A DNA stretch of 64,000 nt from Hyphomonas sp. GTDB lineage: Bacteria; Pseudomonadota; Alphaproteobacteria; Caulobacterales; Hyphomonadaceae. The first letter of the stretch is position 1. Each line of letters opens with the position of its first letter. Location of the stretch: assembly GCA_017792365.1 (NCBI GenBank), contig CP051229.1:2728001-2792000 (forward strand), read 5' to 3'. A program made the translations under genes and the position numbers. This document shows, piece by piece, positions 1 through 64,000 of this stretch. Under the pieces are notes generated by a model. It had not been told where the DNA came from. It saw nothing but the letters and a program-made list of their open reading frames with translations, and ran no database searches.

Positions 1-477
1 CGCATTCCGCGCACTGCCGCGCACCGTGTCAGGCGCAACCCACTTGAGATCGTCCGTACTGAGCACGTCTCCGCGCGCAACCGACCCAACCGAAACCAGA
101 ACCCAGTCGGGATGGGGCGCGCCCTCCAGCTTGAGACCAGCGCCGCCATGGGGCGAGGGGGCGGTCTGAGCGATCGGAGCTGCGGCGGGTTGGGGCGGTG
201 TCGCGGGTGTCACCGCGCCAGCGCGCGTCACCCAGATCGGGCTGTCGGCGGGAAGCGCGATCACGACGCCCGACTTCCGCGCGACAGCAGCGATAAACGT
301 AGGATCGAGCGCCAGCTGCTGGCCGGCCGGGGGAGCGGGCGCCACGAGAACGCTCGCGGCATCGCCCGCGACGGGGACGACGTCGCCCAGCGTCACCCAT
401 TCGCCGCTCACGGCGACCTGTGCGCTGGCCGGCAGGGCTGCCAGTAGCGAAAGGGATAACAGAGCGCTGCGCATCAT
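1..477 (-). CDS. flgA: Flagellar P-ring assembly chaperone FlgA (partial, C terminus off the left edge)
   Basis: Periplasmic chaperone for assembly of the FlgI P ring around the flagellar rod. 159 codons are visible before the window ends. A hydrophobic Sec signal peptide (residues 1-20, ending LPASA) is followed by a first domain, an Ala/Pro-rich linker near residues 85-105, and an SAF-like stretch with VARGDVLSTDDLKW (about 133-146), which is the typical FlgA signature. The ATG at 477 lies 14 bases beyond the flgG stop, with a second ATG directly after it. The order flgF-flgG-flgA is the conserved alphaproteobacterial rod/ring operon. The short visible portion leaves only the C-terminal end unassessed. 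Confidence 0.88.
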   Translation of the reverse strand, partial: MMRSALLSLSLLAALPASAQVAVSGEWVTLGDVVPVAGDAASVLVAPAPPAGQQLALDPTFIAAVARKSGVVIALPADSPIWVTRAGAVTPATPPQPAAAPIAQTAPSPHGGAGLKLEGAPHPDWVLVSVGSVARGDVLSTDDLKWVAPDTVRGSARNA

Positions 478-491
478 TGCTTCCTAGCCCG

Positions 492-1277
492 CTAGCGGAG
501 GTTGGTTGTCGACCGGAGCATTTCGTCGGTCGTCGTGATGACCTTGGAATTCATCTCATATGCCCGTTGCGCGGTGATCAGGTTCGAGATCTCCGAGACT
601 GCGTTGACGTTGGACGTCTCGAGGAAGCCCTGCTGCAGCGTGCCGAAGCCAACCTGTCCCGGCTGGCCGCGGTTTGCCGTGCCGGACGCCGGCGTCTCGA
701 GGAACATGTTGTCGCCGATCGCGTCGAGACCTGCGGGATTGACGAAGCGCGCCATCTCCAGCGCGCCGACATCGGCGGGCGGGCTGCCGTCCGCGAGGAT
801 CGCCTGAACCACGCCCACACGGTTGCTCGAGCCGCTTACGGCCTCCTGCGGAACGGCGATTCCGGGGGCGACGACATAGCCGTCTTCGGTGACGATCTGG
901 CCGTCTGCGCTGAGTGAGAAATTTCCGGCTCGCGTGTAGGCGTCGCGACCATCGGGCAGCTGGACGATGAAATAGCCTTCGCCCTGGATCGCCATGTCAT
1001 AGGGGTTGCCCGACTGGGACATGCCGCCCTGTTCCGTGATCCGGTAGACCGACCCCGCTTTCACGCCGGCGCCGACCTGAACGCCGGTCGGAACGATTGT
1101 GCCAGCATCAGACGAGGTTACGCCCATCCGCTCGACGGTCTGGTAGAGGAGGTCCTGGAATTCGGCCCGCTGGCGCTTGAACCCCGTCGTGTTCATGTTC
1201 GCGATGTTGTTCGCGATCACTTCGACATTCAGCTGTTGAGCCTGCATGCCGGTCGCTGCGGTATCGAGTGCGCGCAT
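492..1277 (-). CDS. flgG: Flagellar distal rod protein FlgG
   Basis: Structural protein of the distal flagellar rod, exported by the flagellar type III apparatus. The 261 residues match the family length. The N terminus carries the rod/hook signature (ANNIANMNTTGFKRQRAEF, about 22-40). The centre has the FlgG-type GEGYFIVQLPDG and YTRAGNFSL motifs. The C terminus has the conserved helix LITAQRAYEMNSKVI (about 234-248). The gene sits 18 bases downstream of flgF and 14 bases upstream of flgA on the same strand, so it is part of one operon. Confidence 0.96.
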   Translation of the reverse strand: MRALDTAATGMQAQQLNVEVIANNIANMNTTGFKRQRAEFQDLLYQTVERMGVTSSDAGTIVPTGVQVGAGVKAGSVYRITEQGGMSQSGNPYDMAIQGEGYFIVQLPDGRDAYTRAGNFSLSADGQIVTEDGYVVAPGIAVPQEAVSGSSNRVGVVQAILADGSPPADVGALEMARFVNPAGLDAIGDNMFLETPASGTANRGQPGQVGFGTLQQGFLETSNVNAVSEISNLITAQRAYEMNSKVITTTDEMLRSTTNLR

Positions 1278-1295
1278 TGTTCAGGGCTCCTGTGG

Positions 1296-2027
1296 CTAGG
1301 TCAGGCGGGCGAGCTTATCGATCGACGTGGCTCGCAGTTCGTCGGTTTGTGAGATGATGCGGGCGACCGACTGATAGGACCGGCTGATCGAAATCATCTC
1401 GGTCAGTTCAAGTACGGCGTTCACATTCGATTGCTCGAGGAAGCCGCCCGCCACCCGGTATTGATCCGGCGCGCGCGGCTGTTCATCGCTGGCAGCCCAG
1501 AGGTTGGCGCCGAGCTTTTCCAGCGCTTCCGGCGTGTCGAAGGCGACAACGCGCAGACGTCCTGCTTCGATCTCGTTCTGGGTAATCGTGCCGTCCGCCC
1601 TGATCTCCACCGCTCCCGCTTCGGGATCGATGGTGATCGGACCGCCGTCACCCATGACGAGGTGGCCGGTGCGGGTCATCAGCTGGCCCTGCGCATCAAG
1701 CGTGAACCCGCCGTCGCGCGTATAAGCCTCTCCGTTGTCAGTCTGGACAACGAAGAAACCTTCGCCCTCGATTGCCGTGTCGAGCGGATTGCCGGTGCGG
1801 GTCACCGGGCCGGCGGAGAAGTCGCGTTGCAGCATCCAGCCGTCGACAAAGGCGACTTCGCCTGTGTCTTCGACGGCAGTCGCCGGTTTTTCGCTGAGCT
1901 CGCGCATGACGAGCCGCTCGGCCTTGAAGCCGGTCGTTGTCATGTTCGCGAGATTGTTCGCGGTCATGTCCATCCGCTGCCGCAGCACTTGCTGCGCGGA
2001 CAGGCCGACCATGAATGAATTGTCCAT
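1296..2027 (-). CDS. flgF: Flagellar proximal rod protein FlgF
   Basis: Proximal-rod protein of the flagellum. The open frame extends upstream to 2489, but that part runs antisense through fliL. The conserved FlgF/FlgG N terminus (MDNSFMVGLSAQQVLRQRMD, then NNLANMTTTGFKAE) begins at the ATG at 2027, giving 243 residues, the normal family length. GEGFFVVQTDNG and YTRDGGFTLDAQG mark the central domain, and SNVNAVLELTEMISISRSYQ the C-terminal rod helix. First gene of a leftward flgF-flgG-flgA operon, divergent from fliL. Confidence 0.93.
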   Translation of the reverse strand: MDNSFMVGLSAQQVLRQRMDMTANNLANMTTTGFKAERLVMRELSEKPATAVEDTGEVAFVDGWMLQRDFSAGPVTRTGNPLDTAIEGEGFFVVQTDNGEAYTRDGGFTLDAQGQLMTRTGHLVMGDGGPITIDPEAGAVEIRADGTITQNEIEAGRLRVVAFDTPEALEKLGANLWAASDEQPRAPDQYRVAGGFLEQSNVNAVLELTEMISISRSYQSVARIISQTDELRATSIDKLARLT

Positions 2028-2137
2028 GTGTCGCCGGTAAAACGCGTCGGCGAAGTTCGTCGTCGCACGCGCCTGGCTGCCTGCACTCGTGTCTTCTGCA
2101 ACGAGCGCTTCGAGATAGGCAGATTGAACCCATGCGG

Positions 2138-2227
2138 TTAACGGGATGTTTCGCGCGCGCGCCGCAGAGCGCCCGGCAAGTCTTGCCCATTTCCACCAAT
2201 CCTTAACCAAACCGGATCGAATTTGCC
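2138..2227. promoter_or_regulatory. Divergent flgF/fliL promoter region with CtrA-type half-sites
   Basis: The 223-base gap between the flgF and fliL starts holds two TTAAC half-sites (2138-2142 and 2203-2208, the latter TTAACC). The second is followed 14 bases on by TCGAATTTGCC (2217-2227). The same arrangement, TTAA then the identical 11-mer, occurs upstream of flgB at 10764-10787. TTAACC-type half-sites are known CtrA targets in Caulobacter class II flagellar promoters; assignment here is inference from motif and context. Confidence 0.5.
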
Positions 2228-2250
2228 GGGTGCGCCCGAATCTCTCGGGC

Positions 2251-2979
2251 ATGAAGGATATGGCTGCGGCGGAAGCGATGTTTTCGAAGAAAGACAAGGC
2301 CAAGAAGGAAGACGGCGAATCAACGGAGGCGAAACCGCCTCCCGAAGGCGCTGAAGGTGATGAGGCCCCCAAGAAGAAGATGGCGGGCAAGACGCTCATC
2401 TTGTTCGTCGTGCTGCCAGCACTCTTGGTTGTGGGGGGCGGCGGCGCAGCGGCCATGATGCTGCTCGGCGGCGGCAAGTCCGAAGCCACTGCATCTGCGC
2501 ATCCTGGCGAAGAGGAATACGCGGCCGCCGATGATCACGGCGACAAGGCTGCGGACGATGGCCATGGCAAGCCGGCCAAGGGCAAGGACGAACATGGCGA
2601 TGACGCCTATGGCGGCGGCGCGCCTGTCGGCGCCGTGGAAGTCGGCCACATCATCCCGGGCGCTGCTGGCGATCCGTCCTACTACGACATGCCGAAAATG
2701 CTGGTGAACCTTGCCGGCACAGAGGGCGGGCGCCCCCTCCTGCTCGAACTCGAACTCGTTCTGGAATCCAGTCACGCCTCGACGTTCGATCAGGTGCCGA
2801 GCCTGATGCCGCGCCTGATGGACCAGATACAGACTTTCCTGCGGGAGCTTCGGGTCGAGGACCTGAACGGCTCGGCGGGCACCTACCGTCTGAGGCTGGA
2901 GCTCTTGAAGCGGTTCAACATCGTCATGGCGCCGCAAAAGCTCGACGCCGTTCTGATCGAAGGCATCTTGATCCAATAG
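2251..2979 (+). CDS. fliL: Flagellar basal-body-associated protein FliL
   Basis: Single-pass inner-membrane protein that surrounds the stator and modulates torque. Residues 1-45 are charged cytoplasm (KKDKAKKEDGESTEAKPP). One transmembrane helix follows (TLILFVVLPALLVVGGGG). Next comes an unusual His/Asp/Gly-rich periplasmic linker (about 88-135, with DDHGDKAADDGHG and DEHGDD), then the conserved FliL domain (YYDMPKMLVNLAG through RLRLELLKRFNIVMAP). ATG 2251 gives 242 residues; ATGs at 2260 and 2278 are also possible and none has a good Shine-Dalgarno. The stop overlaps the ribosome binding site of fliM. Confidence 0.9.
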   Translation: MKDMAAAEAMFSKKDKAKKEDGESTEAKPPPEGAEGDEAPKKKMAGKTLILFVVLPALLVVGGGGAAAMMLLGGGKSEATASAHPGEEEYAAADDHGDKAADDGHGKPAKGKDEHGDDAYGGGAPVGAVEVGHIIPGAAGDPSYYDMPKMLVNLAGTEGGRPLLLELELVLESSHASTFDQVPSLMPRLMDQIQTFLRELRVEDLNGSAGTYRLRLELLKRFNIVMAPQKLDAVLIEGILIQ

Positions 2980-2988
2980 GAGTCGGCC

Positions 2989-4128
2989 TTGGCCGAAGAA
3001 GCGACCGCACCCGAAGCGGAGGAATCCTGGGAGGCCGCGGAGGCCGACGGGGAAGGCGCGTCCGCTGCATCGGCGGACGGAGATTGGGACGCTGCGGACA
3101 CCGATGAGGCGGATGCCGGCGGCCTGGGTTCCAGCGCGGCCAGCTCCGAGCGCATTCTCAATCAGGACGAGATCGACAGCCTGTTGGGCTTCTCGCTCGA
3201 CGACGAGGCCGCCGCCAAGGGCAACGGGATCCGGTCCCTCATCAACTCGGCGATGGTCTCCTACGAGCGCCTGCCGATGCTCGAGGTTGTATTCGACCGG
3301 CTGGTTCGCCTGATGACGACGAGCCTGCGCAACTTCACCTCGGACAACGTCGAGGTCAGCCTCGACGCGATCCAGTCGATGCGCTTCGGCGACTACCTGA
3401 ATTCGATCCCGCTGCCCGCCATTCTCGCCGTGTTCAAGGCGAAGGAGCTCGACAATTTCGGTCTTCTCACGGTCGACTCAAACCTGATCTACTCGATCGT
3501 TGATGTGCTGCTGGGCGGGCGTCGCGGCAATGTCGCGATGCGCGTCGAGGGGCGTCCGTATACGACGATCGAGCGCGTGCTGGTTACCCGTCTCGTGGAA
3601 GTGATCCTGCAGGATGCGAAGAAGGCGTTCGATCCTCTGACGCCGGTTGAGTTCGAGCTTGATCGGATTGAGACCAACCCGCGCTTCGCCGCTATCGCCC
3701 AGCCAGCCAATGCCGCCATCCTTGTGAAGCTGCGGATCGACATGGAGGATCGGGGCGGTCGCTGCGAGCTTCTGCTGCCGTATGCGACGCTCGAACCCAT
3801 TCGCAAGATGCTGCTGCAGAACTTCATGGGCGAGAAGTTCGGACGCGACAACATCTGGGAAGGCCACCTCGCCACGGAACTCTGGTCCGCCAGTGCGCCG
3901 CTGCGGGTGGTGCTTGATGAGTTTCCAGCCTCGCTCGGCCAGGTACTAAATCTCAAGGTCGGCGACACGCTGATGATGAACGCCACGCCGAAATCGCGTG
4001 CGCGGCTCATGTGCGGTGACATTCATCTCACACATGGGCAGGTGGGCCGGATGGGCAACCGACTCGCGATGCGGGTCGAGGAGCCGATCACCAAGGCGGT
4101 CAAGCTTCGAATACTGGAGACGACATGA
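2989..4128 (+). CDS. fliM: Flagellar motor switch protein FliM
   Basis: C-ring switch component that binds phospho-CheY and sets rotation direction. 379 residues. Start is TTG 2989, chosen because AGGAG (2978-2982) lies six bases upstream and overlaps the fliL stop. The CheY-binding motif LNQDEIDSLLGF sits at about 57-68 rather than at the extreme N terminus; before it is an acidic Ala/Glu/Asp segment. The middle CheC-like domain (RLMTTSLRNFT, LGGRRGNVAMR) and the C-terminal SpoA domain (KVGDTLMMNATPKSRARLMC) are intact. It overlaps the next gene by four bases (ATGA). Confidence 0.96.
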   Translation: MAEEATAPEAEESWEAAEADGEGASAASADGDWDAADTDEADAGGLGSSAASSERILNQDEIDSLLGFSLDDEAAAKGNGIRSLINSAMVSYERLPMLEVVFDRLVRLMTTSLRNFTSDNVEVSLDAIQSMRFGDYLNSIPLPAILAVFKAKELDNFGLLTVDSNLIYSIVDVLLGGRRGNVAMRVEGRPYTTIERVLVTRLVEVILQDAKKAFDPLTPVEFELDRIETNPRFAAIAQPANAAILVKLRIDMEDRGGRCELLLPYATLEPIRKMLLQNFMGEKFGRDNIWEGHLATELWSASAPLRVVLDEFPASLGQVLNLKVGDTLMMNATPKSRARLMCGDIHLTHGQVGRMGNRLAMRVEEPITKAVKLRILETT

Positions 4129-4448
4129 TCGACTATTCGCTCCTGTTGGACGGCGTCCTAGCGGCCTTGCTCGTGATCGCAATCCTCTATTGCTGGCGAC
4201 TGGATACGCGCCTCAACAACCTGCGTTCCGGAAAGGACGGAATGCTGCAGGCTGCGCGCGAGCTGCAGGCGGCGGTCAGCGATGCGGAGAAAGCTGTCTC
4301 CCTGCTGCGCCAGTCATCCGAGGACGCCGGTCGCGATCTCCAGCGTCACATCGAGGAAGCGCGCGCAGCCGCGCAGGTTCCTCACTCTCAATCCTCCGCG
4401 GGCCGGACTTCATCCGACTTCGCGCTGCGTCGGCGCAACGTTTTCTAG
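4125..4448 (+). CDS. Small flagellar-operon membrane protein (DUF6468-like)
   Basis: 107 residues: one N-terminal transmembrane segment (LLLDGVLAALLVIAILYCW, about 6-24) and a cytoplasmic coiled-coil-prone helix (LQAARELQAAVSDAEKAVSL onward). Its ATG overlaps the fliM stop as ATGA, and motE follows nine bases after its stop. Small one-helix proteins of this form are conserved between fliM and motE in alphaproteobacterial flagellar operons; I believe they are catalogued as DUF6468, but that label is from memory. Function unknown; a role in motor assembly or placement is inference from context. Confidence 0.72.
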   Translation: MIDYSLLLDGVLAALLVIAILYCWRLDTRLNNLRSGKDGMLQAARELQAAVSDAEKAVSLLRQSSEDAGRDLQRHIEEARAAAQVPHSQSSAGRTSSDFALRRRNVF

Positions 4449-4457
4449 GATCAGACC

Positions 4458-5156
4458 ATGGCGACGAGCATAAGAGTCCTGCCCGCAGTTATCGCCGTCT
4501 CGGTGGGCGCTCTTGCGTTCAAGGGCGTCGACATCGCCTATGCGGTCGTCGACGAGAACGCCGAGCAGCAGGAAGCGCTCGATCCGGAGCCTACGCCGGG
4601 TTCGCAGGCGCTGGTGGGGGAGGCGGGCGCTCAGACGGAGCTTGCCGCTGAAGGGCTGGACGAGTCGGCGGTCGCGCAGTGCATTCCGGGCGTCGACTAC
4701 GCCAGCGAGACGGGCATTTCGGAGCAGGAAATCCTGGTCCTCAGGAGCCTCGCGTCCCGCCGCCAGGAACTCGATGAGCGCGAGACGGAGCTGAACACGC
4801 GCGAGCAGACCGCGATCGCGGCCGAGGCGCGCCTGGACGAGCAGATCGTCGAACTGAAGGCCGCGGAAGCCCGCGTTGCATCGATCCTCGATCAGATCGA
4901 GGCAAAGCAGGATGAGCGCATGGCGTCGCTCGTCAGAACATATGAGGCGATGAAGCCGAAAGACGCTGCGCGCATCTTCAATACGATGGGCGATGAAACC
5001 GTCCTGATCGATCTCGCCAAGAGCATGAAGCCCGCCTCGCTCGCCGCCATCATGGCGTCCATGGATTCCAAACGGGCAGAGCTGGTGACCAAGAGGCTGG
5101 CCGAGCTGGCCGACCCGCCAGCCAGTCTGGCAGACACGGCGCCGCCCACGGGATGA
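4458..5156 (+). CDS. motE: MotE-family flagellar motor chaperone
   Basis: 232 residues. An N-terminal signal/anchor (MATSIRVLPAVIAVSVGALA) is followed by an acidic linker, a long coiled coil (EQEILVLRSLASRRQELDER through about residue 150) and a C-terminal MgtE-N-like helical repeat (KDAARIFNTMGDE, MKPASLAAIMASMDSKRAEL). This is the architecture of MotE, described in Sinorhizobium as a periplasmic chaperone that folds the motor protein MotC. No motC homologue is visible here. The next gene overlaps its stop by four bases (ATGA), so its product is the likely client or partner (inference). Confidence 0.82.
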   Translation: MATSIRVLPAVIAVSVGALAFKGVDIAYAVVDENAEQQEALDPEPTPGSQALVGEAGAQTELAAEGLDESAVAQCIPGVDYASETGISEQEILVLRSLASRRQELDERETELNTREQTAIAAEARLDEQIVELKAAEARVASILDQIEAKQDERMASLVRTYEAMKPKDAARIFNTMGDETVLIDLAKSMKPASLAAIMASMDSKRAELVTKRLAELADPPASLADTAPPTG

Positions 5157-8100
5157 CCGGCTCGAACCGCCTCTTGAGGTCAACGACACGGATTGCGCTC
5201 CTTGCGGCGGCGGCCGGAGCGGTTGCATCGCCTGTCATGGCCGAAAAGCCGCTGTCGCTCTCCTTCGAGGAGCGCGGCGAATATGCGCGCATCGTGATGA
5301 AGTGGGCGGACGGCGACGAAGATGCTCCAGGCGTGAGCGCGGCGATCGTCGATCAGGTTCTGGTTCTTTCGTTTGACGAGCAGGTGTCAGCCAATCTCGA
5401 CGCATTGTCTGAAGCGCTGCCGAGCTGGGCGATTGTGTCGAGGCTCGACGAAACCGGACGTGCGATTCGTGTGGGGCTGCAGCGCGCGGGCAGGGTGCAC
5501 GTCTCACAGTCGGCCGATCTGACGGCGGTCGACCTGTTGCGCGAAGAAGCCGAACGGGATCCGCCGGATATCGTCTCGCCTCTGATCGCCCGGCGTGCGC
5601 GCGAAGCCGAGGCCGCCCGCGTTGCGGCGCTGCCGCCGCCGCCTCCCGAGGTCGAAATGGAGATCCGCGGCAGTCATTCCGGCGACACCTCGCGGATCGT
5701 ACTCTACTGGCCCCAACCGGTCAGCTTCCGGACAGTTTCAGAAGCTCCGGGCGAAACCAAGCTTCTGTTCTCGCTGCGCGCGCAGACAGACGCGGCCTAT
5801 CTGAAGGTGGCGCCGCCCGACAACCTCGAGTCGTTCTCGGGCACGAACACGCCTCGGGGGTACGAGGTCACGGTCAAGTCGAAGGATGCCATGCCGATCC
5901 GGGCATTCTCATCAGAGCGGGTAGTGACAATCGACATCTCGCCAGGCGTCGCGCCTGAAGTTCCAGCTGATGCCATTCGACAGCAGCTGGTGGACGAGGG
6001 GATCATCGAGGCTGAGCCCGTGCCGACTGCGGAGGTCGAGGAGGCGAAACTCTCGCCGCCGACCACAAGCGCGCCGCCCCAGAGACCCGCGCGCTCGCCG
6101 GAGCCTGTCGCCGCCAGGGAAGATGTCGGCACTCGCCGCCCGATCAGCCTGTTGCCCGCCAGTGCGCCAGCGGCGGAAGATGAGGTTTCGTCCGAAGAGG
6201 CGCCGACCGAGGCGGAACCCGCTCAGCGGGTTGTGGGCGGAGCAAAGCGCGAAACCCATCTCGTCGAGGGATGGGAAGATCCGGCGCCGCCAAGCGGCGT
6301 CACCGATGTGCGCGTCCGGCCGCTGACCAACGGCGTCGAACTCATCGTCGATTTTGTCGATCCTGCCGCCGCGGCGGTTTTCGACCTGAACGGCGACGTA
6401 TGGGCTGTGTTTGCGGCCAACGCCGATCTCCGGGTCAACCCGTCCAGTCTCCCGGCCGGCGTGCATGTAAGATCGGAGCGCGCCGCCAACGCCTCGTACC
6501 TGCGTATCGAGAAACCGGATTCGCTGTCGGTATCAGCGATTGCACAGGGCAATTCCTGGACCGTGCGGCTTGCGCCAACCGCAACGCGGCCGGACCGCTT
6601 CCTCAAGACAACGCGACGTCCTGCAGAGGGTGGAAGAACGCGCATCGAATCCGACGTGGACGGCGCCGCAGGCATCGTCTGGCTGCAGGATCCGTTGATC
6701 GGCGAGGACATGGCCGCAATCGTTTCGTACGGCCCGACGGCGTCACACCCTGAACGGTTCGAGACCGTGGAGGTTGGCGCGCCGGCGACGGCCCACGGCC
6801 TGGTGTTCGTGCCGCGCGCCGACACCGTCGAAGTCCATCTCGAGGGCGAGCGCGCGATAGCGACAATCTCGAACCGCTCACAATCGCGCACGATTGCCGA
6901 GCTCACGCCGGGCATTCCGAGCGTCGCAAATCCCGCGTTCATGGACTTTGCATCGTGGGGCGGTCTCTCCGGACAGGACTGGTACGATCGCCGCGAAGAA
7001 CTGGAACGGGCGGTGAGCGAAAATGATCTTGCGACGCATCGTGGATCAGAAGCGCTGATGCAGCTGGCCGAGTTCTATGTTGGTCACGACATGGCGCTGG
7101 AGGCGATCGGCGTTCTGGAGGTGGCCGCGGCTGCGCGGCCCGATGTCGACCTCGACGCCAAATACCTCGGGCTGGCTGGCGTCGCCAATTTCCTTGCGTA
7201 CCGACTGAACACGGCGGATGGGTTTCTGTCGAAGGGACCGCTGCGCAACGATGCGTCTGCATCGCTCTGGCGCGGCGCGATCTCAGCCGAGCGGGGAGAC
7301 TGGGAGCGCGCGGCGGACTTTTTCCGGGCCGCAGGCAAGCAGCCGTTTGCGTACGCTCCTGACAAGGCGGCGAGGTTCGCCGCCTATCATGCAGAGGCGG
7401 CGTTTCACACCAATGACTTCGAGACCGCGCGGCGCGAAGCGGAGATCGCCATTGATGGCGGATCGGGTGAAGCCGCAGAGCGCGGGCGGCTGGTGATGGC
7501 CATGCTGGCTGCGGTCATCGACGGTGCGGAAGAGGGTTACCGGCAGTACGAACTGCTAGCGGAAACGGCCTCGGAGCCGATCGCCGTGCGCGCCGAACTG
7601 GGTCGGCTCGAGCTGGGCGTGGAAGCTGGCCGGATGAGCGCCGCGGAAGCCGCCTCCGAATTGGAATCCCTGAGATTCCGCTGGCGCGGAGACGGTGTCG
7701 AGATGAAGACGGTCGGCATTCTGGCCGACCAGTACATGAAGGTGGGCCGTTTTCGTGAGGCCCTTCTGCTGGCGAAGTCGACGTCGCTTCGCGATGTTGA
7801 CGCGCAAGGCGCGCGCGAACTTCGGATCAAGCTGACGGATTACTTTCGTCAGCTCTTCCTCGACGGTCAGGCCGACCGGCTGGATCCCATACAGTCGCTT
7901 GGCTTGTTCTATGAGTTCTCTGAGCTGACCCCGATCGGCGCCGACGGCGACCAGATGATCCGGAAACTGGCCCAGAGGCTGGTGGCGTTTGATCTTCTCG
8001 AACCGGCGGCGCAACTGCTCCAGCATCAGGTCGACAACCGCATGCGCGGGGTTGGCAAGGCGGCGCTGGCTGTGGATCTCGCCACCATCTATCTCCTCGA

Positions 8101-8640
8101 CAAACGCCCGGACCGGGCGCTGGCCGCGATCAACGCAACGCGGCGCCGTCGATACCGCGCGAGCTCGCCTACGAGCGGCGCAAGCTTGAGGCCGCCGCCT
8201 ACCGCGACCTCGGCCGGTATGATCACGTGATCGAACTGATGGAGCCGCTGGATCAGCCCGACGCCCGCGCACTGCTGGCCGACGCCTACCTGCGCAAGCG
8301 CGACTGGAGCCGCGCCGCGGAGACCTATCTGACGATGCTGCCGCCGCCGCAGGAGAGCCGTCCGACGGATGCAGAATTCGCCTACAAGGGAGCGATTGCT
8401 GCGCGGATGGCAAAGCAGCCCGAGACACTCGCACGCCTGCGGGGATATGCAGGGCTGTTCGAGGGCCGGTCCGATGCAGCCAGCTTCGATCTGATCACGG
8501 CGCAGACCGATATCGACGGGCAGGCGATATCCGAGGCGGTTCGCAGTCTTGCAGACGCGCCGACCGTGGATGCCTTCTCGGCGGCCATGAAGGCGCGCTT
8601 TGAGAGCAGCGAGCCGGCCGGGGCTGGCGGATCCCGCTAG
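5153..8640 (+). CDS. Large periplasmic beta-module/TPR protein of the flagellar motor operon (frameshifted)
   Basis: Read as one gene of 1162 residues once a single missing base near 8141-8143 is restored; the downstream frame continues [20 protein letters not shown] into the second fragment (ATG-like restart at 8227). A Sec signal peptide ([17 protein letters not shown]) leads. Three related beta-rich modules follow: [53 protein letters not shown] Pro/Glu-rich linker (about 270-350) separates modules two and three, and a TPR-like helical half runs from about 600 to the end. Four-base overlap with motE and tail-to-tail overlap with ttcA. No family name recognised; a motor-disc or MotC-like role is inference. 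Confidence 0.75.
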
Positions 8641-9545
8641 TCCTCGTCGGCTACTCCGCCTGCGTGTTCGGCCAAAAGGTCCAGTCCGGCGAAATCGAAC
8701 AGATCGCTGTCGAGCAGGTGGGACGGTCTGACGTTCGCCAGCGCCGTGGCCATGATCTGGCGCTTGCCTGGCGAGCGTTTTTCCCAGTCATCCAGCATCG
8801 CTTTGATCGCCATGCGCTGCAGGCCGTCCTGGGTGCCGCAGAGATTGCAGGGGATGATGGGGAAGGCCATCGAGGCGGCGAACTTCGCGATGTCGGCCTC
8901 CGCACAACCAATCAGCGGCCGCAGGACGAACAGGTCGCCGGCGTCGTTGACCAGCCTGGGCGGCATCGCCGCGATCCGGCCTCCATGGAGAAGGTTGAGC
9001 ATGAACGTTTCGAGGGAATCGTCGCGATGATGTCCAAGCACGATCGCCGAGCATCCCTGTTCCCGTGCGACCCTGTAGAGGATGCCGCGCCGCAGCCGCG
9101 AGCACATCGAGCAGTAGGTTTTGTCGGCGGGCACCTTCTCCGTGACGATACTGTAGGTGTCCTCGGTGATGATCCGATGCTCTACGCCCAATCCGGCCAG
9201 GTAGTCCGGCAGAACGTGTTTCGGAAAACCGGGCTGCCCCTGATCGAGGTTGCAGGCGATCAAATCGACGGGCAGGGCGCCCTGCCACTGCAGATCCAGA
9301 AGCACGCTGAGAAGTGTGTAGCTGTCCTTGCCGCCGGACAGACAGACCAGCCACCTTGGACGATCTGTGTCCGGTCCAGCGCTGACCATGCCATAGCGGT
9401 CGATCGCTTCGCGCGTCTGCCGGACGAGCCGTTTGCGCAGCTTGCGGAATGACACCGTCTTTGGCGCGCGCGCAAAGACCGGGTGCGACGGCGTGAACTC
9501 GACTGGTTCTGGCAGGTCACAACCTGCGCCATGATCGTCTGCCAT
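8637..9545 (-). CDS. ttcA: tRNA 2-thiocytidine-32 synthetase TtcA
   Basis: ATP- and iron-sulfur-dependent enzyme that thiolates cytidine 32 of certain tRNAs. 302 residues with the PP-loop [15 protein letters not shown] (about 69-83), the cluster-binding pairs CSMC and CNLC, and the conserved [20 protein letters not shown] segment. Downstream it ends tail-to-tail with the preceding rightward gene (four-base overlap at 8637-8640). It lies leftward, 65 bases beyond fliP, and is not obviously related to flagella. The start ATG at 9545 is supported by family length; residues 1-20 are poorly conserved. Confidence 0.95.
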
Positions 9546-9610
9546 ATCGCCTACCAGCGTCGATGACCCCTAGAACCCGGGTGCTCTACCGGACGACGCG
9601 GCTTGCGTCA

Positions 9611-10360
9611 CTAGATGGGCGGCCCGGCGACAAAGCTCTCGACCAGCGAGCCGGCCAGCAGCCGCCAGCCATCGACCAGGACGAAAAAGATGAGCTTGAA
9701 CGGCAGCGAGATCGTGATGGGCGGCAGCATCATCATCCCCATCGCCATCAGGATCGACGCCACCACGAGGTCGATCACGAGGAATGGCAGGAACACCATG
9801 AAGCCGATCTCGAACGCGCGCTTGAGCTCGGAGATCATGAAGGCGGGGGCGAGCACATGGAACGGCGCGGCTTCCGCACTATCCAGCGTTTCGACCTGCG
9901 CCATGTTGGCGAAGAGCGCCAGGTCTTCTTCGCCCACGTGCATGCCCATGAAGGCCTTGATCGGCCCGACCGCACGCGGCAGCGCCTCTTCCAGCGTAAT
10001 GGCTTCCGCCATGAAGGGCTCGATTCCAGCCTGGTAGGATTCAGCGAAGGTCGGCGCCATGACGAAGCCGGTCAGGAACAACGCCAGTGAAATCACGACG
10101 GTGTTGGGCGGGGCGTTCTGAAGGCCGATCGCGGTCCGAAGCAGGGACAGGACGACCACGATCCTCACAAAGGACGTGGTCATGATCAGGATTGACGGCG
10201 CCAGCGACAGGATCGTGATCGCAGCGATCAGCTGCACGATGCCGGAGGTCAGTCCCTGGCCGGTGCCGAGGTCCACCGAGACCGTCTGCGCCGCTGCCGG
10301 CAGGCAGGCGACAATGGCCAGTCCCGTCAGGACAATGAACCGGGTCTGCAGGGTGGTCAT
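9611..10360 (-). CDS. fliP: Flagellar type III export gate protein FliP
   Basis: Core export-gate protein that forms the FliPQR channel in the basal-body MS ring. 249 residues with a cleavable-type N terminus (IVLTGLAIVACLPAAAQ), then the FliP signature SLAPSILIMTTSFVRIVVVL and LRTAIGLQNAPPN. The central periplasmic part contains AFMISELKRAFEIGF. The last hydrophobic helices include VASILMAMGMMMLPP and DGWRLLAGSLVES. Start overlaps the fliO stop by four bases, so the two are translationally coupled. Confidence 0.96.
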   Translation of the reverse strand: MTTLQTRFIVLTGLAIVACLPAAAQTVSVDLGTGQGLTSGIVQLIAAITILSLAPSILIMTTSFVRIVVVLSLLRTAIGLQNAPPNTVVISLALFLTGFVMAPTFAESYQAGIEPFMAEAITLEEALPRAVGPIKAFMGMHVGEEDLALFANMAQVETLDSAEAAPFHVLAPAFMISELKRAFEIGFMVFLPFLVIDLVVASILMAMGMMMLPPITISLPFKLIFFVLVDGWRLLAGSLVESFVAGPPI

Positions 10361-10656
10361 TGGACCGGCTCCTGCTGATCGACTGCAGGCTCAAGAGCGG
10401 CACGCTCCGCAACGACGCAATCGCCCGCGGGACCGATACAGAGAAGATGCTCGCGGTCGCCCCAGCGCACCACCGCAAGCTTGCGGCGCATGTCCAGAGA
10501 GCGGAACTCCACAACGCGCAGATCGCCAGCCCGCGGCTGCGCCCCGGTCATGCCGAGCCGGCCGCCGTACTTTCGCACGGCCCACGCCATCCCGAGGATC
10601 AGCCCGAGGACGAGGATAAGCGCGCCGATAGCGCGGATTGCTTCGATCGGATCCAT
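10357..10656 (-). CDS. fliO: Flagellar biosynthesis protein FliO
   Basis: Small membrane protein that helps assemble the FliP ring. ATG 10656 gives 99 residues (MDPIEAIRAIGALILVLGLI): one N-terminal transmembrane helix and a cytoplasmic beta-rich domain with LRVVEFRSLDMRRKLAVVRW and DREHLLCIGPAGDCVVAE, the usual FliO pattern. An upstream ATG at 10674 would add six residues; neither start has a clear Shine-Dalgarno. First gene of the leftward fliO-fliP operon, facing flgB across the CtrA-box promoter region. Confidence 0.88.
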   Translation of the reverse strand: MDPIEAIRAIGALILVLGLILGMAWAVRKYGGRLGMTGAQPRAGDLRVVEFRSLDMRRKLAVVRWGDREHLLCIGPAGDCVVAERAALEPAVDQQEPVQ

Positions 10657-10700
10657 GACGCGACACGCGGCCATCGCCGGTTATTCGGACCGGCAAGTCG

Positions 10701-10787
10701 TTAACCCGTCGATGAGGTCGGTAAACGGAAGGTTAACGACGCTGCGTCTGGCTTAATGCCCTCTTAAGCAAAGCGGTCGAATTTGCC
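10701..10787. promoter_or_regulatory. CtrA box cluster between fliO-fliP and flgB-flgC-fliE
   Basis: Four TTAA elements lie in 67 bases between the divergent flagellar operons: TTAACC at 10701, TTAAC at 10733, and a perfect full site TTAA-N7-TTAA at 10753-10767 (spacer tgccctc). The full site matches the CtrA consensus known from Caulobacter. It is followed by TCGAATTTGCC (10777-10787), also found upstream of fliL. The flgB Shine-Dalgarno begins five bases later, so the flgB leader must be short. Confidence 0.7.
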
Positions 10788-10806
10788 TATCAGAGGAGCT
10801 GCGACG

Positions 10807-11226
10807 ATGGTCGATCCGACGAATATGTCGATGTTTTCATTGCTGAAGGCGCGCCTGGAGATGCTGGGCGAGCGCCAGAAGGTGATCGCCGGCAACGTCG
10901 CGAACGTTTCGACGCCGGGCTATGTGCCGCAGGACGTCGACACAGAGGCGTTCGCGAAGTCAATGAGCGCCCAAATGCGCAGCGGCTCAGCTGGGGACGG
11001 CCTGGCGACAACCAACGCCAGGCACATCAGCTCCGGGGGCGGGGGAACGGCGAGTTTCTCCGTTCGACCCAGCCCCGATTCCGAGACCACGCTGGATGGA
11101 AACAGTGTCGTGGTCGAGGAGCAGATGATGAAGATTGCCGAAACCCGAATGGATTTCGAGACAATGGTGGGCCTTTACCAGAAGAGTCTGGGCCTGCTGC
11201 GAATGGCCTCTCGCAGCCCGCGCTGA
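10807..11226 (+). CDS. flgB: Flagellar proximal rod protein FlgB
   Basis: Proximal rod subunit. 139 residues from ATG 10807, chosen because AGAGGAG (10792-10798) lies eight bases upstream; the frame is open six codons further but without a ribosome site. The rod signature MLGERQKVIAGNVANVSTPG (about 19-38) and the C-terminal KIAETRMDFETMVGLYQKSL helix are both present. First gene of flgB-flgC-fliE, preceded directly by the CtrA box cluster. Confidence 0.94.
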   Translation: MVDPTNMSMFSLLKARLEMLGERQKVIAGNVANVSTPGYVPQDVDTEAFAKSMSAQMRSGSAGDGLATTNARHISSGGGGTASFSVRPSPDSETTLDGNSVVVEEQMMKIAETRMDFETMVGLYQKSLGLLRMASRSPR

Positions 11227-11263
11227 GACTGGCACAGGCTGACGCACAAACCAGGAGCAGGAC

Positions 11264-11680
11264 ATGTCCTCCGATCTAGTTTCCGCAATGTCGACGGCCG
11301 CAAGCGGTCTGCGCGCCCAGACGGTGCGCATCCGGGTATCCGCCGAGAACATCGCCAACGCGGATTCGACCGCGCAGACGCCCGGCGAGGATCCCTACCG
11401 GAGGAAGATCCCGACCTTCCAGTCGTTCGTCGACAGGGAAACCGGGGCGGGGCAGGTGCGCGTCAGCGGCGTCTATGCCGACCAGTCGCCCTTCACTCAG
11501 AAGTACGATCCCGCCCACCCTGCAGCCGACGAGCGGGGCTATGTGATGACCTCCAACGTCTCGTCGCTGGTGGAGATGGCGGATCTCAGGGAAGCGCAGC
11601 GGGCCTATGAGGCCAACCTCAACGTTGTCGACGCCAGTCGTGCGATGATGATGGGTATCGTCCAGATCCTGAAAGCCTGA
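11264..11680 (+). CDS. flgC: Flagellar proximal rod protein FlgC
   Basis: Proximal rod subunit of 138 residues, the standard length. N-terminal rod signature ASGLRAQTVRIRVSAENIAN (about 13-32); central YRRKIPTFQSFVDRETG; C-terminal MADLREAQRAYEANLNVVDA. A good Shine-Dalgarno (CAGGAG) precedes the ATG. It follows flgB by 37 bases and precedes fliE by 13 bases, so all three are likely cotranscribed. Confidence 0.95.
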   Translation: MSSDLVSAMSTAASGLRAQTVRIRVSAENIANADSTAQTPGEDPYRRKIPTFQSFVDRETGAGQVRVSGVYADQSPFTQKYDPAHPAADERGYVMTSNVSSLVEMADLREAQRAYEANLNVVDASRAMMMGIVQILKA

Positions 11681-11693
11681 GGGAGAGTAAGCG

Positions 11694-12002
11694 ATGTCTG
11701 ACATCGGGATCGCAGCGGCAAAAGCGTATGCTCAGGCGGCGAGCGCCGCCGCCAGGCCGGACATCGCCAAGCCTGCTGAGCAGGACGATGTGTTTGGCGA
11801 CATGCTCGGCAAGGCTATTTCATCGGTGCAGAAGGCTGGAACGACGGCCGAAAGCAACATCACGAACGCAGCGCTGGGCCAGGCTGACCTCGTCGATGTG
11901 GTTACCGCTGTCGCCGCTGCAGAAGCCACGCTGGAAACCGTCGTGTCGGTCAGGGATTCCGTGATCCGCGCCTACCAGGAAATCATGAGGATGCCGATCT
12001 AG
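11694..12002 (+). CDS. fliE: Flagellar hook-basal body adaptor FliE
   Basis: Connects the MS ring to the proximal rod. 102 residues, normal length. The C-terminal half contains the conserved FliE stretch: AGTTAESNITNAALGQADLV, DVVTAVAAAEATLETVVSVR, and DSVIRAYQEIMRMPI at the terminus. The start follows GAGGGAGAG by a few bases. Last gene of the flgB-flgC-fliE unit; about 150 bases of noncoding DNA separate it from the Tad genes. Confidence 0.94.
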   Translation: MSDIGIAAAKAYAQAASAAARPDIAKPAEQDDVFGDMLGKAISSVQKAGTTAESNITNAALGQADLVDVVTAVAAAEATLETVVSVRDSVIRAYQEIMRMPI

Positions 12003-12152
12003 GCGAACACTCACGGCAATGGATATGGCGCCCCGCCTAACAGTCTTGGCTAACGCTTTCTAAATACCCGGCCTGAATTGCTCGTCGGACAAGAGTACAG
12101 AATTAAGTCTTCTTCCGTATGGTCGCGTCAAAATACCAAGGCGGATCATACA

Positions 12153-12692
12153 ATGAGGTTGAAGAAAAACCTCTCCAAGTCGCAGGACGGCAGCACGCTG
12201 GTCGAGTTCGCGCTACTCGCCCCCGTCTTCTTCCTTTTGATCACCGGAATGGTCGAGTTCGTTCTCTACCATTACAAGCTCTATGCGCTCAATCACGTCG
12301 TCTACGAGGCGACGCGGAACCTGCAGACGGGTGAGGTCCAGAACTGGACCGACGGCGATCCGGCCACGACCAATGATATGTGGGTGGCCTTCAACAACGA
12401 GGTCTGCACCCACTCCGGCGCCATGCTGGATTGCGAAAACCTGACCTTCGACGTCCGCAATTTCGATACGATCAGCGCCGTCACGTACCCGCCCGCGACC
12501 TTCGACGAACACGGAAATCCGACCAACTTCGAGTTCGATCCCGGCGGCCCGAAATCATACTCGGTGGTCCGCGCCTCGATGAAGCACCAGTTCATCACGC
12601 CGATGCTGCGGGAAATCATGGGTCTCGCCGACGGCGCGCCTGCGATCATGAATGCTTATTCTATCGTGAGAAACGAGCCATGGTCCGGATAA
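12153..12692 (+). CDS. TadE-like pseudopilin (first copy)
   Basis: 179-residue TadE-family protein. After a basic start (MRLKKNLSKSQ) comes the type IV-like prepilin processing region DGSTLVEFALLAPVFFLLIT, with the conserved Glu five residues into the hydrophobic segment, then one transmembrane helix and an extracytoplasmic domain with two cysteines (VCTHSGAMLDCENL). TadE/F pseudopilins act in Tad (Flp) pilus assembly. ATG 12153 was preferred over an upstream ATG at 12078 because it directly precedes the processing region. It overlaps the second copy by 13 bases. Confidence 0.82.
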   Translation: MRLKKNLSKSQDGSTLVEFALLAPVFFLLITGMVEFVLYHYKLYALNHVVYEATRNLQTGEVQNWTDGDPATTNDMWVAFNNEVCTHSGAMLDCENLTFDVRNFDTISAVTYPPATFDEHGNPTNFEFDPGGPKSYSVVRASMKHQFITPMLREIMGLADGAPAIMNAYSIVRNEPWSG

Positions 12693-13273
12693 TTCAGCGC
12701 ACTCAACGCCGGCGCCTGCGCAGGGACCGCAAAGGTATTGCAGCGGTCGAGTTTGCGCTCATTGCTCCTGCGCTGATCGTTCTCTTCATGGGAGTCATCG
12801 AGCTCACATTCCGTTTCCATGCGAGCCAGGAAGCGACGCGGTACGTACACCAGGCGGCTGATCTGATCGCGCGCGAACACGGGATGACCACCAACGATCT
12901 GGACGCGATCTATGACGCGTCCGTGCACATGATGAAGCCGCTGGATACGACCTCAAATCTCGACATGGACGTCCTGGCGGTCGCGCTTGAGGACGATGGC
13001 GACGGAGGCATCGACAAGCGGGTGCTTTGGCGCAGGACCGCAGGAGCGGGGGTTCCTTTTGATCTCAACGACGTCGACGGTCTGGGCCAGGTCGATGAAA
13101 GCGTTGTGCGTGTCGGCATCCGCTACAAATACACCAGTCCGATATCGAGCATGTTCGGGGGACCGGACGTCAATTTCGTGCGCGAGTCGTTCTCTCGGCC
13201 GCGAGCGCTTCGCTACATCAAGATGGACGGCCAGGAAGATCACAACGGCGCTACGGCTACGTTTGGGAATTAG
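12680..13273 (+). CDS. TadE/TadF-like pseudopilin (second copy)
   Basis: 197 residues. A basic N terminus (RTQRRRLRRDRKG) precedes the processing region IAAVEFALIAPALIVLFMGV and a single transmembrane segment. The extracytoplasmic part begins HASQEATRYVHQAADLIARE. The ATG at 12680 overlaps the first TadE gene; the frame extends farther upstream only in antisense-like sequence. Its sequence is clearly diverged from the first copy, as is normal for TadE/TadF pairs. Followed 35 bases later by the TadG gene. Confidence 0.82.
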   Translation: MVRIIQRTQRRRLRRDRKGIAAVEFALIAPALIVLFMGVIELTFRFHASQEATRYVHQAADLIAREHGMTTNDLDAIYDASVHMMKPLDTTSNLDMDVLAVALEDDGDGGIDKRVLWRRTAGAGVPFDLNDVDGLGQVDESVVRVGIRYKYTSPISSMFGGPDVNFVRESFSRPRALRYIKMDGQEDHNGATATFGN

Positions 13274-13308
13274 TGGGGGAGCCTCGCTCTGCGGGCTGAG
13301 ATTCGACG

Positions 13309-15196
13309 ATGACCAAGTTTCACGCAGCAAGTTCCGCCGGGTGGGCCAACCGCGCACGGCGATTCATCCGCGATCGGCGCGGCGCATTCGCCATGCAGTT
13401 CGGGCTGATGCTGATACCGATCGTCCTTTGTGTTGGCCTGGCGATCGACGGCGGCCGCGTATTCCTTGCAAGGTTCAATCTCGCGTCCGCGCTGGATGCA
13501 GCTGCGCTCGCAATGGGATCGACCGTCGATCCCAACGTGGACCTCAACGCGATGGCGGTGAGTTTCGTCCACGAGAACTTCAGGATGGCGGACACGGGAA
13601 CCGTGGTTCTCGCCTCGACGCCCGAAACCATCACGCCGACGACTGAACTGATCACGCTCCGGGGCACAGTTCCGGTCCAGACCTACTTCATGCCGTTGGC
13701 CGGCATCTCGAGCGTCAATGTGACTGCGGAGAGCGTGGTCCGGCGCGGTGGGGCGGACGTGGAAGTCGCGATGGTGCTGGACACGACAGGGTCGATGTCG
13801 GGCTCGCGGATCGCGGACCTGAAGGCCGCCGCCAAAGAACTCGTGAGCATCGTCGTGAACGATGTGCAGACGCCGTACTATTCCAAGGTCGCGGTGATCC
13901 CCTACGCGAACTCCGTCTATCTGGGCGCAAGCGCCGACACGGTTCGCGGCGCGCCGCCTGCCGGGTGGACATCACCGCCGGCGTGCTGCCGGCGCCGCCG
14001 AAGCTGATGTACGACGCGACCAACCAGTCTCGCGTGCGAATCTATTCGACCAATCACGGTCTGAACAACAACGACATCATCAGGATCGATGGCGTCCTCG
14101 GGATGACGCAGCTCAACGGTCAGACCTACAAGGTCAAGAATTCCGAATCGAACCGGTTCCGGATTCAGTATGACGGCGGCCCCAACGATGGTGACTGGGT
14201 GAACTCCAGCAGTTGGCCGTCCTACATCGCCGGCGGCGCGATCACCGTGCTGAGCGGCGGGAGCTGTGGTGCGAACTGCGAAGCGATCCTGACCGCGCCA
14301 AACCACGGATTTTCGAACGGAGACTGGATCCGCATCGAGAATGCGACCGGCTGGGGCGAAATGAACACGACCGGCGATACGGCGTGGGAGGTCAAGGACG
14401 CGACCCTCCATACGTTCAGGCTGAAGAACTCGGACGGTTCGGGCTGGGGCGTTTATACCGGTAGCGGCAAGGCATACTGCACGACCGTCGGATGCAGATT
14501 TCTGCGCTACACTACGGCGAGCGGAAACACGCGCGTGCGCGAAATCAGCCAGTGCGTGACCGAGCGCGTCGGGTCGGAGCAATACACGAGCGCCTCATAC
14601 GCGACCAAGGGCGTTGGCTACCACTACCCGCTGGCACCGGAAACCTCGCCTGCTCAAGCGACAATCAGCTTGTGCCCCTGACGGCGAACAAGACGACGCT
14701 GAACACCGAGATTGATGATCTGACCACCACTGGATCGACTGCCGGTCACATCGGGCTCGCCTGGGGCTATTACGCGCTGGCTCCGAGCTGGAACACGCTT
14801 TGGCCCAACGCGTCTCAGCATGCCGGCGAAATGGGCGCCACCGACCTCGTGAAGGCGATGGTCATGATGACCGACGGCGAGTTCAACACCGGATACTGCA
14901 AGGGCGTCATCGCCAACGACTCCGGCTACGGAAACAACAACGACCAGATCAGCTGCAATGCGGAGAACGGCGGGTTCTATGCGCAGGCGACAAGTCTGTG
15001 CAACGCGATCAAGGCCGACGGGATCCACCTTTATACGGTTGGTTTCGCGATTGCCGCTGGATCGTCAGAAGATAATTTCCTCAAGGGATGTGCGACGTCC
15101 AACGAGCACTACTATCTCGCCTCGAACGGCGCGCAGCTGACAGCCGCGTTCAAGTCGATCGCGAAATCGATCTCACTGCTGCGCCTGGCGAAGTAG
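13309..15196 (+). CDS. TadG-like VWA protein with two inserted NHG/FCCH-like modules (two frameshifts)
   Basis: Three overlapping open frames join into one 629-residue protein when one base is restored near 13960-13965 and another near 14635-14640. Residues 20-50 form the TadG N-terminal membrane segment (RGAFAMQFGLMLIPIVLCVG). The VWA domain begins with the metal site VLDTTGSMSGS (about 158-168) and its second loop MMTDGEFNTGYC lies about 360 residues later. Between them are two repeated modules, NHGLNNNDIIRIDG and NHGFSNGDWIRIEN, resembling the FCCH-type modules seen in phage tail proteins. The final region GIHLYTVGFAIA is a normal VWA end. Likely envelope-anchored Tad pilus or adhesion factor. 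Confidence 0.78.
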
Positions 15197-15228
15197 GTTT
15201 CACCGAAGACAGCGATGGCTCGCCGCGT

Positions 15229-16320
15229 CTACTGGTCGGCGAGCCGCATCCGCTCCGACACTGCCCGGGCCGAGGGGTCGTCGATCGCGCCGGCGGCGGC
15301 AAAGCGCTGAAGCGAGAGGCGCCATAGCCATTTGGCGGAGCCGAGCCTTCCGTCGGCTGCGGCATGGTCGCCAGCCAGACCCGTCAGTTGGGCCAGCTCG
15401 ACAGGCTTCGTTTCTTTCGCGTCATTGAATTGCTTGCGCGTCTCCGTCAGCAAACGATCCGCGTCCTTCAGCCTGTTCTCAGCGATCGCCTGGCGGATCT
15501 CCGCCATCACCGAATCGCCGGCTTCTGCCGGTTTGTCCGGCTCGGTTTGCGGTGCGGGGCGTTCAGGAGGGGGCTTGGCGGGTTGAGGCGGCGCTGGCGC
15601 GTCGTAGGCCGGTGGCGCTTCGGTCGCCGCAGGAATCGAAGCAACAGGAGCGGGGAAGGGTCGAGAAGCCACTGGCGCGTCCAAGGAAGCTTCAGCGGCG
15701 GGCGCCGGCGGCGTAGAGGCGGCCGCGGGTGTCGCCGCTGGGGCTGGCTTGGCTGGCGCCTCCGGTTTGGCGCTTTCCTTGACCGGCTCCGGCTCAGGCG
15801 ATCGGGGCGCAGGGGCAGGGGCCGATTCCTTCTCCTCAGTCGCGCCAGACGGCGGTTGGGGTGGTTGGGAGGCTGGCTTGGACGGTGGTTGGCCAAGGCC
15901 GTTCGAACGGAACGGTTCGGGGGGAGGCTCTGAAGGTTGCGCAGAGGGCGTCACAGGGTGGCCGCCGGTCATGCCTGCTGGCCGCAATCCTTCCGGGAAC
16001 CTGACGTCCTGAGGGTTTCCTCGCGCCAGCTCCTCGGCCTTCTCAGTGTAGAATTGTTCGGCCTGCTTCAATAGCCGCGCGCGCCGCTCTTCTTCCTCCA
16101 CGCGCTTCGCCTTTGCCTTGGGGCGCGGGCCGAGCGCGTGCACCATTGTGACGGCGCCGACAATCAGGGCGACCAGACCGCCCACGAATAACCAGATCGA
16201 CTGCCCGGGCGTGGGAGGAAACATGCCCTCCACCGATCCACGGCTCGTCCATGCCAGATAGCCGCCGACAGCGGCCAGGACAGCTCCCGCGAGCGCCTCG
16301 ATAACGCGATAAACCATCAC
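15229..16320 (-). CDS. Pro/Ala-rich two-helix membrane protein, function unknown
   Basis: 363 residues. Two N-terminal transmembrane helices (VIEALAGAVLAAVGGYLAW; SIWLFVGGLVALIVGAV) precede a basic/acidic helical stretch (AKAKRVEEEERRARLLKQAE). A long low-complexity Pro/Ala/Glu region follows (about 120-265), and then a compact C-terminal helical domain (IRQAIAENRLKDADRLLTE to the end). The rightward frames in this stretch are artefacts of its skewed composition. It lies leftward between tadG and fliQ, with its start facing the fliQ promoter. No family recognised. The C-terminal domain recalls TPR-like helices, but this is weak. Confidence 0.7.
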   Translation of the reverse strand: MMVYRVIEALAGAVLAAVGGYLAWTSRGSVEGMFPPTPGQSIWLFVGGLVALIVGAVTMVHALGPRPKAKAKRVEEEERRARLLKQAEQFYTEKAEELARGNPQDVRFPEGLRPAGMTGGHPVTPSAQPSEPPPEPFRSNGLGQPPSKPASQPPQPPSGATEEKESAPAPAPRSPEPEPVKESAKPEAPAKPAPAATPAAASTPPAPAAEASLDAPVASRPFPAPVASIPAATEAPPAYDAPAPPQPAKPPPERPAPQTEPDKPAEAGDSVMAEIRQAIAENRLKDADRLLTETRKQFNDAKETKPVELAQLTGLAGDHAAADGRLGSAKWLWRLSLQRFAAAGAIDDPSARAVSERMRLADQ

Positions 16321-16478
16321 ACCGTCCCGTTCGGCCTCGTTGATGTGGGCCCATGAAAGCGACGATTAATCCAAGCGCTGGATTTAACAACAGCCATCGC
16401 CTTCGAGGCGGCGGTCGCTACCGCCAAGAGCCCGGTAATTGCTCACCTTTTCCGACCGGCGCCTGTCAGCACGGTTTG

Positions 16479-16504
16479 TTAACCTCTTGTTTGCCATAGT
16501 TAAC
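16479..16504. promoter_or_regulatory. fliQ upstream region with paired TTAAC half-sites
   Basis: TTAACC at 16479-16484 and GTTAAC at 16499-16504 lie 31-56 bases upstream of the fliQ ATG, in the gap between fliQ and the divergent gene at 15229-16320. CtrA activates the fliQ promoter in Caulobacter through TTAA-type sites. The spacing here (21 bases between half-sites) is not the canonical seven-base gap, so the assignment rests on the half-site match and gene context. Confidence 0.45.
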
Positions 16505-16534
16505 GACCGAACCCTTCATTCCAAAGGTGCTGCC

Positions 16535-16798
16535 ATGACGGGCGGAGAAATTCTCGACCTTGGGCGCGATGCCTTGTGGGCGACGGTGCTGATATCCGCG
16601 CCCGTGATGATCACCGGCATGGTGGTGGGTCTGGTGATCGCGTTCTTTCAGGCGCTGACGCAGGTGCAGGAGATGACGCTGGTCTTCGTGCCGAAGATCA
16701 TCGCGATCTTCATCGCCATGGTGATTTTCCTCCCGCTCATGGGCGCGATTCTCGGGGGGTTCGCTCAAGACATATTCACACGCATCGCGTCGTATTAG
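16535..16798 (+). CDS. fliQ: Flagellar type III export gate protein FliQ
   Basis: Small export-gate subunit with two transmembrane hairpins. ATG 16535 gives 87 residues, the normal size (88-90); the frame is open 32 codons upstream through the promoter. The conserved start MTGGEILDLGRDALWATVLI, the linker QALTQVQEMTLVFVPKI and the second helix AIFIAMVIFLPLMGAIL are all present. The next gene, fliR, starts 18 bases after its stop. Confidence 0.94.
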   Translation: MTGGEILDLGRDALWATVLISAPVMITGMVVGLVIAFFQALTQVQEMTLVFVPKIIAIFIAMVIFLPLMGAILGGFAQDIFTRIASY

Positions 16799-16816
16799 CA
16801 GGGAGCCGGTTGAGCG

Positions 16817-17578
16817 TTGGATCAGCTCACCCAATACGCGTGGATCGGCGTCCTGCTGTTCTCCAGGCTTGGGGCGGTGTTGATGCTGGCGCCTGGCTGG
16901 GGCGAGCAGGCGACGCCGACCACGATCCGGCTTGCGGCCGCCCTTCTGGCGACCATGGCGCTGGCGGCCGGCCTTGCGCCGTCCGCGCCGCCTTTGCCCG
17001 GCAACATCGCCGAGGCGGTGCCGCTGATCTTCATGGAGGTAGTGACGGGTCTGATCCTCGGCGCAGGCGTTCGGCTTCTGATGAGCGCAACTCAGGTAGC
17101 CGGCGCGATCGTGGGCATGGGAACCAGCCTCTCGTTCGCTCAACAGGTCGACCCCATCGTCAACCAGCAGTCGGCGCTGTTCTCTTCGTTCCTGTCCCTG
17201 ATCGCGGTCGTCCTTGTGATGTCCATCGGCCTGCACCGCGTGATGATTGCGGCGGCCGCGGAGAGCTATGCGGTCTTTCCCCCGGGAGGGCTTCCGCCGC
17301 TTGGCGATGTCTCGATGTTCTTCATCGACACCGTCTCCAACGCCTTCAGGCTGGGCGTCCAGATCGCTGCCCCGGTCTTGGTCTTCTCGATCATCTTCAA
17401 CGCCTCACTCGGCATGGCCTCGAGGCTTATTCCACAGGTTCAGATGTTCCTGGTCGCCATGCCGATGACGGTAATGCTGGGAACGGCGGTTTTTGCGCTG
17501 GGCCTCGGTGGGGGACTCATGGTCTGGCTGAGCGCGATGGAAACGCAGGCGAACTACTTCATCGGCGGGCAGAACTAG
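16817..17578 (+). CDS. fliR: Flagellar type III export gate protein FliR
   Basis: 253-residue polytopic export-gate component. The predicted start is TTG 16817 (DQLTQYAWIGVLLFSRLGAV), preceded at a distance by AGGGAG; no nearby ATG exists in frame. Typical FliR elements are PGWGEQATPTTIRLAAALLA, SLSFAQQVDPIVNQQSALFS, FIDTVSNAFRLGVQIAAPVL, and MASRLIPQVQMFLVAMPMT near the end. Its stop codon is directly abutted by the flhB ATG. Confidence 0.93.
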   Translation: MDQLTQYAWIGVLLFSRLGAVLMLAPGWGEQATPTTIRLAAALLATMALAAGLAPSAPPLPGNIAEAVPLIFMEVVTGLILGAGVRLLMSATQVAGAIVGMGTSLSFAQQVDPIVNQQSALFSSFLSLIAVVLVMSIGLHRVMIAAAAESYAVFPPGGLPPLGDVSMFFIDTVSNAFRLGVQIAAPVLVFSIIFNASLGMASRLIPQVQMFLVAMPMTVMLGTAVFALGLGGGLMVWLSAMETQANYFIGGQN

Positions 17579-18652
17579 ATGGCCGAAGAGCAGGACAAGA
17601 GCCAGAAGACCGAGGCGCCGACTCCCAAGCGCCTGGAGGAGGCGCGCAAGAAGGGCGACATCGCCAAGAGCCAGGATGTGCCGATCTGGTTCGTACTGCT
17701 GGCGGCGGCTGGCATTCTTGCGGCGTCCGGCCCGATACTTGGCTCAATGGCTGCCCCGCTGGCCCGAATCCTTGATCATCCCCATGCGTTCGAGCTGACG
17801 AATGGCGGCGCGCAGGTCCTGGCCGCTCAGGTTCTGCTCGCCGTCGGGGGACCCGTCGCGATCATCTTCGGCATTCTGGCCGCGTCCTCCTTCCTTGGGC
17901 ACCTGATCCAGCATCGACCGCTGTGGACGCTCCACAAGGTCAAGCCGGAAATGTCGAAGCTGGATCCGGTGAAGGGGCTGGGACGCATTTTCGGCGCTCA
18001 GGGCTGGATGAACCTGTTGAAGGCGGCGCTGAAGATGCTCGCAGTGTGCGCCGCGATGCTGTTTGCGGTCTGGCCGGAGCGCAATGCGCTGTCTGAGGCG
18101 GGGCTTCTGGAGCCCGAATTCCTTGTCGCCCTGATACATTCATTGGTGGGACGGTTGTTCATCGCCGCACTGGTTGTCGTGGGGATCGTCGCCGCCATCG
18201 ATTTCCTCTGGCAGCGTCAGTCATTCATGTCCCGAATGAAGATGTCGCGGCGCGATGTACGCGATGAGACCAAGCAGTCCGAAGGCGATCCGCAGATCCG
18301 CGCCCGCCTGCGCGCGATCCGTCAGGAACGCGCGCGACGGCGCATGATGGCCTCGGTCAAGGACGCCACCGTCGTGATCACCAACCCGACGCACTATTCT
18401 GTCGCCTTGAGATACGATCCCGACCGTGATGCGGCACCGGTCTGCCTCGCCAAGGGCGTCGACGAGCTAGCGCTGCGGATTCGCCAGAAGGCGCGGGACG
18501 AGGGGGTGCCGCTTGTGGAAAACGTGCCGCTGGCGCGCGCCCTGTACGCCGGCGTCGAGATCGATGAGCCGGTTCCCAAGGAGCATTTCGAGGCGGTCGC
18601 AAAGGTGATCGGATTCGTCTTCAATACCGCGCGCAATCGCAGAGCCCATTAA
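17579..18652 (+). CDS. flhB: Flagellar export switch protein FlhB
   Basis: Switches export from rod/hook to filament substrates by self-cleavage. 357 residues. The N terminus KSQKTEAPTPKRLEEARKKG is diagnostic. Four transmembrane segments follow, then a cytoplasmic domain with the autocleavage site ITNPTHYSVALRYD (Asn-Pro-Thr-His intact, about 266-269) and PVCLAKGVDELALRIRQKAR. It starts at the base after the fliR stop, completing the fliQ-fliR-flhB export operon. cckA begins 68 bases downstream on the same strand. Confidence 0.96.
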   Translation: MAEEQDKSQKTEAPTPKRLEEARKKGDIAKSQDVPIWFVLLAAAGILAASGPILGSMAAPLARILDHPHAFELTNGGAQVLAAQVLLAVGGPVAIIFGILAASSFLGHLIQHRPLWTLHKVKPEMSKLDPVKGLGRIFGAQGWMNLLKAALKMLAVCAAMLFAVWPERNALSEAGLLEPEFLVALIHSLVGRLFIAALVVVGIVAAIDFLWQRQSFMSRMKMSRRDVRDETKQSEGDPQIRARLRAIRQERARRRMMASVKDATVVITNPTHYSVALRYDPDRDAAPVCLAKGVDELALRIRQKARDEGVPLVENVPLARALYAGVEIDEPVPKEHFEAVAKVIGFVFNTARNRRAH

Positions 18653-18720
18653 CCCTCTAGGGGCCGCAAAACGCTACGAATCAGGCCAATACTGTCGCGC
18701 AGAGCCATGGATCGGACCAA

Positions 18721-21352
18721 ATGAGCAATCCTCGGGACCTCCTGCCGGACGAGCCCGGCCACGAGACGGCCGCCGCCTCGCACGGATCGAGGGGGTTCGA
18801 TCCTCTACAGGTCGGTTTCTGGGGAGCCCTGGCGGTTGCCGGCGGCGCGGCCGGAATGGCGCTGACCTGGCGCGAAGCGGTGGGTCCGGCGGGCGCAGTT
18901 CTCGTTGTTGGCCTTGGCGCGATGGCGCTGGTTCTCGCCCTCTGGGCGTTTCGTGGCGGCGGCAAGAGCCTCGGCCTGTTCCCGGAGCGGGGCGCAGCCG
19001 TAGCGGTGGCGCAGACGCGCGCGAAGACGGCCTGGCTCGATGCGCTGGGCGAACCGGCGTTGATCTCGGATCGCGGTGGCGCGACGCTCGCCGCCAACGC
19101 GGCCTATGCAGACCTGTCCCGGGTTGCGCGGCGCCTCGGTGAATCGAGCCACGTGCCATCGCTGGATCGGGTCTTCAGCAGTCATCCCGGCATGTCGCAG
19201 CCGCTTTTCCGGCTGTCGAAGGCCGTGAGGGCGGGTGAAGCGCGACGGGAAGTCCTGCCGGCGATACAGGTCGGCGAAACGACCGCGACGGTTCAATACG
19301 AAGCCAGCGTTTCGCCGCTCGGCGACAATCGCGCCCTGTGGCGGCTGCGTCAGGTCGAGACGACCACGACGTCGACCAGCTCGGTCGACGCGCGCGCCCT
19401 GTACATGGAAGACGCGCCGGTTGGATTCTTTTCGGCTCGGCGGGATGGCCGCGTCATCTACGCCAACCAGGCCCTTCGGAAACTTCTCGGGCTGCCTGAC
19501 GAGCTGGCGGGGCTTCGGATCGAGGACATTCTGCATTCGTCAGGCCTGCGGTTGATGAAGCAGGAGAACCGCAGCGGCGCATCCCAACGCGCGGAAGTGG
19601 TCATGCGCGCACGCGACGGCGTGGAAGTGCCCGCGACGCTGATTACGACTGGGCGGAAAAGGGGCTGAGGCCCTGACCAGATCGGTCGTGCATGTGTCGA
19701 GCGCTGCTGACGCCGTCTCGGTGCGCCAGACCGGCGGCGCGAGCGCCGCTGCAGCGCGGCAGGCGGGAACAGACCAGCTTCCCTCGCCATCCGGCGACAT
19801 GATGTTTGCTGACGCGCCGTTCGGCGTCGTCCGGTTGGAAGGCGAGAGCATAGATTCGGCGGTGATGCTGGACGCCAACCGGGAGTTGATGTCGATCAGC
19901 GGCGGTCGCGCGCAGCCGGGATCGCGGTTCGCCGACCTGTTCATCGCCGACCAGGGGCCGGCGGCGCTCGCCGAGAAGCTTCGCGATGCGCTGGACAAGG
20001 CGGTAAACCTGCGGCTGGCGGGCCCCGATGAAAAATGCGCGGACGTGTTCGTCGTGCTCGACCGTCACGGGCGTCCGTCGGCTGCGTACGTGATCGATGT
20101 GACCGACAAGGTTCAGATGCAGCAATCGCTGGCGGCCGGTCAGAAGCTGCAGGCCATGGGGCAGCTTGCCGGCGGCGTGGCGCACGATTTCAACAACCAG
20201 CTTCAGGGCATCATCTTCAACGTCAACAAACTGCAGGTTCGGCATCCGCCCGGAGATCCGACCTACGCCGAGCTGAAGTCGATCTACGAGTTTGCGGCGC
20301 GCGGCGCGGAACTCGTCCGAACCATGCTCGCCTGGTCACGCAAGCAGGTGTTCCGGCAGGAGGTTTTCGACGTCTCGGACTTCGTGTCCGAGAGCTATAT
20401 GTTCCTGCGTGACATCATCGATGAACGCATCAAGCTGGACATCGTGCATGGCCGAGACCTGCCGCCGATCCGCGCCGACAGGCTGCAGCTGGACACGGCG
20501 CTGACCAATCTGTGCACCAACGCCCGCGACGCCATGCTGGAGAAGAATGGCGGCGGGCAACTGACGATCCGCACCTCGAAAGCGGATGCGTCGGTTGCGC
20601 GCGCCGACAATTTCAACCTCGTGCCGGAAGGCGACTACGTCCTCATCGAAGTGATCGATGACGGCGCCGGCATCCCGCCCGAACTGATGCAGAAGATCTT
20701 CGAACCGTTCTTCACGACCAAGGATGAGGGGAAGGGCACAGGCTACGGCCTGGCGACCGTCTACGGGATCGTGAAGCAGTCAGGCGGGTTCATCTATCCT
20801 GTGTCCAAGGTCGGCCGCGGCACCACGTTCAAGGTGTTCCTGCCCGCCTATGACGGTGAGCTTGAGCCGGTCGAGGATGTGGAATCGCCGCGTGAGCTGG
20901 CGCCGCCGCCAACAGCGGAAGGCGCCAATGCCGGCAAGGCCGGCGATCTGGCCGGCCGTGGCCGCATTCTCCTGGTGGAGGATGAGGACGGGGTGCGTGG
21001 ACTGGCGGTCCAGCTGCTGTCGTCGTTCGGCTATCAGGTGATGGAGGCCGCCGATGGCGAATCGGCGCTGGAGATCATCAAGTCGAACGCCGGCGCGATC
21101 GATATCCTGATCTCCGACGTCGTCATGCCGGGCATGGACGGCCCGGCGCTGCTGGAGGCCTCGCGCGACTATCTCGGCCATGCGCGGGTCGTATTCATCT
21201 CCGGCTACACGGAGCGTGACATGACGCAGGCTGTCGACAAGGGCAGAGCGGTGTCGTTCATGCCCAAGCCGTTCACGCTCAGGCAGCTGGGCGAGCGCGT
21301 GAAGCAGGAACTCGCCGCCATCGCCAGTGAACGGCCCGACGGCGAAACCTGA
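18721..21352 (+). CDS. cckA: Cell-cycle hybrid histidine kinase CckA (frameshifted)
   Basis: Hybrid kinase that controls the CtrA phosphorelay. Two frames join into 876 residues if one extra base in the AAAAGGGG run at 19657-19664 is removed (joined reading [13 protein letters not shown]). Two transmembrane helices (about 32-75) lead to PAS domains ([35 protein letters not shown]). The HisKA site [18 protein letters not shown] follows, then the ATP-binding lid ([35 protein letters not shown]), and a C-terminal receiver ([14 protein letters not shown]; phosphoacceptor in [12 protein letters not shown]). Its position directly after flhB links flagellar export genes to their upstream regulator. 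Confidence 0.9.
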
Positions 21353-21370
21353 GCTTCTGGATAGGCGCGC

Positions 21371-21862
21371 CTACTCGACCGTGATGGTGATCTTCTCCGA
21401 CATAACCGGAGGGTCGAATTGTTCGTGGTTCAGGTCGCCGAAATTGAGCTGCAGCGTGTGCTGGCCGGGCGGCAGATCCAGAACGGTTTCCGTCTGGCCG
21501 CCGCCAAAGTGGCGATGCTGGTCATCGTTCGGGATGGCGTATTCCATGTCCTCCTCGCTCAGCTCGGTATTGATGAGGAGGTGGTGATGGCCCGTCAGCT
21601 CCTTATCGGTGAGCGCCGGCGCGACGCCGAGACCCGAAACGCCAAAGACAACGCGGAAGGGCGAACTCACGACATCGCCATCGGCAAGATTGACGAAATA
21701 GACCGCAGGCGCTGCCGTGGCCGGTGGGGCTGACAGCGCATCAATGCGTCCGGCGCGGGCTTCCAGCGCCGGGTCGCTCTGGATCACCGGTTCTGAAGGC
21801 TCCGGCGCGCAGGCCGAAAGCGCCAGAGATGTCACTAGACCGATAGCCAACAGAACCCGCAT
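21371..21862 (-). CDS. DUF4399-type lipoprotein
   Basis: 163 residues from ATG 21862, preceded by GGAGTGGGAAGAC. A lipoprotein signal (LLAIGLVTSLALSAC, Cys at about 18) is followed by a Pro/Ala-rich spacer and a compact domain with VYFVNLADGDVVSSPFRVVF, HHHLLINTE, HRHFGGGQTETVLDLPPGQH and TLQLNFGDLNHEQFDPP, the pattern of DUF4399. Function is unknown; the His-rich loops could bind metal (inference). It ends tail-to-tail with cckA. Confidence 0.82.
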   Translation of the reverse strand: MRVLLAIGLVTSLALSACAPEPSEPVIQSDPALEARAGRIDALSAPPATAAPAVYFVNLADGDVVSSPFRVVFGVSGLGVAPALTDKELTGHHHLLINTELSEEDMEYAIPNDDQHRHFGGGQTETVLDLPPGQHTLQLNFGDLNHEQFDPPVMSEKITITVE

Positions 21863-22005
21863 GTCTTCCCACTCCGCTGAAATTCCCGGTCTGCCTATCA
21901 CAAACTTCCACGATCGGCACGGCCGCCAAGCCGAGTGACTTCGCATCGAAATGGCGTCATGCGCGACGATCAACAAACTGAGACAGTACCCGCATATTCA
22001 CTCTT

Positions 22006-22029
22006 TGTTCCGCAGAACATTTGTGGTAC
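22006..22029. promoter_or_regulatory. Candidate LexA/SOS operator upstream of recA
   Basis: An inverted repeat TGTTC-CGCA-GAACA (22006-22019) overlaps GAAC-N7-GTAC (22015-22029). The latter is one mismatch from the GAAC-N7-GAAC form of the alphaproteobacterial LexA box. It lies 66-89 bases upstream of the recA ATG, a reasonable operator position. No LexA gene is in the window. Confidence 0.4.
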
Positions 22030-22094
22030 AAACCATTCTGGAACGGCGGTTAACCGGGCTTCCCGAGGCCGCTTGGGCATGGCAGGAGTGTGAA

Positions 22095-23172
22095 ATGGCA
22101 TCGGCGAACCTGAAGGTCGTAGAGGGCGGCGGAATGGACAAGGAAAAGGCTCTTGAAACGGCGCTCGGCCAGATTGAGCGCAATTTCGGCAAGGGCTCCA
22201 TCATGCGGCTGGGAGAACGCCGCGAGATGGACATCGAGGCGCTTTCAACGGGATCGCTGGGTCTGGACATCGCCCTTGGCATCGGGGGCCTGCCGCGCGG
22301 CCGGATTGTCGAGATCTATGGCCCGGAAAGCTCGGGCAAGACGACGCTGGCTTTGCACGTGGCCGCCGAAGCGCAGAAGAGCGGCGGCGTCTGCGCTTTC
22401 GTTGACGCCGAGCACGCGCTGGACCCGGTTTACGCATCAAAGCTCGGTGTCGATCTGGATGACCTCCTGATTTCCCAGCCTGACACGGGTGAGCAGGCGC
22501 TTGAAATCGCAGATACGCTTGTCAGGTCCGGCGCCGTTGACGTGCTTGTGGTCGACTCGGTCGCTGCGCTCACACCGCGGGCGGAACTTGAAGGCGAGAT
22601 GGGCGACAGCCTTCCGGGTCTGCAGGCGCGTTTGATGAGCCAGGCGCTGCGAAAGCTGACGGGTTCGGTTTCGAAGTCGAAAACGATGGTGATCTTCATC
22701 AACCAGATCCGGATGAAGATCGGCGTGATGTTCGGCTCGCCAGAGACGACGTCGGGAAAATGCGCTGAAATTTTATTCTTCGGTGCGGCTGGATATCCGC
22801 CGCATCGGGCAGCTCAAGGATCGTGATGAGGTCATCGGCAACCAGACGCGGGTCAAGGTCGTCAAGAACAAGGTCGCGCCGCCTTTCCGCCAGTCGAGTT
22901 CGACATCATTTACGGCGAGGGCATCTCGAAGACCGGCGAGCTTCTGGACCTTGGGGTCAAGGCCGGCATCGTCGAAAGTCCGGATCGTGGTTCTCCTACG
23001 GTTCGCAGCGGATCGGTCAGGGCCGCGAGAATGCGCGCAAGTTTCTGAAGGACAATCCGGAAACGGCGGCCGAGATCGAGGAAGCCGTTCGCCGCAATGC
23101 CGGCATCCTGTCTGAGGAATGCTGGCGCTGGGTGAAGACGGCGAAGATCCGGCTCAGGCTGCGGAAGGCTAG
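22095..23172 (+). CDS. recA: Recombinase RecA (four apparent indels)
   Basis: DNA strand-exchange protein and SOS co-protease. ATG 22095 has AGGAG six bases upstream. Walker [14 protein letters not shown] and the IDINQ-equivalent [20 protein letters not shown] are intact. From 22757 the reading frame breaks four times: an extra A (22757-22760), and missing bases near 22893 (G), 22976 (A) and 23118 (A). After correction it reads through the canonical tail, including [52 protein letters not shown] and a final acidic [13 protein letters not shown] before TAG at 23172. That gives 359 residues, normal for RecA. Clustered errors in one conserved gene argue against a real pseudogene. Confidence 0.93.
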
Positions 23173-23208
23173 GTTCGCGGGTTCTCCCGATCAGGTGTTA
23201 CTGTTTGC

Positions 23209-23238
23209 GACGCGCGACCGGGCCTCCGATCGCGCGTC
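23209..23238 (+). terminator. Terminator-like hairpin after recA
   Basis: Nine-base arms GACGCGCGA and TCGCGCGTC, with a further three base pairs (CGG/CCG) after one mismatch, close on the loop GCCT. It starts 37 bases after the recA stop. No T-run follows (GTGGCGTTTG), so it may be a weak or factor-assisted terminator. The rest of the gap to alaS (23239-23416) holds only small GC hairpins. Confidence 0.45.
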
Positions 23239-23416
23239 GTGGCGTTTGATGCAGGCGTTCAGCTGCGGCTGCATTCGCTTGGCGCCAAGCCTTCTGCGGC
23301 CTATATCCGGCGCTGAACGGGGAATGGACTGATTAGCGACCTGTCTTGGAGGCGCTGAGGCGCCCTTGGGGCGTCAAAGCCTTTCCCACGGCCAAACCGA
23401 CGGAGCCTTGCGCCTG

Positions 23417-26093
23417 ATGCCGAACACATCAAAGCCCGGATCGATGGGGGTCAACGAGGTTCGCTCGACCTTCCTCGACTACTTTGCCGCGGCTGGCCAC
23501 AAGGTTGTGCCATCGGCTCCGCTTGTGCCGCAGGGCGATGCGACCCTGCTTTTCACCAACGCCGGCATGGTGCCGTTCAAGAACATCTTCACTGGCGTGG
23601 AGAAACCGGCGTCGCCCACAGCGGCGTCATCGCAGAAATGCGTGCGCGCAGGCGGTAAGCACAACGATCTCGACAATGTCGGGTACACGGCGCGCCACCA
23701 CACCTTCTTCGAGATGCTCGGAAATTTCTCCTTCGGCGACTACTTCAAGGCCGAAGCGATCGAGCATGCACGGAAACTGGTCACGGGACCGTTCGGTCTT
23801 CCCGCCGACAGGCTGCTGGTCACTGTCTATGCGGAGGATACCGAGGCCGCTGCGCTGTGGAAGAAAATCGCGGGCCTTCCCGAAGACCGCATCATCCCGA
23901 TCGCAACCTCGGACAATTTCTGGTCAATGGGCGACACCGGTCCGTGCGGACCTTGCTCGGAAATCTTCTTCGATCACGGGCCGCATATCGCGGGCGGCCC
24001 GCCCGGCTCGCCGGATGAGGACGGCGACCGCTTCATCGAGATCTGGAATCTCGTCTTCATGCAGTTCGACCAGCGCGCCGACGGATCGCGCATCGAATTG
24101 CCGAAGCCCTCGATCGACACCGGTATGGGCCTGGAGCGGATTTCGGCCATCCTGCAGGGCGTTCACAACAATTACGATATCGATCTCTTCAGGAACCTGA
24201 TCTCCGCGGCGGAGGCCGTTTACGGCCAGCGCGCGGTTGATGACAGGCTGGCCTCGTTCCGAGTGATCGCCGACCATCTGCGCGCGACGTCATTCCTCAT
24301 CGCGGACGGTGTGACGCCCAGCAATGAAGGCAGGGGATATGTGCTTCGGCGCATCATGCGTCGCGCCATGCGCCACGGACACATCCTGGGCGCGCGCGAG
24401 CCGCTGATGCACAAACTCGTCCCGGCGCTGGTCGGCGAAATGGGCGATGCCTACCCGGAGCTCGGGCGGGCGCAGAAGGCGATCGAGAGCGCGCTGAGTC
24501 AGGAGGAAGCGAGCTTCCAGCGAACGCTGGGTCGCGGCCTGCAACTGCTTGACGACGCGACTGCAGGTCTCAAGGCGGGCGGTGAACTGGCAGGCGAGAC
24601 CGCGTTCAAGCTCTATGACACCTATGGCTTCCCGCTGGACCTGACGCAGGATGTTCTGCGGGCGCGGGATCTCACCGTGGATGAGGCAGGCTTCAACGCG
24701 GCCATGGCCGAACAGAAGTCCCGCTCTCAGGACAGCTGGAAGGGGGCCGGCGACGGCGCCTCCGATGAGGTCTGGTTCTCGGTTCGCGACGCTTCGGGCG
24801 CAACCAACTTCCATGGGTATGATCTCGCAGAGACGTCTGGCGTCCTGAAGGCGATCCTCAAGGACGGATCGCGTGTCGAGAATCTGAAGCAAGGCGAAGC
24901 GGCGGAGCTCGTTTTTGATCAGACACCCTTCTATGCGGAGTCGGGCGGACAGGCCGGGGATCGCGGAGAGATCCTGTTTGCGGGCGGGGGCCGCTTCCGG
25001 GTGGATGATGTCCAGAAACGCGCCGGCGATGTCTTTACGCACGTCGGCGAGATGGTCGCTGGATCGGTCTCCACCGGCAGCGTAGCCGAGTTGAAGATCG
25101 ACGGTGCGGCGCGCCAAGGTCCGCGCCAATCATTCCGCAACGCACCTTCTGCATGCGGCGCTGCGAAATACCTTGGGCGAGCACGTCACGCAGAAGGGTT
25201 CGCTGGTCGAAGCGGATTACTTCCGGTTCGACTTCTCGCACAACGCGCCCGTGACGCAGGCTCAGCTCGATGCGATCGAAGACGAAGTGAATGCGGTCAT
25301 ACGTCAGAACGCCGAGGCGCAGACGCGCGAAATGGCGCCGGATGATGCGGTGAAGGCCGGTGCGCTCGCGCTATTCGGTGAAAAGTATGGCGACAGCGTC
25401 CGCGTTCTCCGGCTCGGTAATTCTGTCAGCAAGCATGACGCGCCGTATTCGGTAGAATTGTGTGGCGGCACGCACGTCGCCCGCACGGGCGACATTGCGA
25501 TGTTCGTCATCACCTCCGAGGGCGGGGTCTCGTCGGGCGTCCGCCGGATTGAGGGCGCCACGGGAGCGGCGGCCTTCGCGTTCCTCAAGGAAAGAGCCAA
25601 TTCGGCCAGATCGATCGCTGATCAGCTGAAGACGCCTGTCAGTGAAGTCTCAGCACGCGTCACCGCACTGGCCGAGCAGAGAAAGAAGCTCGAACAGGAG
25701 CTGGCGGAAGCGCGCCGCAAGCTCGCCATGTCCGGCGGCGCGGGCGAAGCCTCCGACAAGCCCGAGGAAATCAACGGCGTGAAGCTGCTGGCGAAGCTGG
25801 CCGATGGCCTGCCGGCCAAGGATCTCAAGCCGATGGCCGACGATGCAAAGGCCAAGCTCGGCTCAGGCGTTGCCGTGCTCGTCGCAGTGAACGACGGCAA
25901 GGCCGCTGTCGTCGTGGGCGTCACTGACGACCTCACCAGCCGGTTCAACGCGGTGGAGCTCGTCAAGGCGGCGTCTGCTGCAGTTGGGGGCAAGGGCGGC
26001 GGCGGCAGGCCAGACCTCGCGCAGGCGGGCGGGCCGGACGGAGCCAAAGCGAAGGACGCGGTGGAGGCTGTGCGTCAGGCGCTTGCGCAATAG
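23417..26093 (+). CDS. alaS: Alanyl-tRNA synthetase (one frameshift)
   Basis: Charges tRNA-Ala; essential. Two frames join to 892 residues if two bases (a CG unit) are restored near 25104-25110, giving the expected [20 protein letters not shown]. Class II motifs are at the N terminus ([35 protein letters not shown]). The editing domain has [11 protein letters not shown] and [15 protein letters not shown] with its zinc-binding His/Cys residues, and the C-terminal Gly-rich DHH-associated part ends [19 protein letters not shown] 23417 is chosen; ATG 23444 (MGVNEVRST) is the alternative. Confidence 0.94.
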
Positions 26094-26110
26094 GCTGGCC
26101 TGACCAGGTC

Positions 26111-26482
26111 TCAGACGGCGAGGCCCACCAGCGCGAGGATGCCGGCGGCGGCAAACGCGCCCCAGGATCGAACGTCAAAGTCCGGCGCTGCGGTTTGCAC
26201 GGCGGTGAGAAGCCGTAGTCCCGATGCGGCCAGGGCGATGAGCGACAGCCATACGGCGACATCTCGTGCGCCATCATTGCGCGCAGCATCGGCGAACACG
26301 ATCGCCATCGAGGCAAGAAGCACGGTCTGGATATGCCGGCCGAACCACGCGTCAGCATTCAATGCGTTGACGTCGCCAAGCGGTTCTGCGGGATCGCGAA
26401 GCTGGCGCTTTCGACCGACCATCACGTGGATGATGAGGCCAAAGGCGCTGACGCCGCCGGCAAGGAGCAGGAAGTAATTCAT
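26111..26482 (-). CDS. Small polytopic membrane protein, function unknown
   Basis: 123 residues with about four hydrophobic segments: YFLLLAGGVSAFGLIIHVMV; HIQTVLLASMAIVFADAA; DVAVWLSLIALAASGLRLL; WGAFAAAGILALVGLAV. Basic residues RKRQLRD follow the first helix. ATG 26482 precedes the first helix; the longer frame upstream runs antisense to nothing conserved. It lies between alaS (tail-to-tail, 17-base gap) and icd on the same strand as icd. No family recognised. Confidence 0.7.
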   Translation of the reverse strand: MNYFLLLAGGVSAFGLIIHVMVGRKRQLRDPAEPLGDVNALNADAWFGRHIQTVLLASMAIVFADAARNDGARDVAVWLSLIALAASGLRLLTAVQTAAPDFDVRSWGAFAAAGILALVGLAV

Positions 26483-26529
26483 GCGTCCCCAAGATCGCAG
26501 CGGCGCACTGCGCCGCTGCGGCCAATCAT

Positions 26530-27744
26530 TCAGCCAGCCATGGCTTCCTGGAAGTTGCCGGCGACTTTCTCGATGAAGCCTTCGGTCGTGAGCCATGACT
26601 GATCGGCGCCGATCAGCAGCGCGAGGTCTTTCGTCATGTGTCCGGCCTCGACGGTGGAGATCACCGTGGATTCCAGCGTGTGGGCGAACTTGATCAGTTC
26701 CTGATTGCCGTCGAGCTTGCCGCGATGCGCCAGGCCGCGCGTCCATGCGAAGATGGATGCGATCGAGTTCGTAGAAGTGGCTTCGCCCTTCTGGTGCGCG
26801 CGATAGTGGCGCGTGACCGTACCGTGGGCGGCCTCGGCTTCAACCGTCTGGCCGTCAGGCGTCATCAGCACGGAGGTCATGAGGCCAAGCGAGCCATAGC
26901 CCTGCGCGACCGTGTCGGATTGCACGTCGCCATCGTAGTTCTTGCAGGCCCAGACGTAGCCGCCAGACCATTTGAGCGAAGCGGCGACCATGTCGTCGAT
27001 CAGGCGGTGCTCGTAGTGCGCGCCGACTTCCTTGAACTTGTCCTCGAACTCGGCCTCGTAGACTTCCTGGAACAGGTCCTTGAAGCGACCGTCGTACTTC
27101 TTGAGGATCGTGTTCTTGGTCGAGAGGTAGACCGGCCACTTCCGGTTGAGGCCGTAGTTGAAGCAGGCCCGCGCGAAATCGCGGATCGAATCGTCGAGGT
27201 TGTACATGCCCATCGCGATGCCTGCGCTGGGGAAGTCGAACACTTCGTGCTCGATGACCGTGCCGTCCTCGCCAACGAACTTCATCGTCAGCTTGCCCTT
27301 GCCGGGAACCAGGAAGTCGGTTGCACGGTACTGGTCGCCATAGGCGTGACGACCGACGACGACTGGCTCGGTCCAGCCAGGAACCAGCCGCGGAACGTTC
27401 TTGATCACGATCGGCTCGCGGAACACGACGCCGCCAAGGATGTTGCGGATCGTTCCGTTGGGCGAGCGCCACATCTTCTTCAGGCCAAATTCCTCGACCC
27501 GCGCTTCATCCGGCGTGATCGTCGCGCACTTGATCGCGACGCCGTACTTCTTGGTGGCTTCGGCGGCGTCGATGGTGATCTGGTCGTCGGTTTCGTCCCG
27601 GCTGGTCACCGACAGGTCGAAGTATTTCAGGTCAATATCGAGGTAGGGCAGGATCAGGCGATCCTTGATCATGGCCCAGATGATCCGGGTCATCTCGTCG
27701 CCGTCCATCTCGACAACGGGATTTTCGACCTTGATAACGGCCAT
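26530..27744 (-). CDS. icd: NADP-dependent isocitrate dehydrogenase
   Basis: TCA-cycle oxidative decarboxylation of isocitrate to 2-oxoglutarate. 404 residues of the eukaryote-like dimeric subfamily common in alphaproteobacteria. N terminus [20 protein letters not shown]; substrate-binding [37 protein letters not shown]; cofactor region [18 protein letters not shown], where Arg and His discriminate NADP. ATG 27744 has AGAGGAG upstream; the frame opens 11 codons earlier without a better site. Monocistronic by spacing. Confidence 0.96.
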
Positions 27745-27918
27745 GAAATGCTCCTCTGAAAGTCCGGGCGCCGCCATGGCGCGCCAACTGAATGCGAGGC
27801 CTATATCAAAGCCCTCGGCGTGTACAAAGGGTAAGCGATAAAAGCCGCCGTACCGGGCATGCCGCCGGAACTGTCGTCCGCCCGAGGCTGGACGCGCTCA
27901 GACAGGGAAAACCTGCAA

Positions 27919-28671
27919 ATGCAAACGGCCCAAACCGCCCCGGCCATCGTTCTTGTCCATCCCCAGATGGGCGAAAACATCGGCGCTGCGGCGCGCGTGA
28001 TGGCGAATTTCGGCCTTTGCGATCTGCGACTGGTCGCGCCGCGCGACGGCTGGCCCAACCCCGCCGCCGAGACAATGAGCGCTGGCGCGCTGCCGGAACA
28101 TGTCGATGTGACCGTCTTCGATGCTGTCGAGGCCGCCATTGCAGACTTGAACATGGTGATCGCCACCACGGCGCGGCCGCGCGGCATGGAAAAACCGGTG
28201 CTTGGAACCGGGGCGGCGGTGCAGAAGCTGAAATCGGTCGCGGGCGCGACCGGACTGCTGTTTGGCGCGGAAAAGTCGGGTCTGGAGAACGAGGCGGTGG
28301 CGCTGTGCGATGCGATACTCACATACCCCGTCAATGCCCGGTTCAGTTCCCTGAACCTGGCTCAGTCGGTAGCGGCTTTCGCGCACGCCTGGGCGGAAGA
28401 GGGCGCTCCCGAGGACTCAGCGGCGCTGCAAGGGGCTCCGATACCGGCCACGAAAAGCGAGCTGCAGAACATGATGGAGCACTTCGAGGATGAGCTGGAT
28501 CGGGCAGGCTTCTTTCACCCTGAGGTCAAGAAGCCTGTGATGATTCAGAACCTGCGCAACGCATTCACCCGGGCGGGCTGGACGGCTCAGGAGGTCCGCA
28601 CGTTCCGGGGCGCCATCAAGGCGCTCGCCCTCGGCCGTGGCAGTGCGCGCATCGACAGGCCGGGTGGTTGA
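27919..28671 (+). CDS. TrmJ-like tRNA/rRNA 2'-O-methyltransferase (SPOUT)
   Basis: SAM-dependent ribose methyltransferase of the TrmH/SpoU superfamily, closest in layout to TrmJ, which modifies position 32 of tRNAs. 250 residues from ATG 27919. N-terminal VLVHPQMGENIGAAARVMAN (motif 1 with conserved Asn-Ile-Gly-Ala), motif 2 GLLFGAEKSGLENEAVALCD, and motif 3 PVNARFSSLNLAQSVAAFA all intact. A C-terminal helical extension (ELQNMMEHFEDELDRAGFF) supports TrmJ. A start at ATG 27859 is possible but has no ribosome site. Confidence 0.87.
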   Translation: MQTAQTAPAIVLVHPQMGENIGAAARVMANFGLCDLRLVAPRDGWPNPAAETMSAGALPEHVDVTVFDAVEAAIADLNMVIATTARPRGMEKPVLGTGAAVQKLKSVAGATGLLFGAEKSGLENEAVALCDAILTYPVNARFSSLNLAQSVAAFAHAWAEEGAPEDSAALQGAPIPATKSELQNMMEHFEDELDRAGFFHPEVKKPVMIQNLRNAFTRAGWTAQEVRTFRGAIKALALGRGSARIDRPGG

Positions 28672-28803
28672 ACGCAACGCTTCGTTACTGGTAGCTGGAC
28701 CAGCGGTCTGGCGGTGCGCGTCTGCCTCAAAAAGGCGAGCAGCCTCAGAAGCTTGCTGTTAGCGCGGGACGGTTGCCTCCCCGCTGAATAACAGCACCTG
28801 AAA

Positions 28804-28828
28804 CTATCGTGAATTGCCCTCACGGTAG
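28804..28828. promoter_or_regulatory. Inverted repeat upstream of the first TonB receptor
   Basis: CTATCGTGA-N7-TCACGGTAG: nine-base arms with eight of nine pairing, spacer attgccc, 56 bases before the receptor ATG. It is flanked downstream by TTAAC at 28836 and 28860. The rest of the 213-base gap from 28672 shows no gene. Size and position suit a repressor or activator site; no cognate regulator is identified. Confidence 0.4.
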
Positions 28829-28884
28829 CACCGCCTTAACCCCCCATTCGTAGGCAAGATTAACTTTCGGTAGGGATTCCCGGG

Positions 28885-31029
28885 ATGGGAGTCCCTGCCT
28901 CAACTATTAAGCGGTCTTCGGTGTCGATTTTGTTGCGTTCACAAGTTTCCTTGGTCGGGATTGGCCTGGCGTTTGTTCTCGGTGCAAGTCCCGCCGCTGC
29001 GGACGCGCCTGACCTCGCGCCCGATATCGAGCCGACCGCGATCGAGACCTACGAGCCGGTCTTCTTCAATCGGTTCTCGCCGCGCACAGCGCTCGACATG
29101 ATCGCACAAACCCCAGGCTTCGATATCAAGGAAAGTGAAAGCCGGCGGGGGCTTGGCCAGGGGGGCGCGAATGTCCTCATCAATTCACGGAGGATTTCCT
29201 CCAAATCAACCAGCGCGCGCGACGCGTTGAACCGGATCACTGCTGACAAGGTCGTCCGGATCGAGATCCTGGATGGCGCCAGCCTTAACATTCCCGGGCT
29301 GACCGGACAGGTGGCGAACGTAGTCGTCCGCAGAGGCGGGCTGACGGGCAACTGGGCATGGTCGCCAGAGTTTCAGGAAGATCGCACCGCCAAGCTCGAG
29401 AACGCCCGAGTCTCTGTCTCGGGTGAGTTTCAGGACCTCGACTACACTCTTGCGCTCGAGTCCAAGCAGTTCGGTGACGGCTCCGCCGGGATGGAGACAG
29501 TGCTCGCCGCCGACGGTTTGACGGCGATCGAGGTGCGTGACGAGGATCAGGATGGCAATGGCGAGCGCAGGGAGGTGAACCTTGCCCTCAAGCATGAATC
29601 CCTCGCAGGCAGCTTCGCCAACCTCACGCTTTCAGGCGCCACGTTTAACGGCGGCGGACGGGAAGTATCGCAGCGAACCGTAGATGACGGGACGGAATAC
29701 CTTCGGTTGTTCTCGGACAATAACGATAACGTCGAAGGGGAGATCAGCGCCGATTATGAATTCGGATTGGGGCCCGGGCGTCTAAAGCTGATTGGCCTGC
29801 AGCGCATGAACGAGCGTGAGCCCCAGTCGCAATCCATTGCCACCTACTTTGGCGTTCAGGCTGACACGGGTTCCAGATTCGGCTCCGTCAACGAGTCTGG
29901 AGAGACGATCGCCCGCGCCGAATACGGCTGGATCGATAGCGGCGACAACGACTGGCAGATATCGCTTGAAGGGGCCTTCAACTATCTCGACACGACGTCT
30001 GACCTGTCGACGCTGAGCGGCGGATCGTTTGTCGATGTTCCTCTGACGAACGCGACGACCCGGATTGAGGAGCGCCGCACTGAAGCCGCGCTGGTGCATG
30101 GCCGCAGACTTACCGAGAACGTGGTGTTCCAGGGGTCGGCGGGCGTCGAGTATTCTGAGCTCTCCCAGTCCGGCGCGGTTGGCCAGGTTCGAGATTTCGT
30201 GCGTCCGAAGGGCTTTGCATCGGTGTCGTGGCAACCGACGGAGAACTGGGATTTCGCGCTGCGTCTTGAGCGTCAGGTCGGGCAGCTTGATTTTGGAGAC
30301 TTTGCGTCTTCGGTAAACCTCAACAACGAGGCGGGTCAGCAGCAGGTCGGCAATCCGGAAATCGTCCCGGAACAGAGCTGGGACGTGGACCTGGAGGCCA
30401 ATGGCGGCCTTGGGGCATACGGCGCAGTGCGCATAAGCCTCTACGCGCGCGACATCTCTGACGTGAACGACAACATCCTGTTCGCGCGGGTGATCGAGGA
30501 CGACGGTTCCATCTCCATTGACGAGGGGCCGGGCAATCTCGACAGCGCAGAGGTCTACGGAATGGATTTGTCCGGGACGCTGGAGCTTGAGCCGTTAGGC
30601 TTTGCAGGCGCCAAGGTGGACTGGAACGCCGGCCTTCGCGAAGCGTCCATTGTCGATCAGGTCACCGGTGAAGAGCGGTCGCTCAACAATCAGACGACCC
30701 GATATTACAGCTTCCGTTTTCGCCAGGACGTGCCGAATACCGACTGGGCGTGGGGTTTTGGATATCGTGACGACCGCAGGTCGCCCTTCTACCGCATCAC
30801 GCAGCTGAACCAGCGCTCGGATTCGACGGGGAACCTGAGCGTCTTCGTGCAGCAGAAGGATCTCGCCGGACTGAACGCCCGTATCAGCGTCGACAACCTG
30901 CTTGATGCGGACGACAACTTCCAGCGGATCGCTTACGCGGGCACGAGGCTTGACCCGATCGACTTCATCGAACGTCGATCGCGCAACCGCGGCATGGAAG
31001 TGCGGCTGAGCATCTCCGGCAACTTCTAG
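28885..31029 (+). CDS. TonB-dependent receptor (plug and barrel), first copy
   Basis: 714-residue outer-membrane receptor of unknown substrate. A signal peptide (SLVGIGLAFVLGASPAAAD) precedes the plug domain with ALDMIAQTPGFDIKESESRR, NVLINSRRISSKS and VRIEILDGASLNIPGLTGQV. The beta-barrel is rich in alternating aromatic/hydrophobic strands and ends in Phe (LSISGNF), as usual for outer-membrane barrels. The plug closely resembles that of the second receptor at 54232-56411 (paralogue). Alternative start codons exist; ATG 28885 precedes the signal. No TonB or transport partner is nearby. Confidence 0.88.
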   Translation: MGVPASTIKRSSVSILLRSQVSLVGIGLAFVLGASPAAADAPDLAPDIEPTAIETYEPVFFNRFSPRTALDMIAQTPGFDIKESESRRGLGQGGANVLINSRRISSKSTSARDALNRITADKVVRIEILDGASLNIPGLTGQVANVVVRRGGLTGNWAWSPEFQEDRTAKLENARVSVSGEFQDLDYTLALESKQFGDGSAGMETVLAADGLTAIEVRDEDQDGNGERREVNLALKHESLAGSFANLTLSGATFNGGGREVSQRTVDDGTEYLRLFSDNNDNVEGEISADYEFGLGPGRLKLIGLQRMNEREPQSQSIATYFGVQADTGSRFGSVNESGETIARAEYGWIDSGDNDWQISLEGAFNYLDTTSDLSTLSGGSFVDVPLTNATTRIEERRTEAALVHGRRLTENVVFQGSAGVEYSELSQSGAVGQVRDFVRPKGFASVSWQPTENWDFALRLERQVGQLDFGDFASSVNLNNEAGQQQVGNPEIVPEQSWDVDLEANGGLGAYGAVRISLYARDISDVNDNILFARVIEDDGSISIDEGPGNLDSAEVYGMDLSGTLELEPLGFAGAKVDWNAGLREASIVDQVTGEERSLNNQTTRYYSFRFRQDVPNTDWAWGFGYRDDRRSPFYRITQLNQRSDSTGNLSVFVQQKDLAGLNARISVDNLLDADDNFQRIAYAGTRLDPIDFIERRSRNRGMEVRLSISGNF

Positions 31030-31114
31030 GACTCGACTACGCACGGCGCCTACCAGCTGGAACTGCACCAGCCCAAACACCTAAATCATTAGTTGACTAG
31101 TTGGCTGCGATGGT

Positions 31115-31138
31115 TTCCTATGCGCAAAAGCGCAGGAA
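31115..31138 (+). promoter_or_regulatory. Leader hairpin covering the blaI ribosome binding site
   Basis: TTCC (31115-31118) and TGCGC (31121-31125) pair with GCGCA-GGAA (31130-31138) across an AAAA loop, with two bulged bases. The GGAA arm is the predicted Shine-Dalgarno of the blaI-type gene whose ATG is at 31148. About 15 bases upstream lies TAGT-TG-ACTA (31090-31099), a short palindrome that could be a BlaI operator. Structure is seen; function is inferred. Confidence 0.35.
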
Positions 31139-31147
31139 GCAGAAGCC

Positions 31148-31549
31148 ATGGCGAGACCCAAGTCCGAAATCCTTACCGACGCAGAACAACGCATCATGCG
31201 CGTCCTGTGGGATCGGAAGGAGGCGAGCGTTCGCGATGTGACCGAGGCGCTGCAGGAAACCTATCCCGTTGCCTACAACACCGTGCTCACGCTTCTCCGC
31301 ATCCTGACCGAGAAGAAGTACGTCAAGCCGAGGCAGGTGGGTCGCGCCTTCGTGTACAGAACGCTTGTATCGCGCCATGAAGCGCGGACTCAGGCGATGA
31401 CGAAACTCGTCAGCCAGTTTTTCGAAGGATCGCCGACAGAACTCGCGCAGCATCTGATCAAGACCAAAGCGCTGGACCTCGACGAGCTGCAGGCCATCCG
31501 CGCCCAGATCGAAGCTGAAACCGATACCAAGGGGGGATCTGATGAATGA
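31148..31549 (+). CDS. BlaI/MecI-family transcriptional repressor
   Basis: 133-residue winged-helix repressor that is normally inactivated by proteolysis when its M56 sensor is triggered. DNA-binding half: LTDAEQRIMRVLWDRKEASV, RDVTEALQETYPVAYNTVLT and LLRILTEKKYVKPRQVGRAF. The dimerisation half ends in a helix (ALDLDELQAIRAQIEAETD). Its stop overlaps the start of the M56 gene by eight bases. No beta-lactamase gene is linked, so the target is unknown; autoregulation is likely for the family. Confidence 0.9.
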   Translation: MARPKSEILTDAEQRIMRVLWDRKEASVRDVTEALQETYPVAYNTVLTLLRILTEKKYVKPRQVGRAFVYRTLVSRHEARTQAMTKLVSQFFEGSPTELAQHLIKTKALDLDELQAIRAQIEAETDTKGGSDE

Positions 31550-33615
31550 TCTGCACTGGGTGACCGCGCTGGTCAGCGCTCATCTTGGTCACAGCCTGGC
31601 GTTATCCGCATGTCTCGCAGGCATCTTGTTGGCGACGCGGAACATGTCGGGCGCGGCCCGTTATTCACTCTGCGCCTTCGCGATGGTTGCGGCGATTGTT
31701 CTGCCGGTCATCGTTTTCAGCCCGGGTTCGAGCGTTGGCGACCGGTTGCTGAAGGCCGTCGGCGCTCCGATCACCCTATCTGGAGAGACTGCCGCCATGA
31801 CGGCGAATGCGGCGGATCCAATAGTTTCCGTCACGCAGATAGCGGCCGCTGATAGAGCGACAGGTCCATTCGAAGCGACACCGGCAAGGACCTCCGAGGC
31901 CGCGATCGGCGATCCCGCCGCGGCGCTGGCGCCCGAGGTCTACACGCAGCCGACAAGTGATCTGATCGCTACAGGGTGGGGCGTCTCTGCGAGATGGGCG
32001 AATGAGGCAGCAGCCATTCTCTCGCAGGCGCTGTCGATTTTGCCGGACTTCACACTTTTCCTCGTCTGCGCCTGGGTGGTGGGTTCGTTGGTTCTGCTGA
32101 CGAAGACCGCACGGGATCTTGCGTCCTCAGCCGTCATGCTTCGCAATGCCCAGCCGATCGATCTGCCGCCTGTGCTGGCCAGAAGATTTGAAGGCGTAAG
32201 GATCGCCGTAAGCGACCGTACACCCGGACCAATTGCCGCCGGCATCCTGCGTCCGAGCATTCTGCTCCCGTTGGGCTTCGAGACGCAGCTCGCCAGCCCG
32301 GGCATTGCAGCGCTGCTCGAGCATGAGCGGGCCCATATTGAACGTCGCGACATGCTCGTCGCCCTCCTGCAGAGGATCGCCCTGGCGCTGCTCTGGTGGA
32401 GCCCTGCGCTTCACTGGATCAGCCGCCGGATGGACGAGGAGCGGGAGGTGGCCTGTGATGAGGTTGCGGTCGACCGAACAGGCGACGCGCGCGCTTTCGC
32501 ACTGACGCTGACAGACCAGGCCGAAATCCAGATGGGCGCGCGGACCCCGCAACTGGCGGCCGGTGCGATCGGCGGCAAATCCCAGTTTGGCCGCCGGATC
32601 CGCAGATTGATCGAATTGCGGGCCAATGGATCGACAGGGGCCATGCGCGGCGGTCAGGGGGCGGGTCGGCTGGCATTTACCGGGCTGGCGGCCGTTGCCC
32701 TGCTCGCTGCCTGCCTCACGCCAGTCGTAGAGGCGAAGGATCAACCGAAGGCGGTGCAGCTGGCCCAGGTTGCGAACACGATTGATGAGGTGGATGCGCA
32801 ACCTCCGGCCGAGCCGGCTCCGCCGCCTGCACCGCCAGCTTCGGCGCCGGAAGCCGTTCCATTGGCGCCGTTGCCGCCCATCCCGCAAGTTACGGATCGG
32901 TTCCAATCCGATCGGCATGAGGACGTCGCTGCGCTCCTCGCAGATGACATGCTCGCTGATCTGCCGGAGCTGGTCGAAGAGATACTGGAGAGTATCGAGC
33001 AGGCGGGAGTGGGCGACGACGACTTCTCGGCAGACTGGCAGGAGGAGCTTGAGGACATGCGCCGCGAGCTGCGGGACGAGTTTGGTCCCGAGTTTCGGAT
33101 GCACCTCGCCAATGAGCTTGCCCGTGGACGCGCGGAACGTGAGCGGGCGATGGCCGAAGCCCGGGCGGAGATCGCTCGTGCGCGCGCCGAGATGGAGCGT
33201 GAGCTGGCGCGCGCCAGCGTCGAGATTGAGCGTGCAAAGGCGGAGGTGGCGCGGGCATTGGCCAGCTCGGACGCTCACGGACTGAGCCCGGAAGAGCGCG
33301 AAGCGATCCGGCGCGATGTCGAGCAGGCGCTGGAGGAGGCCCGGGAGGAGATGCGCGGCGAGGGAACGCGGAGACCTCGACATCCACTTCGATTTCGAGT
33401 CCGACGACAGCGGACAGGAATGGGAGGAGGAACTGGAGGGGCAGGATCACGGATCGCTCGACCGTGAGTTCTACCAGCCGTCAGGCCCAAATGAGAGGGC
33501 GTTTATCCATGGTCCGCGCGCTGCGCCGGAGGAGTTCCGGGATTTTGCGGCGTTGGACCGGCCCCGGTATCCGAATTCATGGGCGCCGCCGAGCACATGT
33601 CCCCAACAGGGGTAG
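31542..33615 (+). CDS. BlaR1/MecR1-like M56 sensor peptidase with long coiled coil (frameshifted)
   Basis: 690 residues after removing one extra G at 33362-33364; the corrected frame ends acidic (GDLDIHFDFESDDSGQEWEE) and stops at 33615. The N-terminal half is polytopic (HSLALSACLAGILLATRN; YSLCAFAMVAAIVLPVIVF; FTLFLVCAWVVGSLVLLT). The gluzincin site LLEHERAHIERRDM (HExxH-type, H-E-R-A-H) and downstream DEEREVACDEVAVD complete the M56 active site. After the last helix comes a Pro-rich linker and an Arg/Glu/Ala coiled coil (RARAEMERELARASVEIERA) not typical of BlaR1. No penicillin-binding domain is seen. Paired with the BlaI repressor. Confidence 0.83.
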
Positions 33616-33786
33616 CAGGGGCCGTCCGCGCGCCGTCGGGCACTTGACTCTTTGAGCCTAATCGGGTTTCTGCCCCTTCTCTCGTCGTCTGTGGATGCCG
33701 GGAGCATGACGGGTGGTGCGTCGCCGCCGTTGCAATCGCCATGAACGATAGGGTTCTGGCCGGAACGCGCCAAGATTGAGGTAGTT

Positions 33787-34404
33787 ATGACCAAGCGCCT
33801 GAAGGCGAAGTACAAGCTTGATCGCCGCGTTGGCGAGAACGTCTGGGGCCGCGCCAAGAGCCCCTTCAACAGCCGCCAGACCCGCCCCGGCCAGCATGGC
33901 GCCCGTCGCGCCGGCAAGCCTTCGGACTTCGGCATCCAGCTGATGGCGAAGCAGAAGCTCAAGGGTCACTACGGCGAGATGACCGAAAAGCAGTTCCGCC
34001 GCACCTACGAAGAGGCTGCGCGCCGGAAGGGCAACACCGCCGAGCTGCTGGTGGGTCTCCTTGAATCGCGTCTCGATGCGCTCGTTTACCGCGCCAAGTT
34101 CGTCCCCACGATCTTTGCTGCGCGTCAGTTCGTGAACCACGGCCACGTCACGGTGAACGGCCGCAAGGCGAACGTCGCCTCGATGAGCCTGAAGCCGGGT
34201 GACGTGGTCCAGGTGAAGGAAAAGTCGCGCAACATGGCCCTCGTGATCGAGGCGATGGGTTCTGGCGAGCGCGACCTGCCCGATTACCTGGAAGTCGACG
34301 CCAAGGCGATGACGGCGACCTATGTGCGCATGCCGTCGCTGGACGAGATCCCGTACGCGGCCCGCATGGAGCCGAACCTGGTGGTCGAGTATTACTCGTC
34401 CTGA
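33787..34404 (+). CDS. rpsD: 30S ribosomal protein S4
   Basis: Primary 16S rRNA-binding protein that nucleates 30S assembly. 205 residues. N terminus [21 protein letters not shown]4 RNA-binding domain [53 protein letters not shown] terminus [17 protein letters not shown] lies five bases before the ATG. It is a single-gene unit, with about 170 bases of upstream noncoding DNA and a strong terminator downstream. Codon use is strongly biased, as expected for a highly expressed gene. Confidence 0.98.
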
Positions 34405-34433
34405 TCCGGGTCCCGACAATCAGTTAGACGGAT

Positions 34434-34461
34434 AACGGCCCTTCGGGGCCGTTTTCTTTTT
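34434..34461 (+). terminator. Rho-independent terminator after rpsD
   Basis: A perfect eight-base-pair stem AACGGCCC / GGGCCGTT closed by a UUCG tetraloop (34442-34445), followed by TTCTTTTT. It begins 30 bases after the rpsD stop. This is the clearest intrinsic terminator in the window. Confidence 0.92.
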
Positions 34462-34514
34462 GCGCGCCGTAACGCGCGCGACCATACTCGCCGGGTTTAC
34501 GGAAGAGGTGGGAT

Positions 34515-35351
34515 ATGGCCGATCAGCCGAGTCTTGATGATGTTGTCGCCGCTACGGTCGTCGACCCGGGATCAACTCATGAGTTCCGCCTGGCCGATCG
34601 GGCACAGCGGAACGAGGAGCTGTTTCCCGACAAGGATCAGGCCAAGGACTCGCTGAAGGCCGACGCCCAGGCAATCGACGAGCTGCAGGACGCGCTGTTC
34701 GCGGCTCAGTGCGGTTCGCTGCTCGTCGTGCTGCAGGGGATCGATACAGCCGGCAAGGACGGCACCACCAAAGCGGTCTTCAAGTACACATCGCCCTTAG
34801 GCGTGCGCGTGCATCCGTTCGGCAAGCCGACCGATATCGAACTGGCGCACGACTACCTGTGGCGGGTCCATCAGGTGGCCCCTCGCAACGGCCATATCGC
34901 GGTGTTCAACCGATCGCATTACGAAGATGTGCTGGTCGTGAAGGTGCGGAATTTGGCCCCGAGCGAGAAGGTCGAACAGCGTTACGAGCAGATCAACCAG
35001 TTCGAGAAGCACCTCGTGGAGAACGGCACGCGTGTGCTGAAGCTGATGCTGCACATCTCGAAGGAGGAGCAGGGCGAACGGCTTCAGGAGCGTCTTGATG
35101 TTCCCAAGAAGCGCTGGAAGTTCAATCCGTCGGACCTCGAGGATCGCAAGCTTTGGGACGATTACCAAGACGCCTACGAGACGATGCTGCGGCGGTGCTC
35201 AACCCCTTGGGCCCCCTGGTATGTCGTTCCATCCGACAGCCGCTCGCGGCGCGCTGCGATCGCGGCGCGGCTGGTTAGGCGAGAGCTGGAAGCGATGGAC
35301 CCGCAATTCCCGGAGACCGACTATCGTCCGGAGCAGTTCAAGATCGATTAG
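34515..35351 (+). CDS. PPK2-family polyphosphate kinase
   Basis: Transfers phosphate between polyphosphate and nucleotides. 278 residues, single-domain PPK2. Walker A loop VLQGIDTAGKDGTTKAVFKY (about 72-91), with KPTDIELAHDYLWRVHQVAP, the Walker B-like IAVFNRSHYEDVLVVKV, and the lid region DVPKKRWKFNPSDLEDRKLW. The C terminus WYVVPSDSRSRRAAIAARLV is typical. The layout suits class III or class I enzymes; which nucleotide it uses cannot be told by eye. Its ATG follows AGAGGTGGG. Confidence 0.9.
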   Translation: MADQPSLDDVVAATVVDPGSTHEFRLADRAQRNEELFPDKDQAKDSLKADAQAIDELQDALFAAQCGSLLVVLQGIDTAGKDGTTKAVFKYTSPLGVRVHPFGKPTDIELAHDYLWRVHQVAPRNGHIAVFNRSHYEDVLVVKVRNLAPSEKVEQRYEQINQFEKHLVENGTRVLKLMLHISKEEQGERLQERLDVPKKRWKFNPSDLEDRKLWDDYQDAYETMLRRCSTPWAPWYVVPSDSRSRRAAIAARLVRRELEAMDPQFPETDYRPEQFKID

Positions 35352-35371
35352 AACTGTTCAGATTGCATTCA

Positions 35372-35386
35372 TATCGAAAAACGATA
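35372..35386. promoter_or_regulatory. TATCG-AAAAA-CGATA inverted repeat upstream of a lipoprotein gene
   Basis: Perfect five-base arms around an A5 spacer, 32 bases before the ATG at 35419. A repeat of identical design (TATTG-AAAAA-CAATA) lies upstream of the nearby GIN-domain gene (36536-36550). Position and shared form suggest one regulator binding both. The surrounding stretch (ATAAATATC) is notably AT-rich. Confidence 0.5.
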
Positions 35387-35418
35387 AATATCTCGGTCAG
35401 TCAAGCAAGGGGCCGGAT

Positions 35419-35781
35419 ATGTACAAGACTCTCATCACTGTAGCCGTTTCTGCGGCGGCGATCTCCACCTCGGGGTGTGTGATCGTTGCAGGTGATTTCG
35501 ACGATGATTCCAGTTTCACTCGCACCGGCGACATTATGGGATCGGTGGTCGATTCCCGCGGCGTTTCCATCACGGCGCGGTCGAACGGGTGCACCGACAA
35601 GTCATACTACGCTGTCGATATCGACCGCGACGATGGTCGGTATGAAGTGAGCTTCGATCGCGTGCGGGAAGATCACTGCCGAGCGCTTCTGCGCGATGGC
35701 GTTGAGCTGACCTGGAGCTATCCCGAACTGGGCATCCCCGAGGGTGCGCCAGTCATCATCAAGACGCGGTCGAAGAGCTAG
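35419..35781 (+). CDS. Small putative lipoprotein, function unknown
   Basis: 120 residues from ATG 35419. The N terminus MYKTLITVAVSAAAISTSGC resembles a lipoprotein signal (lipidated Cys at 20). The mature part is short, acidic at its start (DFDDDSS) and beta-rich, with two further cysteines (SNGCTDKSYYAVDIDRDD; REDHCRALLRDG). The frame extends upstream into ppk2 but that part is antisense to nothing and lacks a start site. It faces the GIN-domain gene tail-to-tail. No family recognised. Confidence 0.68.
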   Translation: MYKTLITVAVSAAAISTSGCVIVAGDFDDDSSFTRTGDIMGSVVDSRGVSITARSNGCTDKSYYAVDIDRDDGRYEVSFDRVREDHCRALLRDGVELTWSYPELGIPEGAPVIIKTRSKS

Positions 35782-35843
35782 ACTGTTGAGACATGAGCTC
35801 GTCGCCGAGGCCCGGGTCTCGGCGACGGCTGCTTGCTGTCTGA

Positions 35844-36485
35844 CTAGCTCTTGCGGACGGATCCACCGCTGGACGTATCGCGCGTGATGGTCTGCGGGTC
35901 GCCGTAGACCTTGATGTCGCCGCCGCTTGACGCCTCGCCGACGAGAGAGCGCGCCGCCCAGACATCGGCGTCTGCGCCCGATGAGGCGCTGGCGGAAACC
36001 ATCTGGCACTGCAAACGCTCGCCATCGAAGTTGGAGCCGGACGATACGGAAACCGTCAGCGCGTCGCAGGAGCCAGCAAGCTCGATATCGGCGCCGCTGC
36101 TGACGCTGACCGCGACATCCCTGAACTGAAGGTTTGACCCAGCAACATCGGAGCCCGAGGAGGCGGAGATTTCAGAATAGTCAGGCGCCGACACGGTAAC
36201 GGTGACCTTGTCGGACGAGCCCCAGCTCCAGCCGCTGCGGTTCTTGCGCCCGATGTGGAGTGTGTCGCCACGCTTCTCGACTTTGAGCCGCTCAAGGGCC
36301 CTTTCAGACCCTTCGGCGCGGATATCGTATGCGCCCTGCTGAATAACGACGTCGACACCGGCGGACGCGTCGATCGCGTCGAAGTCCGTGAAGGAGAATG
36401 ATTGCTCGTCCGCGTGCGCGACAAGTGCTGTTGCGCTAGCAAGAACGATTGCGACTGTAGTGGAGATCAGGGTGGTTTGGCGCAT
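35844..36485 (-). CDS. Exported GIN-domain (DUF2807-like) protein
   Basis: 213 residues. Sec signal peptide (STTVAIVLASATALVAHA) followed by a right-handed beta-solenoid type domain: FTDFDAIDASAGVDVVIQQG at its start is the hallmark of head GIN/DUF2807 proteins. It continues in repeats of the form ISASSGSDVAGSNL, VSVSSGADIELAGS, VSVSSGSNFDGER, ASASSGADADVW and EASSGGDIKVYG, each one solenoid turn. Family function is unclear (putative adhesin or envelope-stress output). ATG 36485 is chosen over GTG 36488; AGAGGAC lies upstream of both. Confidence 0.88.
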   Translation of the reverse strand: MRQTTLISTTVAIVLASATALVAHADEQSFSFTDFDAIDASAGVDVVIQQGAYDIRAEGSERALERLKVEKRGDTLHIGRKNRSGWSWGSSDKVTVTVSAPDYSEISASSGSDVAGSNLQFRDVAVSVSSGADIELAGSCDALTVSVSSGSNFDGERLQCQMVSASASSGADADVWAARSLVGEASSGGDIKVYGDPQTITRDTSSGGSVRKS

Positions 36486-36535
36486 CACTTAGGTCCTCTG
36501 ACGGGATTTGGATGACAGACGCCTAACACGTTGTT

Positions 36536-36550
36536 TATTGAAAAACAATA
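36536..36550. promoter_or_regulatory. TATTG-AAAAA-CAATA inverted repeat upstream of the GIN-domain gene
   Basis: Perfect five-base arms around an A5 spacer, 51 bases upstream of the GIN-domain ATG (leftward gene) and directly after the rimO stop. Same architecture as the repeat at 35372-35386. It could alternatively serve as a weak terminator of rimO, but the arms are AT-rich and short. Confidence 0.48.
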
Positions 36551-36551
36551 T

Positions 36552-37886
36552 TTAGTTGATGGCCAGCTCGCCCCAGAGATCGCATTGGTCGGCATCGGTG
36601 ACGCGAACCTTGACGATGTCTCCCGCCTGAACGTTATCGGCGCGTGAGATGAACACGGCGCCGTCGATTTCCGGAGCGTCGGCTTTCGTGCGGCCGGTTG
36701 CGCCGTCTTCGTCGACCTCGTCGATGAGCACATCCACTGTGGCGCCGATGAGCGACTGCGAGCGCTGGTCGGACAGCTCAGCCTGCAGCGCCATAAAGCG
36801 ATGCCACCGCTCGTCGATGACCTCGTCCGGGACCTGCCCGTCGAGTTGCGAGGATTTGGCGGTGGCGACGTTCTCGTACTTGAAGCAGCCGGCGCGATCG
36901 ATCTTCGCCGCTTTCAGCCAGTCGAGCAGGAACTGGAAGTCTTCTTCGGTCTCGCCGGGAAAGCCGACGATGAAGCTTGAGCGGATCGCGAGCTCTGGCG
37001 CCCTGGCGCGCCAGTTCAGGATGCGGTCGAGCGTCTTTTCCTGATTTGCGGGGCGCCGCATCGCCTTGAGCACGGTGGGGCTGGCGTGCTGGAACGGGAT
37101 GTCGAGGTAGGGGAGGATCCGCCCATCGGCCATCAGGTCGATGACGGCGTCGACGTGCGGATAGGGGTACACGTAGTGAAGCCTGACCCAGGCGCCGAGC
37201 TCGCCGAGCCCCTCGCACAGATCGATGAACCGGGTTTCGCGCTCGACGCCCTTCCAGTTGTAGCGGGCATAGCGGACGTCTTGTCCGTAGGCGGACGTGT
37301 CCTGGCTGATGACCAGGAGCTCCTTGACGCCGGACGCGACCAGCTGCTCGGCTTCGCGGAGCACCGCGTCGATCCGGCGCGAGACCAGATCGCCGCGCAG
37401 CGACGGGATGATACAGAACGAGCAGCGGTTTGAGCAGCCTTCCGAGATCTTGAGGTAGGCATAGTGCCGGGGCGTGAGCCGCACGCCGCTCGGCGGCACG
37501 AGGGAGACGAATGGGTGGTCGGGGGCGGGCAGGTGCTCGTGGACAGCTTCCATCACCTGCTCGTACTGGTGCGGGCCCGTCACCGCCAGAACGCCGGGAT
37601 GGCGCGAGGTGATGACCTCGGCTTCCGCGCCAAGGCATCCCGTAACGATTACGCGGCCGTTCTCGTTGATGGCCTCGCCGATCGCTTCCAGGCTCTCGTC
37701 GCGCGCGGAATCCAGAAACCCGCACGTATTGACCAGAACGAGGTCGGCGCCCTGATAGTCCGGGGAAATTGCGTATCCCTCGGACCGCAGACGCGTGATG
37801 ATCCGCTCGGAATCGACCAGCGCCTTGGGACACCCCAGGGAGACGATCCCGACCTTTGGCTGGCTGATGGTGTTTTGTTCACTCAT
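36552..37886 (-). CDS. rimO: Ribosomal protein S12 methylthiotransferase RimO
   Basis: Radical-SAM iron-sulfur enzyme that adds a methylthio group to the conserved Asp of S12. 444 residues from ATG 37886 ([18 protein letters not shown]). The N-terminal UPF0004 domain has [14 protein letters not shown] and [13 protein letters not shown]. The radical SAM triad is in [19 protein letters not shown]. The sequence [17 protein letters not shown] and the C-terminal TRAM domain ([12 protein letters not shown]) distinguish RimO from MiaB. The frame extends 13 codons upstream without support. Confidence 0.95.
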
Positions 37887-37942
37887 GCGGGGCGGCCTAT
37901 AGCAGGCGGTCCTGCCCGGCGCCATAGGCAGCGCTGCCAGGA

Positions 37943-38563
37943 CTAGTCCGGAATGGTCCTCGCGAAGGCCTGCAGTTGATTGGCTCGCTGCGACAGCGCC
38001 TCGAGGCGAGGATAGGGTTCAGTCAGCACTTTGGGATGCGTCCGCTTCATGAAGTCGTAGCTGGCGACCGCCGCAGCGTCGGCGCCTGCGGGGTTCTGAC
38101 CGCCGAAGAAGCCGGACTGCGGGGCGCTCGCCTCCAGCAGGTCGAGGGCGCCGCGGCACTGGGCGCTGAGACGGTCGATCCAGTCCTGCCAGTGCAGTTC
38201 CTCTGGCCGGCGGATTGTATCGTAGACCAGCGCCACCGCCTTCTCGGCGAGGGAGTTTGCGTAGGCGATGGTCCGCATCGCTTCCATTCGGTCTGTCCCG
38301 GAGGGCGGCAGGAGGCGTGTCTCGACAGGAGCGGTGTCTTCAATCCAGTCCGTGATCGCCGCGGTTTCAATGAGCAGGGGGCCGTTGTCGATCTGCAAGG
38401 CGGGCACGCGACCCACCGGGTTGATCGATTTCAGCCGGTCGAAGTCTTCGCCGGTGACCATGATCGGTTCGTGCTGGAATGCGCGGCCCTGCAGGTTCAG
38501 CCAGATCGCGATGCGGCGGACGAAAGGCGAGTGGAACCGGCCGTAAAGAATCATCGCCTGCAT
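37943..38563 (-). CDS. Glutathione S-transferase family protein
   Basis: 206 residues with an N-terminal thioredoxin-like domain ([40 protein letters not shown], including the cis-Pro and the glutathione-binding Glu-Thr pair in [10 protein letters not shown]) and a C-terminal all-helical domain ([20 protein letters not shown]). The active residue is probably Ser 12 of FHSP. Substrate cannot be told. An internal ATG (MILYG) three codons in is an alternative start. Lies in the leftward run between grxD and rimO. Confidence 0.87.
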
Positions 38564-38595
38564 CCGTCAGTCGCTGTCGCCGGGACGGCCCGAGG

Positions 38596-38928
38596 TCAGG
38601 CCTCAACGAGGCCCTGTTCCTCGAGAAGGGTTTTCAGCTCGCCCGACTGAAACATCTCCTTGGCGATGTCGCAGCCGCCCAGGAATTCGCCTTTGACGTA
38701 CAACTGGGGAATGGTGGGCCAGTTCGAGAAGGATTTCACGCCTTCGCGAATGTCCTGGTCCTCAAGCACGTTGGTGCTCTCGTAATCCACACCGAGATGA
38801 TCTAGGATCGCCACCACGGTCGCCGAAAAGCCGCACTGCGGAAAGGCGGGCGTGCCCTTCATGAACAGCATGACCGGGTTCTCTTCGATCAGCTTCTGGA
38901 TCGAATCGTGTACCGCTGGTTCGCTCAT
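38596..38928 (-). CDS. grxD: Monothiol glutaredoxin Grx4/GrxD
   Basis: Iron-sulfur carrier that binds a [2Fe-2S] cluster with glutathione and partners BolA. 110 residues with MKGTPAFPQCGFS (active Cys 32 in the CGFS motif), SNWPTIPQLYVKGEFLGG (cis-Pro) and CDIAKEMFQSGEL. The BolA gene lies about 1 kb upstream on the same strand, separated by an aldo/keto reductase. In most alphaproteobacteria purL, bolA and grxD are close neighbours, as here. Confidence 0.96.
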   Translation of the reverse strand: MSEPAVHDSIQKLIEENPVMLFMKGTPAFPQCGFSATVVAILDHLGVDYESTNVLEDQDIREGVKSFSNWPTIPQLYVKGEFLGGCDIAKEMFQSGELKTLLEEQGLVEA

Positions 38929-39003
38929 CTTACGCCTCTTTTGGCCGCGACAGCCCTGTCGCGCTCTCAGTCCTACCTGAGCTAAGGCCGGAAGCCGTAA
39001 GGA

Positions 39004-39858
39004 TCAAGCACCGTCATCGGCGGAAATCGCCGCCGAGACGTTCTCTTCAAGGTGGGCCATGCGGGTCGTCGTCGTGACCACGCGATGGGCGCGGCCGCGC
39101 GTCAACGCCCAGACGATGCCTTCGCTCGGCGGGTGATCGACCGCCGGTCCATCGCCCGCGCGACCAGCAGCATGGCGGGCAAGACGCCATATCTTCCCGG
39201 GACTTGTCGGCAGGCTGTAGCGGGGAAGCGCAGGGGCGACCGCTTCGATGCCGATCAATTCGGCGCCGCTGTTGCGGATCTTCGAGAGCCGGATCAGCTG
39301 ATCAGTATCGAGCGCCGCATGGACGGGCGTCATCACAAGCTTGAAGAGCCCGGTATCGAGAGCCGCCTCAAGCTCCTCGCCGCGACCGGCGATCCCGAGC
39401 AGGCCGATCCGTCCCGAGTATTGTTCCTCCTCGATCGCCTTGAACAGGCCGTCGCTGAGTTCGGCGGAGGAGGGGCCGTGAAGGAACAGCCAGTCGATTT
39501 TGCGGAGCTTCAGCCGCTGCATGGAGTCATCAATGGAGCGACGCACGGTGTCTGGAGAAAAGTCGCGCTCCCGCCGCGCAGCGCCGGATGAGTACAGCCC
39601 GACTTTCGTGGAAACGATGCACTCGAAACGCGGAAGTCTGACAAGCGCCTCGCCGAGGCGCTTCTCCGCTTCGCCCGCGCCGTATGAGGGTGCCGTGTCG
39701 AACAGACGAACCCCAAGCTCGTAGGCTCGCTGTATGAGGCTCTCAGTGCCCTTGCGCGACACCAGCGCGGTGCCGTGGGGGCCGCTGATGCCCAGGCCCA
39801 GTCGTCTTGCACCCCATGCCCTGTCGCTTACCGGCCCGGTCATCGCAACGCCGCTCAT
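39004..39858 (-). CDS. Aldo/keto reductase family protein
   Basis: 284 residues of the NADPH-dependent (beta/alpha)8 family. RAYELGVRLFDTAPSYGAGE carries the catalytic Asp and Tyr. STKVGLYSSGA has the Lys, and IDWLFLHGPSS carries the conserved His. C-terminal VVTTTTRMAHLEENV corresponds to the cofactor end. Its ATG overlaps the bolA stop as ATGA, so translation is coupled. A downstream Met (MTGPVSDRAWGARRLG) is an alternative start. Substrate unknown. Confidence 0.86.
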   Translation of the reverse strand: MSGVAMTGPVSDRAWGARRLGLGISGPHGTALVSRKGTESLIQRAYELGVRLFDTAPSYGAGEAEKRLGEALVRLPRFECIVSTKVGLYSSGAARRERDFSPDTVRRSIDDSMQRLKLRKIDWLFLHGPSSAELSDGLFKAIEEEQYSGRIGLLGIAGRGEELEAALDTGLFKLVMTPVHAALDTDQLIRLSKIRNSGAELIGIEAVAPALPRYSLPTSPGKIWRLARHAAGRAGDGPAVDHPPSEGIVWALTRGRAHRVVTTTTRMAHLEENVSAAISADDGA

Positions 39859-40089
39859 TCAGGAGCGCGCGTCGAAAGCTGAAGCGCATGCAATGCGCCG
39901 CCCATCTCTCCCTTGAGCGCCCCGTAAACGAGCTGGTGCTGAGCGATCCGCGACAGTCCGCGAAACTGCTCGGAGATGATTTCAGCGCTCCAGTGGTCGT
40001 TGTCTCCGGCGAGATCGGTGAGCGTGATTTCGGCGTCCGGAAAAAGCCTGCCGCAGGTGCGCCTCTAGCGTGTCGCGTGTCATCGCCAT
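39855..40089 (-). CDS. bolA: BolA family protein (hidden by a frameshift)
   Basis: Not visible as a single open frame. Removing one base from the A5 run at 40041-40045 (T5 on the coding strand) gives 77 residues: MAMTRDTLEAHLRQAFPDAE, then GDNDHWSAEIISEQFRGLSR, IAQHQLVYGALKGEMGG and ALHALQLSTRAPE, ending in TGA. These match BolA/IbaG throughout (conserved His and the RIAQHQLVY-GALKGEM helix). Works with GrxD in iron-sulfur trafficking and regulation. Its stop overlaps the aldo/keto reductase start by four bases. ATG 40083 is an alternative start. Confidence 0.88.
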
Positions 40090-40272
40090 CTGTAATCCCA
40101 CCCTCGTCGTCTTCCGGCGTCTGCCGTCCTGTGCGGTTGCTTATGTAGCGAGACATGAACACAGGGCAATGATCAGCTACAGTCGATCTCGTATTGGCGT
40201 TTGTGACGCAGGCCTCCTACGCGTTGCGGCCGCCCACATGGGCGACCGCTGGTCTTGCGTATGTTGCGCCGC

Positions 40273-40969
40273 CTATTCAGGCGTCACGATGTTGTTGTCG
40301 TCGACCATGCCCTCGATCTCCCGGGCTTTCTCGGTGAGTGCGCAGGGTCGGCAGCGTGGCTTCGGCATAAGCCTTCAGCGCCGCGTTATCGCCATCCGAC
40401 GCATAATCCTCGAACAGGTCGATCTTGTCCTGATGCATATCGATCTGCATCGTGATGTAGTCGTGGTCCCACTCATTGCCGACGGCGTCAGGATCCGGCG
40501 CCGAGCCCTGGGCTTCTTCCGTCAGATCGTCGACGCGGCGCTGGTGATCGTCGTCAAGCACGCTGCTCGGCGGGGTCAGCATCGCGCCGGCCATGGCGGT
40601 TTTCAGAGCATCGCCAGCAGACTGGTGATCATCCAGGATCTTCTGGGCGTAGTCCTTGACCTCAGGCGTGGTGGCGCGCTCGACAGCGATTTCGCTCGTG
40701 CGCAGCTGGGCGAGATTGGCTTGCGACGCCATGTCGACGAAGGACTGCGCGTCGCTCCGGTCCATGTCGTCCGCCATATCATTCGATGCGGTGTCATAGT
40801 CGTCGGTCGCTGACTCGCCATAGTCGGGCTCATCAATGACTTCGTTTTCTTCTGCAGACCCTTCGATCATCGAGCCGTCTTCGGCGAAGTCGACTTCGCT
40901 GGGATTGCCGCAGGCTGACAGCGCGAGAAGGGCGGCGCTGAGCGCGCCGGTAATCATGTAACTTTTCAT
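40273..40969 (-). CDS. DUF4142-type exported protein (frameshifted at its C terminus)
   Basis: 231 residues. A lipoprotein signal (ITGALSAALLALSACGN, Cys about 20) and an acidic low-complexity spacer (DEPDYGESATDDYDTAS) precede the DUF4142 four-helix domain: SFVDMASQANLAQLRTSEIA, PEVKDYAQKILDDHQSAGDA, NEWDHDYITMQIDMHQDKID and LKAYAEATLPTLRTH. An extra base at 40333-40334 shifts the end; corrected, it reads EKAREIEGMVDDNNIVTPE. AAGGAG precedes the ATG. The family is ferritin-like in fold; function unknown. Confidence 0.87.
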
Positions 40970-41109
40970 GGCCAACTCCTTTGGTTGGTGGGCTGTTGTC
41001 GGCGATTCAATGGTTAAACGGCCCGAGAGTTCCGCCTGTGAGGGCGGACTCGACCGAGTCTGAACAATTCGAAATGTACGGGCGCGCTGTGCGGCCGGAG
41101 AAACCGCGC

Positions 41110-43406
41110 CTAGCCTTTCATGTAGCCCGGGAGCCAGCCTTCCCAGGCTTCGCGCAGGCGCGAAAGGGGAAAGTCGACGATGCCCTTGTTGGGACCGTCG
41201 TCGTGTACGGTTAGTACCGGATCTTCGATGAACGCGCCGGCGAACGGGCTGACAGACACGGCGACGCCCAACTCTTGCGCGAGCTTGCCCGCCTTCTCGC
41301 CGTAACTTGGTGGAACTGCGACAAGGTAGCGTCCCGGCGTTTCGTCGAAGATCAGGGCGAGGCCGCTCTTGCCCGCCGGGGCATTGCCGGTCGCGACAAA
41401 CATCGCGCCGTCGACATCGAGCTCCAGTCCGCATCCGCTGGCGAGGACCATCTCGGCCGCTGCGCAGGCGATGCCGCCGTCGGAGACGTCGTGCACTGCG
41501 CTGGCCAGGCCGTCGGTGATGAGCTTGCGGACGAAGCCGGCATTTCGCTTCTCGGCCTGAAGATCGATCGTCGGCGCTGATCCGGCGTCTGCGCCATCCA
41601 GCCCGAGCCATTCGCGGGCATAGAGCGAGGCTCCCATATGGCCTCTGGTCTCGCCGACCACGATCAGCAAGTCGCCCGGCTGTGCGCCGCGCAGCGTCGC
41701 AATCTTCGAGACATCCTCGATCAGCCCGATGCCGCCGACAACCGGGGTGGGCGGAATACCGACGCCGTCGGTCTCATTGTAGAGTGAGACGTTGCCGCTC
41801 ACGACTGGGAAGTCGAGTTCGCGGCAGGCTTCGGCCATGCCTTCGATGGCCTTGACGATCACGCCCATCGTTGGCGGCTTTTCCGGATTACCGAAATTGA
41901 GGTTGTCGGTGATCGCGATCGGCGTGGCGCCGACGGACGAGAGGTTGCGGTAAGCTTCGGCCACGACCGCCTTGCCGCCTTCGTACGGATCGGCGGCGAC
42001 ATAGTGCGGGTTGCAGTCGGAGCAGATTGCGAGCGCCTTGTTGGTCCCGTGAATGCGCACGATGGCCGCATCGCCGGATGACTGCGAACTGTCGATCGTG
42101 TCGCCCATGACGTGGCGGTCGTACTGTTCCCAAATCCAGCGCTTGGACGCCATGTCGGGCGAGGACATCAGCTTCAGCAGGACGTCGCCGTAGTCTTCGA
42201 GTTCGGGGAACTTCGTGATGTCGAGCGGCGGCGCTGTCTTGGGCTCAACCCATGGCCGGTCGTAGTTTGGCGCATCGTCGGCCAGCGGCGGTACGGGGAT
42301 GTCGCAGACGACCTGGCCGTGCTGCTTCAGCACCATGCGGCCAGTGTCGGTGGTGTGGCCGATGATTTCTGCGTCCAGGTCCCACTTGTCGAAGATCGCC
42401 TTGGCGACATGTTCCTGACCCGGCTTGAGGATGATCAGCATGCGCTCCTGCGACTCTGACAGCATGATCTCGTAGGCGGTCATACCGTCTTCGCGCTGGG
42501 GCACCTTGTCGAGATCCATCTCGATGCCGATGCCGCCCTTGTCGGCGATCTCGACCGAGGAGGAGGTGAGGCCGGCCGCGCCCATGTCTGGATCGACTGG
42601 ATGGCGTCGGTCTGCATCAGCTCAAGGCAGGCTTCGATGAGCAGCTTTTCGGTGAACGGGTCGCCGACCTGTACCGTGGGGCGCTTCTCTTCATCGCCTT
42701 CGGAGAATTCGGCGGACGCCATCGTGGCGCCGTGGATGCCGTCGCGGCCGGTCTTGGAGCCGACGTAGAAGATTGCGAGGCCCGGCTCGGCGCCGCGCGA
42801 ATAGAAGATCTTGTCCTGATCGGCGAGGCCGACCGCCATCGCGTTGACGAGGATGTTGCCGTTATAGCCCTTGTGGAATTGAGTTTCGCCCGCGACCGTG
42901 GGGACGCCGACGCAATTGCCGTAGCCCGCGATGCCGCCCACCACGCCGGCGACCAGTGAACGGGTCTTGGGGTGATCCGGCTCGCCGAAGCGCAGGGCGT
43001 TCACCAGCGCGATCGGTCGCGCGCCCATGGTGAAGACATCGCGCAGGATGCCGCCGACGCCGGTTGCCGCGCCCTGATAGGGCTCGATGTAGGACGGGTG
43101 GTTGTGGCTCTCCATCTTGAAGATGCAGGCCTGGCCGTCGCCGATGTCGATGACCCCGGCATTCTCCCCCGGGCCCTGAATGACCCGGTCATTCTTGGTG
43201 GGAAACTTCCCCAGATGTCGACGGGTGGATTTGTAGGAGCAGTGCTCGGACCACATGACCGAGAAGACGCCCAGTTCGACGAGGTTGGGCTGTCGCCCCA
43301 GCCGGTCGAGGATGATCTGGAATTCAGCGGCGTTGATGCCGTGTTCCGCGCCGGCCTTGGCGTCCTGCGGAGCGAGAAGGGGGGAGAGGTCGGGCGTCTG
43401 GCTCAT
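41110..43406 (-). CDS. purL: Phosphoribosylformylglycinamidine synthase II PurL (one frameshift)
   Basis: Purine biosynthesis step 4, the ATP-dependent amidation subunit. Two frames join to 765 residues if one base is restored near 42588 (joint reading [20 protein letters not shown]). Signatures are [58 protein letters not shown], and in the second half [20 protein letters not shown] and [16 protein letters not shown]. Small-subunit purS/purQ are not in view. Lies upstream of bolA/grxD with a DUF4142 gene between. Confidence 0.95.
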
Positions 43407-43455
43407 GGCCCGCTATTTACGTCAGATCGGCGATTCGGCAATCCACAGGGCCAAC

Positions 43456-44223
43456 CTATCCAGAAGAGCCGGTGAGCCGCCCGCGTTCTTCGGCGCTGAT
43501 TGGTCGCCACTTTCCTTCCGGCAGGTCGCCCAGCGCGACGGGGCCAATGCGGATGCGGATGAGGTCGACCACGTCGAGGTCGACGAGATCGCACATGCGG
43601 CGGATCTGGCGGTTGCGGCCCTCCTGGAGGATGAAGCGGAGCACTTGGGTATCGTCGAGGCTGACTTTCGCGGGCTTCAGCTGGCGGCCGTCGAGTTCGA
43701 GGCCGTGGCGGAGGCGGGCGATCTTCTGGCGGTCGATGCGGCCCTCGACCGTGACGAGGTATTCCTTTTCCATCTCGCTCTCGGGGCCGATGACGGCCTT
43801 TGCGATGACGCCGTCTTCGGAAAGCATCAGCAGGCCGCGGCTGTCCATGTCGAGGCGGCCGATCGGGGCAAGATCGTTAGAGCCGCCGGGGATGGTCTTT
43901 GCTTCGCCCCATAGATTGGGCTTGCGGATCAGGCGGACGGCGGGGACCTGGTCGCCTTCGGGCTGGCCGGAGACGTAGCCGACAGGCTTGTTGAGCAGGA
44001 CGGTGAGCTTGGCGCCGAGCTGGGCTTCGGCGCGGTCGGTCAGGACCAGCGTCTGGCCGGGCTCGATCTTGCGGCCCACGTCGTCGACCCGCTGGCCGTC
44101 AACCATCACGAGGCCCTGAGCGATCAAGGCTTCCGCCTCGCGGCGCGAGCATACGCCCGACTGCGCCAGCCATTTGTTGACGCGGATCGGCTCATCGCCA
44201 TCGAAGGTGCGGGTCCAGCTCAT
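43456..44223 (-). CDS. RsuA/RluB/RluF-family pseudouridine synthase
   Basis: 255 residues. S4 RNA-binding domain at the N terminus (IRVNKWLAQSGVCSRREAEA; GLVMVDGQRVDDVGRKIEPG), then the catalytic domain with PIGRLDMDSRGLLMLSEDG (catalytic Asp about 120), LNKPVGYVSGQPEGD, EKEYLVTVEGRID and LQEGRNRQIRRMCDLVDLDV. The short N terminus and the KLTVLLNKPVGYVSG form favour RluF (23S U2604) over RluB or RsuA, but the exact target is not certain. Thirty bases from the next leftward gene. Confidence 0.9.
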   Translation of the reverse strand: MSWTRTFDGDEPIRVNKWLAQSGVCSRREAEALIAQGLVMVDGQRVDDVGRKIEPGQTLVLTDRAEAQLGAKLTVLLNKPVGYVSGQPEGDQVPAVRLIRKPNLWGEAKTIPGGSNDLAPIGRLDMDSRGLLMLSEDGVIAKAVIGPESEMEKEYLVTVEGRIDRQKIARLRHGLELDGRQLKPAKVSLDDTQVLRFILQEGRNRQIRRMCDLVDLDVVDLIRIRIGPVALGDLPEGKWRPISAEERGRLTGSSG

Positions 44224-44253
44224 GGTGTCGTCTAGACCGGTTTCGCAGTCCGG

Positions 44254-44679
44254 TCATCGCCTTGGCGGAAGGAGACGCGGCAGGGCGAAGACAATCGGCA
44301 GACCGATCGCCAGCGCCAGCAGGGTCGTCTGCACCGCGATGTCCACCGGCAGGAAGCGGGAGTTGACGATCGCGAGGTAGACGACGCCGACCGTGGCCGT
44401 CCAGAAAACCGCGGCGAACTTGAACGAGAACTGGATGCTGCGGTCTGATGTCTGCGCGTAGAGCCACGCCATGGCCAGGCCGTATATGAAATCCGGCGCG
44501 AGCGTGATCAGCTCCCGCGCCAGCGGCGAATACGGCAACCGGACCTCGGTCGAGATCAGGGCGCCAGCCGCGTCCCACCCGGCGCCGAGGAGCAGGTTAT
44601 TTCCCAGCCAGCCGAGCAGGTTCATGTAGAATCCGAGGCCGAGACCGACGAGAAATACGCGCAAAACAGCCTCCCGCAT
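44254..44679 (-). CDS. Small polytopic membrane protein, function unknown
   Basis: 141 residues from ATG 44679, with about four hydrophobic segments: LRVFLVGLGLGFYMNLLGWL; LITLAPDFIYGLAMAWLYA; FKFAAVFWTATVGVVYLAIV; VQTTLLALAIGLPIVFALP. The end is basic (RLLPPRR). A longer start at 44712 exists. A perfect palindrome ACTATATAGT lies 42-51 bases upstream. No family recognised. Confidence 0.7.
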   Translation of the reverse strand: MREAVLRVFLVGLGLGFYMNLLGWLGNNLLLGAGWDAAGALISTEVRLPYSPLARELITLAPDFIYGLAMAWLYAQTSDRSIQFSFKFAAVFWTATVGVVYLAIVNSRFLPVDIAVQTTLLALAIGLPIVFALPRLLPPRR

Positions 44680-44720
44680 GCCGCCGAAGAGACAGCATAC
44701 AGGAGGCCGCACAAATAGCT

Positions 44721-44730
44721 ACTATATAGT
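44721..44730. promoter_or_regulatory. ACTATATAGT palindrome
   Basis: A perfect ten-base palindrome in the gap between the leftward membrane gene and the CHRD lipoprotein gene. It is flanked by TAGTTGAC (44731-44738), a sequence also seen upstream of the BlaI-type gene (31090). It may be a promoter -10/operator; no experimental analogue is claimed. Confidence 0.3.
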
Positions 44731-44750
44731 TAGTTGACGACCAGCGTCAG

Positions 44751-45254
44751 CTATTGCGGCATGATCTGGCCGCGGATTTCGCCCGCGCCATACGCCTCGG
44801 TGTGGACGTTGACGTAGTACATCCCGTTCATCAGCTCCTCGACCTGTTCGTCGGTCAGGGTCGCCGTGCCGGTGATCGGGCTGGCCGCATCGGCGAACGG
44901 TACGACGACGCCAGCGCTCTCGCCCTCGGGGGCGGGCCCATGGATGTGCGCCGCGCCGGCCGGACCGGTCAGTCCTGCGTAGGTGACGGTGTATTCGAGG
45001 GTGTTGTCGGCAGGGTTGAAGGTGAACTCGCCGGTGCCCATGCCTTCTGAGTCAACGCCTTCGGCGGGACCCAAATTGGCGGTCATCATCATCGGATCGC
45101 CTGCCGGCATGGGTTCATCCATGTCCGCCGCGTCATCCATCACGGTCGTGTCTTCGGCGGTATCGTCCATCGCCGGCTCGTCATACGCCGTCTCGCCACA
45201 GCCCGCTGCGAGCAGGCCGCCTGCCGCTACGGCAGCGATAAAAAACTGTTTCAT
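44751..45254 (-). CDS. CHRD-domain lipoprotein
   Basis: 167 residues from ATG 45254. Lipoprotein signal FFIAAVAAGGLLAAGCGET (Cys about 19), then an acidic Asp/Met-rich spacer (PAMDDTAEDTTVMDDAADMD). The CHRD-like domain has MGTGEFTFNPADNTLEYTVT, GPAGAAHIHGPAPEGESAGV and YYVNVHTEAYGAGEIRGQIM, the last with the conserved His and Arg-Gly-Gln. CHRD domains occur in envelope proteins of many bacteria with no settled function. The frame continues 28 codons upstream without a ribosome site. Confidence 0.9.
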   Translation of the reverse strand: MKQFFIAAVAAGGLLAAGCGETAYDEPAMDDTAEDTTVMDDAADMDEPMPAGDPMMMTANLGPAEGVDSEGMGTGEFTFNPADNTLEYTVTYAGLTGPAGAAHIHGPAPEGESAGVVVPFADAASPITGTATLTDEQVEELMNGMYYVNVHTEAYGAGEIRGQIMPQ

Positions 45255-45439
45255 CTGAATGTCTTCCCTTGTGCTGGTTGTGCACGCGTCAGCCCGCGTC
45301 CCATCCTGAAGCCTGACACGCAACGCGCGAGCGGCCAACCATGCTTAACGCGGGCCCCGATCTTTGGTTCCGGACGCCCGCGAATTGCGCATTGCTTTGG
45401 AAAATGCGCGGTCTCATGGTGAAGATCAGGAGATCGCCC

Positions 45440-46285
45440 GTGACCGACAACACCATTGCCGTCAAACCGCTTTCGCCCGTTCTGGGGGCCGAAGTGCTCG
45501 GCGTCGACCTTTCCAAGCCGCTCAGCAACGCCGAATTCGACGCCATCCACCGCGCCTTCCTGCAGCACCATGTGATCTTCTTCCGCGACCAGAAGCTGTC
45601 GCCCGATGACCAGGTCGCATTCGGCAAGCGCTTCGGAACGCTGAACATACATCCCTACGTGAAGGGGATGGATAGCCACCCGGAGATCCTCGAGATCATC
45701 AAAGAGCCGGAAGAGCGGATCAACTTTGGCGGCGGCTGGCATTCTGACATGAGCTTCCTCGAGGAGCCGGCGCTGGGCTCGCAGCTCTACGCCATGGAAG
45801 TGCCCGACGTGGGCGGCGATACGCTGTTTGCAAGCCAGTATGCAGCCTACGATGCGCTGTCGGACGGACTGAAGGAAACGCTGTCGGGGCTGCGCGCCAT
45901 CCACACGGCGGCGGAAGAGTACGGCGCCAAGGGCCATTCGGCGCAGAAGCGCGCGTCCATGGATTCCGAGGTGGTGGGCGATGATGTGCCGGAATACGAG
46001 CACCCGGTGATCCGCACGCATCCGGAGACGGGACGCAAGGGGCTTTACGTCAATCCGGGCTTCACGCTGCGGTTTGCGGGCTGGACAAGGCGCGAAAGCA
46101 AGCCGCTGCTGGATTACTTGTTCGAGCTGTCACGGCGAGAGGCCTTCACCTGCCGCTTCCGGTGGGAGAAGGGCTCGCTGGCGTTCTGGGACAATCGCTG
46201 TGTCTGGCACTACGCGCTGAACGATTATCACGGCAAGCGCAGGCACATGCGGCGGGTGACGATCAACGGAGATCGGCCGCGCTAG
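45440..46285 (+). CDS. TauD/TfdA-family 2-oxoglutarate-dependent dioxygenase
   Basis: 281 residues from GTG 45440, chosen for AGGAG (45428-45432) seven bases upstream; ATG 45416 and an earlier ATG lack this. Iron site is GGGWHSDMSFLEEPALG (His and Asp about 83-85) with the distal His in DNRCVWHYALNDYHG. Arg of RRHMRRVTINGDRP binds 2-oxoglutarate. N-terminal VKPLSPVLGAEVLGVDLSKP matches taurine-type enzymes. Substrate cannot be assigned: taurine, alkylsulfonates and aryloxyalkanoates are all family possibilities. Confidence 0.88.
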   Translation: MTDNTIAVKPLSPVLGAEVLGVDLSKPLSNAEFDAIHRAFLQHHVIFFRDQKLSPDDQVAFGKRFGTLNIHPYVKGMDSHPEILEIIKEPEERINFGGGWHSDMSFLEEPALGSQLYAMEVPDVGGDTLFASQYAAYDALSDGLKETLSGLRAIHTAAEEYGAKGHSAQKRASMDSEVVGDDVPEYEHPVIRTHPETGRKGLYVNPGFTLRFAGWTRRESKPLLDYLFELSRREAFTCRFRWEKGSLAFWDNRCVWHYALNDYHGKRRHMRRVTINGDRPR

Positions 46286-46314
46286 GGCTCCGGCCCACCA
46301 GTGAAAGCGCGAGC

Positions 46315-47544
46315 CTATTTCGTCGCCACGCGCATGATGCGATTGGTGGAGCTCTGGTGGATCAGGAGATTGCCGTCACGGTCGGGTCGCATGTGGCGAA
46401 TGATACCGGCGTAGACATCGCCAGAAGGGACGGGCCAGCTCGCGAACGTCTCGGAGCCGGGGTCGAAGCGCACCAGCATGTCGGGGCGCACGCCGCTTTC
46501 ATTGTACCAGACCATGCCATCGACGATCGCGATGGCGTAGGGATGTGATTGCGGCCCGCTGGGCGAATCCCATTGCTGGACCTCGTCGCTGGACGGACTG
46601 TAGCGGCCCAGCTTGCCCTCGCCGGAATTGACGAACCAGATGGAGCCGTCGTCGGCGATGTCTAGCCGCCTCACGGTCGTCTGGTTTTCCGAGATCTTGA
46701 TTTCCCGCATCTCCATGGTTTCCGGGTCCATGTTGACGATGCAGGGACCGCCATTGCAGGCGATCCACAGCGAGCCGTCGCTGGCGACCTTGATGCCATA
46801 GGGGCGTGAGTTGGGGCTTGGCATCTCGGCGATCTGGATGTCGCCGGTCTCGGGATCGAGGCGACCGACGCGATTGCTCCGCTGCATCGTGAACCAGAGG
46901 ATGCCGTCGCTATCGAACTCGGCGGTGTGAGGATCGCGCGATTCAGCGTCTGGCATCTTGAACTCGACGATGTCGCCCGTTTCCGGGTTCAGCCTGCCAA
47001 TGGTCGCGTTGCCATTGCCCATGTACCAGGCATGGCCATCCGGCCCGATGTTGACGCTGTGCGGCAGAGCTTGCGGCGGGAGCGGCCATTCCTTCATGTC
47101 GCCGGTAGACGGATCGATCCGGCCAATCACGTTCCCCATCTGGCCGACCCACCAGATGGCGCCATCGGGCGCCTCCACCGGGTCGCGCGAGCGTTGACCG
47201 AGGGTTGGGACAACCCATTCCTCGAAGTCGAGGTTGAGGGTCACCGCTGCAGGCGTGGCGGCGCGATCGGTATTCGGCGGATAGTTGGCGGCGAGGTAGC
47301 GAACGATCTGGTCGGTCTGCTCGGGCGCAGCGGCCGGATCAATCATGGTGGCGATGAGGCTGCGCCAGTGGTCGGCGCTGTATCCGGAGCTGCGGGTGAT
47401 CAGCGCCGGCACGTGGCACGAGCTGCAGGCGGCTTCGACTGCTTCGCGCCCTGATCCTTCAGCGAGTTGGGCGTTGGCGGACTGCGCGCCTGCTGCGCCG
47501 ACGACGGCGAGTCCGGCAAGAGTCAGGATTGGCAAGCGGGTCAT
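46315..47544 (-). CDS. Cytochrome c / Vgb-like beta-propeller fusion, exported
   Basis: 409 residues. Signal peptide (LPILTLAGLAVVGAAGAQSA), then a small cytochrome-c-like domain with the haem site CSSCH (about 40-44) and a Met-containing region ending VRYLAANYPPN. From about 105 a seven-bladed propeller follows, with the repeated PETGDI/DGxxWF pattern of virginiamycin B lyase relatives (GAIWWVGQMGNVIGRIDP; GHAWYMGNGNATIGRLNP; GILWFTMQRSNRVGRLDP; GSIWFVNSGEGKLGRYSP). The lyase His residues cannot be confirmed by eye. A periplasmic redox or sensor role is inferred. Confidence 0.84.
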   Translation of the reverse strand: MTRLPILTLAGLAVVGAAGAQSANAQLAEGSGREAVEAACSSCHVPALITRSSGYSADHWRSLIATMIDPAAAPEQTDQIVRYLAANYPPNTDRAATPAAVTLNLDFEEWVVPTLGQRSRDPVEAPDGAIWWVGQMGNVIGRIDPSTGDMKEWPLPPQALPHSVNIGPDGHAWYMGNGNATIGRLNPETGDIVEFKMPDAESRDPHTAEFDSDGILWFTMQRSNRVGRLDPETGDIQIAEMPSPNSRPYGIKVASDGSLWIACNGGPCIVNMDPETMEMREIKISENQTTVRRLDIADDGSIWFVNSGEGKLGRYSPSSDEVQQWDSPSGPQSHPYAIAIVDGMVWYNESGVRPDMLVRFDPGSETFASWPVPSGDVYAGIIRHMRPDRDGNLLIHQSSTNRIMRVATK

Positions 47545-47844
47545 ATCAGCCTCCGGCCTGTGACGAGAATTTCGGATCAGACTGCCGGCCGGGTCGGCGC
47601 CGTCAAATCAAAGGAGCGTGCGTTTCTGGCGGCGCCTGCCTTTGATCAGGCGCGCCAGCGGGGTCTGACGCAGCGAGTGATCGGGAATGCGGCGCCGCGA
47701 TCTTGAGCGTGACCGGTTCACAATCATTCTAACTTGGTTACCAAAGAACCAGATTGAGTCTGGGGCTTCGCATCGCTAACAGCTGCGGGCCCTGAGTAAG
47801 CTGGCGATTCCCGCCTGCAAGGCAGGCTCGTTGCGGCGAAGCTC
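47545..47844. other. Intergenic region without recognisable gene
   Basis: 300 bases between the leftward cytochrome/Vgb gene and the rightward antiporter gene. It must hold both promoters. I see no open frame with a family match. One short inverted repeat, TTGGT-T-ACCAA (47734-47744), lies about 100 bases before the antiporter start. Confidence 0.5.
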
Positions 47845-48795
47845 ATGGAAACTCTGGTCTTTGTGGTGATTGGCCTTGCCGGCCTGGTCTTCGGCGGCGA
47901 CCTCTTGGTGCGCGGCGCGGTCGACCTGGCGCGCCGCATCGGCATGTCGCCCCTGGTCATCGGGCTGACGCTGGTCGGCTTTGGAACCTCCACGCCCGAG
48001 CTGGTGACCAGCATCCAGGCCGCCCTCGTCGAATCGCCCGGCATCGCCGTGGGCAATGTCGTCGGCTCCAACATCGCCAACATCCTGCTGATCCTCGGGA
48101 TTGCAGCGGCGCTTGCGCCGGTTGCGGTGCAGCGCGCGTCGTTCCTGAGGGACGGCGCCGTCCTCGTCATTTCAGCGCTGATGTGTCTTGGCGCCATTCT
48201 CTATGGACGGCTGAGCCTGCCGATCGGCATCGTCTTCCTGATGGCGCTCATCGCCTATGTGACGTTCACGGTTCTGCAGGAACGCGGGCGTGCGGCGCCG
48301 GAGGCTTTCGGCGAAGCGGATTTGCCGGCGCAGACCGGCAGCCTCTGGAAGGACCTCGTCTTTGTCGCCGGCGGTCTGGTCCTGACCATTCTGGGCGCGC
48401 GCTTCCTGGTCACGGGCGCGATCGACGTCGCGCAGGTGCTGGGCGTTTCCGAGGCCGTTATCGGCCTCACCATTGTTGCGGTGGGAACCTCGCTTCCGGA
48501 ACTTGTCACCACCATCGCTGCGGCGCGCCGGGGGCAGGCGGACATCGCTTTCGGCAACGTGGTCGGCAGCAACATCTTCAACGTGCTGTTCATTCTCGGC
48601 GCGACGGCGACGATCCATCCGATCGACGTGCCGGCGACGATCGCTGCGTTCGATATCTGGATCATGCTGGGCGCGACGGCGCTGCTGCTGGCGTTCAGCG
48701 TCAGCCGCTGGCGGATCGGAAGGATCGAGGGATGGATCCTGCTGGCCGCCTACGCCGCCTATACGGGCTGGCTGGGCTACTCGGCGGCGATCTGA
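47845..48795 (+). CDS. Calcium/sodium antiporter (CaCA/YrbG family)
   Basis: 316 residues, about ten hydrophobic segments in two inverted halves. Each half carries the alpha-repeat of this family: MSPLVIGLTLVGFGTSTPEL with GNVVGSNIANILLILGIAA, and VSEAVIGLTIVAVGTSLPEL with GNVVGSNIFNVLFILGATA. The paired GxGTSxPE and GNxxGSN motifs bind the cation and are all intact. Exports Ca2+ in exchange for Na+ or K+ in characterised relatives. Starts at ATG 47845 with a weak ribosome site. Confidence 0.93.
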   Translation: METLVFVVIGLAGLVFGGDLLVRGAVDLARRIGMSPLVIGLTLVGFGTSTPELVTSIQAALVESPGIAVGNVVGSNIANILLILGIAAALAPVAVQRASFLRDGAVLVISALMCLGAILYGRLSLPIGIVFLMALIAYVTFTVLQERGRAAPEAFGEADLPAQTGSLWKDLVFVAGGLVLTILGARFLVTGAIDVAQVLGVSEAVIGLTIVAVGTSLPELVTTIAAARRGQADIAFGNVVGSNIFNVLFILGATATIHPIDVPATIAAFDIWIMLGATALLLAFSVSRWRIGRIEGWILLAAYAAYTGWLGYSAAI

Positions 48796-48803
48796 AGCCG
48801 CCG

Positions 48804-49607
48804 CTAGCCCTTCTGGTCGCGGCCACGCTCCATGACCGACTTGCGCGAGGATTCGGCTGCTTCCGGCGTGACCGCTGAATTGTGGGCGTTGCCGACGTGG
48901 ATTTCCATCTTCAGGGCGTCGGGAAGGGGCATGCGTGCGCCCTCGTCGATCACGGCCTTGTACTTTCGCAGGAGTGAGGGATCGACCTGCGCCATGTCGG
49001 CGGCGAGCTTCTGGGCGGCGGGGAGCAGTTCGTCCGGCGCGCAGACGCGGTTGACGAGGCCCCAGCGTTCGGCGGTTTCGGCGTCGAGGAAGTTGCCGGT
49101 GAGCGAGAGCTCCTTGGCGCGGGCGAGGCCGATGATGCGCGGGAGTTTCTGGGAGAGGCCCCAGACCGGCATCAGGCCGACGCGGGCGTGGGTGTCGGCG
49201 AACTTTGCCTCGCTGGAGACGAGGATGACATCGCCCATCAGCGCCAGCTCGAAGCCGCCGGTGATGGCGAAGCCGTTGATCGCCATGATGACCGGGTGGG
49301 GGCAGGCAGCGAAGGCGCTGGCCATGTCGGTGTCAGGCGCATCGGATTTTTCGCCGCCTTCGGTGCCGAGCGAGAAGCCCTGCTGGCCGGCCTCCTTGAG
49401 GTCGACGCCTGCAGTGAACGCGCGGCCATTGCCGGTGAAGATGATGACGCGGCAAGATTTGTCTTCGCTGAGCCGTTTGATCGCCGCAACGATCTCGGCG
49501 CGCAGCGCGACGGAGAGGGCGTTGAGTTGTTTAGGGCGATTGAGGGTGAGCGTGACGACGCCTTCGTTGTGGTCCTCAAGGAGGATTTTGTCTTCTGCGT
49601 CGGTCAT
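48804..49607 (-). CDS. Enoyl-CoA hydratase/isomerase family protein
   Basis: 267-residue crotonase-fold enzyme. MTDAEDKILLEDHNEGVVTL start; oxyanion-hole pair in GRAFTAGVDLKEAG and NGFAITGGFELALMGDVILV (first catalytic Glu within GGFELAL). At the second catalytic position it has FADTHARVGLMPVWGLSQKL, where many hydratases have Glu, so it belongs to the 'THARVG' subgroup whose exact reaction is uncertain. Its ATG overlaps the cinA stop (four bases), coupling the two. The frame extends upstream only antisense. Confidence 0.88.
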   Translation of the reverse strand: MTDAEDKILLEDHNEGVVTLTLNRPKQLNALSVALRAEIVAAIKRLSEDKSCRVIIFTGNGRAFTAGVDLKEAGQQGFSLGTEGGEKSDAPDTDMASAFAACPHPVIMAINGFAITGGFELALMGDVILVSSEAKFADTHARVGLMPVWGLSQKLPRIIGLARAKELSLTGNFLDAETAERWGLVNRVCAPDELLPAAQKLAADMAQVDPSLLRKYKAVIDEGARMPLPDALKMEIHVGNAHNSAVTPEAAESSRKSVMERGRDQKG

Positions 49608-50410
49608 GCGTTTGATCCTGGAGTGTCGTCTGGTCCGGCGACGTCGCCGCCGGCGTTGCGGATGAGGTCTGCCAGCTCCTGTTCGGCGGCGTCGAGCGCG
49701 TCTGGGTCGGCGCCGCGCACCACGAGGTTGACGCCGAAGCGCGGCGCATCGGGCGTGCCAGGGCGCATCCACGGATAGGAGCCGAAGGAGAGGTCGGGCA
49801 TGGCGGCGGCGAGTTCGCTCAGCGCCGGGGCGAGGTCGGCCTCGCGCGCGCCGGTGGCGGACACGGTGCGCGCCTCGACGACCATCCCGCCCTTGATGCG
49901 GTGCGGCACGTCTTCGAGCATGCCGCGAACCACCGACGGGATGCCGGCCATGACGAAGACATTGCCGATCTGAAAGCCGGGTGCGACCGACACGGGATTG
50001 GCGATCAGCTCGGCGCCATCGGGGATGCGCGCCATGCGCATGCGGGCCGGGGTGAATTCGGTTCCCTGCTTGTCATACCATGCCTGCAGCAGGGCGCGGG
50101 CGTCGTCGCGCACGTCGATCGAGACGCCGAAGGCTGCGGCGACAGCGTCCGCCGTGATGTCGTCGTGGGTTGGACCGATGCCGCCTGTGGTGAAGACGTA
50201 ATCGCAGCGGGATCGCAGCGCATTGAGCGCCATGACAATCTGGTCCTGATCGTCGGACACCACCCTAGCCTCGGCCAGCTGGACGCCGAGCGGCGCGAGG
50301 AAGGTCGCGATCGTGCGGATGTTGGTGTCCTGCGTTCGCCCCGACAGGATTTCATCGCCGATGACGAGCACGGCGGCGGTGACGCGGTCAGTAGATTTGG
50401 AAGCGGCCAT
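49604..50410 (-). CDS. CinA-like molybdopterin-binding domain protein
   Basis: 268 residues containing the N-terminal MoCF-like domain of CinA (VIGDEILSGRTQDTNIRTIA; DYVFTTGGIGPTHDDITADA; VSVAPGFQIGNVFVMAGIPS). No C-terminal deamidase domain is present, the common alphaproteobacterial short form. In longer CinA proteins this part has ADP-ribose/NMN-related activity; role here unknown. It overlaps the enoyl-CoA hydratase start by four bases. Confidence 0.88.
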   Translation of the reverse strand: MAASKSTDRVTAAVLVIGDEILSGRTQDTNIRTIATFLAPLGVQLAEARVVSDDQDQIVMALNALRSRCDYVFTTGGIGPTHDDITADAVAAAFGVSIDVRDDARALLQAWYDKQGTEFTPARMRMARIPDGAELIANPVSVAPGFQIGNVFVMAGIPSVVRGMLEDVPHRIKGGMVVEARTVSATGAREADLAPALSELAAAMPDLSFGSYPWMRPGTPDAPRFGVNLVVRGADPDALDAAEQELADLIRNAGGDVAGPDDTPGSNA

Positions 50411-50477
50411 GGCTTCGATTTAGGCTGGGCGGGGCGCCCGGTCCAGAGCGCCCCTTAAAGCTTGCAAGAGATCGCGC

Positions 50478-51778
50478 CTAGATCGCGCCGGAGCGGATCA
50501 GTTCGAGCGCGCGGTCGAGCTGGTAGTCCTCGCCGTCATAGTCCTCCGGCGGCATTTCGTCGGGAACGTGCGGCGCGCGGCGCTCGACGCCCTGGTCGTT
50601 CGCGAGAGCGTTCGGCAGCGCGGCTTCGGAGAAGCGGGCGGCGCGGCGCTCAAGGGCGGCGATATCCTCGTCCGAGAGACGCACGGCGGCGATCTCGTAG
50701 TCGGGCTCGATCCCCGAGCCCTGGATGGCGCGGCCGGCCGGCGTGTAATAGCGCGAGGTGGTGAGGCGGATGGCGCCCTTACCGGGGCCGAGCGGGATCA
50801 CGGTCTGGACCGAACCCTTGCCGAAGCTGGTGACGCCAAGAACCGTTGCGCGCTCGCGGTCCTGCAGGGCGCCGGCGACGATTTCAGCGGCCGAGGCCGA
50901 CCCGTTGTTGATCAAGACTACGGTCGGGACGTTCGGGGCGCGTTTGGCGCGGCGGGCGTTGTAGCGCGCGACGTCTTCGGGGCGGCGTCCGCGGGTGGAG
51001 ACGATTTCGCCGCCATCGAGGAAGCGGGACGAGACTTCGATGGCCTGGTCGAGCAGGCCGCCGGGGTTGTCGCGCAGGTCGATCACGAGGCCCTTCATCG
51101 AGCCGCCCAGTTCGCGGCGGACATCGGCGATGGCTTCATCCAGCGACTCGGCGGTGCGCTCGTTGAAGGCGGAGATGCGGACGTAGCCGACATCGCCTTC
51201 CGCGCGGCTGCGCACGCTGGCCGGACGAATGTTTTCGCGGGTCAGCGTGACGTCGAAGGAATCCTCTCCCTCGCGCACGACGGTGATGGTGAGGTCGGTG
51301 CCGACCGGGCCGCGCATCTCCTTGACCGCGTCTGAAAGCGGCAGGCCGACGATCGAGAGGCCGTTGATCGCGGTGAGGAAGTCGCCCGACTTGATGCCGG
51401 CGCGGCTGGCGGGCGTGTCGTCCATCGCGCCACGACCTTCACGAAGCCGTCCTGCGCGGTCACTTCGATGCCCAGACCGCCATATTCGCCAGAGGTCTGG
51501 ACCTGCATGGCCTGGAAGTCGTCGGGGTTGAGATAGCTTGAGTGCGGGTCGAGCGAGGTCAGCATGCCGTTGATCGACGCTTCGATCGCTTCGGCTTCGT
51601 CGATCTCGACGACGTAATCGGATTCAACTCTCGCTAGGATCTGGGCGAAGAGTTCGAGTTGTCGGTACGTGTCCTTGCGCGGGTCGGGCTGGCCGTTGGT
51701 GAGGGCATAGGCGGAGACCATGATGGTCGTGCCGATAATCCCTGCTGTGACGAGTGGGCCGAGCAACCACTTACGCAT
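50478..51778 (-). CDS. ctpA: Carboxyl-terminal processing protease CtpA (S41; one frameshift)
   Basis: Periplasmic protease with a PDZ domain. The two frames join to 433 residues if one base is restored near 51425-51427 (joint KVVAPMDDTPASRAGIKSGD). Signal anchor WLLGPLVTAGIIGTTIMVSA; N-terminal LTSLDPHSSYLNPDDFQAMQ; PDZ GEYGGLGIEVTAQDG; catalytic Ser in VVLINNGSASAAEIVAGALQ and Lys in GVTSFGKGSVQTVIPL. In its family it matures envelope and cell-wall enzymes. Located just downstream of envC in the conserved rlmH-envC-ctpA string. Confidence 0.93.
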
Positions 51779-51849
51779 TCGTGACGTCTCCTTCGCGGGT
51801 CGCCTCGCCCAGCCGCTGGGCGAACAACCCCTGATTTAATGACGCGTTC

Positions 51850-53073
51850 CTACGCGCCGCGCTGCAACCACCCCTCGGGGTCGATCGTGCGACCATCCCG
51901 TCTTACCTCCAGATACAGTTCCGGAGGTGGCGATTTCTGGCCGCTCATATGGCCAATGGGCTCGCCCGCCAGCACCCATTGTCCCGTTTCCGGGTAAATA
52001 TCGTCAAGGCCGGACACTATCACAAGGATGTCGTCGCCGACATCGAGAATCAACATCAGCCCGTAGCTTCGGAACATCCCCGCGAACTCGATTCGTGCGT
52101 CGGCAGGCGCAACGACCTGTCCGCTCGCCCGGGTCGCCAGGGTAAGTCCTTGCTGGCGCTGTCCGCGGATCGTCTGTCCGAACTTCGCAACCGGCTCTCC
52201 GAGGGCAGGCTGCACCCGTCCGGCGCCGGCGACCGACGGCAGGGACTGGCCCGGCCGCTCCGGAATCCGGCTCAGCGCGGCTTCGATCGTCGCAGCGCCC
52301 GTCCTCGGTTTCGGACGCGGCGTCGCCGGCGCATTGGCGGCGAGACCGGCGAGAAGGCCGCGTATGTCGGCGGCCTGCTGCGCGAGGCGCTCGGTCTCGA
52401 TGCGCGCCTTTTCCGCCTCTGCGGCGAACTCGGCCCTTGAGAGCCGCTTTTCCTGCGACAGCGCCGCGATCTCCTCCCTGCGGGCGGCCAGCGCATCTTC
52501 GGACGCTTCCAGCTCCGCCTGCTCGCGGCGGGTCTCCGTCTCGATCCGGCGCAGGGTGTCGAGCTTCTGCCGCAGGGCTTCGGCGCGGGCCGCGAGATCG
52601 GGCGTCAGTTCGCCCATCAGGATGGCCGAGCGAATCGCCGCGCCGATATCGTCCGGATTGACCGCGAGCGCCGGCGGCCGCCGCGACGACAGCATCATGA
52701 GCGCCGCCGTGAGGTCTTCCAGCGCAGCTTCATCGCCCGACAGCGCCTCACGCGCGGCCTCCATTTCGACAGCCAGCGAGGCCAGCCGGCCCTCGGCGCG
52801 CGCGGCGGCCTCTTCCCGCCTCCGGCTTTCTGCGGCGGCGACGATGAGGTCTGCATCGATCTCTGCCGCCTCGCGCTCGGTTGCGTTGACGGATCGCTCA
52901 AGCCGTTCCAGCCGCGCCAGCGCCGCGTCTCGGGCGCTTTCGGCGCGCCTCAGGTCTTCAAGCGAATATGTCTCAGGCGCCTGGGCGTGGGATAGATTTG
53001 TCCCGAAGGCGCCGACCGCCATAGCAGCGAGCGCCATTCGCAGGGAGCGAACCATTGTCTTCGCCTGCCTCAA
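51850..53073 (-). CDS. EnvC-like murein hydrolase activator (degenerate LytM)
   Basis: 407 residues. Signal peptide ends SHAQA. A long coiled coil follows (about 35-235; DLRRAESARDAALARLERLE). The C-terminal M23/LytM fold has APADARIEFAGMFRSYGLML, but the zinc ligands are gone: DVGDD and IVSGLDDIY stand where DHG and YAHL would be, and LYLEVRRDG replaces LHFE. Such proteins activate amidases at division. Start TTG 53073 follows a GGGAG site overlapping the rlmH stop; ATG 53055 is the alternative. Confidence 0.85.
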   Translation of the reverse strand: MRQAKTMVRSLRMALAAMAVGAFGTNLSHAQAPETYSLEDLRRAESARDAALARLERLERSVNATEREAAEIDADLIVAAAESRRREEAAARAEGRLASLAVEMEAAREALSGDEAALEDLTAALMMLSSRRPPALAVNPDDIGAAIRSAILMGELTPDLAARAEALRQKLDTLRRIETETRREQAELEASEDALAARREEIAALSQEKRLSRAEFAAEAEKARIETERLAQQAADIRGLLAGLAANAPATPRPKPRTGAATIEAALSRIPERPGQSLPSVAGAGRVQPALGEPVAKFGQTIRGQRQQGLTLATRASGQVVAPADARIEFAGMFRSYGLMLILDVGDDILVIVSGLDDIYPETGQWVLAGEPIGHMSGQKSPPPELYLEVRRDGRTIDPEGWLQRGA

Positions 53074-53078
53074 GTCGG

Positions 53079-53537
53079 CTACTCCCGGTGGTAGGGCGCC
53101 CCGGCCTCGATCGAGAGCGCGCGATAGATCTGTTCAGCCAGCATGACCCGCACCAGCATGTGGGGCCAAGTCAGCGTGCCGAAGTTCAGTGTGCGGTCTG
53201 CGCGTTTCGCAATCGTATCCGCCGTGCCGTCTGCGCCGCCAATGACGAAGGCGACCTCGCGCCCGTCGTCACGCCAGCGGGCGAGATCGGCGGCCAGCAG
53301 CTCAGACGTGCTCGCCCTCCCGGTTTCGTCCAGCCGGATGACGATACTGTCGCCGAGCTTTTCGAGCAGCCGGTCGGCCTCGCGCTCCATGCCGCCGCCC
53401 GAGGCGACCTCGATCTCGGTGATCTCACGCCAGCCGAGCGATGAGCCGGTGCGGCGGGCGCGCGCGAGATAATCGTCGACCAACGCGCGCTCGGGACCAT
53501 CCTTGAGACGGCCGACGCAGACCAGGCGGATGCGCAT
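53079..53537 (-). CDS. rlmH: 23S rRNA pseudouridine-1915 N3-methyltransferase RlmH
   Basis: SPOUT methyltransferase acting on assembled 70S ribosomes. 152 residues: N terminus MRIRLVCVGRLKDGPERALV; knot region VAFVIGGADGTADTIAKRAD with the SAM-binding Gly; and C-terminal GTLTWPHMLVRVMLAEQIYR ending APYHRE, all diagnostic. Adjacent to rsfS (9-base gap) and envC (5-base gap), the conserved order. Confidence 0.97.
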   Translation of the reverse strand: MRIRLVCVGRLKDGPERALVDDYLARARRTGSSLGWREITEIEVASGGGMEREADRLLEKLGDSIVIRLDETGRASTSELLAADLARWRDDGREVAFVIGGADGTADTIAKRADRTLNFGTLTWPHMLVRVMLAEQIYRALSIEAGAPYHRE

Positions 53538-53546
53538 GACAGGCCG

Positions 53547-54050
53547 CTAGGAGCTGGCGCGGGATTTCGTCGAATCGTCGCCCCAGATGCGCTCGAGATT
53601 GTAGAATTCGCGCACTTCCGGGCGGAAGATGTGAACGATGACGTCGCCGGCGTCGATCAGCACCCAGTCCGCGTTTGGCAGGCCTTCGACCCGCACGCTG
53701 CTGGCGCCGTGTTGCTTGAGCTCGCGCGAGACGTGATCAGCCAGCGCCGTGACGTGACGATGCGAGCGCCCGGAGGCGACAATCATCGAATCCGCCATGG
53801 GCGATTTTCCGGTGAGATCGATTTCGAGGATGTCTTCGGCCTTGTCCTGCTCCAGCCGCTCGGCGACGAGCCTGGCGAGGCGGGAGATCTCTTGGGATGA
53901 GGACTTCGGAGAAACTTCGGAAGGTTGTGCCGGATTGGAGGCTTTCGCTTCCGGACCGGGGCCGGAACTGCTTATCGCTGACAGTGGTCTTTCCTTCGTA
54001 CCGTTCAATGACGGCGCAAGCTTACCACGCGTCCGTGCGTGAGGCCACAC
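53547..54050 (-). CDS. rsfS: Ribosome silencing factor RsfS
   Basis: Binds L14 and blocks subunit joining in poor growth. The core (from about residue 50) is clear: ISRLARLVAERLEQDKAEDI, LEIDLTGKSPMADSMIVASG, RSHRHVTALADHVSRELKQH, EGLPNADWVLIDAGDVIVHI, FRPEVREFYNLERIWGDD. GTG 54050 gives 167 residues with an unconserved 45-residue N terminus rich in Ser/Pro; there is no other good start, and a non-AUG start nearer the core cannot be excluded. Confidence 0.92.
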   Translation of the reverse strand: MWPHARTRGKLAPSLNGTKERPLSAISSSGPGPEAKASNPAQPSEVSPKSSSQEISRLARLVAERLEQDKAEDILEIDLTGKSPMADSMIVASGRSHRHVTALADHVSRELKQHGASSVRVEGLPNADWVLIDAGDVIVHIFRPEVREFYNLERIWGDDSTKSRASS

Positions 54051-54231
54051 CGGCAGGCTTGCTCTCTGCAGGGGTGCTGGTCGCCCAATTCCTGTGTCAG
54101 ATCAATCGTCTCTGAGCGGCGTCCAGGCACAGGCAGGCGCGTCGCTGCGATGCACGTTTTGTTCAGTTGACCGGGAGGCGCCGGAATCTAGACCGTCTGC
54201 AACGGATCATTCCACTCAGGAGAGACGGCGT

Positions 54232-56411
54232 ATGGGCAGAAAAGCCTGGCTCGATTCGGCCTGCCTTGCGGTGCTGGCCTGCTCGCTGGCCGGCGCGGCG
54301 TCAGCGCAGGACGCCGTCGAGCAGGCGTCGGCAGCCGACGGTGCCGTCGCCCGCGGACAGGGCGTGCAGGTCTTCGACCGGGGCTTCTTCCAAGTCTACA
54401 ACGCGGTGACCGCGCTGGACATGGTGCAGCGGGTTCCGGGCTTCACCATCGACGATGGCGACGATCGCCGGGGCTTTGGCGCAACGGCCGGCAACGTCCT
54501 GGTCAATGGCGAGCGGCCGAGCTCGAAGACGGCGATCTCCGAGCAGCTGCAACGCATCCCGGCCGACTCCGTCACGCGCATCGAGCTGGTGTCCGGCGCA
54601 TCGAGCGAACTCGACATTCGCGGGCAGACACAGGTGGTGAATGTCGTTCTTGATCGCAGCCAGCGCGCCGACAGTCCGCTGTCGTGGATCCTCGAAGCGC
54701 GCCACATCCAGTATTCCGACCGCATCGGCTACACGGTGCAGGGCACCAAGACCTTCGCGCTGAGCGAGACCGCCAATCTGACGCTGGATCTGCAATTCCC
54801 CAATCTGCACGGGCGGACCGAGAGCATCGAGGCGATCCGCGATCCGTCCGGCCAGCTGATCCAGATTCGCGACAATTTCGGCCAGCCTTCGCAGAACGGC
54901 GTTCAGGGTTCGGGCGCGCGACGGCGCGCGACACGATCAATGCGAACTTCCTTTATAACCCGACATGGGACCAGCTGGGGATCGGCAGCTTCTATACGGC
55001 GCCGGACGGCTCCTTTGATGGCGCGCTGACCGGGCTCTCGGAATTCGAGGACAAGTATAATGCCGAGTTCGGCGGCGACTGGGAGCGCCGGTTCTCGGAC
55101 GCCTGGTCGGTGAAAGTGCTCGGGCTCTATCGCGACTTTGGCGAGGACCAGAGCGATCAATTCGACTTCTTCGGGCCCTCGGGCGCGCTGGTCGGCGAAC
55201 GCAGACAGATGCGCTCAACAGAGGGCGGCGAACGCGTGGGGCGCGGCGTCCTGACCTGGCGGGCGGGGGGCGGCCACACGCTGGAGTTCGGCGGGGAGAC
55301 CGCGTTCAATTTTCTCGATACGGCCTTCGACATCACGTTCGATGCGCAGAACGGCGCTGGGCCGCAGCCCGTGCGGCTGCCGGTGGCGAACGCGCGCGCG
55401 GAGGAGGTGCGCTGGGAAGCCTTCGTGACCGACATCTGGAACGTGACCCCGGCGATCACGCTCGAGACGGGGTTCACCTATGAAGCCTCGACCATCAAGC
55501 AGACCGGCGACGCCCAGAAGGAGCGCGAGCTGTCCTATCCCAAGCCGCGACTGGTCGGCTCGTGGCAGGCCACCGAGAACGATCAATTCCGTCTCAGCAT
55601 CGAACGCGATGTCTCCCAGCTCGACTTCAATGATTTCGCGAGCTCGGTCGACGTGCGCGACGAAAACCAGCAGCTGGGGAATGCCGACCTTGAACCTGAG
55701 AAATCCTGGCAGACGCGACTTGAATGGGACCGGCGCTTCGGGGAACGCGGCGCGCTGACGATTGGCGTTTTCCACGACGAGATCGAGGACGTCGACGACA
55801 CGCTGGCGTTGGCGTTCTGCGACGGCGACGTCTTCGCCAAACCCTTGCGGTCGTGCCTGCTGTTCCCGACGGACCCGCGCGACGTGTTCGATGCGGTCGG
55901 CAATATCGGCGATGGCACGAGCACCGGCGTCGACGTGAGCGCCACGATGCCCTTGGACTGGCTCGGCATTCCGCGCTCGGAGCTGAGACTATCGGGCGAG
56001 TTGCAGGAGACAGAGGTCACCGATCCCGTGACGGGAGAGAAGCGGCGGTTCCGTTTCGCGGAGGACTGGGAATACGAACTCTCCTTCCGCCAGGAATTGC
56101 CCCAGTGGAGTCTGGCGTGGGGTTTCGAGACCGATCAGGAATCGAGCGCCTATGAATATCGGCTGGCCGAGGAGGTGAAACTGATCCGGCAGGGCCACCA
56201 CGTCGATGTCTTCCTCGAGACGACGGCGATCGCGGGCATCACGCTTCGGTTCGGCGTGTCGAACATCACCGCGCCGACGGAATCGCGGGTGCGGACGTTC
56301 TTTGATCCCAACCGCGCCTCGGGCGTCGTCGACGAGGTCTGGACGCGCAAGCAGAAGGGCGGCCCCTATGGCACGCGCGTCTTCTCGGTCCGCGCGTCAG
56401 GCACCTTCTAG
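54232..56411 (+). CDS. TonB-dependent receptor, second copy (frameshifted)
   Basis: Two frames join to 726 residues if one base is restored near 54913-54920 (joint SGATARDTINANFLYNPTWD). ATG 54232 has AGGAG nine bases upstream. Signal peptide ACLAVLACSLAGAASAQ; plug ALDMVQRVPGFTIDDGDDRR, NVLVNGERPSSKT and RIELVSGASSELDIRGQTQV, parallel to the receptor at 28885. The barrel ends in Phe (FSVRASGTF). Its stop overlaps the nadD stop tail-to-tail. It interrupts the conserved rsfS-nadD order. Substrate unknown. Confidence 0.87.
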
Positions 56412-57010
56412 CCCCGCCCTTCGCGGATCGCGGTGGAGGAGTGCGGAGCGTGTGGCGCCTTGATCAGCGTCCATGCCGGCGGCTTCAGGTAGGCGAGCGC
56501 GCCAGCCTCGCCCTGCGGGATGCGCGAAGCGCTATAGGTCTTCGCAAGGCGGCTGAGCCCCGCTGAGGGGAATGCGCCGGGGCGCGAGATCACCGCGATC
56601 GGAACCATCTGAGCAATCTGCCGCCAGTTCCGCCAGCGATGGAAGCTCTGCAGGCTGTCGGCGCCCATGATCCAGACGAAGCGGGCGCCGGGCGCGCGGC
56701 GCTGCAGGGCGGCGATGACGTCGACCGTGTAGGTGAGGCCAAGATCCTGTTCGAGCGGCGTGACCCGGGTGCGCGGGCCGGTGAACATTTCGCGCGCCAG
56801 ATCCATCCGCTTGGCGAACGGCGTCTGCGTTTTTTTCAGTGGATTGCCGCGCGCCGGGATCGCCCACACCCAGTCAAGTCCGATGCGTGTCTGCGCCGTG
56901 CGGATGACGTGCACGTGGCCGGCATGCGGCGGATCAAACGAGCCGCCGATCAGGCCGATCGACAGACCGTCGCTCGGGCCGGGAAGCTTCGGCGGCAGGG
57001 GGCTGCTCAC
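56408..57010 (-). CDS. nadD: Nicotinate-nucleotide adenylyltransferase NadD
   Basis: Adenylates nicotinate mononucleotide in NAD synthesis. IGLIGGSFDPPHAGHVHVIR carries the nucleotidyltransferase GxFDPxHxGH motif. Further signatures are WAIPARGNPLKKTQTPFAKR, FVWIMGADSLQSFHRWRNWR and C-terminal SSTAIREGRG. The start is uncertain: GTG 57010 (200 residues) is used; TTG 57022, overlapping the upstream stop as TTGA, and GTG 57043 are alternatives, and none has a clear ribosome site. Ends tail-to-tail with the TonB receptor gene. Confidence 0.93.
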   Translation of the reverse strand: MSSPLPPKLPGPSDGLSIGLIGGSFDPPHAGHVHVIRTAQTRIGLDWVWAIPARGNPLKKTQTPFAKRMDLAREMFTGPRTRVTPLEQDLGLTYTVDVIAALQRRAPGARFVWIMGADSLQSFHRWRNWRQIAQMVPIAVISRPGAFPSAGLSRLAKTYSASRIPQGEAGALAYLKPPAWTLIKAPHAPHSSTAIREGRG

Positions 57011-57018
57011 TCGTTCGT

Positions 57019-57777
57019 TCAAGCCGGAAAGTCCAGGGTCCACGTGGTTGCGCCGATGATGTCGTCAAATCCCATCGCGGCAAGACGCGGACCGGACAGC
57101 GTGTTGGCGTCGACCGCAGCGTAGCGATAGCCGCGTTGCCGGGCGAGGCTGAGCCGGTGATCGGTCATGGCGCGATAGACGCCGCGACTGCGGGCTTCCG
57201 GAACGACGCCGCCGCCGAGCAGGCCGCAGAAGGGCGCATCAGCCGGCGCCCACAGCTTGCAGGCCCCGATCGGCGTATCGCCGTCATAGGCGACAAAGCA
57301 GATGTTCTGCCTGCTGCGCAAAGCCTTGCGGATGTCCTCATCGCTCTCCTCCGGCCAGCCGCGCCCGAACGCCGCCCGGCTCGCCGTGATCCAGTCGCGG
57401 TATCCTCCAAGATCGGTCACCTCGACGATGCGGACATCGGACGCGTGCGGTGCGTGCGTCTCAAGATCGAGCACCATAAGGCGCTCCTGCGGGTGGCGGA
57501 CAAATCCGTGGGCGGCGAGGTGATCGGGCAGGCTTGCCGGCGCGTCCGACTCGTAGATGCGCCAGATGATTGGCATGCCCGGCTTGCGAATGCCGTTGAC
57601 CAGTCTGTGGATCACGCCGGGGGCGTCTTCCCCCTTTATGGTCCAGTACGAGACGAAGACGAAGCGCCCAATGCTCAGCACAAGTCCGTCTGTCTCGACA
57701 ATGCGCGTGTCTGCGTCTTCATCCGGGTGTTGCCGGACGGTGCGTGTGTAGAGATCGAAGACCGCAGCCTTGTCCAT
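57019..57777 (-). CDS. GNAT-family N-acetyltransferase
   Basis: 252 residues. The C-terminal half is a GNAT fold: DWITASRAAFGRGWPEESDE, NICFVAYDGDTPIGACKLWA, then the acetyl-CoA loop LGGGVVPEARSRGVYRAMTD (RxxGxY/G pattern) and RQRGYRYAAVDANTLSGPRL. The N-terminal half (residues 1-110) has no clear family. It sits directly upstream of nadD on the same strand with an eight-base or overlapping junction. Substrate unknown. Confidence 0.83.
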   Translation of the reverse strand: MDKAAVFDLYTRTVRQHPDEDADTRIVETDGLVLSIGRFVFVSYWTIKGEDAPGVIHRLVNGIRKPGMPIIWRIYESDAPASLPDHLAAHGFVRHPQERLMVLDLETHAPHASDVRIVEVTDLGGYRDWITASRAAFGRGWPEESDEDIRKALRSRQNICFVAYDGDTPIGACKLWAPADAPFCGLLGGGVVPEARSRGVYRAMTDHRLSLARQRGYRYAAVDANTLSGPRLAAMGFDDIIGATTWTLDFPA

Positions 57778-57829
57778 CGACTGCTTGTGCGGGGCGGCTG
57801 GCGGACTGTCCAGTAGGAACGTCGCTGGC

Positions 57830-58486
57830 CTACTGGTTCAGGACCATGGCGGGGAGCTGGTCGGGCGACAGGGCCATTGACCATGTGCCGCCAGCTTCGG
57901 TGACGATGCGTTCCCAATCCTCGAGAAGCTGGAAGTATTTGTCCGGGTTGGCGGGGTCGGTCTTGATGACGTTGGAGGCGACGACGTTGATGCCGGTGAG
58001 ATCAAGCGCCGAATTAGCCGTATTGCAGTCGGCCGCGAGGTCTTCGACCATGTCGGAGAACACGACAATGTGGCGCTCGCCTTCGGGGCGCTGGCGCAGC
58101 TCGAAGGCGGCCTGTGCGAGGGCGCCGTGGATGTCGGTGAACTGGGTCGGTTCGACGCTTTCGGAATAGGCCTGCAGGCGCGTGAACATCTCCCGCTTTG
58201 CCTGGGAGGCGCGCGACGGGGTCTCCGGCAGCAATTGCTGGGTGATGATCTCCTTCTCGGAGAACGAGCAGGACGAGATCTGCCCGACCCCGATCCAGTC
58301 GCCCGGTTGCAGGTCCGAGATCAGGAGCGAGGCCGAGCGCGCCGCCGTCGGTACGCTGGCGGCGTAGGTGCCGGATGCATCGAAGAGGACGAACACCGCC
58401 CGCGATGTGGATGTGACGAGATCGCAGGCGGAGGTAGCGGCCGTCATCATCGCGATGACGGCCAGGGATGCGGCTTTGCGGATCAT
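57830..58486 (-). CDS. VWA-like lipoprotein, function unknown
   Basis: 218 residues. Lipoprotein signal SLAVIAMMTAATSACDL (Cys about 21) anchors a VWA-like domain: RAVFVLFDASGTYAASV (a DxSxT-type metal site), GALAQAAFELRQRPEGERHI and IVVFSDMVEDLAADC, with GINVVASNVIK later. The start overlaps the upstream membrane-protein gene as ATGA, so the two are coupled and probably work together. Not recognised as a named family. Confidence 0.78.
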   Translation of the reverse strand: MIRKAASLAVIAMMTAATSACDLVTSTSRAVFVLFDASGTYAASVPTAARSASLLISDLQPGDWIGVGQISSCSFSEKEIITQQLLPETPSRASQAKREMFTRLQAYSESVEPTQFTDIHGALAQAAFELRQRPEGERHIVVFSDMVEDLAADCNTANSALDLTGINVVASNVIKTDPANPDKYFQLLEDWERIVTEAGGTWSMALSPDQLPAMVLNQ

Positions 58487-60323
58487 GATGCTTTCTGCAG
58501 CTCCGGCTCGAGCAGGTCTGCGAGATCGTCGTCATCCTGCTTCGACTGTTTCTTCTGCCTGCGCTGGGCCTTCTGCTCGGCGCGGGATTGCCGTTCGGCG
58601 CGCTGGTCCGCCTCGCGCGCTTCAAGCTCGCGCGCCTTGACGTCCATCTTGGCCTTGCGTTTGGCCTCGGCTTCTTCGGGCGAGCTGTGCGGCGGCAGGG
58701 CGAAGAAGACCTCGCCGATCGCCTTGGTGACCGAGCCGAAGATGACCAGCACCAGCGACCAGACGATGTGCACCAGGAAGACCGAGTTTCGCACGATGGT
58801 TTCCAGCGGCAGGGCGGCGGTCGCCAGGAGCCACGGGATCAGGCCGGCGAGAAGGATCTGCGCCATCGTGATCGTCGACATGCCTCCGCCGGGCGCCGAG
58901 GTCGACGGGAAGAGGCCCGGTATGAGGCTGACGGCGCACAGACCCGCAACGCAGGTTGCAGCAACCGCAAGGCCGATGAACTGGCCGGCCCTCCCGAGCT
59001 TTTCGCCCATCACGGCGACTGCGCCCATCGCGAGGAGGGCGAGAAGGCCGAGGCCGCTGACGATCAGCGGCGACGGGCCGACCACGGCCGGAGCCGCAGC
59101 TTCCTCGGTCGCGACGACGGCGCCTTCATCAGGTGCAGCGACAGCGCCGGTCTCGGCGCCTTCCGGAACGACGACTGGCGGCGGCGCGGTCTGGACCGCT
59201 TCGGCCGGCGTGTTGAACGCGGTGATCGCCATCGCGCGGGTTTCCTGCCCGCCTCGATGATGCCCTCACGCACGGTGGCGAGCATGATCTCCAGCGCGCA
59301 GAACACGGTGAGGAAGACGAAGGCGACCCAGAACATGATGCGGCGCGAGGTTTCCGACATGGTCGAGAAGTTCGGGATCAGGCGTGTGAACCCGGCGGCG
59401 TCCATCAGGACGACGCCCGCGACGAATTCGAGGAAGATGACGATCAGCGCCGCGAAGGTGGGCAGGCCGATGCCGCCGATCTTTGCGCCTTCGCCGACGA
59501 TCTCGGCCATGGGGCGCTGGATCAGGAAGAAGTTGAGGAAGACGCCCGACAGCGCGATCGCCGTGATGAAGGTGGCGATCAGGAGCGGGATGACGATCGA
59601 CTGGCGCCCGGCGGCGGCCATGCGGCGGTCCGGGTTGGTGTGAATTGCATCCTCGAACTCGACATAGGCGTCCGAGACGCGCTTGGCGTTGGCGTCGAAC
59701 TTGGCGTGGATTTCCTGGAGGCGCTTGGCGTCGCGCGCAACGCGCGGCGCTTCGGCCTTGAGCGTCACGAGCTGCGGCCTGACCGCGGCCATCTGCTCCT
59801 TCATCGACACGGCGACGGCGCGGGCGGCGCTGCGCTCGGCCTTGTGGGAGTTTTCGAGCCCCTTGTCGCGAATGGCCTTCACCGCGTCCTGCACCGGACG
59901 TTCGGCGAGGTCGTCGATGTTGACCGAGGAGAGGCGTTCAGCGGCCAGCTCAATCGTGGTGGCGCTCTTTTCGAGCTTGCCGATGATCGGGCCGGTTTCG
60001 CCGGGCAGCTTCTCCGCCTGGACGCGCACGCCATGGGACATCGCCATCAGGCGGTCCTGGTATTCTTCGGCGCGATACGAGGCGATGCGCTCGTTGACCT
60101 CCTCGCGGACCTTGCGGCCCTGGTCGAGCAGCCACACGCCCATCGAATGGATCGGACCGCGCAGCAGCCAGAGGATCGCGAGCGCGAGCACGACGGCGCC
60201 GATGATCGCAATCAGGAGCGGCGTTCCGTAGGGAATGCCGAGGAACGAGCCGTCAGCGGCGGATTGGCCAAGGACGGATTGTGCAGGATCGCCGCCCGCA
60301 CCCGGAAATTCTGTTTCTTCCAC
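58483..60323 (-). CDS. Eight-helix membrane protein with two coiled coils (one frameshift), function unknown
   Basis: 613 residues after restoring one base near 59248-59250 (joint EGIIEAGQETRAMAITAFNT). Start GTG 60323 has AGGAA five bases upstream; an ATG at 60395 is possible. Layout: TM1 (LLIAIIGAVVLALAILWLL), a cytoplasm- or periplasm-facing coiled coil of about 200 residues, then TM2-TM4 (VIPLLIATFITAIALSGVFL; TFAALIVIFLEFVAGVVLM; MFWVAFVFLTVFCALEIML). A Pro/Ala/Glu linker, four more helices (LIVSGLGLLALLAMGAVAV onward) and a charged tail (KRKAKMDVKARELEAREADQ) ending acidic complete it. Operon with the VWA lipoprotein. Confidence 0.78.
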
Positions 60324-60526
60324 GATCTTCCTGCAAGCTGAGTCAGTTTCGGCCCAATGCCCTAACCCAACAGCACCCAATATCGTTGTCATCACTGGAT
60401 GCGGGCGACTATGAGGCGCCGCAAATTACATTATGGATAGGGACCAGCTGAGTCGCTTCGGACAAGCGCCGGCGCCTCCGCCATGGCGCGCCATGCAGAA
60501 CAGGAAAGTGTCGTGAAGTCCGCGTA

Positions 60527-60913
60527 CTAGCGGCGCGGGACGTGTGTGCGCAGGTGCGCGATCAGCCGCTGCATCGCGCGCTGCATGACCGGCAGGAATT
60601 GCCGCGTCGAATGTGCAGGCTCGAGATCGAGCCCGTGCTGCAGGCGGGATGGCGTGTTGCGGATGATGAAAGGCGCGCAGCTTGCGCGGGGGTCGTGGGG
60701 GTGCATCTCCGGGGTTGGAGGCGCTGCCGGGGGTGGCGCGCTCGCATCGCTGACCGGCTGCACGGGGCAGGCGATAGCGAAGACGGGCGGCGTCGGCCGG
60801 GGCGCGGGGATGAGCGCAAGCATCGCAACGACGAGCGCCAGCCAGGCCAGCCATAGCTGGCGCAACCGGTGGACCCGGGCGTTCCAATTAGCCTGTCGAA
60901 GTGCTTGCTGCAT
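60527..60913 (-). CDS. Small one-helix protein, function unknown
   Basis: 128 residues from ATG 60913. Basic N terminus (QANWNARVHRLRQLW), one hydrophobic segment (LAWLALVVAMLALIPAP), then a Pro-rich stretch (ASAPPPAAPPTPEMHPHD) and a basic C terminus (QRLIAHLRTHVPRR). Divergent from arsR. The longer frame to 61009 crosses the arsR promoter and is unlikely. Overlapping rightward frames exist, so coding is only moderately supported. The 60324-60526 gap beyond it shows no gene. Confidence 0.45.
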   Translation of the reverse strand: MQQALRQANWNARVHRLRQLWLAWLALVVAMLALIPAPRPTPPVFAIACPVQPVSDASAPPPAAPPTPEMHPHDPRASCAPFIIRNTPSRLQHGLDLEPAHSTRQFLPVMQRAMQRLIAHLRTHVPRR

Positions 60914-61002
60914 GGGGGCAGTATCGGCCCGCCCGGATGCGTGTTGGATAGATCCGACTGAGCGCGCGCCGCTATCCCGGGAAATGTCCGAGCGCAGGAC
61001 GG

Positions 61003-61039
61003 TTGACATTGTTCGATACTACGGGAAAAACCGTAGTAT
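61003..61039 (+). promoter_or_regulatory. arsR promoter with perfect operator, leaderless start
   Basis: TTGACA (61003-61008) is a consensus -35. A perfect inverted repeat ATACTACGG-N6-CCGTAGTAT (61016-61024 and 61031-61039) covers the -10 region and the start codon. The -35 spacing places transcription start at about 61038, the A of the arsR ATG, so the message is predicted to be leaderless. The -10 is a poor match (AAAAAC). Confidence 0.72.
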
Positions 61040-61409
61040 GAATGATGACGCCGCCATCGCCAGCCTGTCTGCGATCGCCCACGCCACGCGGCTTGGCGCG
61101 TTCAGGCTTCTGGTCAAGGCGGGACCTGACGGCGTGCCGGCCGGGGAGATTGCGCGCACGCTGGGCGTTCCGCCGACAACCATGTCGACCCATCTGTCCA
61201 TACTGACCAATGCGGGATTGATCGAACCGCGTCGGGAGTCGCGGACGGTTTATTACAGCCTGCGCACGCCGGAGGTGAGCGCCCTGTTCGATTTCCTGAT
61301 GGAGGATTGTTGCCAGGGTCGTCCCGAGCTGTGCGGCGCCTTTGTTGGGGCCGGGGCATGCAATCCTCCGAAGCCCAAGCCGAAACGCAGGACGCCCGCA
61401 ACTAGATGA
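61038..61409 (+). CDS. arsR: ArsR-family arsenite-responsive repressor
   Basis: 123-residue winged-helix metalloregulator. Helix-turn-helix region GEIARTLGVPPTTMSTHLSI; wing RESRTVYYSLRTPEVSALF. The metal site appears to be C-terminal: EDCCQGRPELCG (Cys 91, 92 and 99), like the Acidithiobacillus ArsR arrangement rather than the E. coli DNA-helix site. The operator overlaps its own start, so it is autorepressed. The ACR3 gene begins within its stop (ATGA). Confidence 0.92.
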   Translation: MNDDAAIASLSAIAHATRLGAFRLLVKAGPDGVPAGEIARTLGVPPTTMSTHLSILTNAGLIEPRRESRTVYYSLRTPEVSALFDFLMEDCCQGRPELCGAFVGAGACNPPKPKPKRRTPATR

Positions 61410-62497
61410 CCACCGAAACCAGACCAAACATGCCGCTCTTCGAGCGCTTCCTGACCGTGTGGGTCGGGCTGGCGATCGTCGTGGGCGTCGCGCTCGGGCA
61501 GGCGTTTCCGGACGGGTTCGCGATGATCGCTTCGGCGGAGGTCGCAAGCGTCAACCTGCCGGTCGCGGTGCTGATCTGGCTGATGATCATCCCGATGCTG
61601 ATGAAGATCGACTTCCGCGCACTAGGCGGTGTGACGAAGCACTGGCGCGGCATCGGCGTGACGTTGTTCGTGAACTGGGCGGTCAAACCGTTCACGATGG
61701 CGCTGCTGGGCTGGGTCTTCATTGGCTGGCTGTTCCGCCCGCTGCTGCCAGGCGGCCAGATCGACAGCTATATTGCGGGGCTGATCCTGCTCGGCGCTGC
61801 GCCATGTACAGCGATGGTGTTTGTGTGGAGCAACCTGACCCGCGGCGAGCCGCATTTCACGCTGAGCCAGGTTGCGCTGAACGACGCTGTCATGGTGGTG
61901 GCGTTTGCGCCGATTGTTGGCCTGCTGCTCGGGATCTCGGCCATCGTCGTGCCGTGGAACACGCTGCTGATCTCGGTCGCGCTCTACATCATCGTGCCGG
62001 TGATCCTTTCGCAGATCGCGCGCGCGTGGCTGCTGAAGGGCGGCCCCGCACGGCTCGAACGGGCGCTTGCAGGCATTCAGCCTTTGTCGGTGATCGCGCT
62101 TCTGGCGACACTTATTCTGCTGTTTGCGTTTCAGGGTGAACAGATACTGACGCAGCCGCTGATCATCTTGCTGTTGGCCGCGCCGATCGCATTGCAGACC
62201 TACTTCATTTTCGGCCTCGGCTATCTTCTGAACCGCGTCACCGGAGAAGCCCACTGCATCGCCGGGCCCTCGGCGCTGATCGGGGCCAGCAATTTCTTCG
62301 AGCTGGCGGTTGCCGCAGCAATCAGCCTTTTCGGCCTGAATTCCGGCGCTGCGCTTGCGACCGTCGTCGGCGTGCTGATCGAAGTGCCGGTCATGCTCAC
62401 GCTGGTGGCGATCGTGAACCGGTCGAAGACCTGGTATGAAGCCTCAGGATCGGTCCGTCGCCTCGCTGGTGAAGGCGAGCGCCAAGCGCCTCAGTAG
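61406..62497 (+). CDS. Arsenite efflux transporter ACR3
   Basis: 363 residues, ten transmembrane helices. ACR3 signatures: LIWLMIIPMLMKIDFRALGG; the conserved Cys in LLGAAPCTAMVFVWSNLTRG; GEAHCIAGPSALIGASNFFE. Exports arsenite using the proton-motive force in the family. Four-base overlap with arsR makes this a two-gene resistance operon; no arsC is linked, so arsenite (or antimonite) rather than arsenate is the likely direct threat. Confidence 0.95.
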   Translation: MTTETRPNMPLFERFLTVWVGLAIVVGVALGQAFPDGFAMIASAEVASVNLPVAVLIWLMIIPMLMKIDFRALGGVTKHWRGIGVTLFVNWAVKPFTMALLGWVFIGWLFRPLLPGGQIDSYIAGLILLGAAPCTAMVFVWSNLTRGEPHFTLSQVALNDAVMVVAFAPIVGLLLGISAIVVPWNTLLISVALYIIVPVILSQIARAWLLKGGPARLERALAGIQPLSVIALLATLILLFAFQGEQILTQPLIILLLAAPIALQTYFIFGLGYLLNRVTGEAHCIAGPSALIGASNFFELAVAAAISLFGLNSGAALATVVGVLIEVPVMLTLVAIVNRSKTWYEASGSVRRLAGEGERQAPQ

Positions 62498-62515
62498 CCG
62501 CTGTCGCGTAAGGGA

Positions 62516-63805
62516 TCAGGCCCGCGTCTGGCCGGCGCCGCGGACCTGGTACTTGAAGATCGTGAGCTGTTCGGCGCCGACCGGGCCGCGGGCGTGGATG
62601 CGGCCGGTGGCGATGCCGATCTCGGCGCCCATGCCAAACTCGCCGCCGTCGGCGAACTGGGTCGAGGCGTTGTGCATGACGATGGCGCTGTCGACTTCGG
62701 CGAGGAAACGCTGCGCGGCGTCATCGTCCTCGGTGATGATCGATTCCGTGTGCTGCGAGCCGTACTTCGCGATGTGCGCCATCGCGCCGTCGAGATCGTC
62801 GACCACGGCGACGGACAGGATCGGCGCGAGATATTCGGTGGTCCAGTCTTCCTCTTTGGCGGGGATCATGGCGTGGATCTCGCGGGCGCGATCATCGCCG
62901 CGCAGCTCGCATCCCTTGGCTTCGAGCACGGCGGCGACCTTGGGCAGGAAGCGGGCGGCGATGGACTTGTCGACGAGGAGCGTTTCGGCCGAGCCGCAGA
63001 TGCCGGTGCGGCGCAGCTTGGAGTTGACGACGAGCTCGATCGCTTTTTCTTCGTTGGCGCTTGAATGGACGTAGACGTGGCAGAGACCTTCGAGGTGTCC
63101 GATCACGGGCACGCGCGCTTCTTCCTGTACACGGCCGACGAGGCCTTTGCCGCCGCGCGGGACGACGACATCGACCATGCCCTCAAGCCCGGTGAGGATC
63201 ATGCCGACGGCGGCGCGGTCGCGGGTAGGCACAAGCTGGATGCCGTCGGCGGGGAGGCCGGCGTCTTCAAGGCCCTGCCGCAGGCAGTCCGCGATGGCTT
63301 TGGATGAGTGGAGGCTTTCCGATCCGCCGCGCAGAATGGCGGCGTTGGCGGCGCGGATGCACAGGGCGCCGGCGTCGGCGGTAACGTTGGGGCGGCTCTC
63401 ATAGATGATCGCGATGACGCCGAGGGGGCCGCGCACGCGCGAGATTTCGAGCCCGTTCGGCTGGGTCCACTTCGCGATGACGTCGCCGACGGGATCGGGC
63501 AGCGCCGCGACAGCTTCGAGGCCTTCGGCGACGCCTTCGATGCGCGCATCCGTCAGCTCCAGCCGGTCGAGCATGGCGTCCGACAGGCCTTTCTCGCGCC
63601 CGTACGCCATGTCCTTTTCATTGGCTTCGAGGATCGCGGCGCGGTTCGTCCGCAGACGTTCGGCCATCGCCTTGAGTGCCTTGGTGCGCGCGTCCGGGCC
63701 GGCCTTGGCGAGCTGGGCTGAGGCGGCGCGGGCGCGGCGGCCCATGACGAGCATCTCAGCCGCGAGGGCGGCGTCGGATGAGGAGAGGGGAGCGGCGAGG
63801 GTCAT
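62516..63805 (-). CDS. proA: Glutamate-5-semialdehyde dehydrogenase ProA
   Basis: Second proline-biosynthesis step. 429 residues. Cofactor region [20 protein letters not shown] and [20 protein letters not shown]; catalytic Cys in [39 protein letters not shown] and C-terminal [20 protein letters not shown] are diagnostic. It lies just before nadD in many relatives; here about 5.5 kb of other genes separates them. proB begins 60 bases upstream. Confidence 0.97.
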
Positions 63806-63865
63806 GACAGGGTGGTCCGGATGTTAGCACGGTAGACGAATAACGCACGAGGCGAGGGCGAGGCC

Positions 63866-64000
63866 TCACGGTTCGGCGAGCACCAGGTCGTCGCGGTGGA
63901 TGAGGGCCGGGCGACCGCGAAAGCCGAGGATGGATTCGATGTCGGCGGATTTTGCGCCGATGAGGCGGACGGCGTCCTCGGCAGAATAAGAGCAGATGCC
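63866..64000 (-). CDS. proB: Glutamate 5-kinase ProB (C-terminal end only)
   Basis: The last 44 codons are visible: GICSYSAEDAVRLIGAKSAD and IESILGFRGRPALIHRDDLV followed by LAEP and TGA. This is the C-terminal end of the PUA domain of ProB (GYRGRAALIHRDDMVL-like). First proline-biosynthesis enzyme; the rest lies beyond the right edge. Adjacent to proA on the same strand, the conserved pair. Confidence 0.85.
   Translation of the reverse strand, partial: GICSYSAEDAVRLIGAKSADIESILGFRGRPALIHRDDLVLAEP

Follow-up and report, generated by a model that had tools for sequence, protein, structure and literature searches.

The gene at positions 13309-15196 of the window (the whole stretch of 64,000 nucleotides of Hyphomonas sp. 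DNA that was analysed) raises the question of what lies between the two halves of its VWA domain and what such a part would do in a pilus protein. The first-pass annotation had taken the gene for a TadG whose VWA metal loops, about 360 residues apart, enclose two FCCH-type repeats akin to phage tail proteins. The following features were determined.

12078-12692 (+): TadE-like minor pilin, likely partner (PF07811 TadE, 9e-12)
12629-13273 (+): second TadE-like minor pilin, likely partner; scanned range, start codon not fixed (PF07811 TadE, 2.6e-11)
13309-15196 (+): TadG/CpaL-type gene in three reading frames (frames, motifs and Pfam; paralogue matches in three pieces)
13309-13941 (+): piece 1, first part of the VWA preceded by a prepilin-like N-terminus (PF13400 Tad, 1.8e-9)
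13780-13800 (+): MIDAS motif 1, DTTGSMS (sequence)
14034-14243 (+): FCCH barrel module 1 (profile match at residues 130-199 of the L001 frame; PF16190 at 14046-14246)
14265-14279 (+): cysteine pair between the modules, numbered C101/C105 in the modelled piece (61 rows: C101 invariant, C105 conserved in at least 90%)
14283-14477 (+): FCCH barrel module 2 (profile match at residues 213-277; PF16190 at 14295-14477; PHROG 584)
14478-14495 (+): second cysteine pair, C172/C177, closing the insert (conserved in at least 90% of 61 rows)
14660-15193 (+): piece 3, second VWA part (PF00092 VWA, 0.0022, under the cut-off)
14864-14887 (+): MIDAS motif 3, MMTDGEFN (sequence)

The Asp codons of DTTGSMS and MMTDGEFN started 364 codons apart, with the frame ignored, and the MIDAS set of DxSxS/T, T and D was complete in the window copy (DTTGSMS, GSTAGHIG and MTDGE). 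The repeat NHGLNNNDIIRIDG was located at 14052-14093 with NRFRI at 14151-14165, and NHGFSNGDWIRIEN at 14301-14342 with HTFRL at 14409-14423; both modules lie whole inside the middle frame compared, 13971-14627. The prepilin N-terminus of the Tad/TadE type was detected in the window copy and also in the paralogue of the same genome (PF13400, 6.1e-9). The VWA scores in Pfam were weak and below the cut-off in the scans of both genes (VWA_2 on piece 1 gave 0.0027), and a strong VWA fold match was obtained with a three-module relative. The assignment to TadG and the wide spacing of the metal loops with two repeats between them were thus confirmed by the N-terminus, the VWA halves, the coordinates, Pfam and PHROG. 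With NCBIfam, only matches far under the cut-off were obtained, and Rfam gave no match at gathering scores in the 64-kb window.

The E1_FCCH family (PF16190) matched the middle frame in two stretches at 1.7e-17, with 63.7 bits against the gathering cut-off of 29.5. The separate scores were 43.6 bits for module 1 and 23.9 bits for module 2, the latter being below the cut-off alone. PHROG 584, a family of major tail proteins, matched as well (1.4e-9), the best stretch being that on module 2. The profile of the inserted segment, searched against PDB sequences, matched 2lzj, an E1 FCCH (6e-7), and 10lj, a phage tail protein (0.0017). Among the first ten matches from the viral model library, two were named as FCCH-containing phage proteins. 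No Pfam match to the adenylation domains or the catalytic cysteine domain of the E1 ubiquitin-activating enzyme was found in the three frames. The modules of the relatives were 22-40% identical to the window piece.

The AlphaFold2 model of the window's own middle frame, calculated with 60 relatives in the input, was barrel-like with a mean pLDDT of 88.6. In the Foldseek search of the PDB with this model, E1 proteins occupied ranks 1-33, followed by the T1 tail tube at rank 34. With VIA-align, whose fold-match rows represent mostly module 1 while module 2 is hardly covered and rests on the profiles, the UBA6 FCCH domain (7pvn) gave a Z of 13.6 (rmsd 1.2, 77 residues) and the T1 tail-tube protein (9l0f) a Z of 10.6 (rmsd 1.8, 82 residues). 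The K1F endosialidase (3ju4) resulted in a Z of 7.9 (rmsd 2.5, 76 residues), which is the level that VIA-align calls common by chance. The model of the three-module relative L035 had a mean pLDDT of 82.0 and a poor middle module (residues 330-402). Its VWA core was best matched by the pilus-tip protein Mfa5 (6tnj; Z 25.3, rmsd 2.4, 203 residues), and the Mfa5-aligned residues, within 131-693, stand on both sides of the insert; SpaC gave a Z of 20.0, and RrgA and S. sanguinis PilB were among the Foldseek rows. The insert in the VWA domain is real and consists largely of two E1_FCCH-type beta-barrel modules. Both the FCCH character of the repeats and their kinship with phage tail proteins, proposed at first from the letters alone, were upheld: the former by Pfam and the UBA6 fold match, and the latter by PHROG 584, phage records and the T1 tail tube. 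The display of the modules on the tip of the VWA fold, suggested in the same annotation, is a conjecture that would have to be squared with the published CpaL model, in which the barrels project away from the MIDAS (PMC12607857).

The paralogue (G000:C1:177782-179674, minus strand) is a single open frame of about 630 amino acids with the same insert and a motif spacing of 364 residues. Pieces 1, 2 and 3 of the window copy were 80, 68-69 and 72-73% identical to it, and the FCCH matches at E up to 1 in the whole genome (3,398,407 bases, one contig) amounted to four modules only, two per TadG copy. Since the unbroken paralogue has the same arrangement and spacing, the insert was not made by the frame breaks. 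The window copy as read could make no full protein. The alaS gene (window 23366-26093, plus strand), which is single-copy in the genome, was also split near 25110, with tRNA-synt_2c in one frame and SAD and DHHA1 in the next. The break of this essential gene is explained most simply as an assembly error, and the breaks in the TadG are therefore probably assembly indels, more likely than decay. The suspicion of a misassembled region thus probably holds for the frame breaks, but not for the insert, which the intact paralogue confirms. A purL-like gene (window 41110-43406, minus strand) also appeared split, its FGAR-AT linker, AIRS and AIRS_C being shared between two frames. A TonB-dependent receptor (54094-56411, plus strand) and an S41 peptidase (50478-51778, minus strand) of the window appeared split over two frames, and a T2SSE ATPase gene (L189/L190, G000:C1:1335556-1336703) was in two frames as well. 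The Viterbi scan for frame breaks (15 stretches) was too noisy to enter any count, since it detected neither of the TadG breaks and marked antisense shadows.

The same insertion was found in related TadGs. The profile built from TadG modules was run on the frames from 186 loci, yielding 119 distinct TadGs with identical segments counted once. Both MIDAS patterns in one frame were necessary for this set, which excludes, for example, L052, L062, L102, L171 and the window copy; the truncated L103 and L109 are also outside it. The numbers of TadGs with 0, 1, 2, 3 and 4 modules were 24, 7, 84, 1 and 3, respectively, proportions which are not frequencies because the set was chosen for its similarity to TadGs that bear modules. 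The corresponding median MIDAS spacings were 191, 268, 354, 444 and 553, and the spacings of the 24 module-less TadGs ranged from 186 to 351. All 190 modules of the 119 TadGs (190/190) were located between MIDAS motifs 1 and 3. Six module-less TadGs were aligned and join where the cassette sits, just after a conserved RG; five of them continue directly into a C-x-x-PGC-like stretch, and the cysteine pair C172/C177 was likewise retained in five of six. Two or more TadG frames were found together in 15 of 80 loci, with different module numbers in 7. A repeat of about 13 residues, ATWRNGxxKxITG, was observed just before the first module, two times in the three-module TadG L010 and three times in the four-module TadG L011.

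In the survey of the order, FCCH matches at E up to 1e-4 were detected in 22 of 120 genomes, 20 of them over the cut-off. In 21 of these 22 genomes, FCCH was present in TadG-like frames with the third MIDAS motif (28 loci, 23 distinct genes), and the first motif was also found in 27 of the 28 loci. The 22nd genome is the window's own, and one further frame, in G344, stands outside the 28 loci. The paralogue search of 41 genomes resulted in module-bearing TadGs in 8, according to the 30 loci examined. The class-wide search, in which up to 4 candidates per genome were scored, gave matches in 92 of 289 genomes; among the matches listed, only those in three genomes of the same order were full-length, and an 870-residue frame of G224 matched the module 1 region. 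Module-bearing TadGs of Rhizobiales were also determined (L067, L070, L075 and L085).

The arrangement corresponds to that of CpaL from C. crescentus (CCNA_0199, WP_010918088.1), in which a pilin-like part (27-147) is followed by a VWA domain (148-203 and 384-626) with two consecutive six-stranded barrels between its halves and a canonical MIDAS (D160, T162, S164, T470, D515) (PMC12607857). The insert of about 180 residues was described there as "two tandem beta-rich domains" which the paper could not identify; the Dali search with this region gave no strong match, and the term FCCH occurs 0 times in the accessible part of that text (PMC12607857). The CpaL of C. vibrioides DSM 9893 (L046) has 626 residues and MIDAS positions that agree with the published numbers, and it matched E1_FCCH at 7.2e-27 in two stretches, so the unnamed barrels of CpaL are FCCH barrels. 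The window gene is a CpaL-type protein, with the pilin-like N-terminus, the barrel-split VWA and the canonical MIDAS common to both; the split by two tandem barrels was detected in the window gene by profiles and model, and in the paralogue by alignment with L046. The architecture is therefore not new, being published for CpaL, and the additions made here are the identity of the modules as FCCH and their variation from 0 to 4 at one site. No paper naming the CpaL-type barrels or telling of none to four copies at one place was found in the literature search. Because Pfam scores CpaL far above the cut-off, public domain databases probably already display E1_FCCH on it. The gene of CpaL is an orphan that lies away from the main pilus cluster (PMC12607857), and no other TadE-type match was found near the paralogue either. 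In contrast, the window copy, whose frame is broken in the assembly, adjoins two TadE-type genes within a flagellar cluster.

The barrel fold and the sequence profile are shared with the FCCH of ubiquitin-activating enzymes, which is likewise an inserted domain within E1. The window protein differs from those enzymes as a predicted extracellular pilus protein with tandem FCCH copies, and no adenylation domain was found in it. The FCCH domains of two E1 subunits were called unique to eukaryotes in the part of PMC11354881 available, whereas relatives were found here in bacteria and phages. The FCCH literature found concerned soybean, Giardia, cotton and immunosenescence, and no paper joining FCCH to the tail tube was found in the literature search. 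The phage tail nozzle and tail tube proteins (tail tubular protein B, T1 9l0f, PHROG 584) share the single-module sequence and fold, but they are virion parts and not pilins, and no Pfam VWA match was found in the four phage proteins scanned. The VWA pilus-tip adhesins Mfa5, SpaC, RrgA and S. sanguinis PilB likewise bear a MIDAS-containing VWA at the pilus tip and belong to different pilus systems; insertions within VWA are present in RrgA and SpaC. The "adaptable tips" of Kil/Tad pili are similar in having a TadE/F/G trio with a large modular TadG that customises the tip, and FCCH occurs 0 times in the available text of that paper (PMC12075869). The idea of the customised tip and the tip model come from these accounts (PMC12075869, PMC13170226).

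We consider the gene to encode, with a probability of roughly 0.6, a TadG/CpaL-type protein of the Tad-pilus tip whose FCCH barrels would extend the tip and engage surfaces, perhaps glycans. The FCCH cassette, inserted in one VWA loop between the first and third MIDAS motifs and closed by conserved cysteines, would make the contact surface at the tip longer and more varied. The barrels would probably bind surface polymers such as glycans, the VWA domain would pass on the retraction force, the module copy number may tune the reach, and the protein may be assembled with the two TadE-like neighbours. Domain identities, insertion site, copy-number variation and the intact paralogue were observed here. 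The tip placement and the surface-sensing role are carried over by analogy from CpaL, which was modelled at the pilus tip with CpaJ and CpaK and proposed as a mechanosensor or surface sensor (PMC12607857). Since the loss of CpaL raised surface adherence in that study (PMC12607857), a simple adhesin is not favoured. The glycan hint comes from the K1F endosialidase in the fold list (Z of only 7.9), the barrel of which binds sialic acid at a polysialic-acid site (PMC12632334). The best fold match was the UBA6 domain mentioned above. The E1 FCCH is not known as a glycan binder.

The contact role of the barrels has to be weighed against a purely mechanical one, in which they bind nothing and serve as passive spacers or force-bearing elements that give the VWA head its geometry and stiffness, as needed for mechanosensing. 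This main rival is possible, though we hold it clearly less probable than binding. It agrees with the variable copy number at a fixed site, with the conserved cysteines at the module borders and with the mechanosensor proposal, and the CpaL model, in which the barrels project away from the MIDAS, also speaks against the contact of the barrels with surfaces (PMC12607857). However, judging from the topology, the barrels would hang from one VWA loop, so added modules need not move the VWA; the divergence of the modules (22-40% identity to the window piece) beyond the needs of a spacer is a weak argument in the same direction. The remaining alternative for the insert, one unrelated beta-rich loop with no separable modules and a repeat likeness arisen by chance, was rejected: it is already refuted by the two Pfam stretches (1.7e-17), the confident barrel model of the window's middle frame, the Z of 13.6 and the relatives with one to four modules, and nothing was found in its favour.

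Two further readings concern the history of the gene and its modules. A true pseudogene, decaying since the intact paralogue suffices, was favoured first, on account of that paralogue (68-80% identical across the three pieces) and two breaks in one gene, and it was displaced once Pfam on overlapping frame pairs showed the alaS split. We regard decay as unlikely: single-copy alaS is broken in the same window, where the purL-like, TonB-dependent receptor and S41 peptidase genes appear broken too, as does the T2SSE gene elsewhere in the genome. The dN/dS values between the copies were 0.12, 0.21 and 0.19 for pieces 1-3 (dS 1.0 to 1.2), and at the columns that six relatives conserve, lone departures numbered 7 for the window copy and 11 for the paralogue, while both copies departed at 38 and neither at 141; the low dN/dS and the 7 lone departures against 11 would also fit very recent decay. 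The other reading is similarly improbable: here the modules would have been acquired recently from genes of phage tails, to act perhaps as decoys or as components shared by phages and pili for the same surface ligand. Relatives of the FCCH module were found at E up to 1 in 22 of 50,697 phage records, including the Pelagibacter phage tail tubular protein B (tail nozzle) and Vibrio phage MZH0603. With the TadG-built profile, four of the eight modules in four phage loci scored 70-80 bits and the other four 16-49; the window's own modules reached 64 and 70. In the tree of 99 modules, which is poorly resolved with its 68 columns, the eight phage modules fell into a loose group that also held the only module of L096 and the first module of each of three four-module TadGs. 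The support of that grouping was only 83/64, one phage clade was not rejected (AU p 0.487), and the direction of exchange cannot be read from 68 columns. A set of 15 second modules formed one supported group (97/85), which argues for old, vertically kept modules in those lineages. The tree was built from modules of at least 48 residues; of the two-module proteins, L001, L002, L046 and every third of the others entered it, and L103 and L109 were left out. The window copy and the paralogue paired in it module by module (100/100, 100/99). A single clade of the first modules was not recovered, although the AU test did not reject it (p 0.33). In the four-module L011, modules 2 and 3 paired (100/73), which suggests their tandem duplication.

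A broader and rather doubtful extension of the tip-protein reading is that the VWA cassette site in TadG tips of Caulobacterales and some Rhizobiales takes, in 0 to 4 tandemly duplicated copies, a barrel family shared with phage tails. Pili and phages might then read cell surfaces with the same module, with the copy number tuning reach or ligand choice, and the same family might have given the E1 FCCH. The candidate for surface sensing in the Caulobacter Tad pilus is CpaL, whose largest extra part was left unnamed in its paper. The naming as FCCH supplies solved templates and phage relatives for comparison, and the natural variants with 0, 1, 3 and 4 barrels allow the role of the insert to be tested directly.

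The TadE-TadE-TadG set was observed inside a flagellar cluster (window 10783-18652), with rod proteins and FliE before it and export genes of the FliQ, FliR and FlhB type after it. No virion gene cluster was found around the window gene, the neighbours being TadE-type and flagellar genes. A third Tad-type protein of 487 amino acids (L187:8350-9813, plus strand; G000:C1:2888349-2889812) had PF13400 as its sole Pfam match, and two further TadE-type matches were detected near it, at 2894027 and 2894527.
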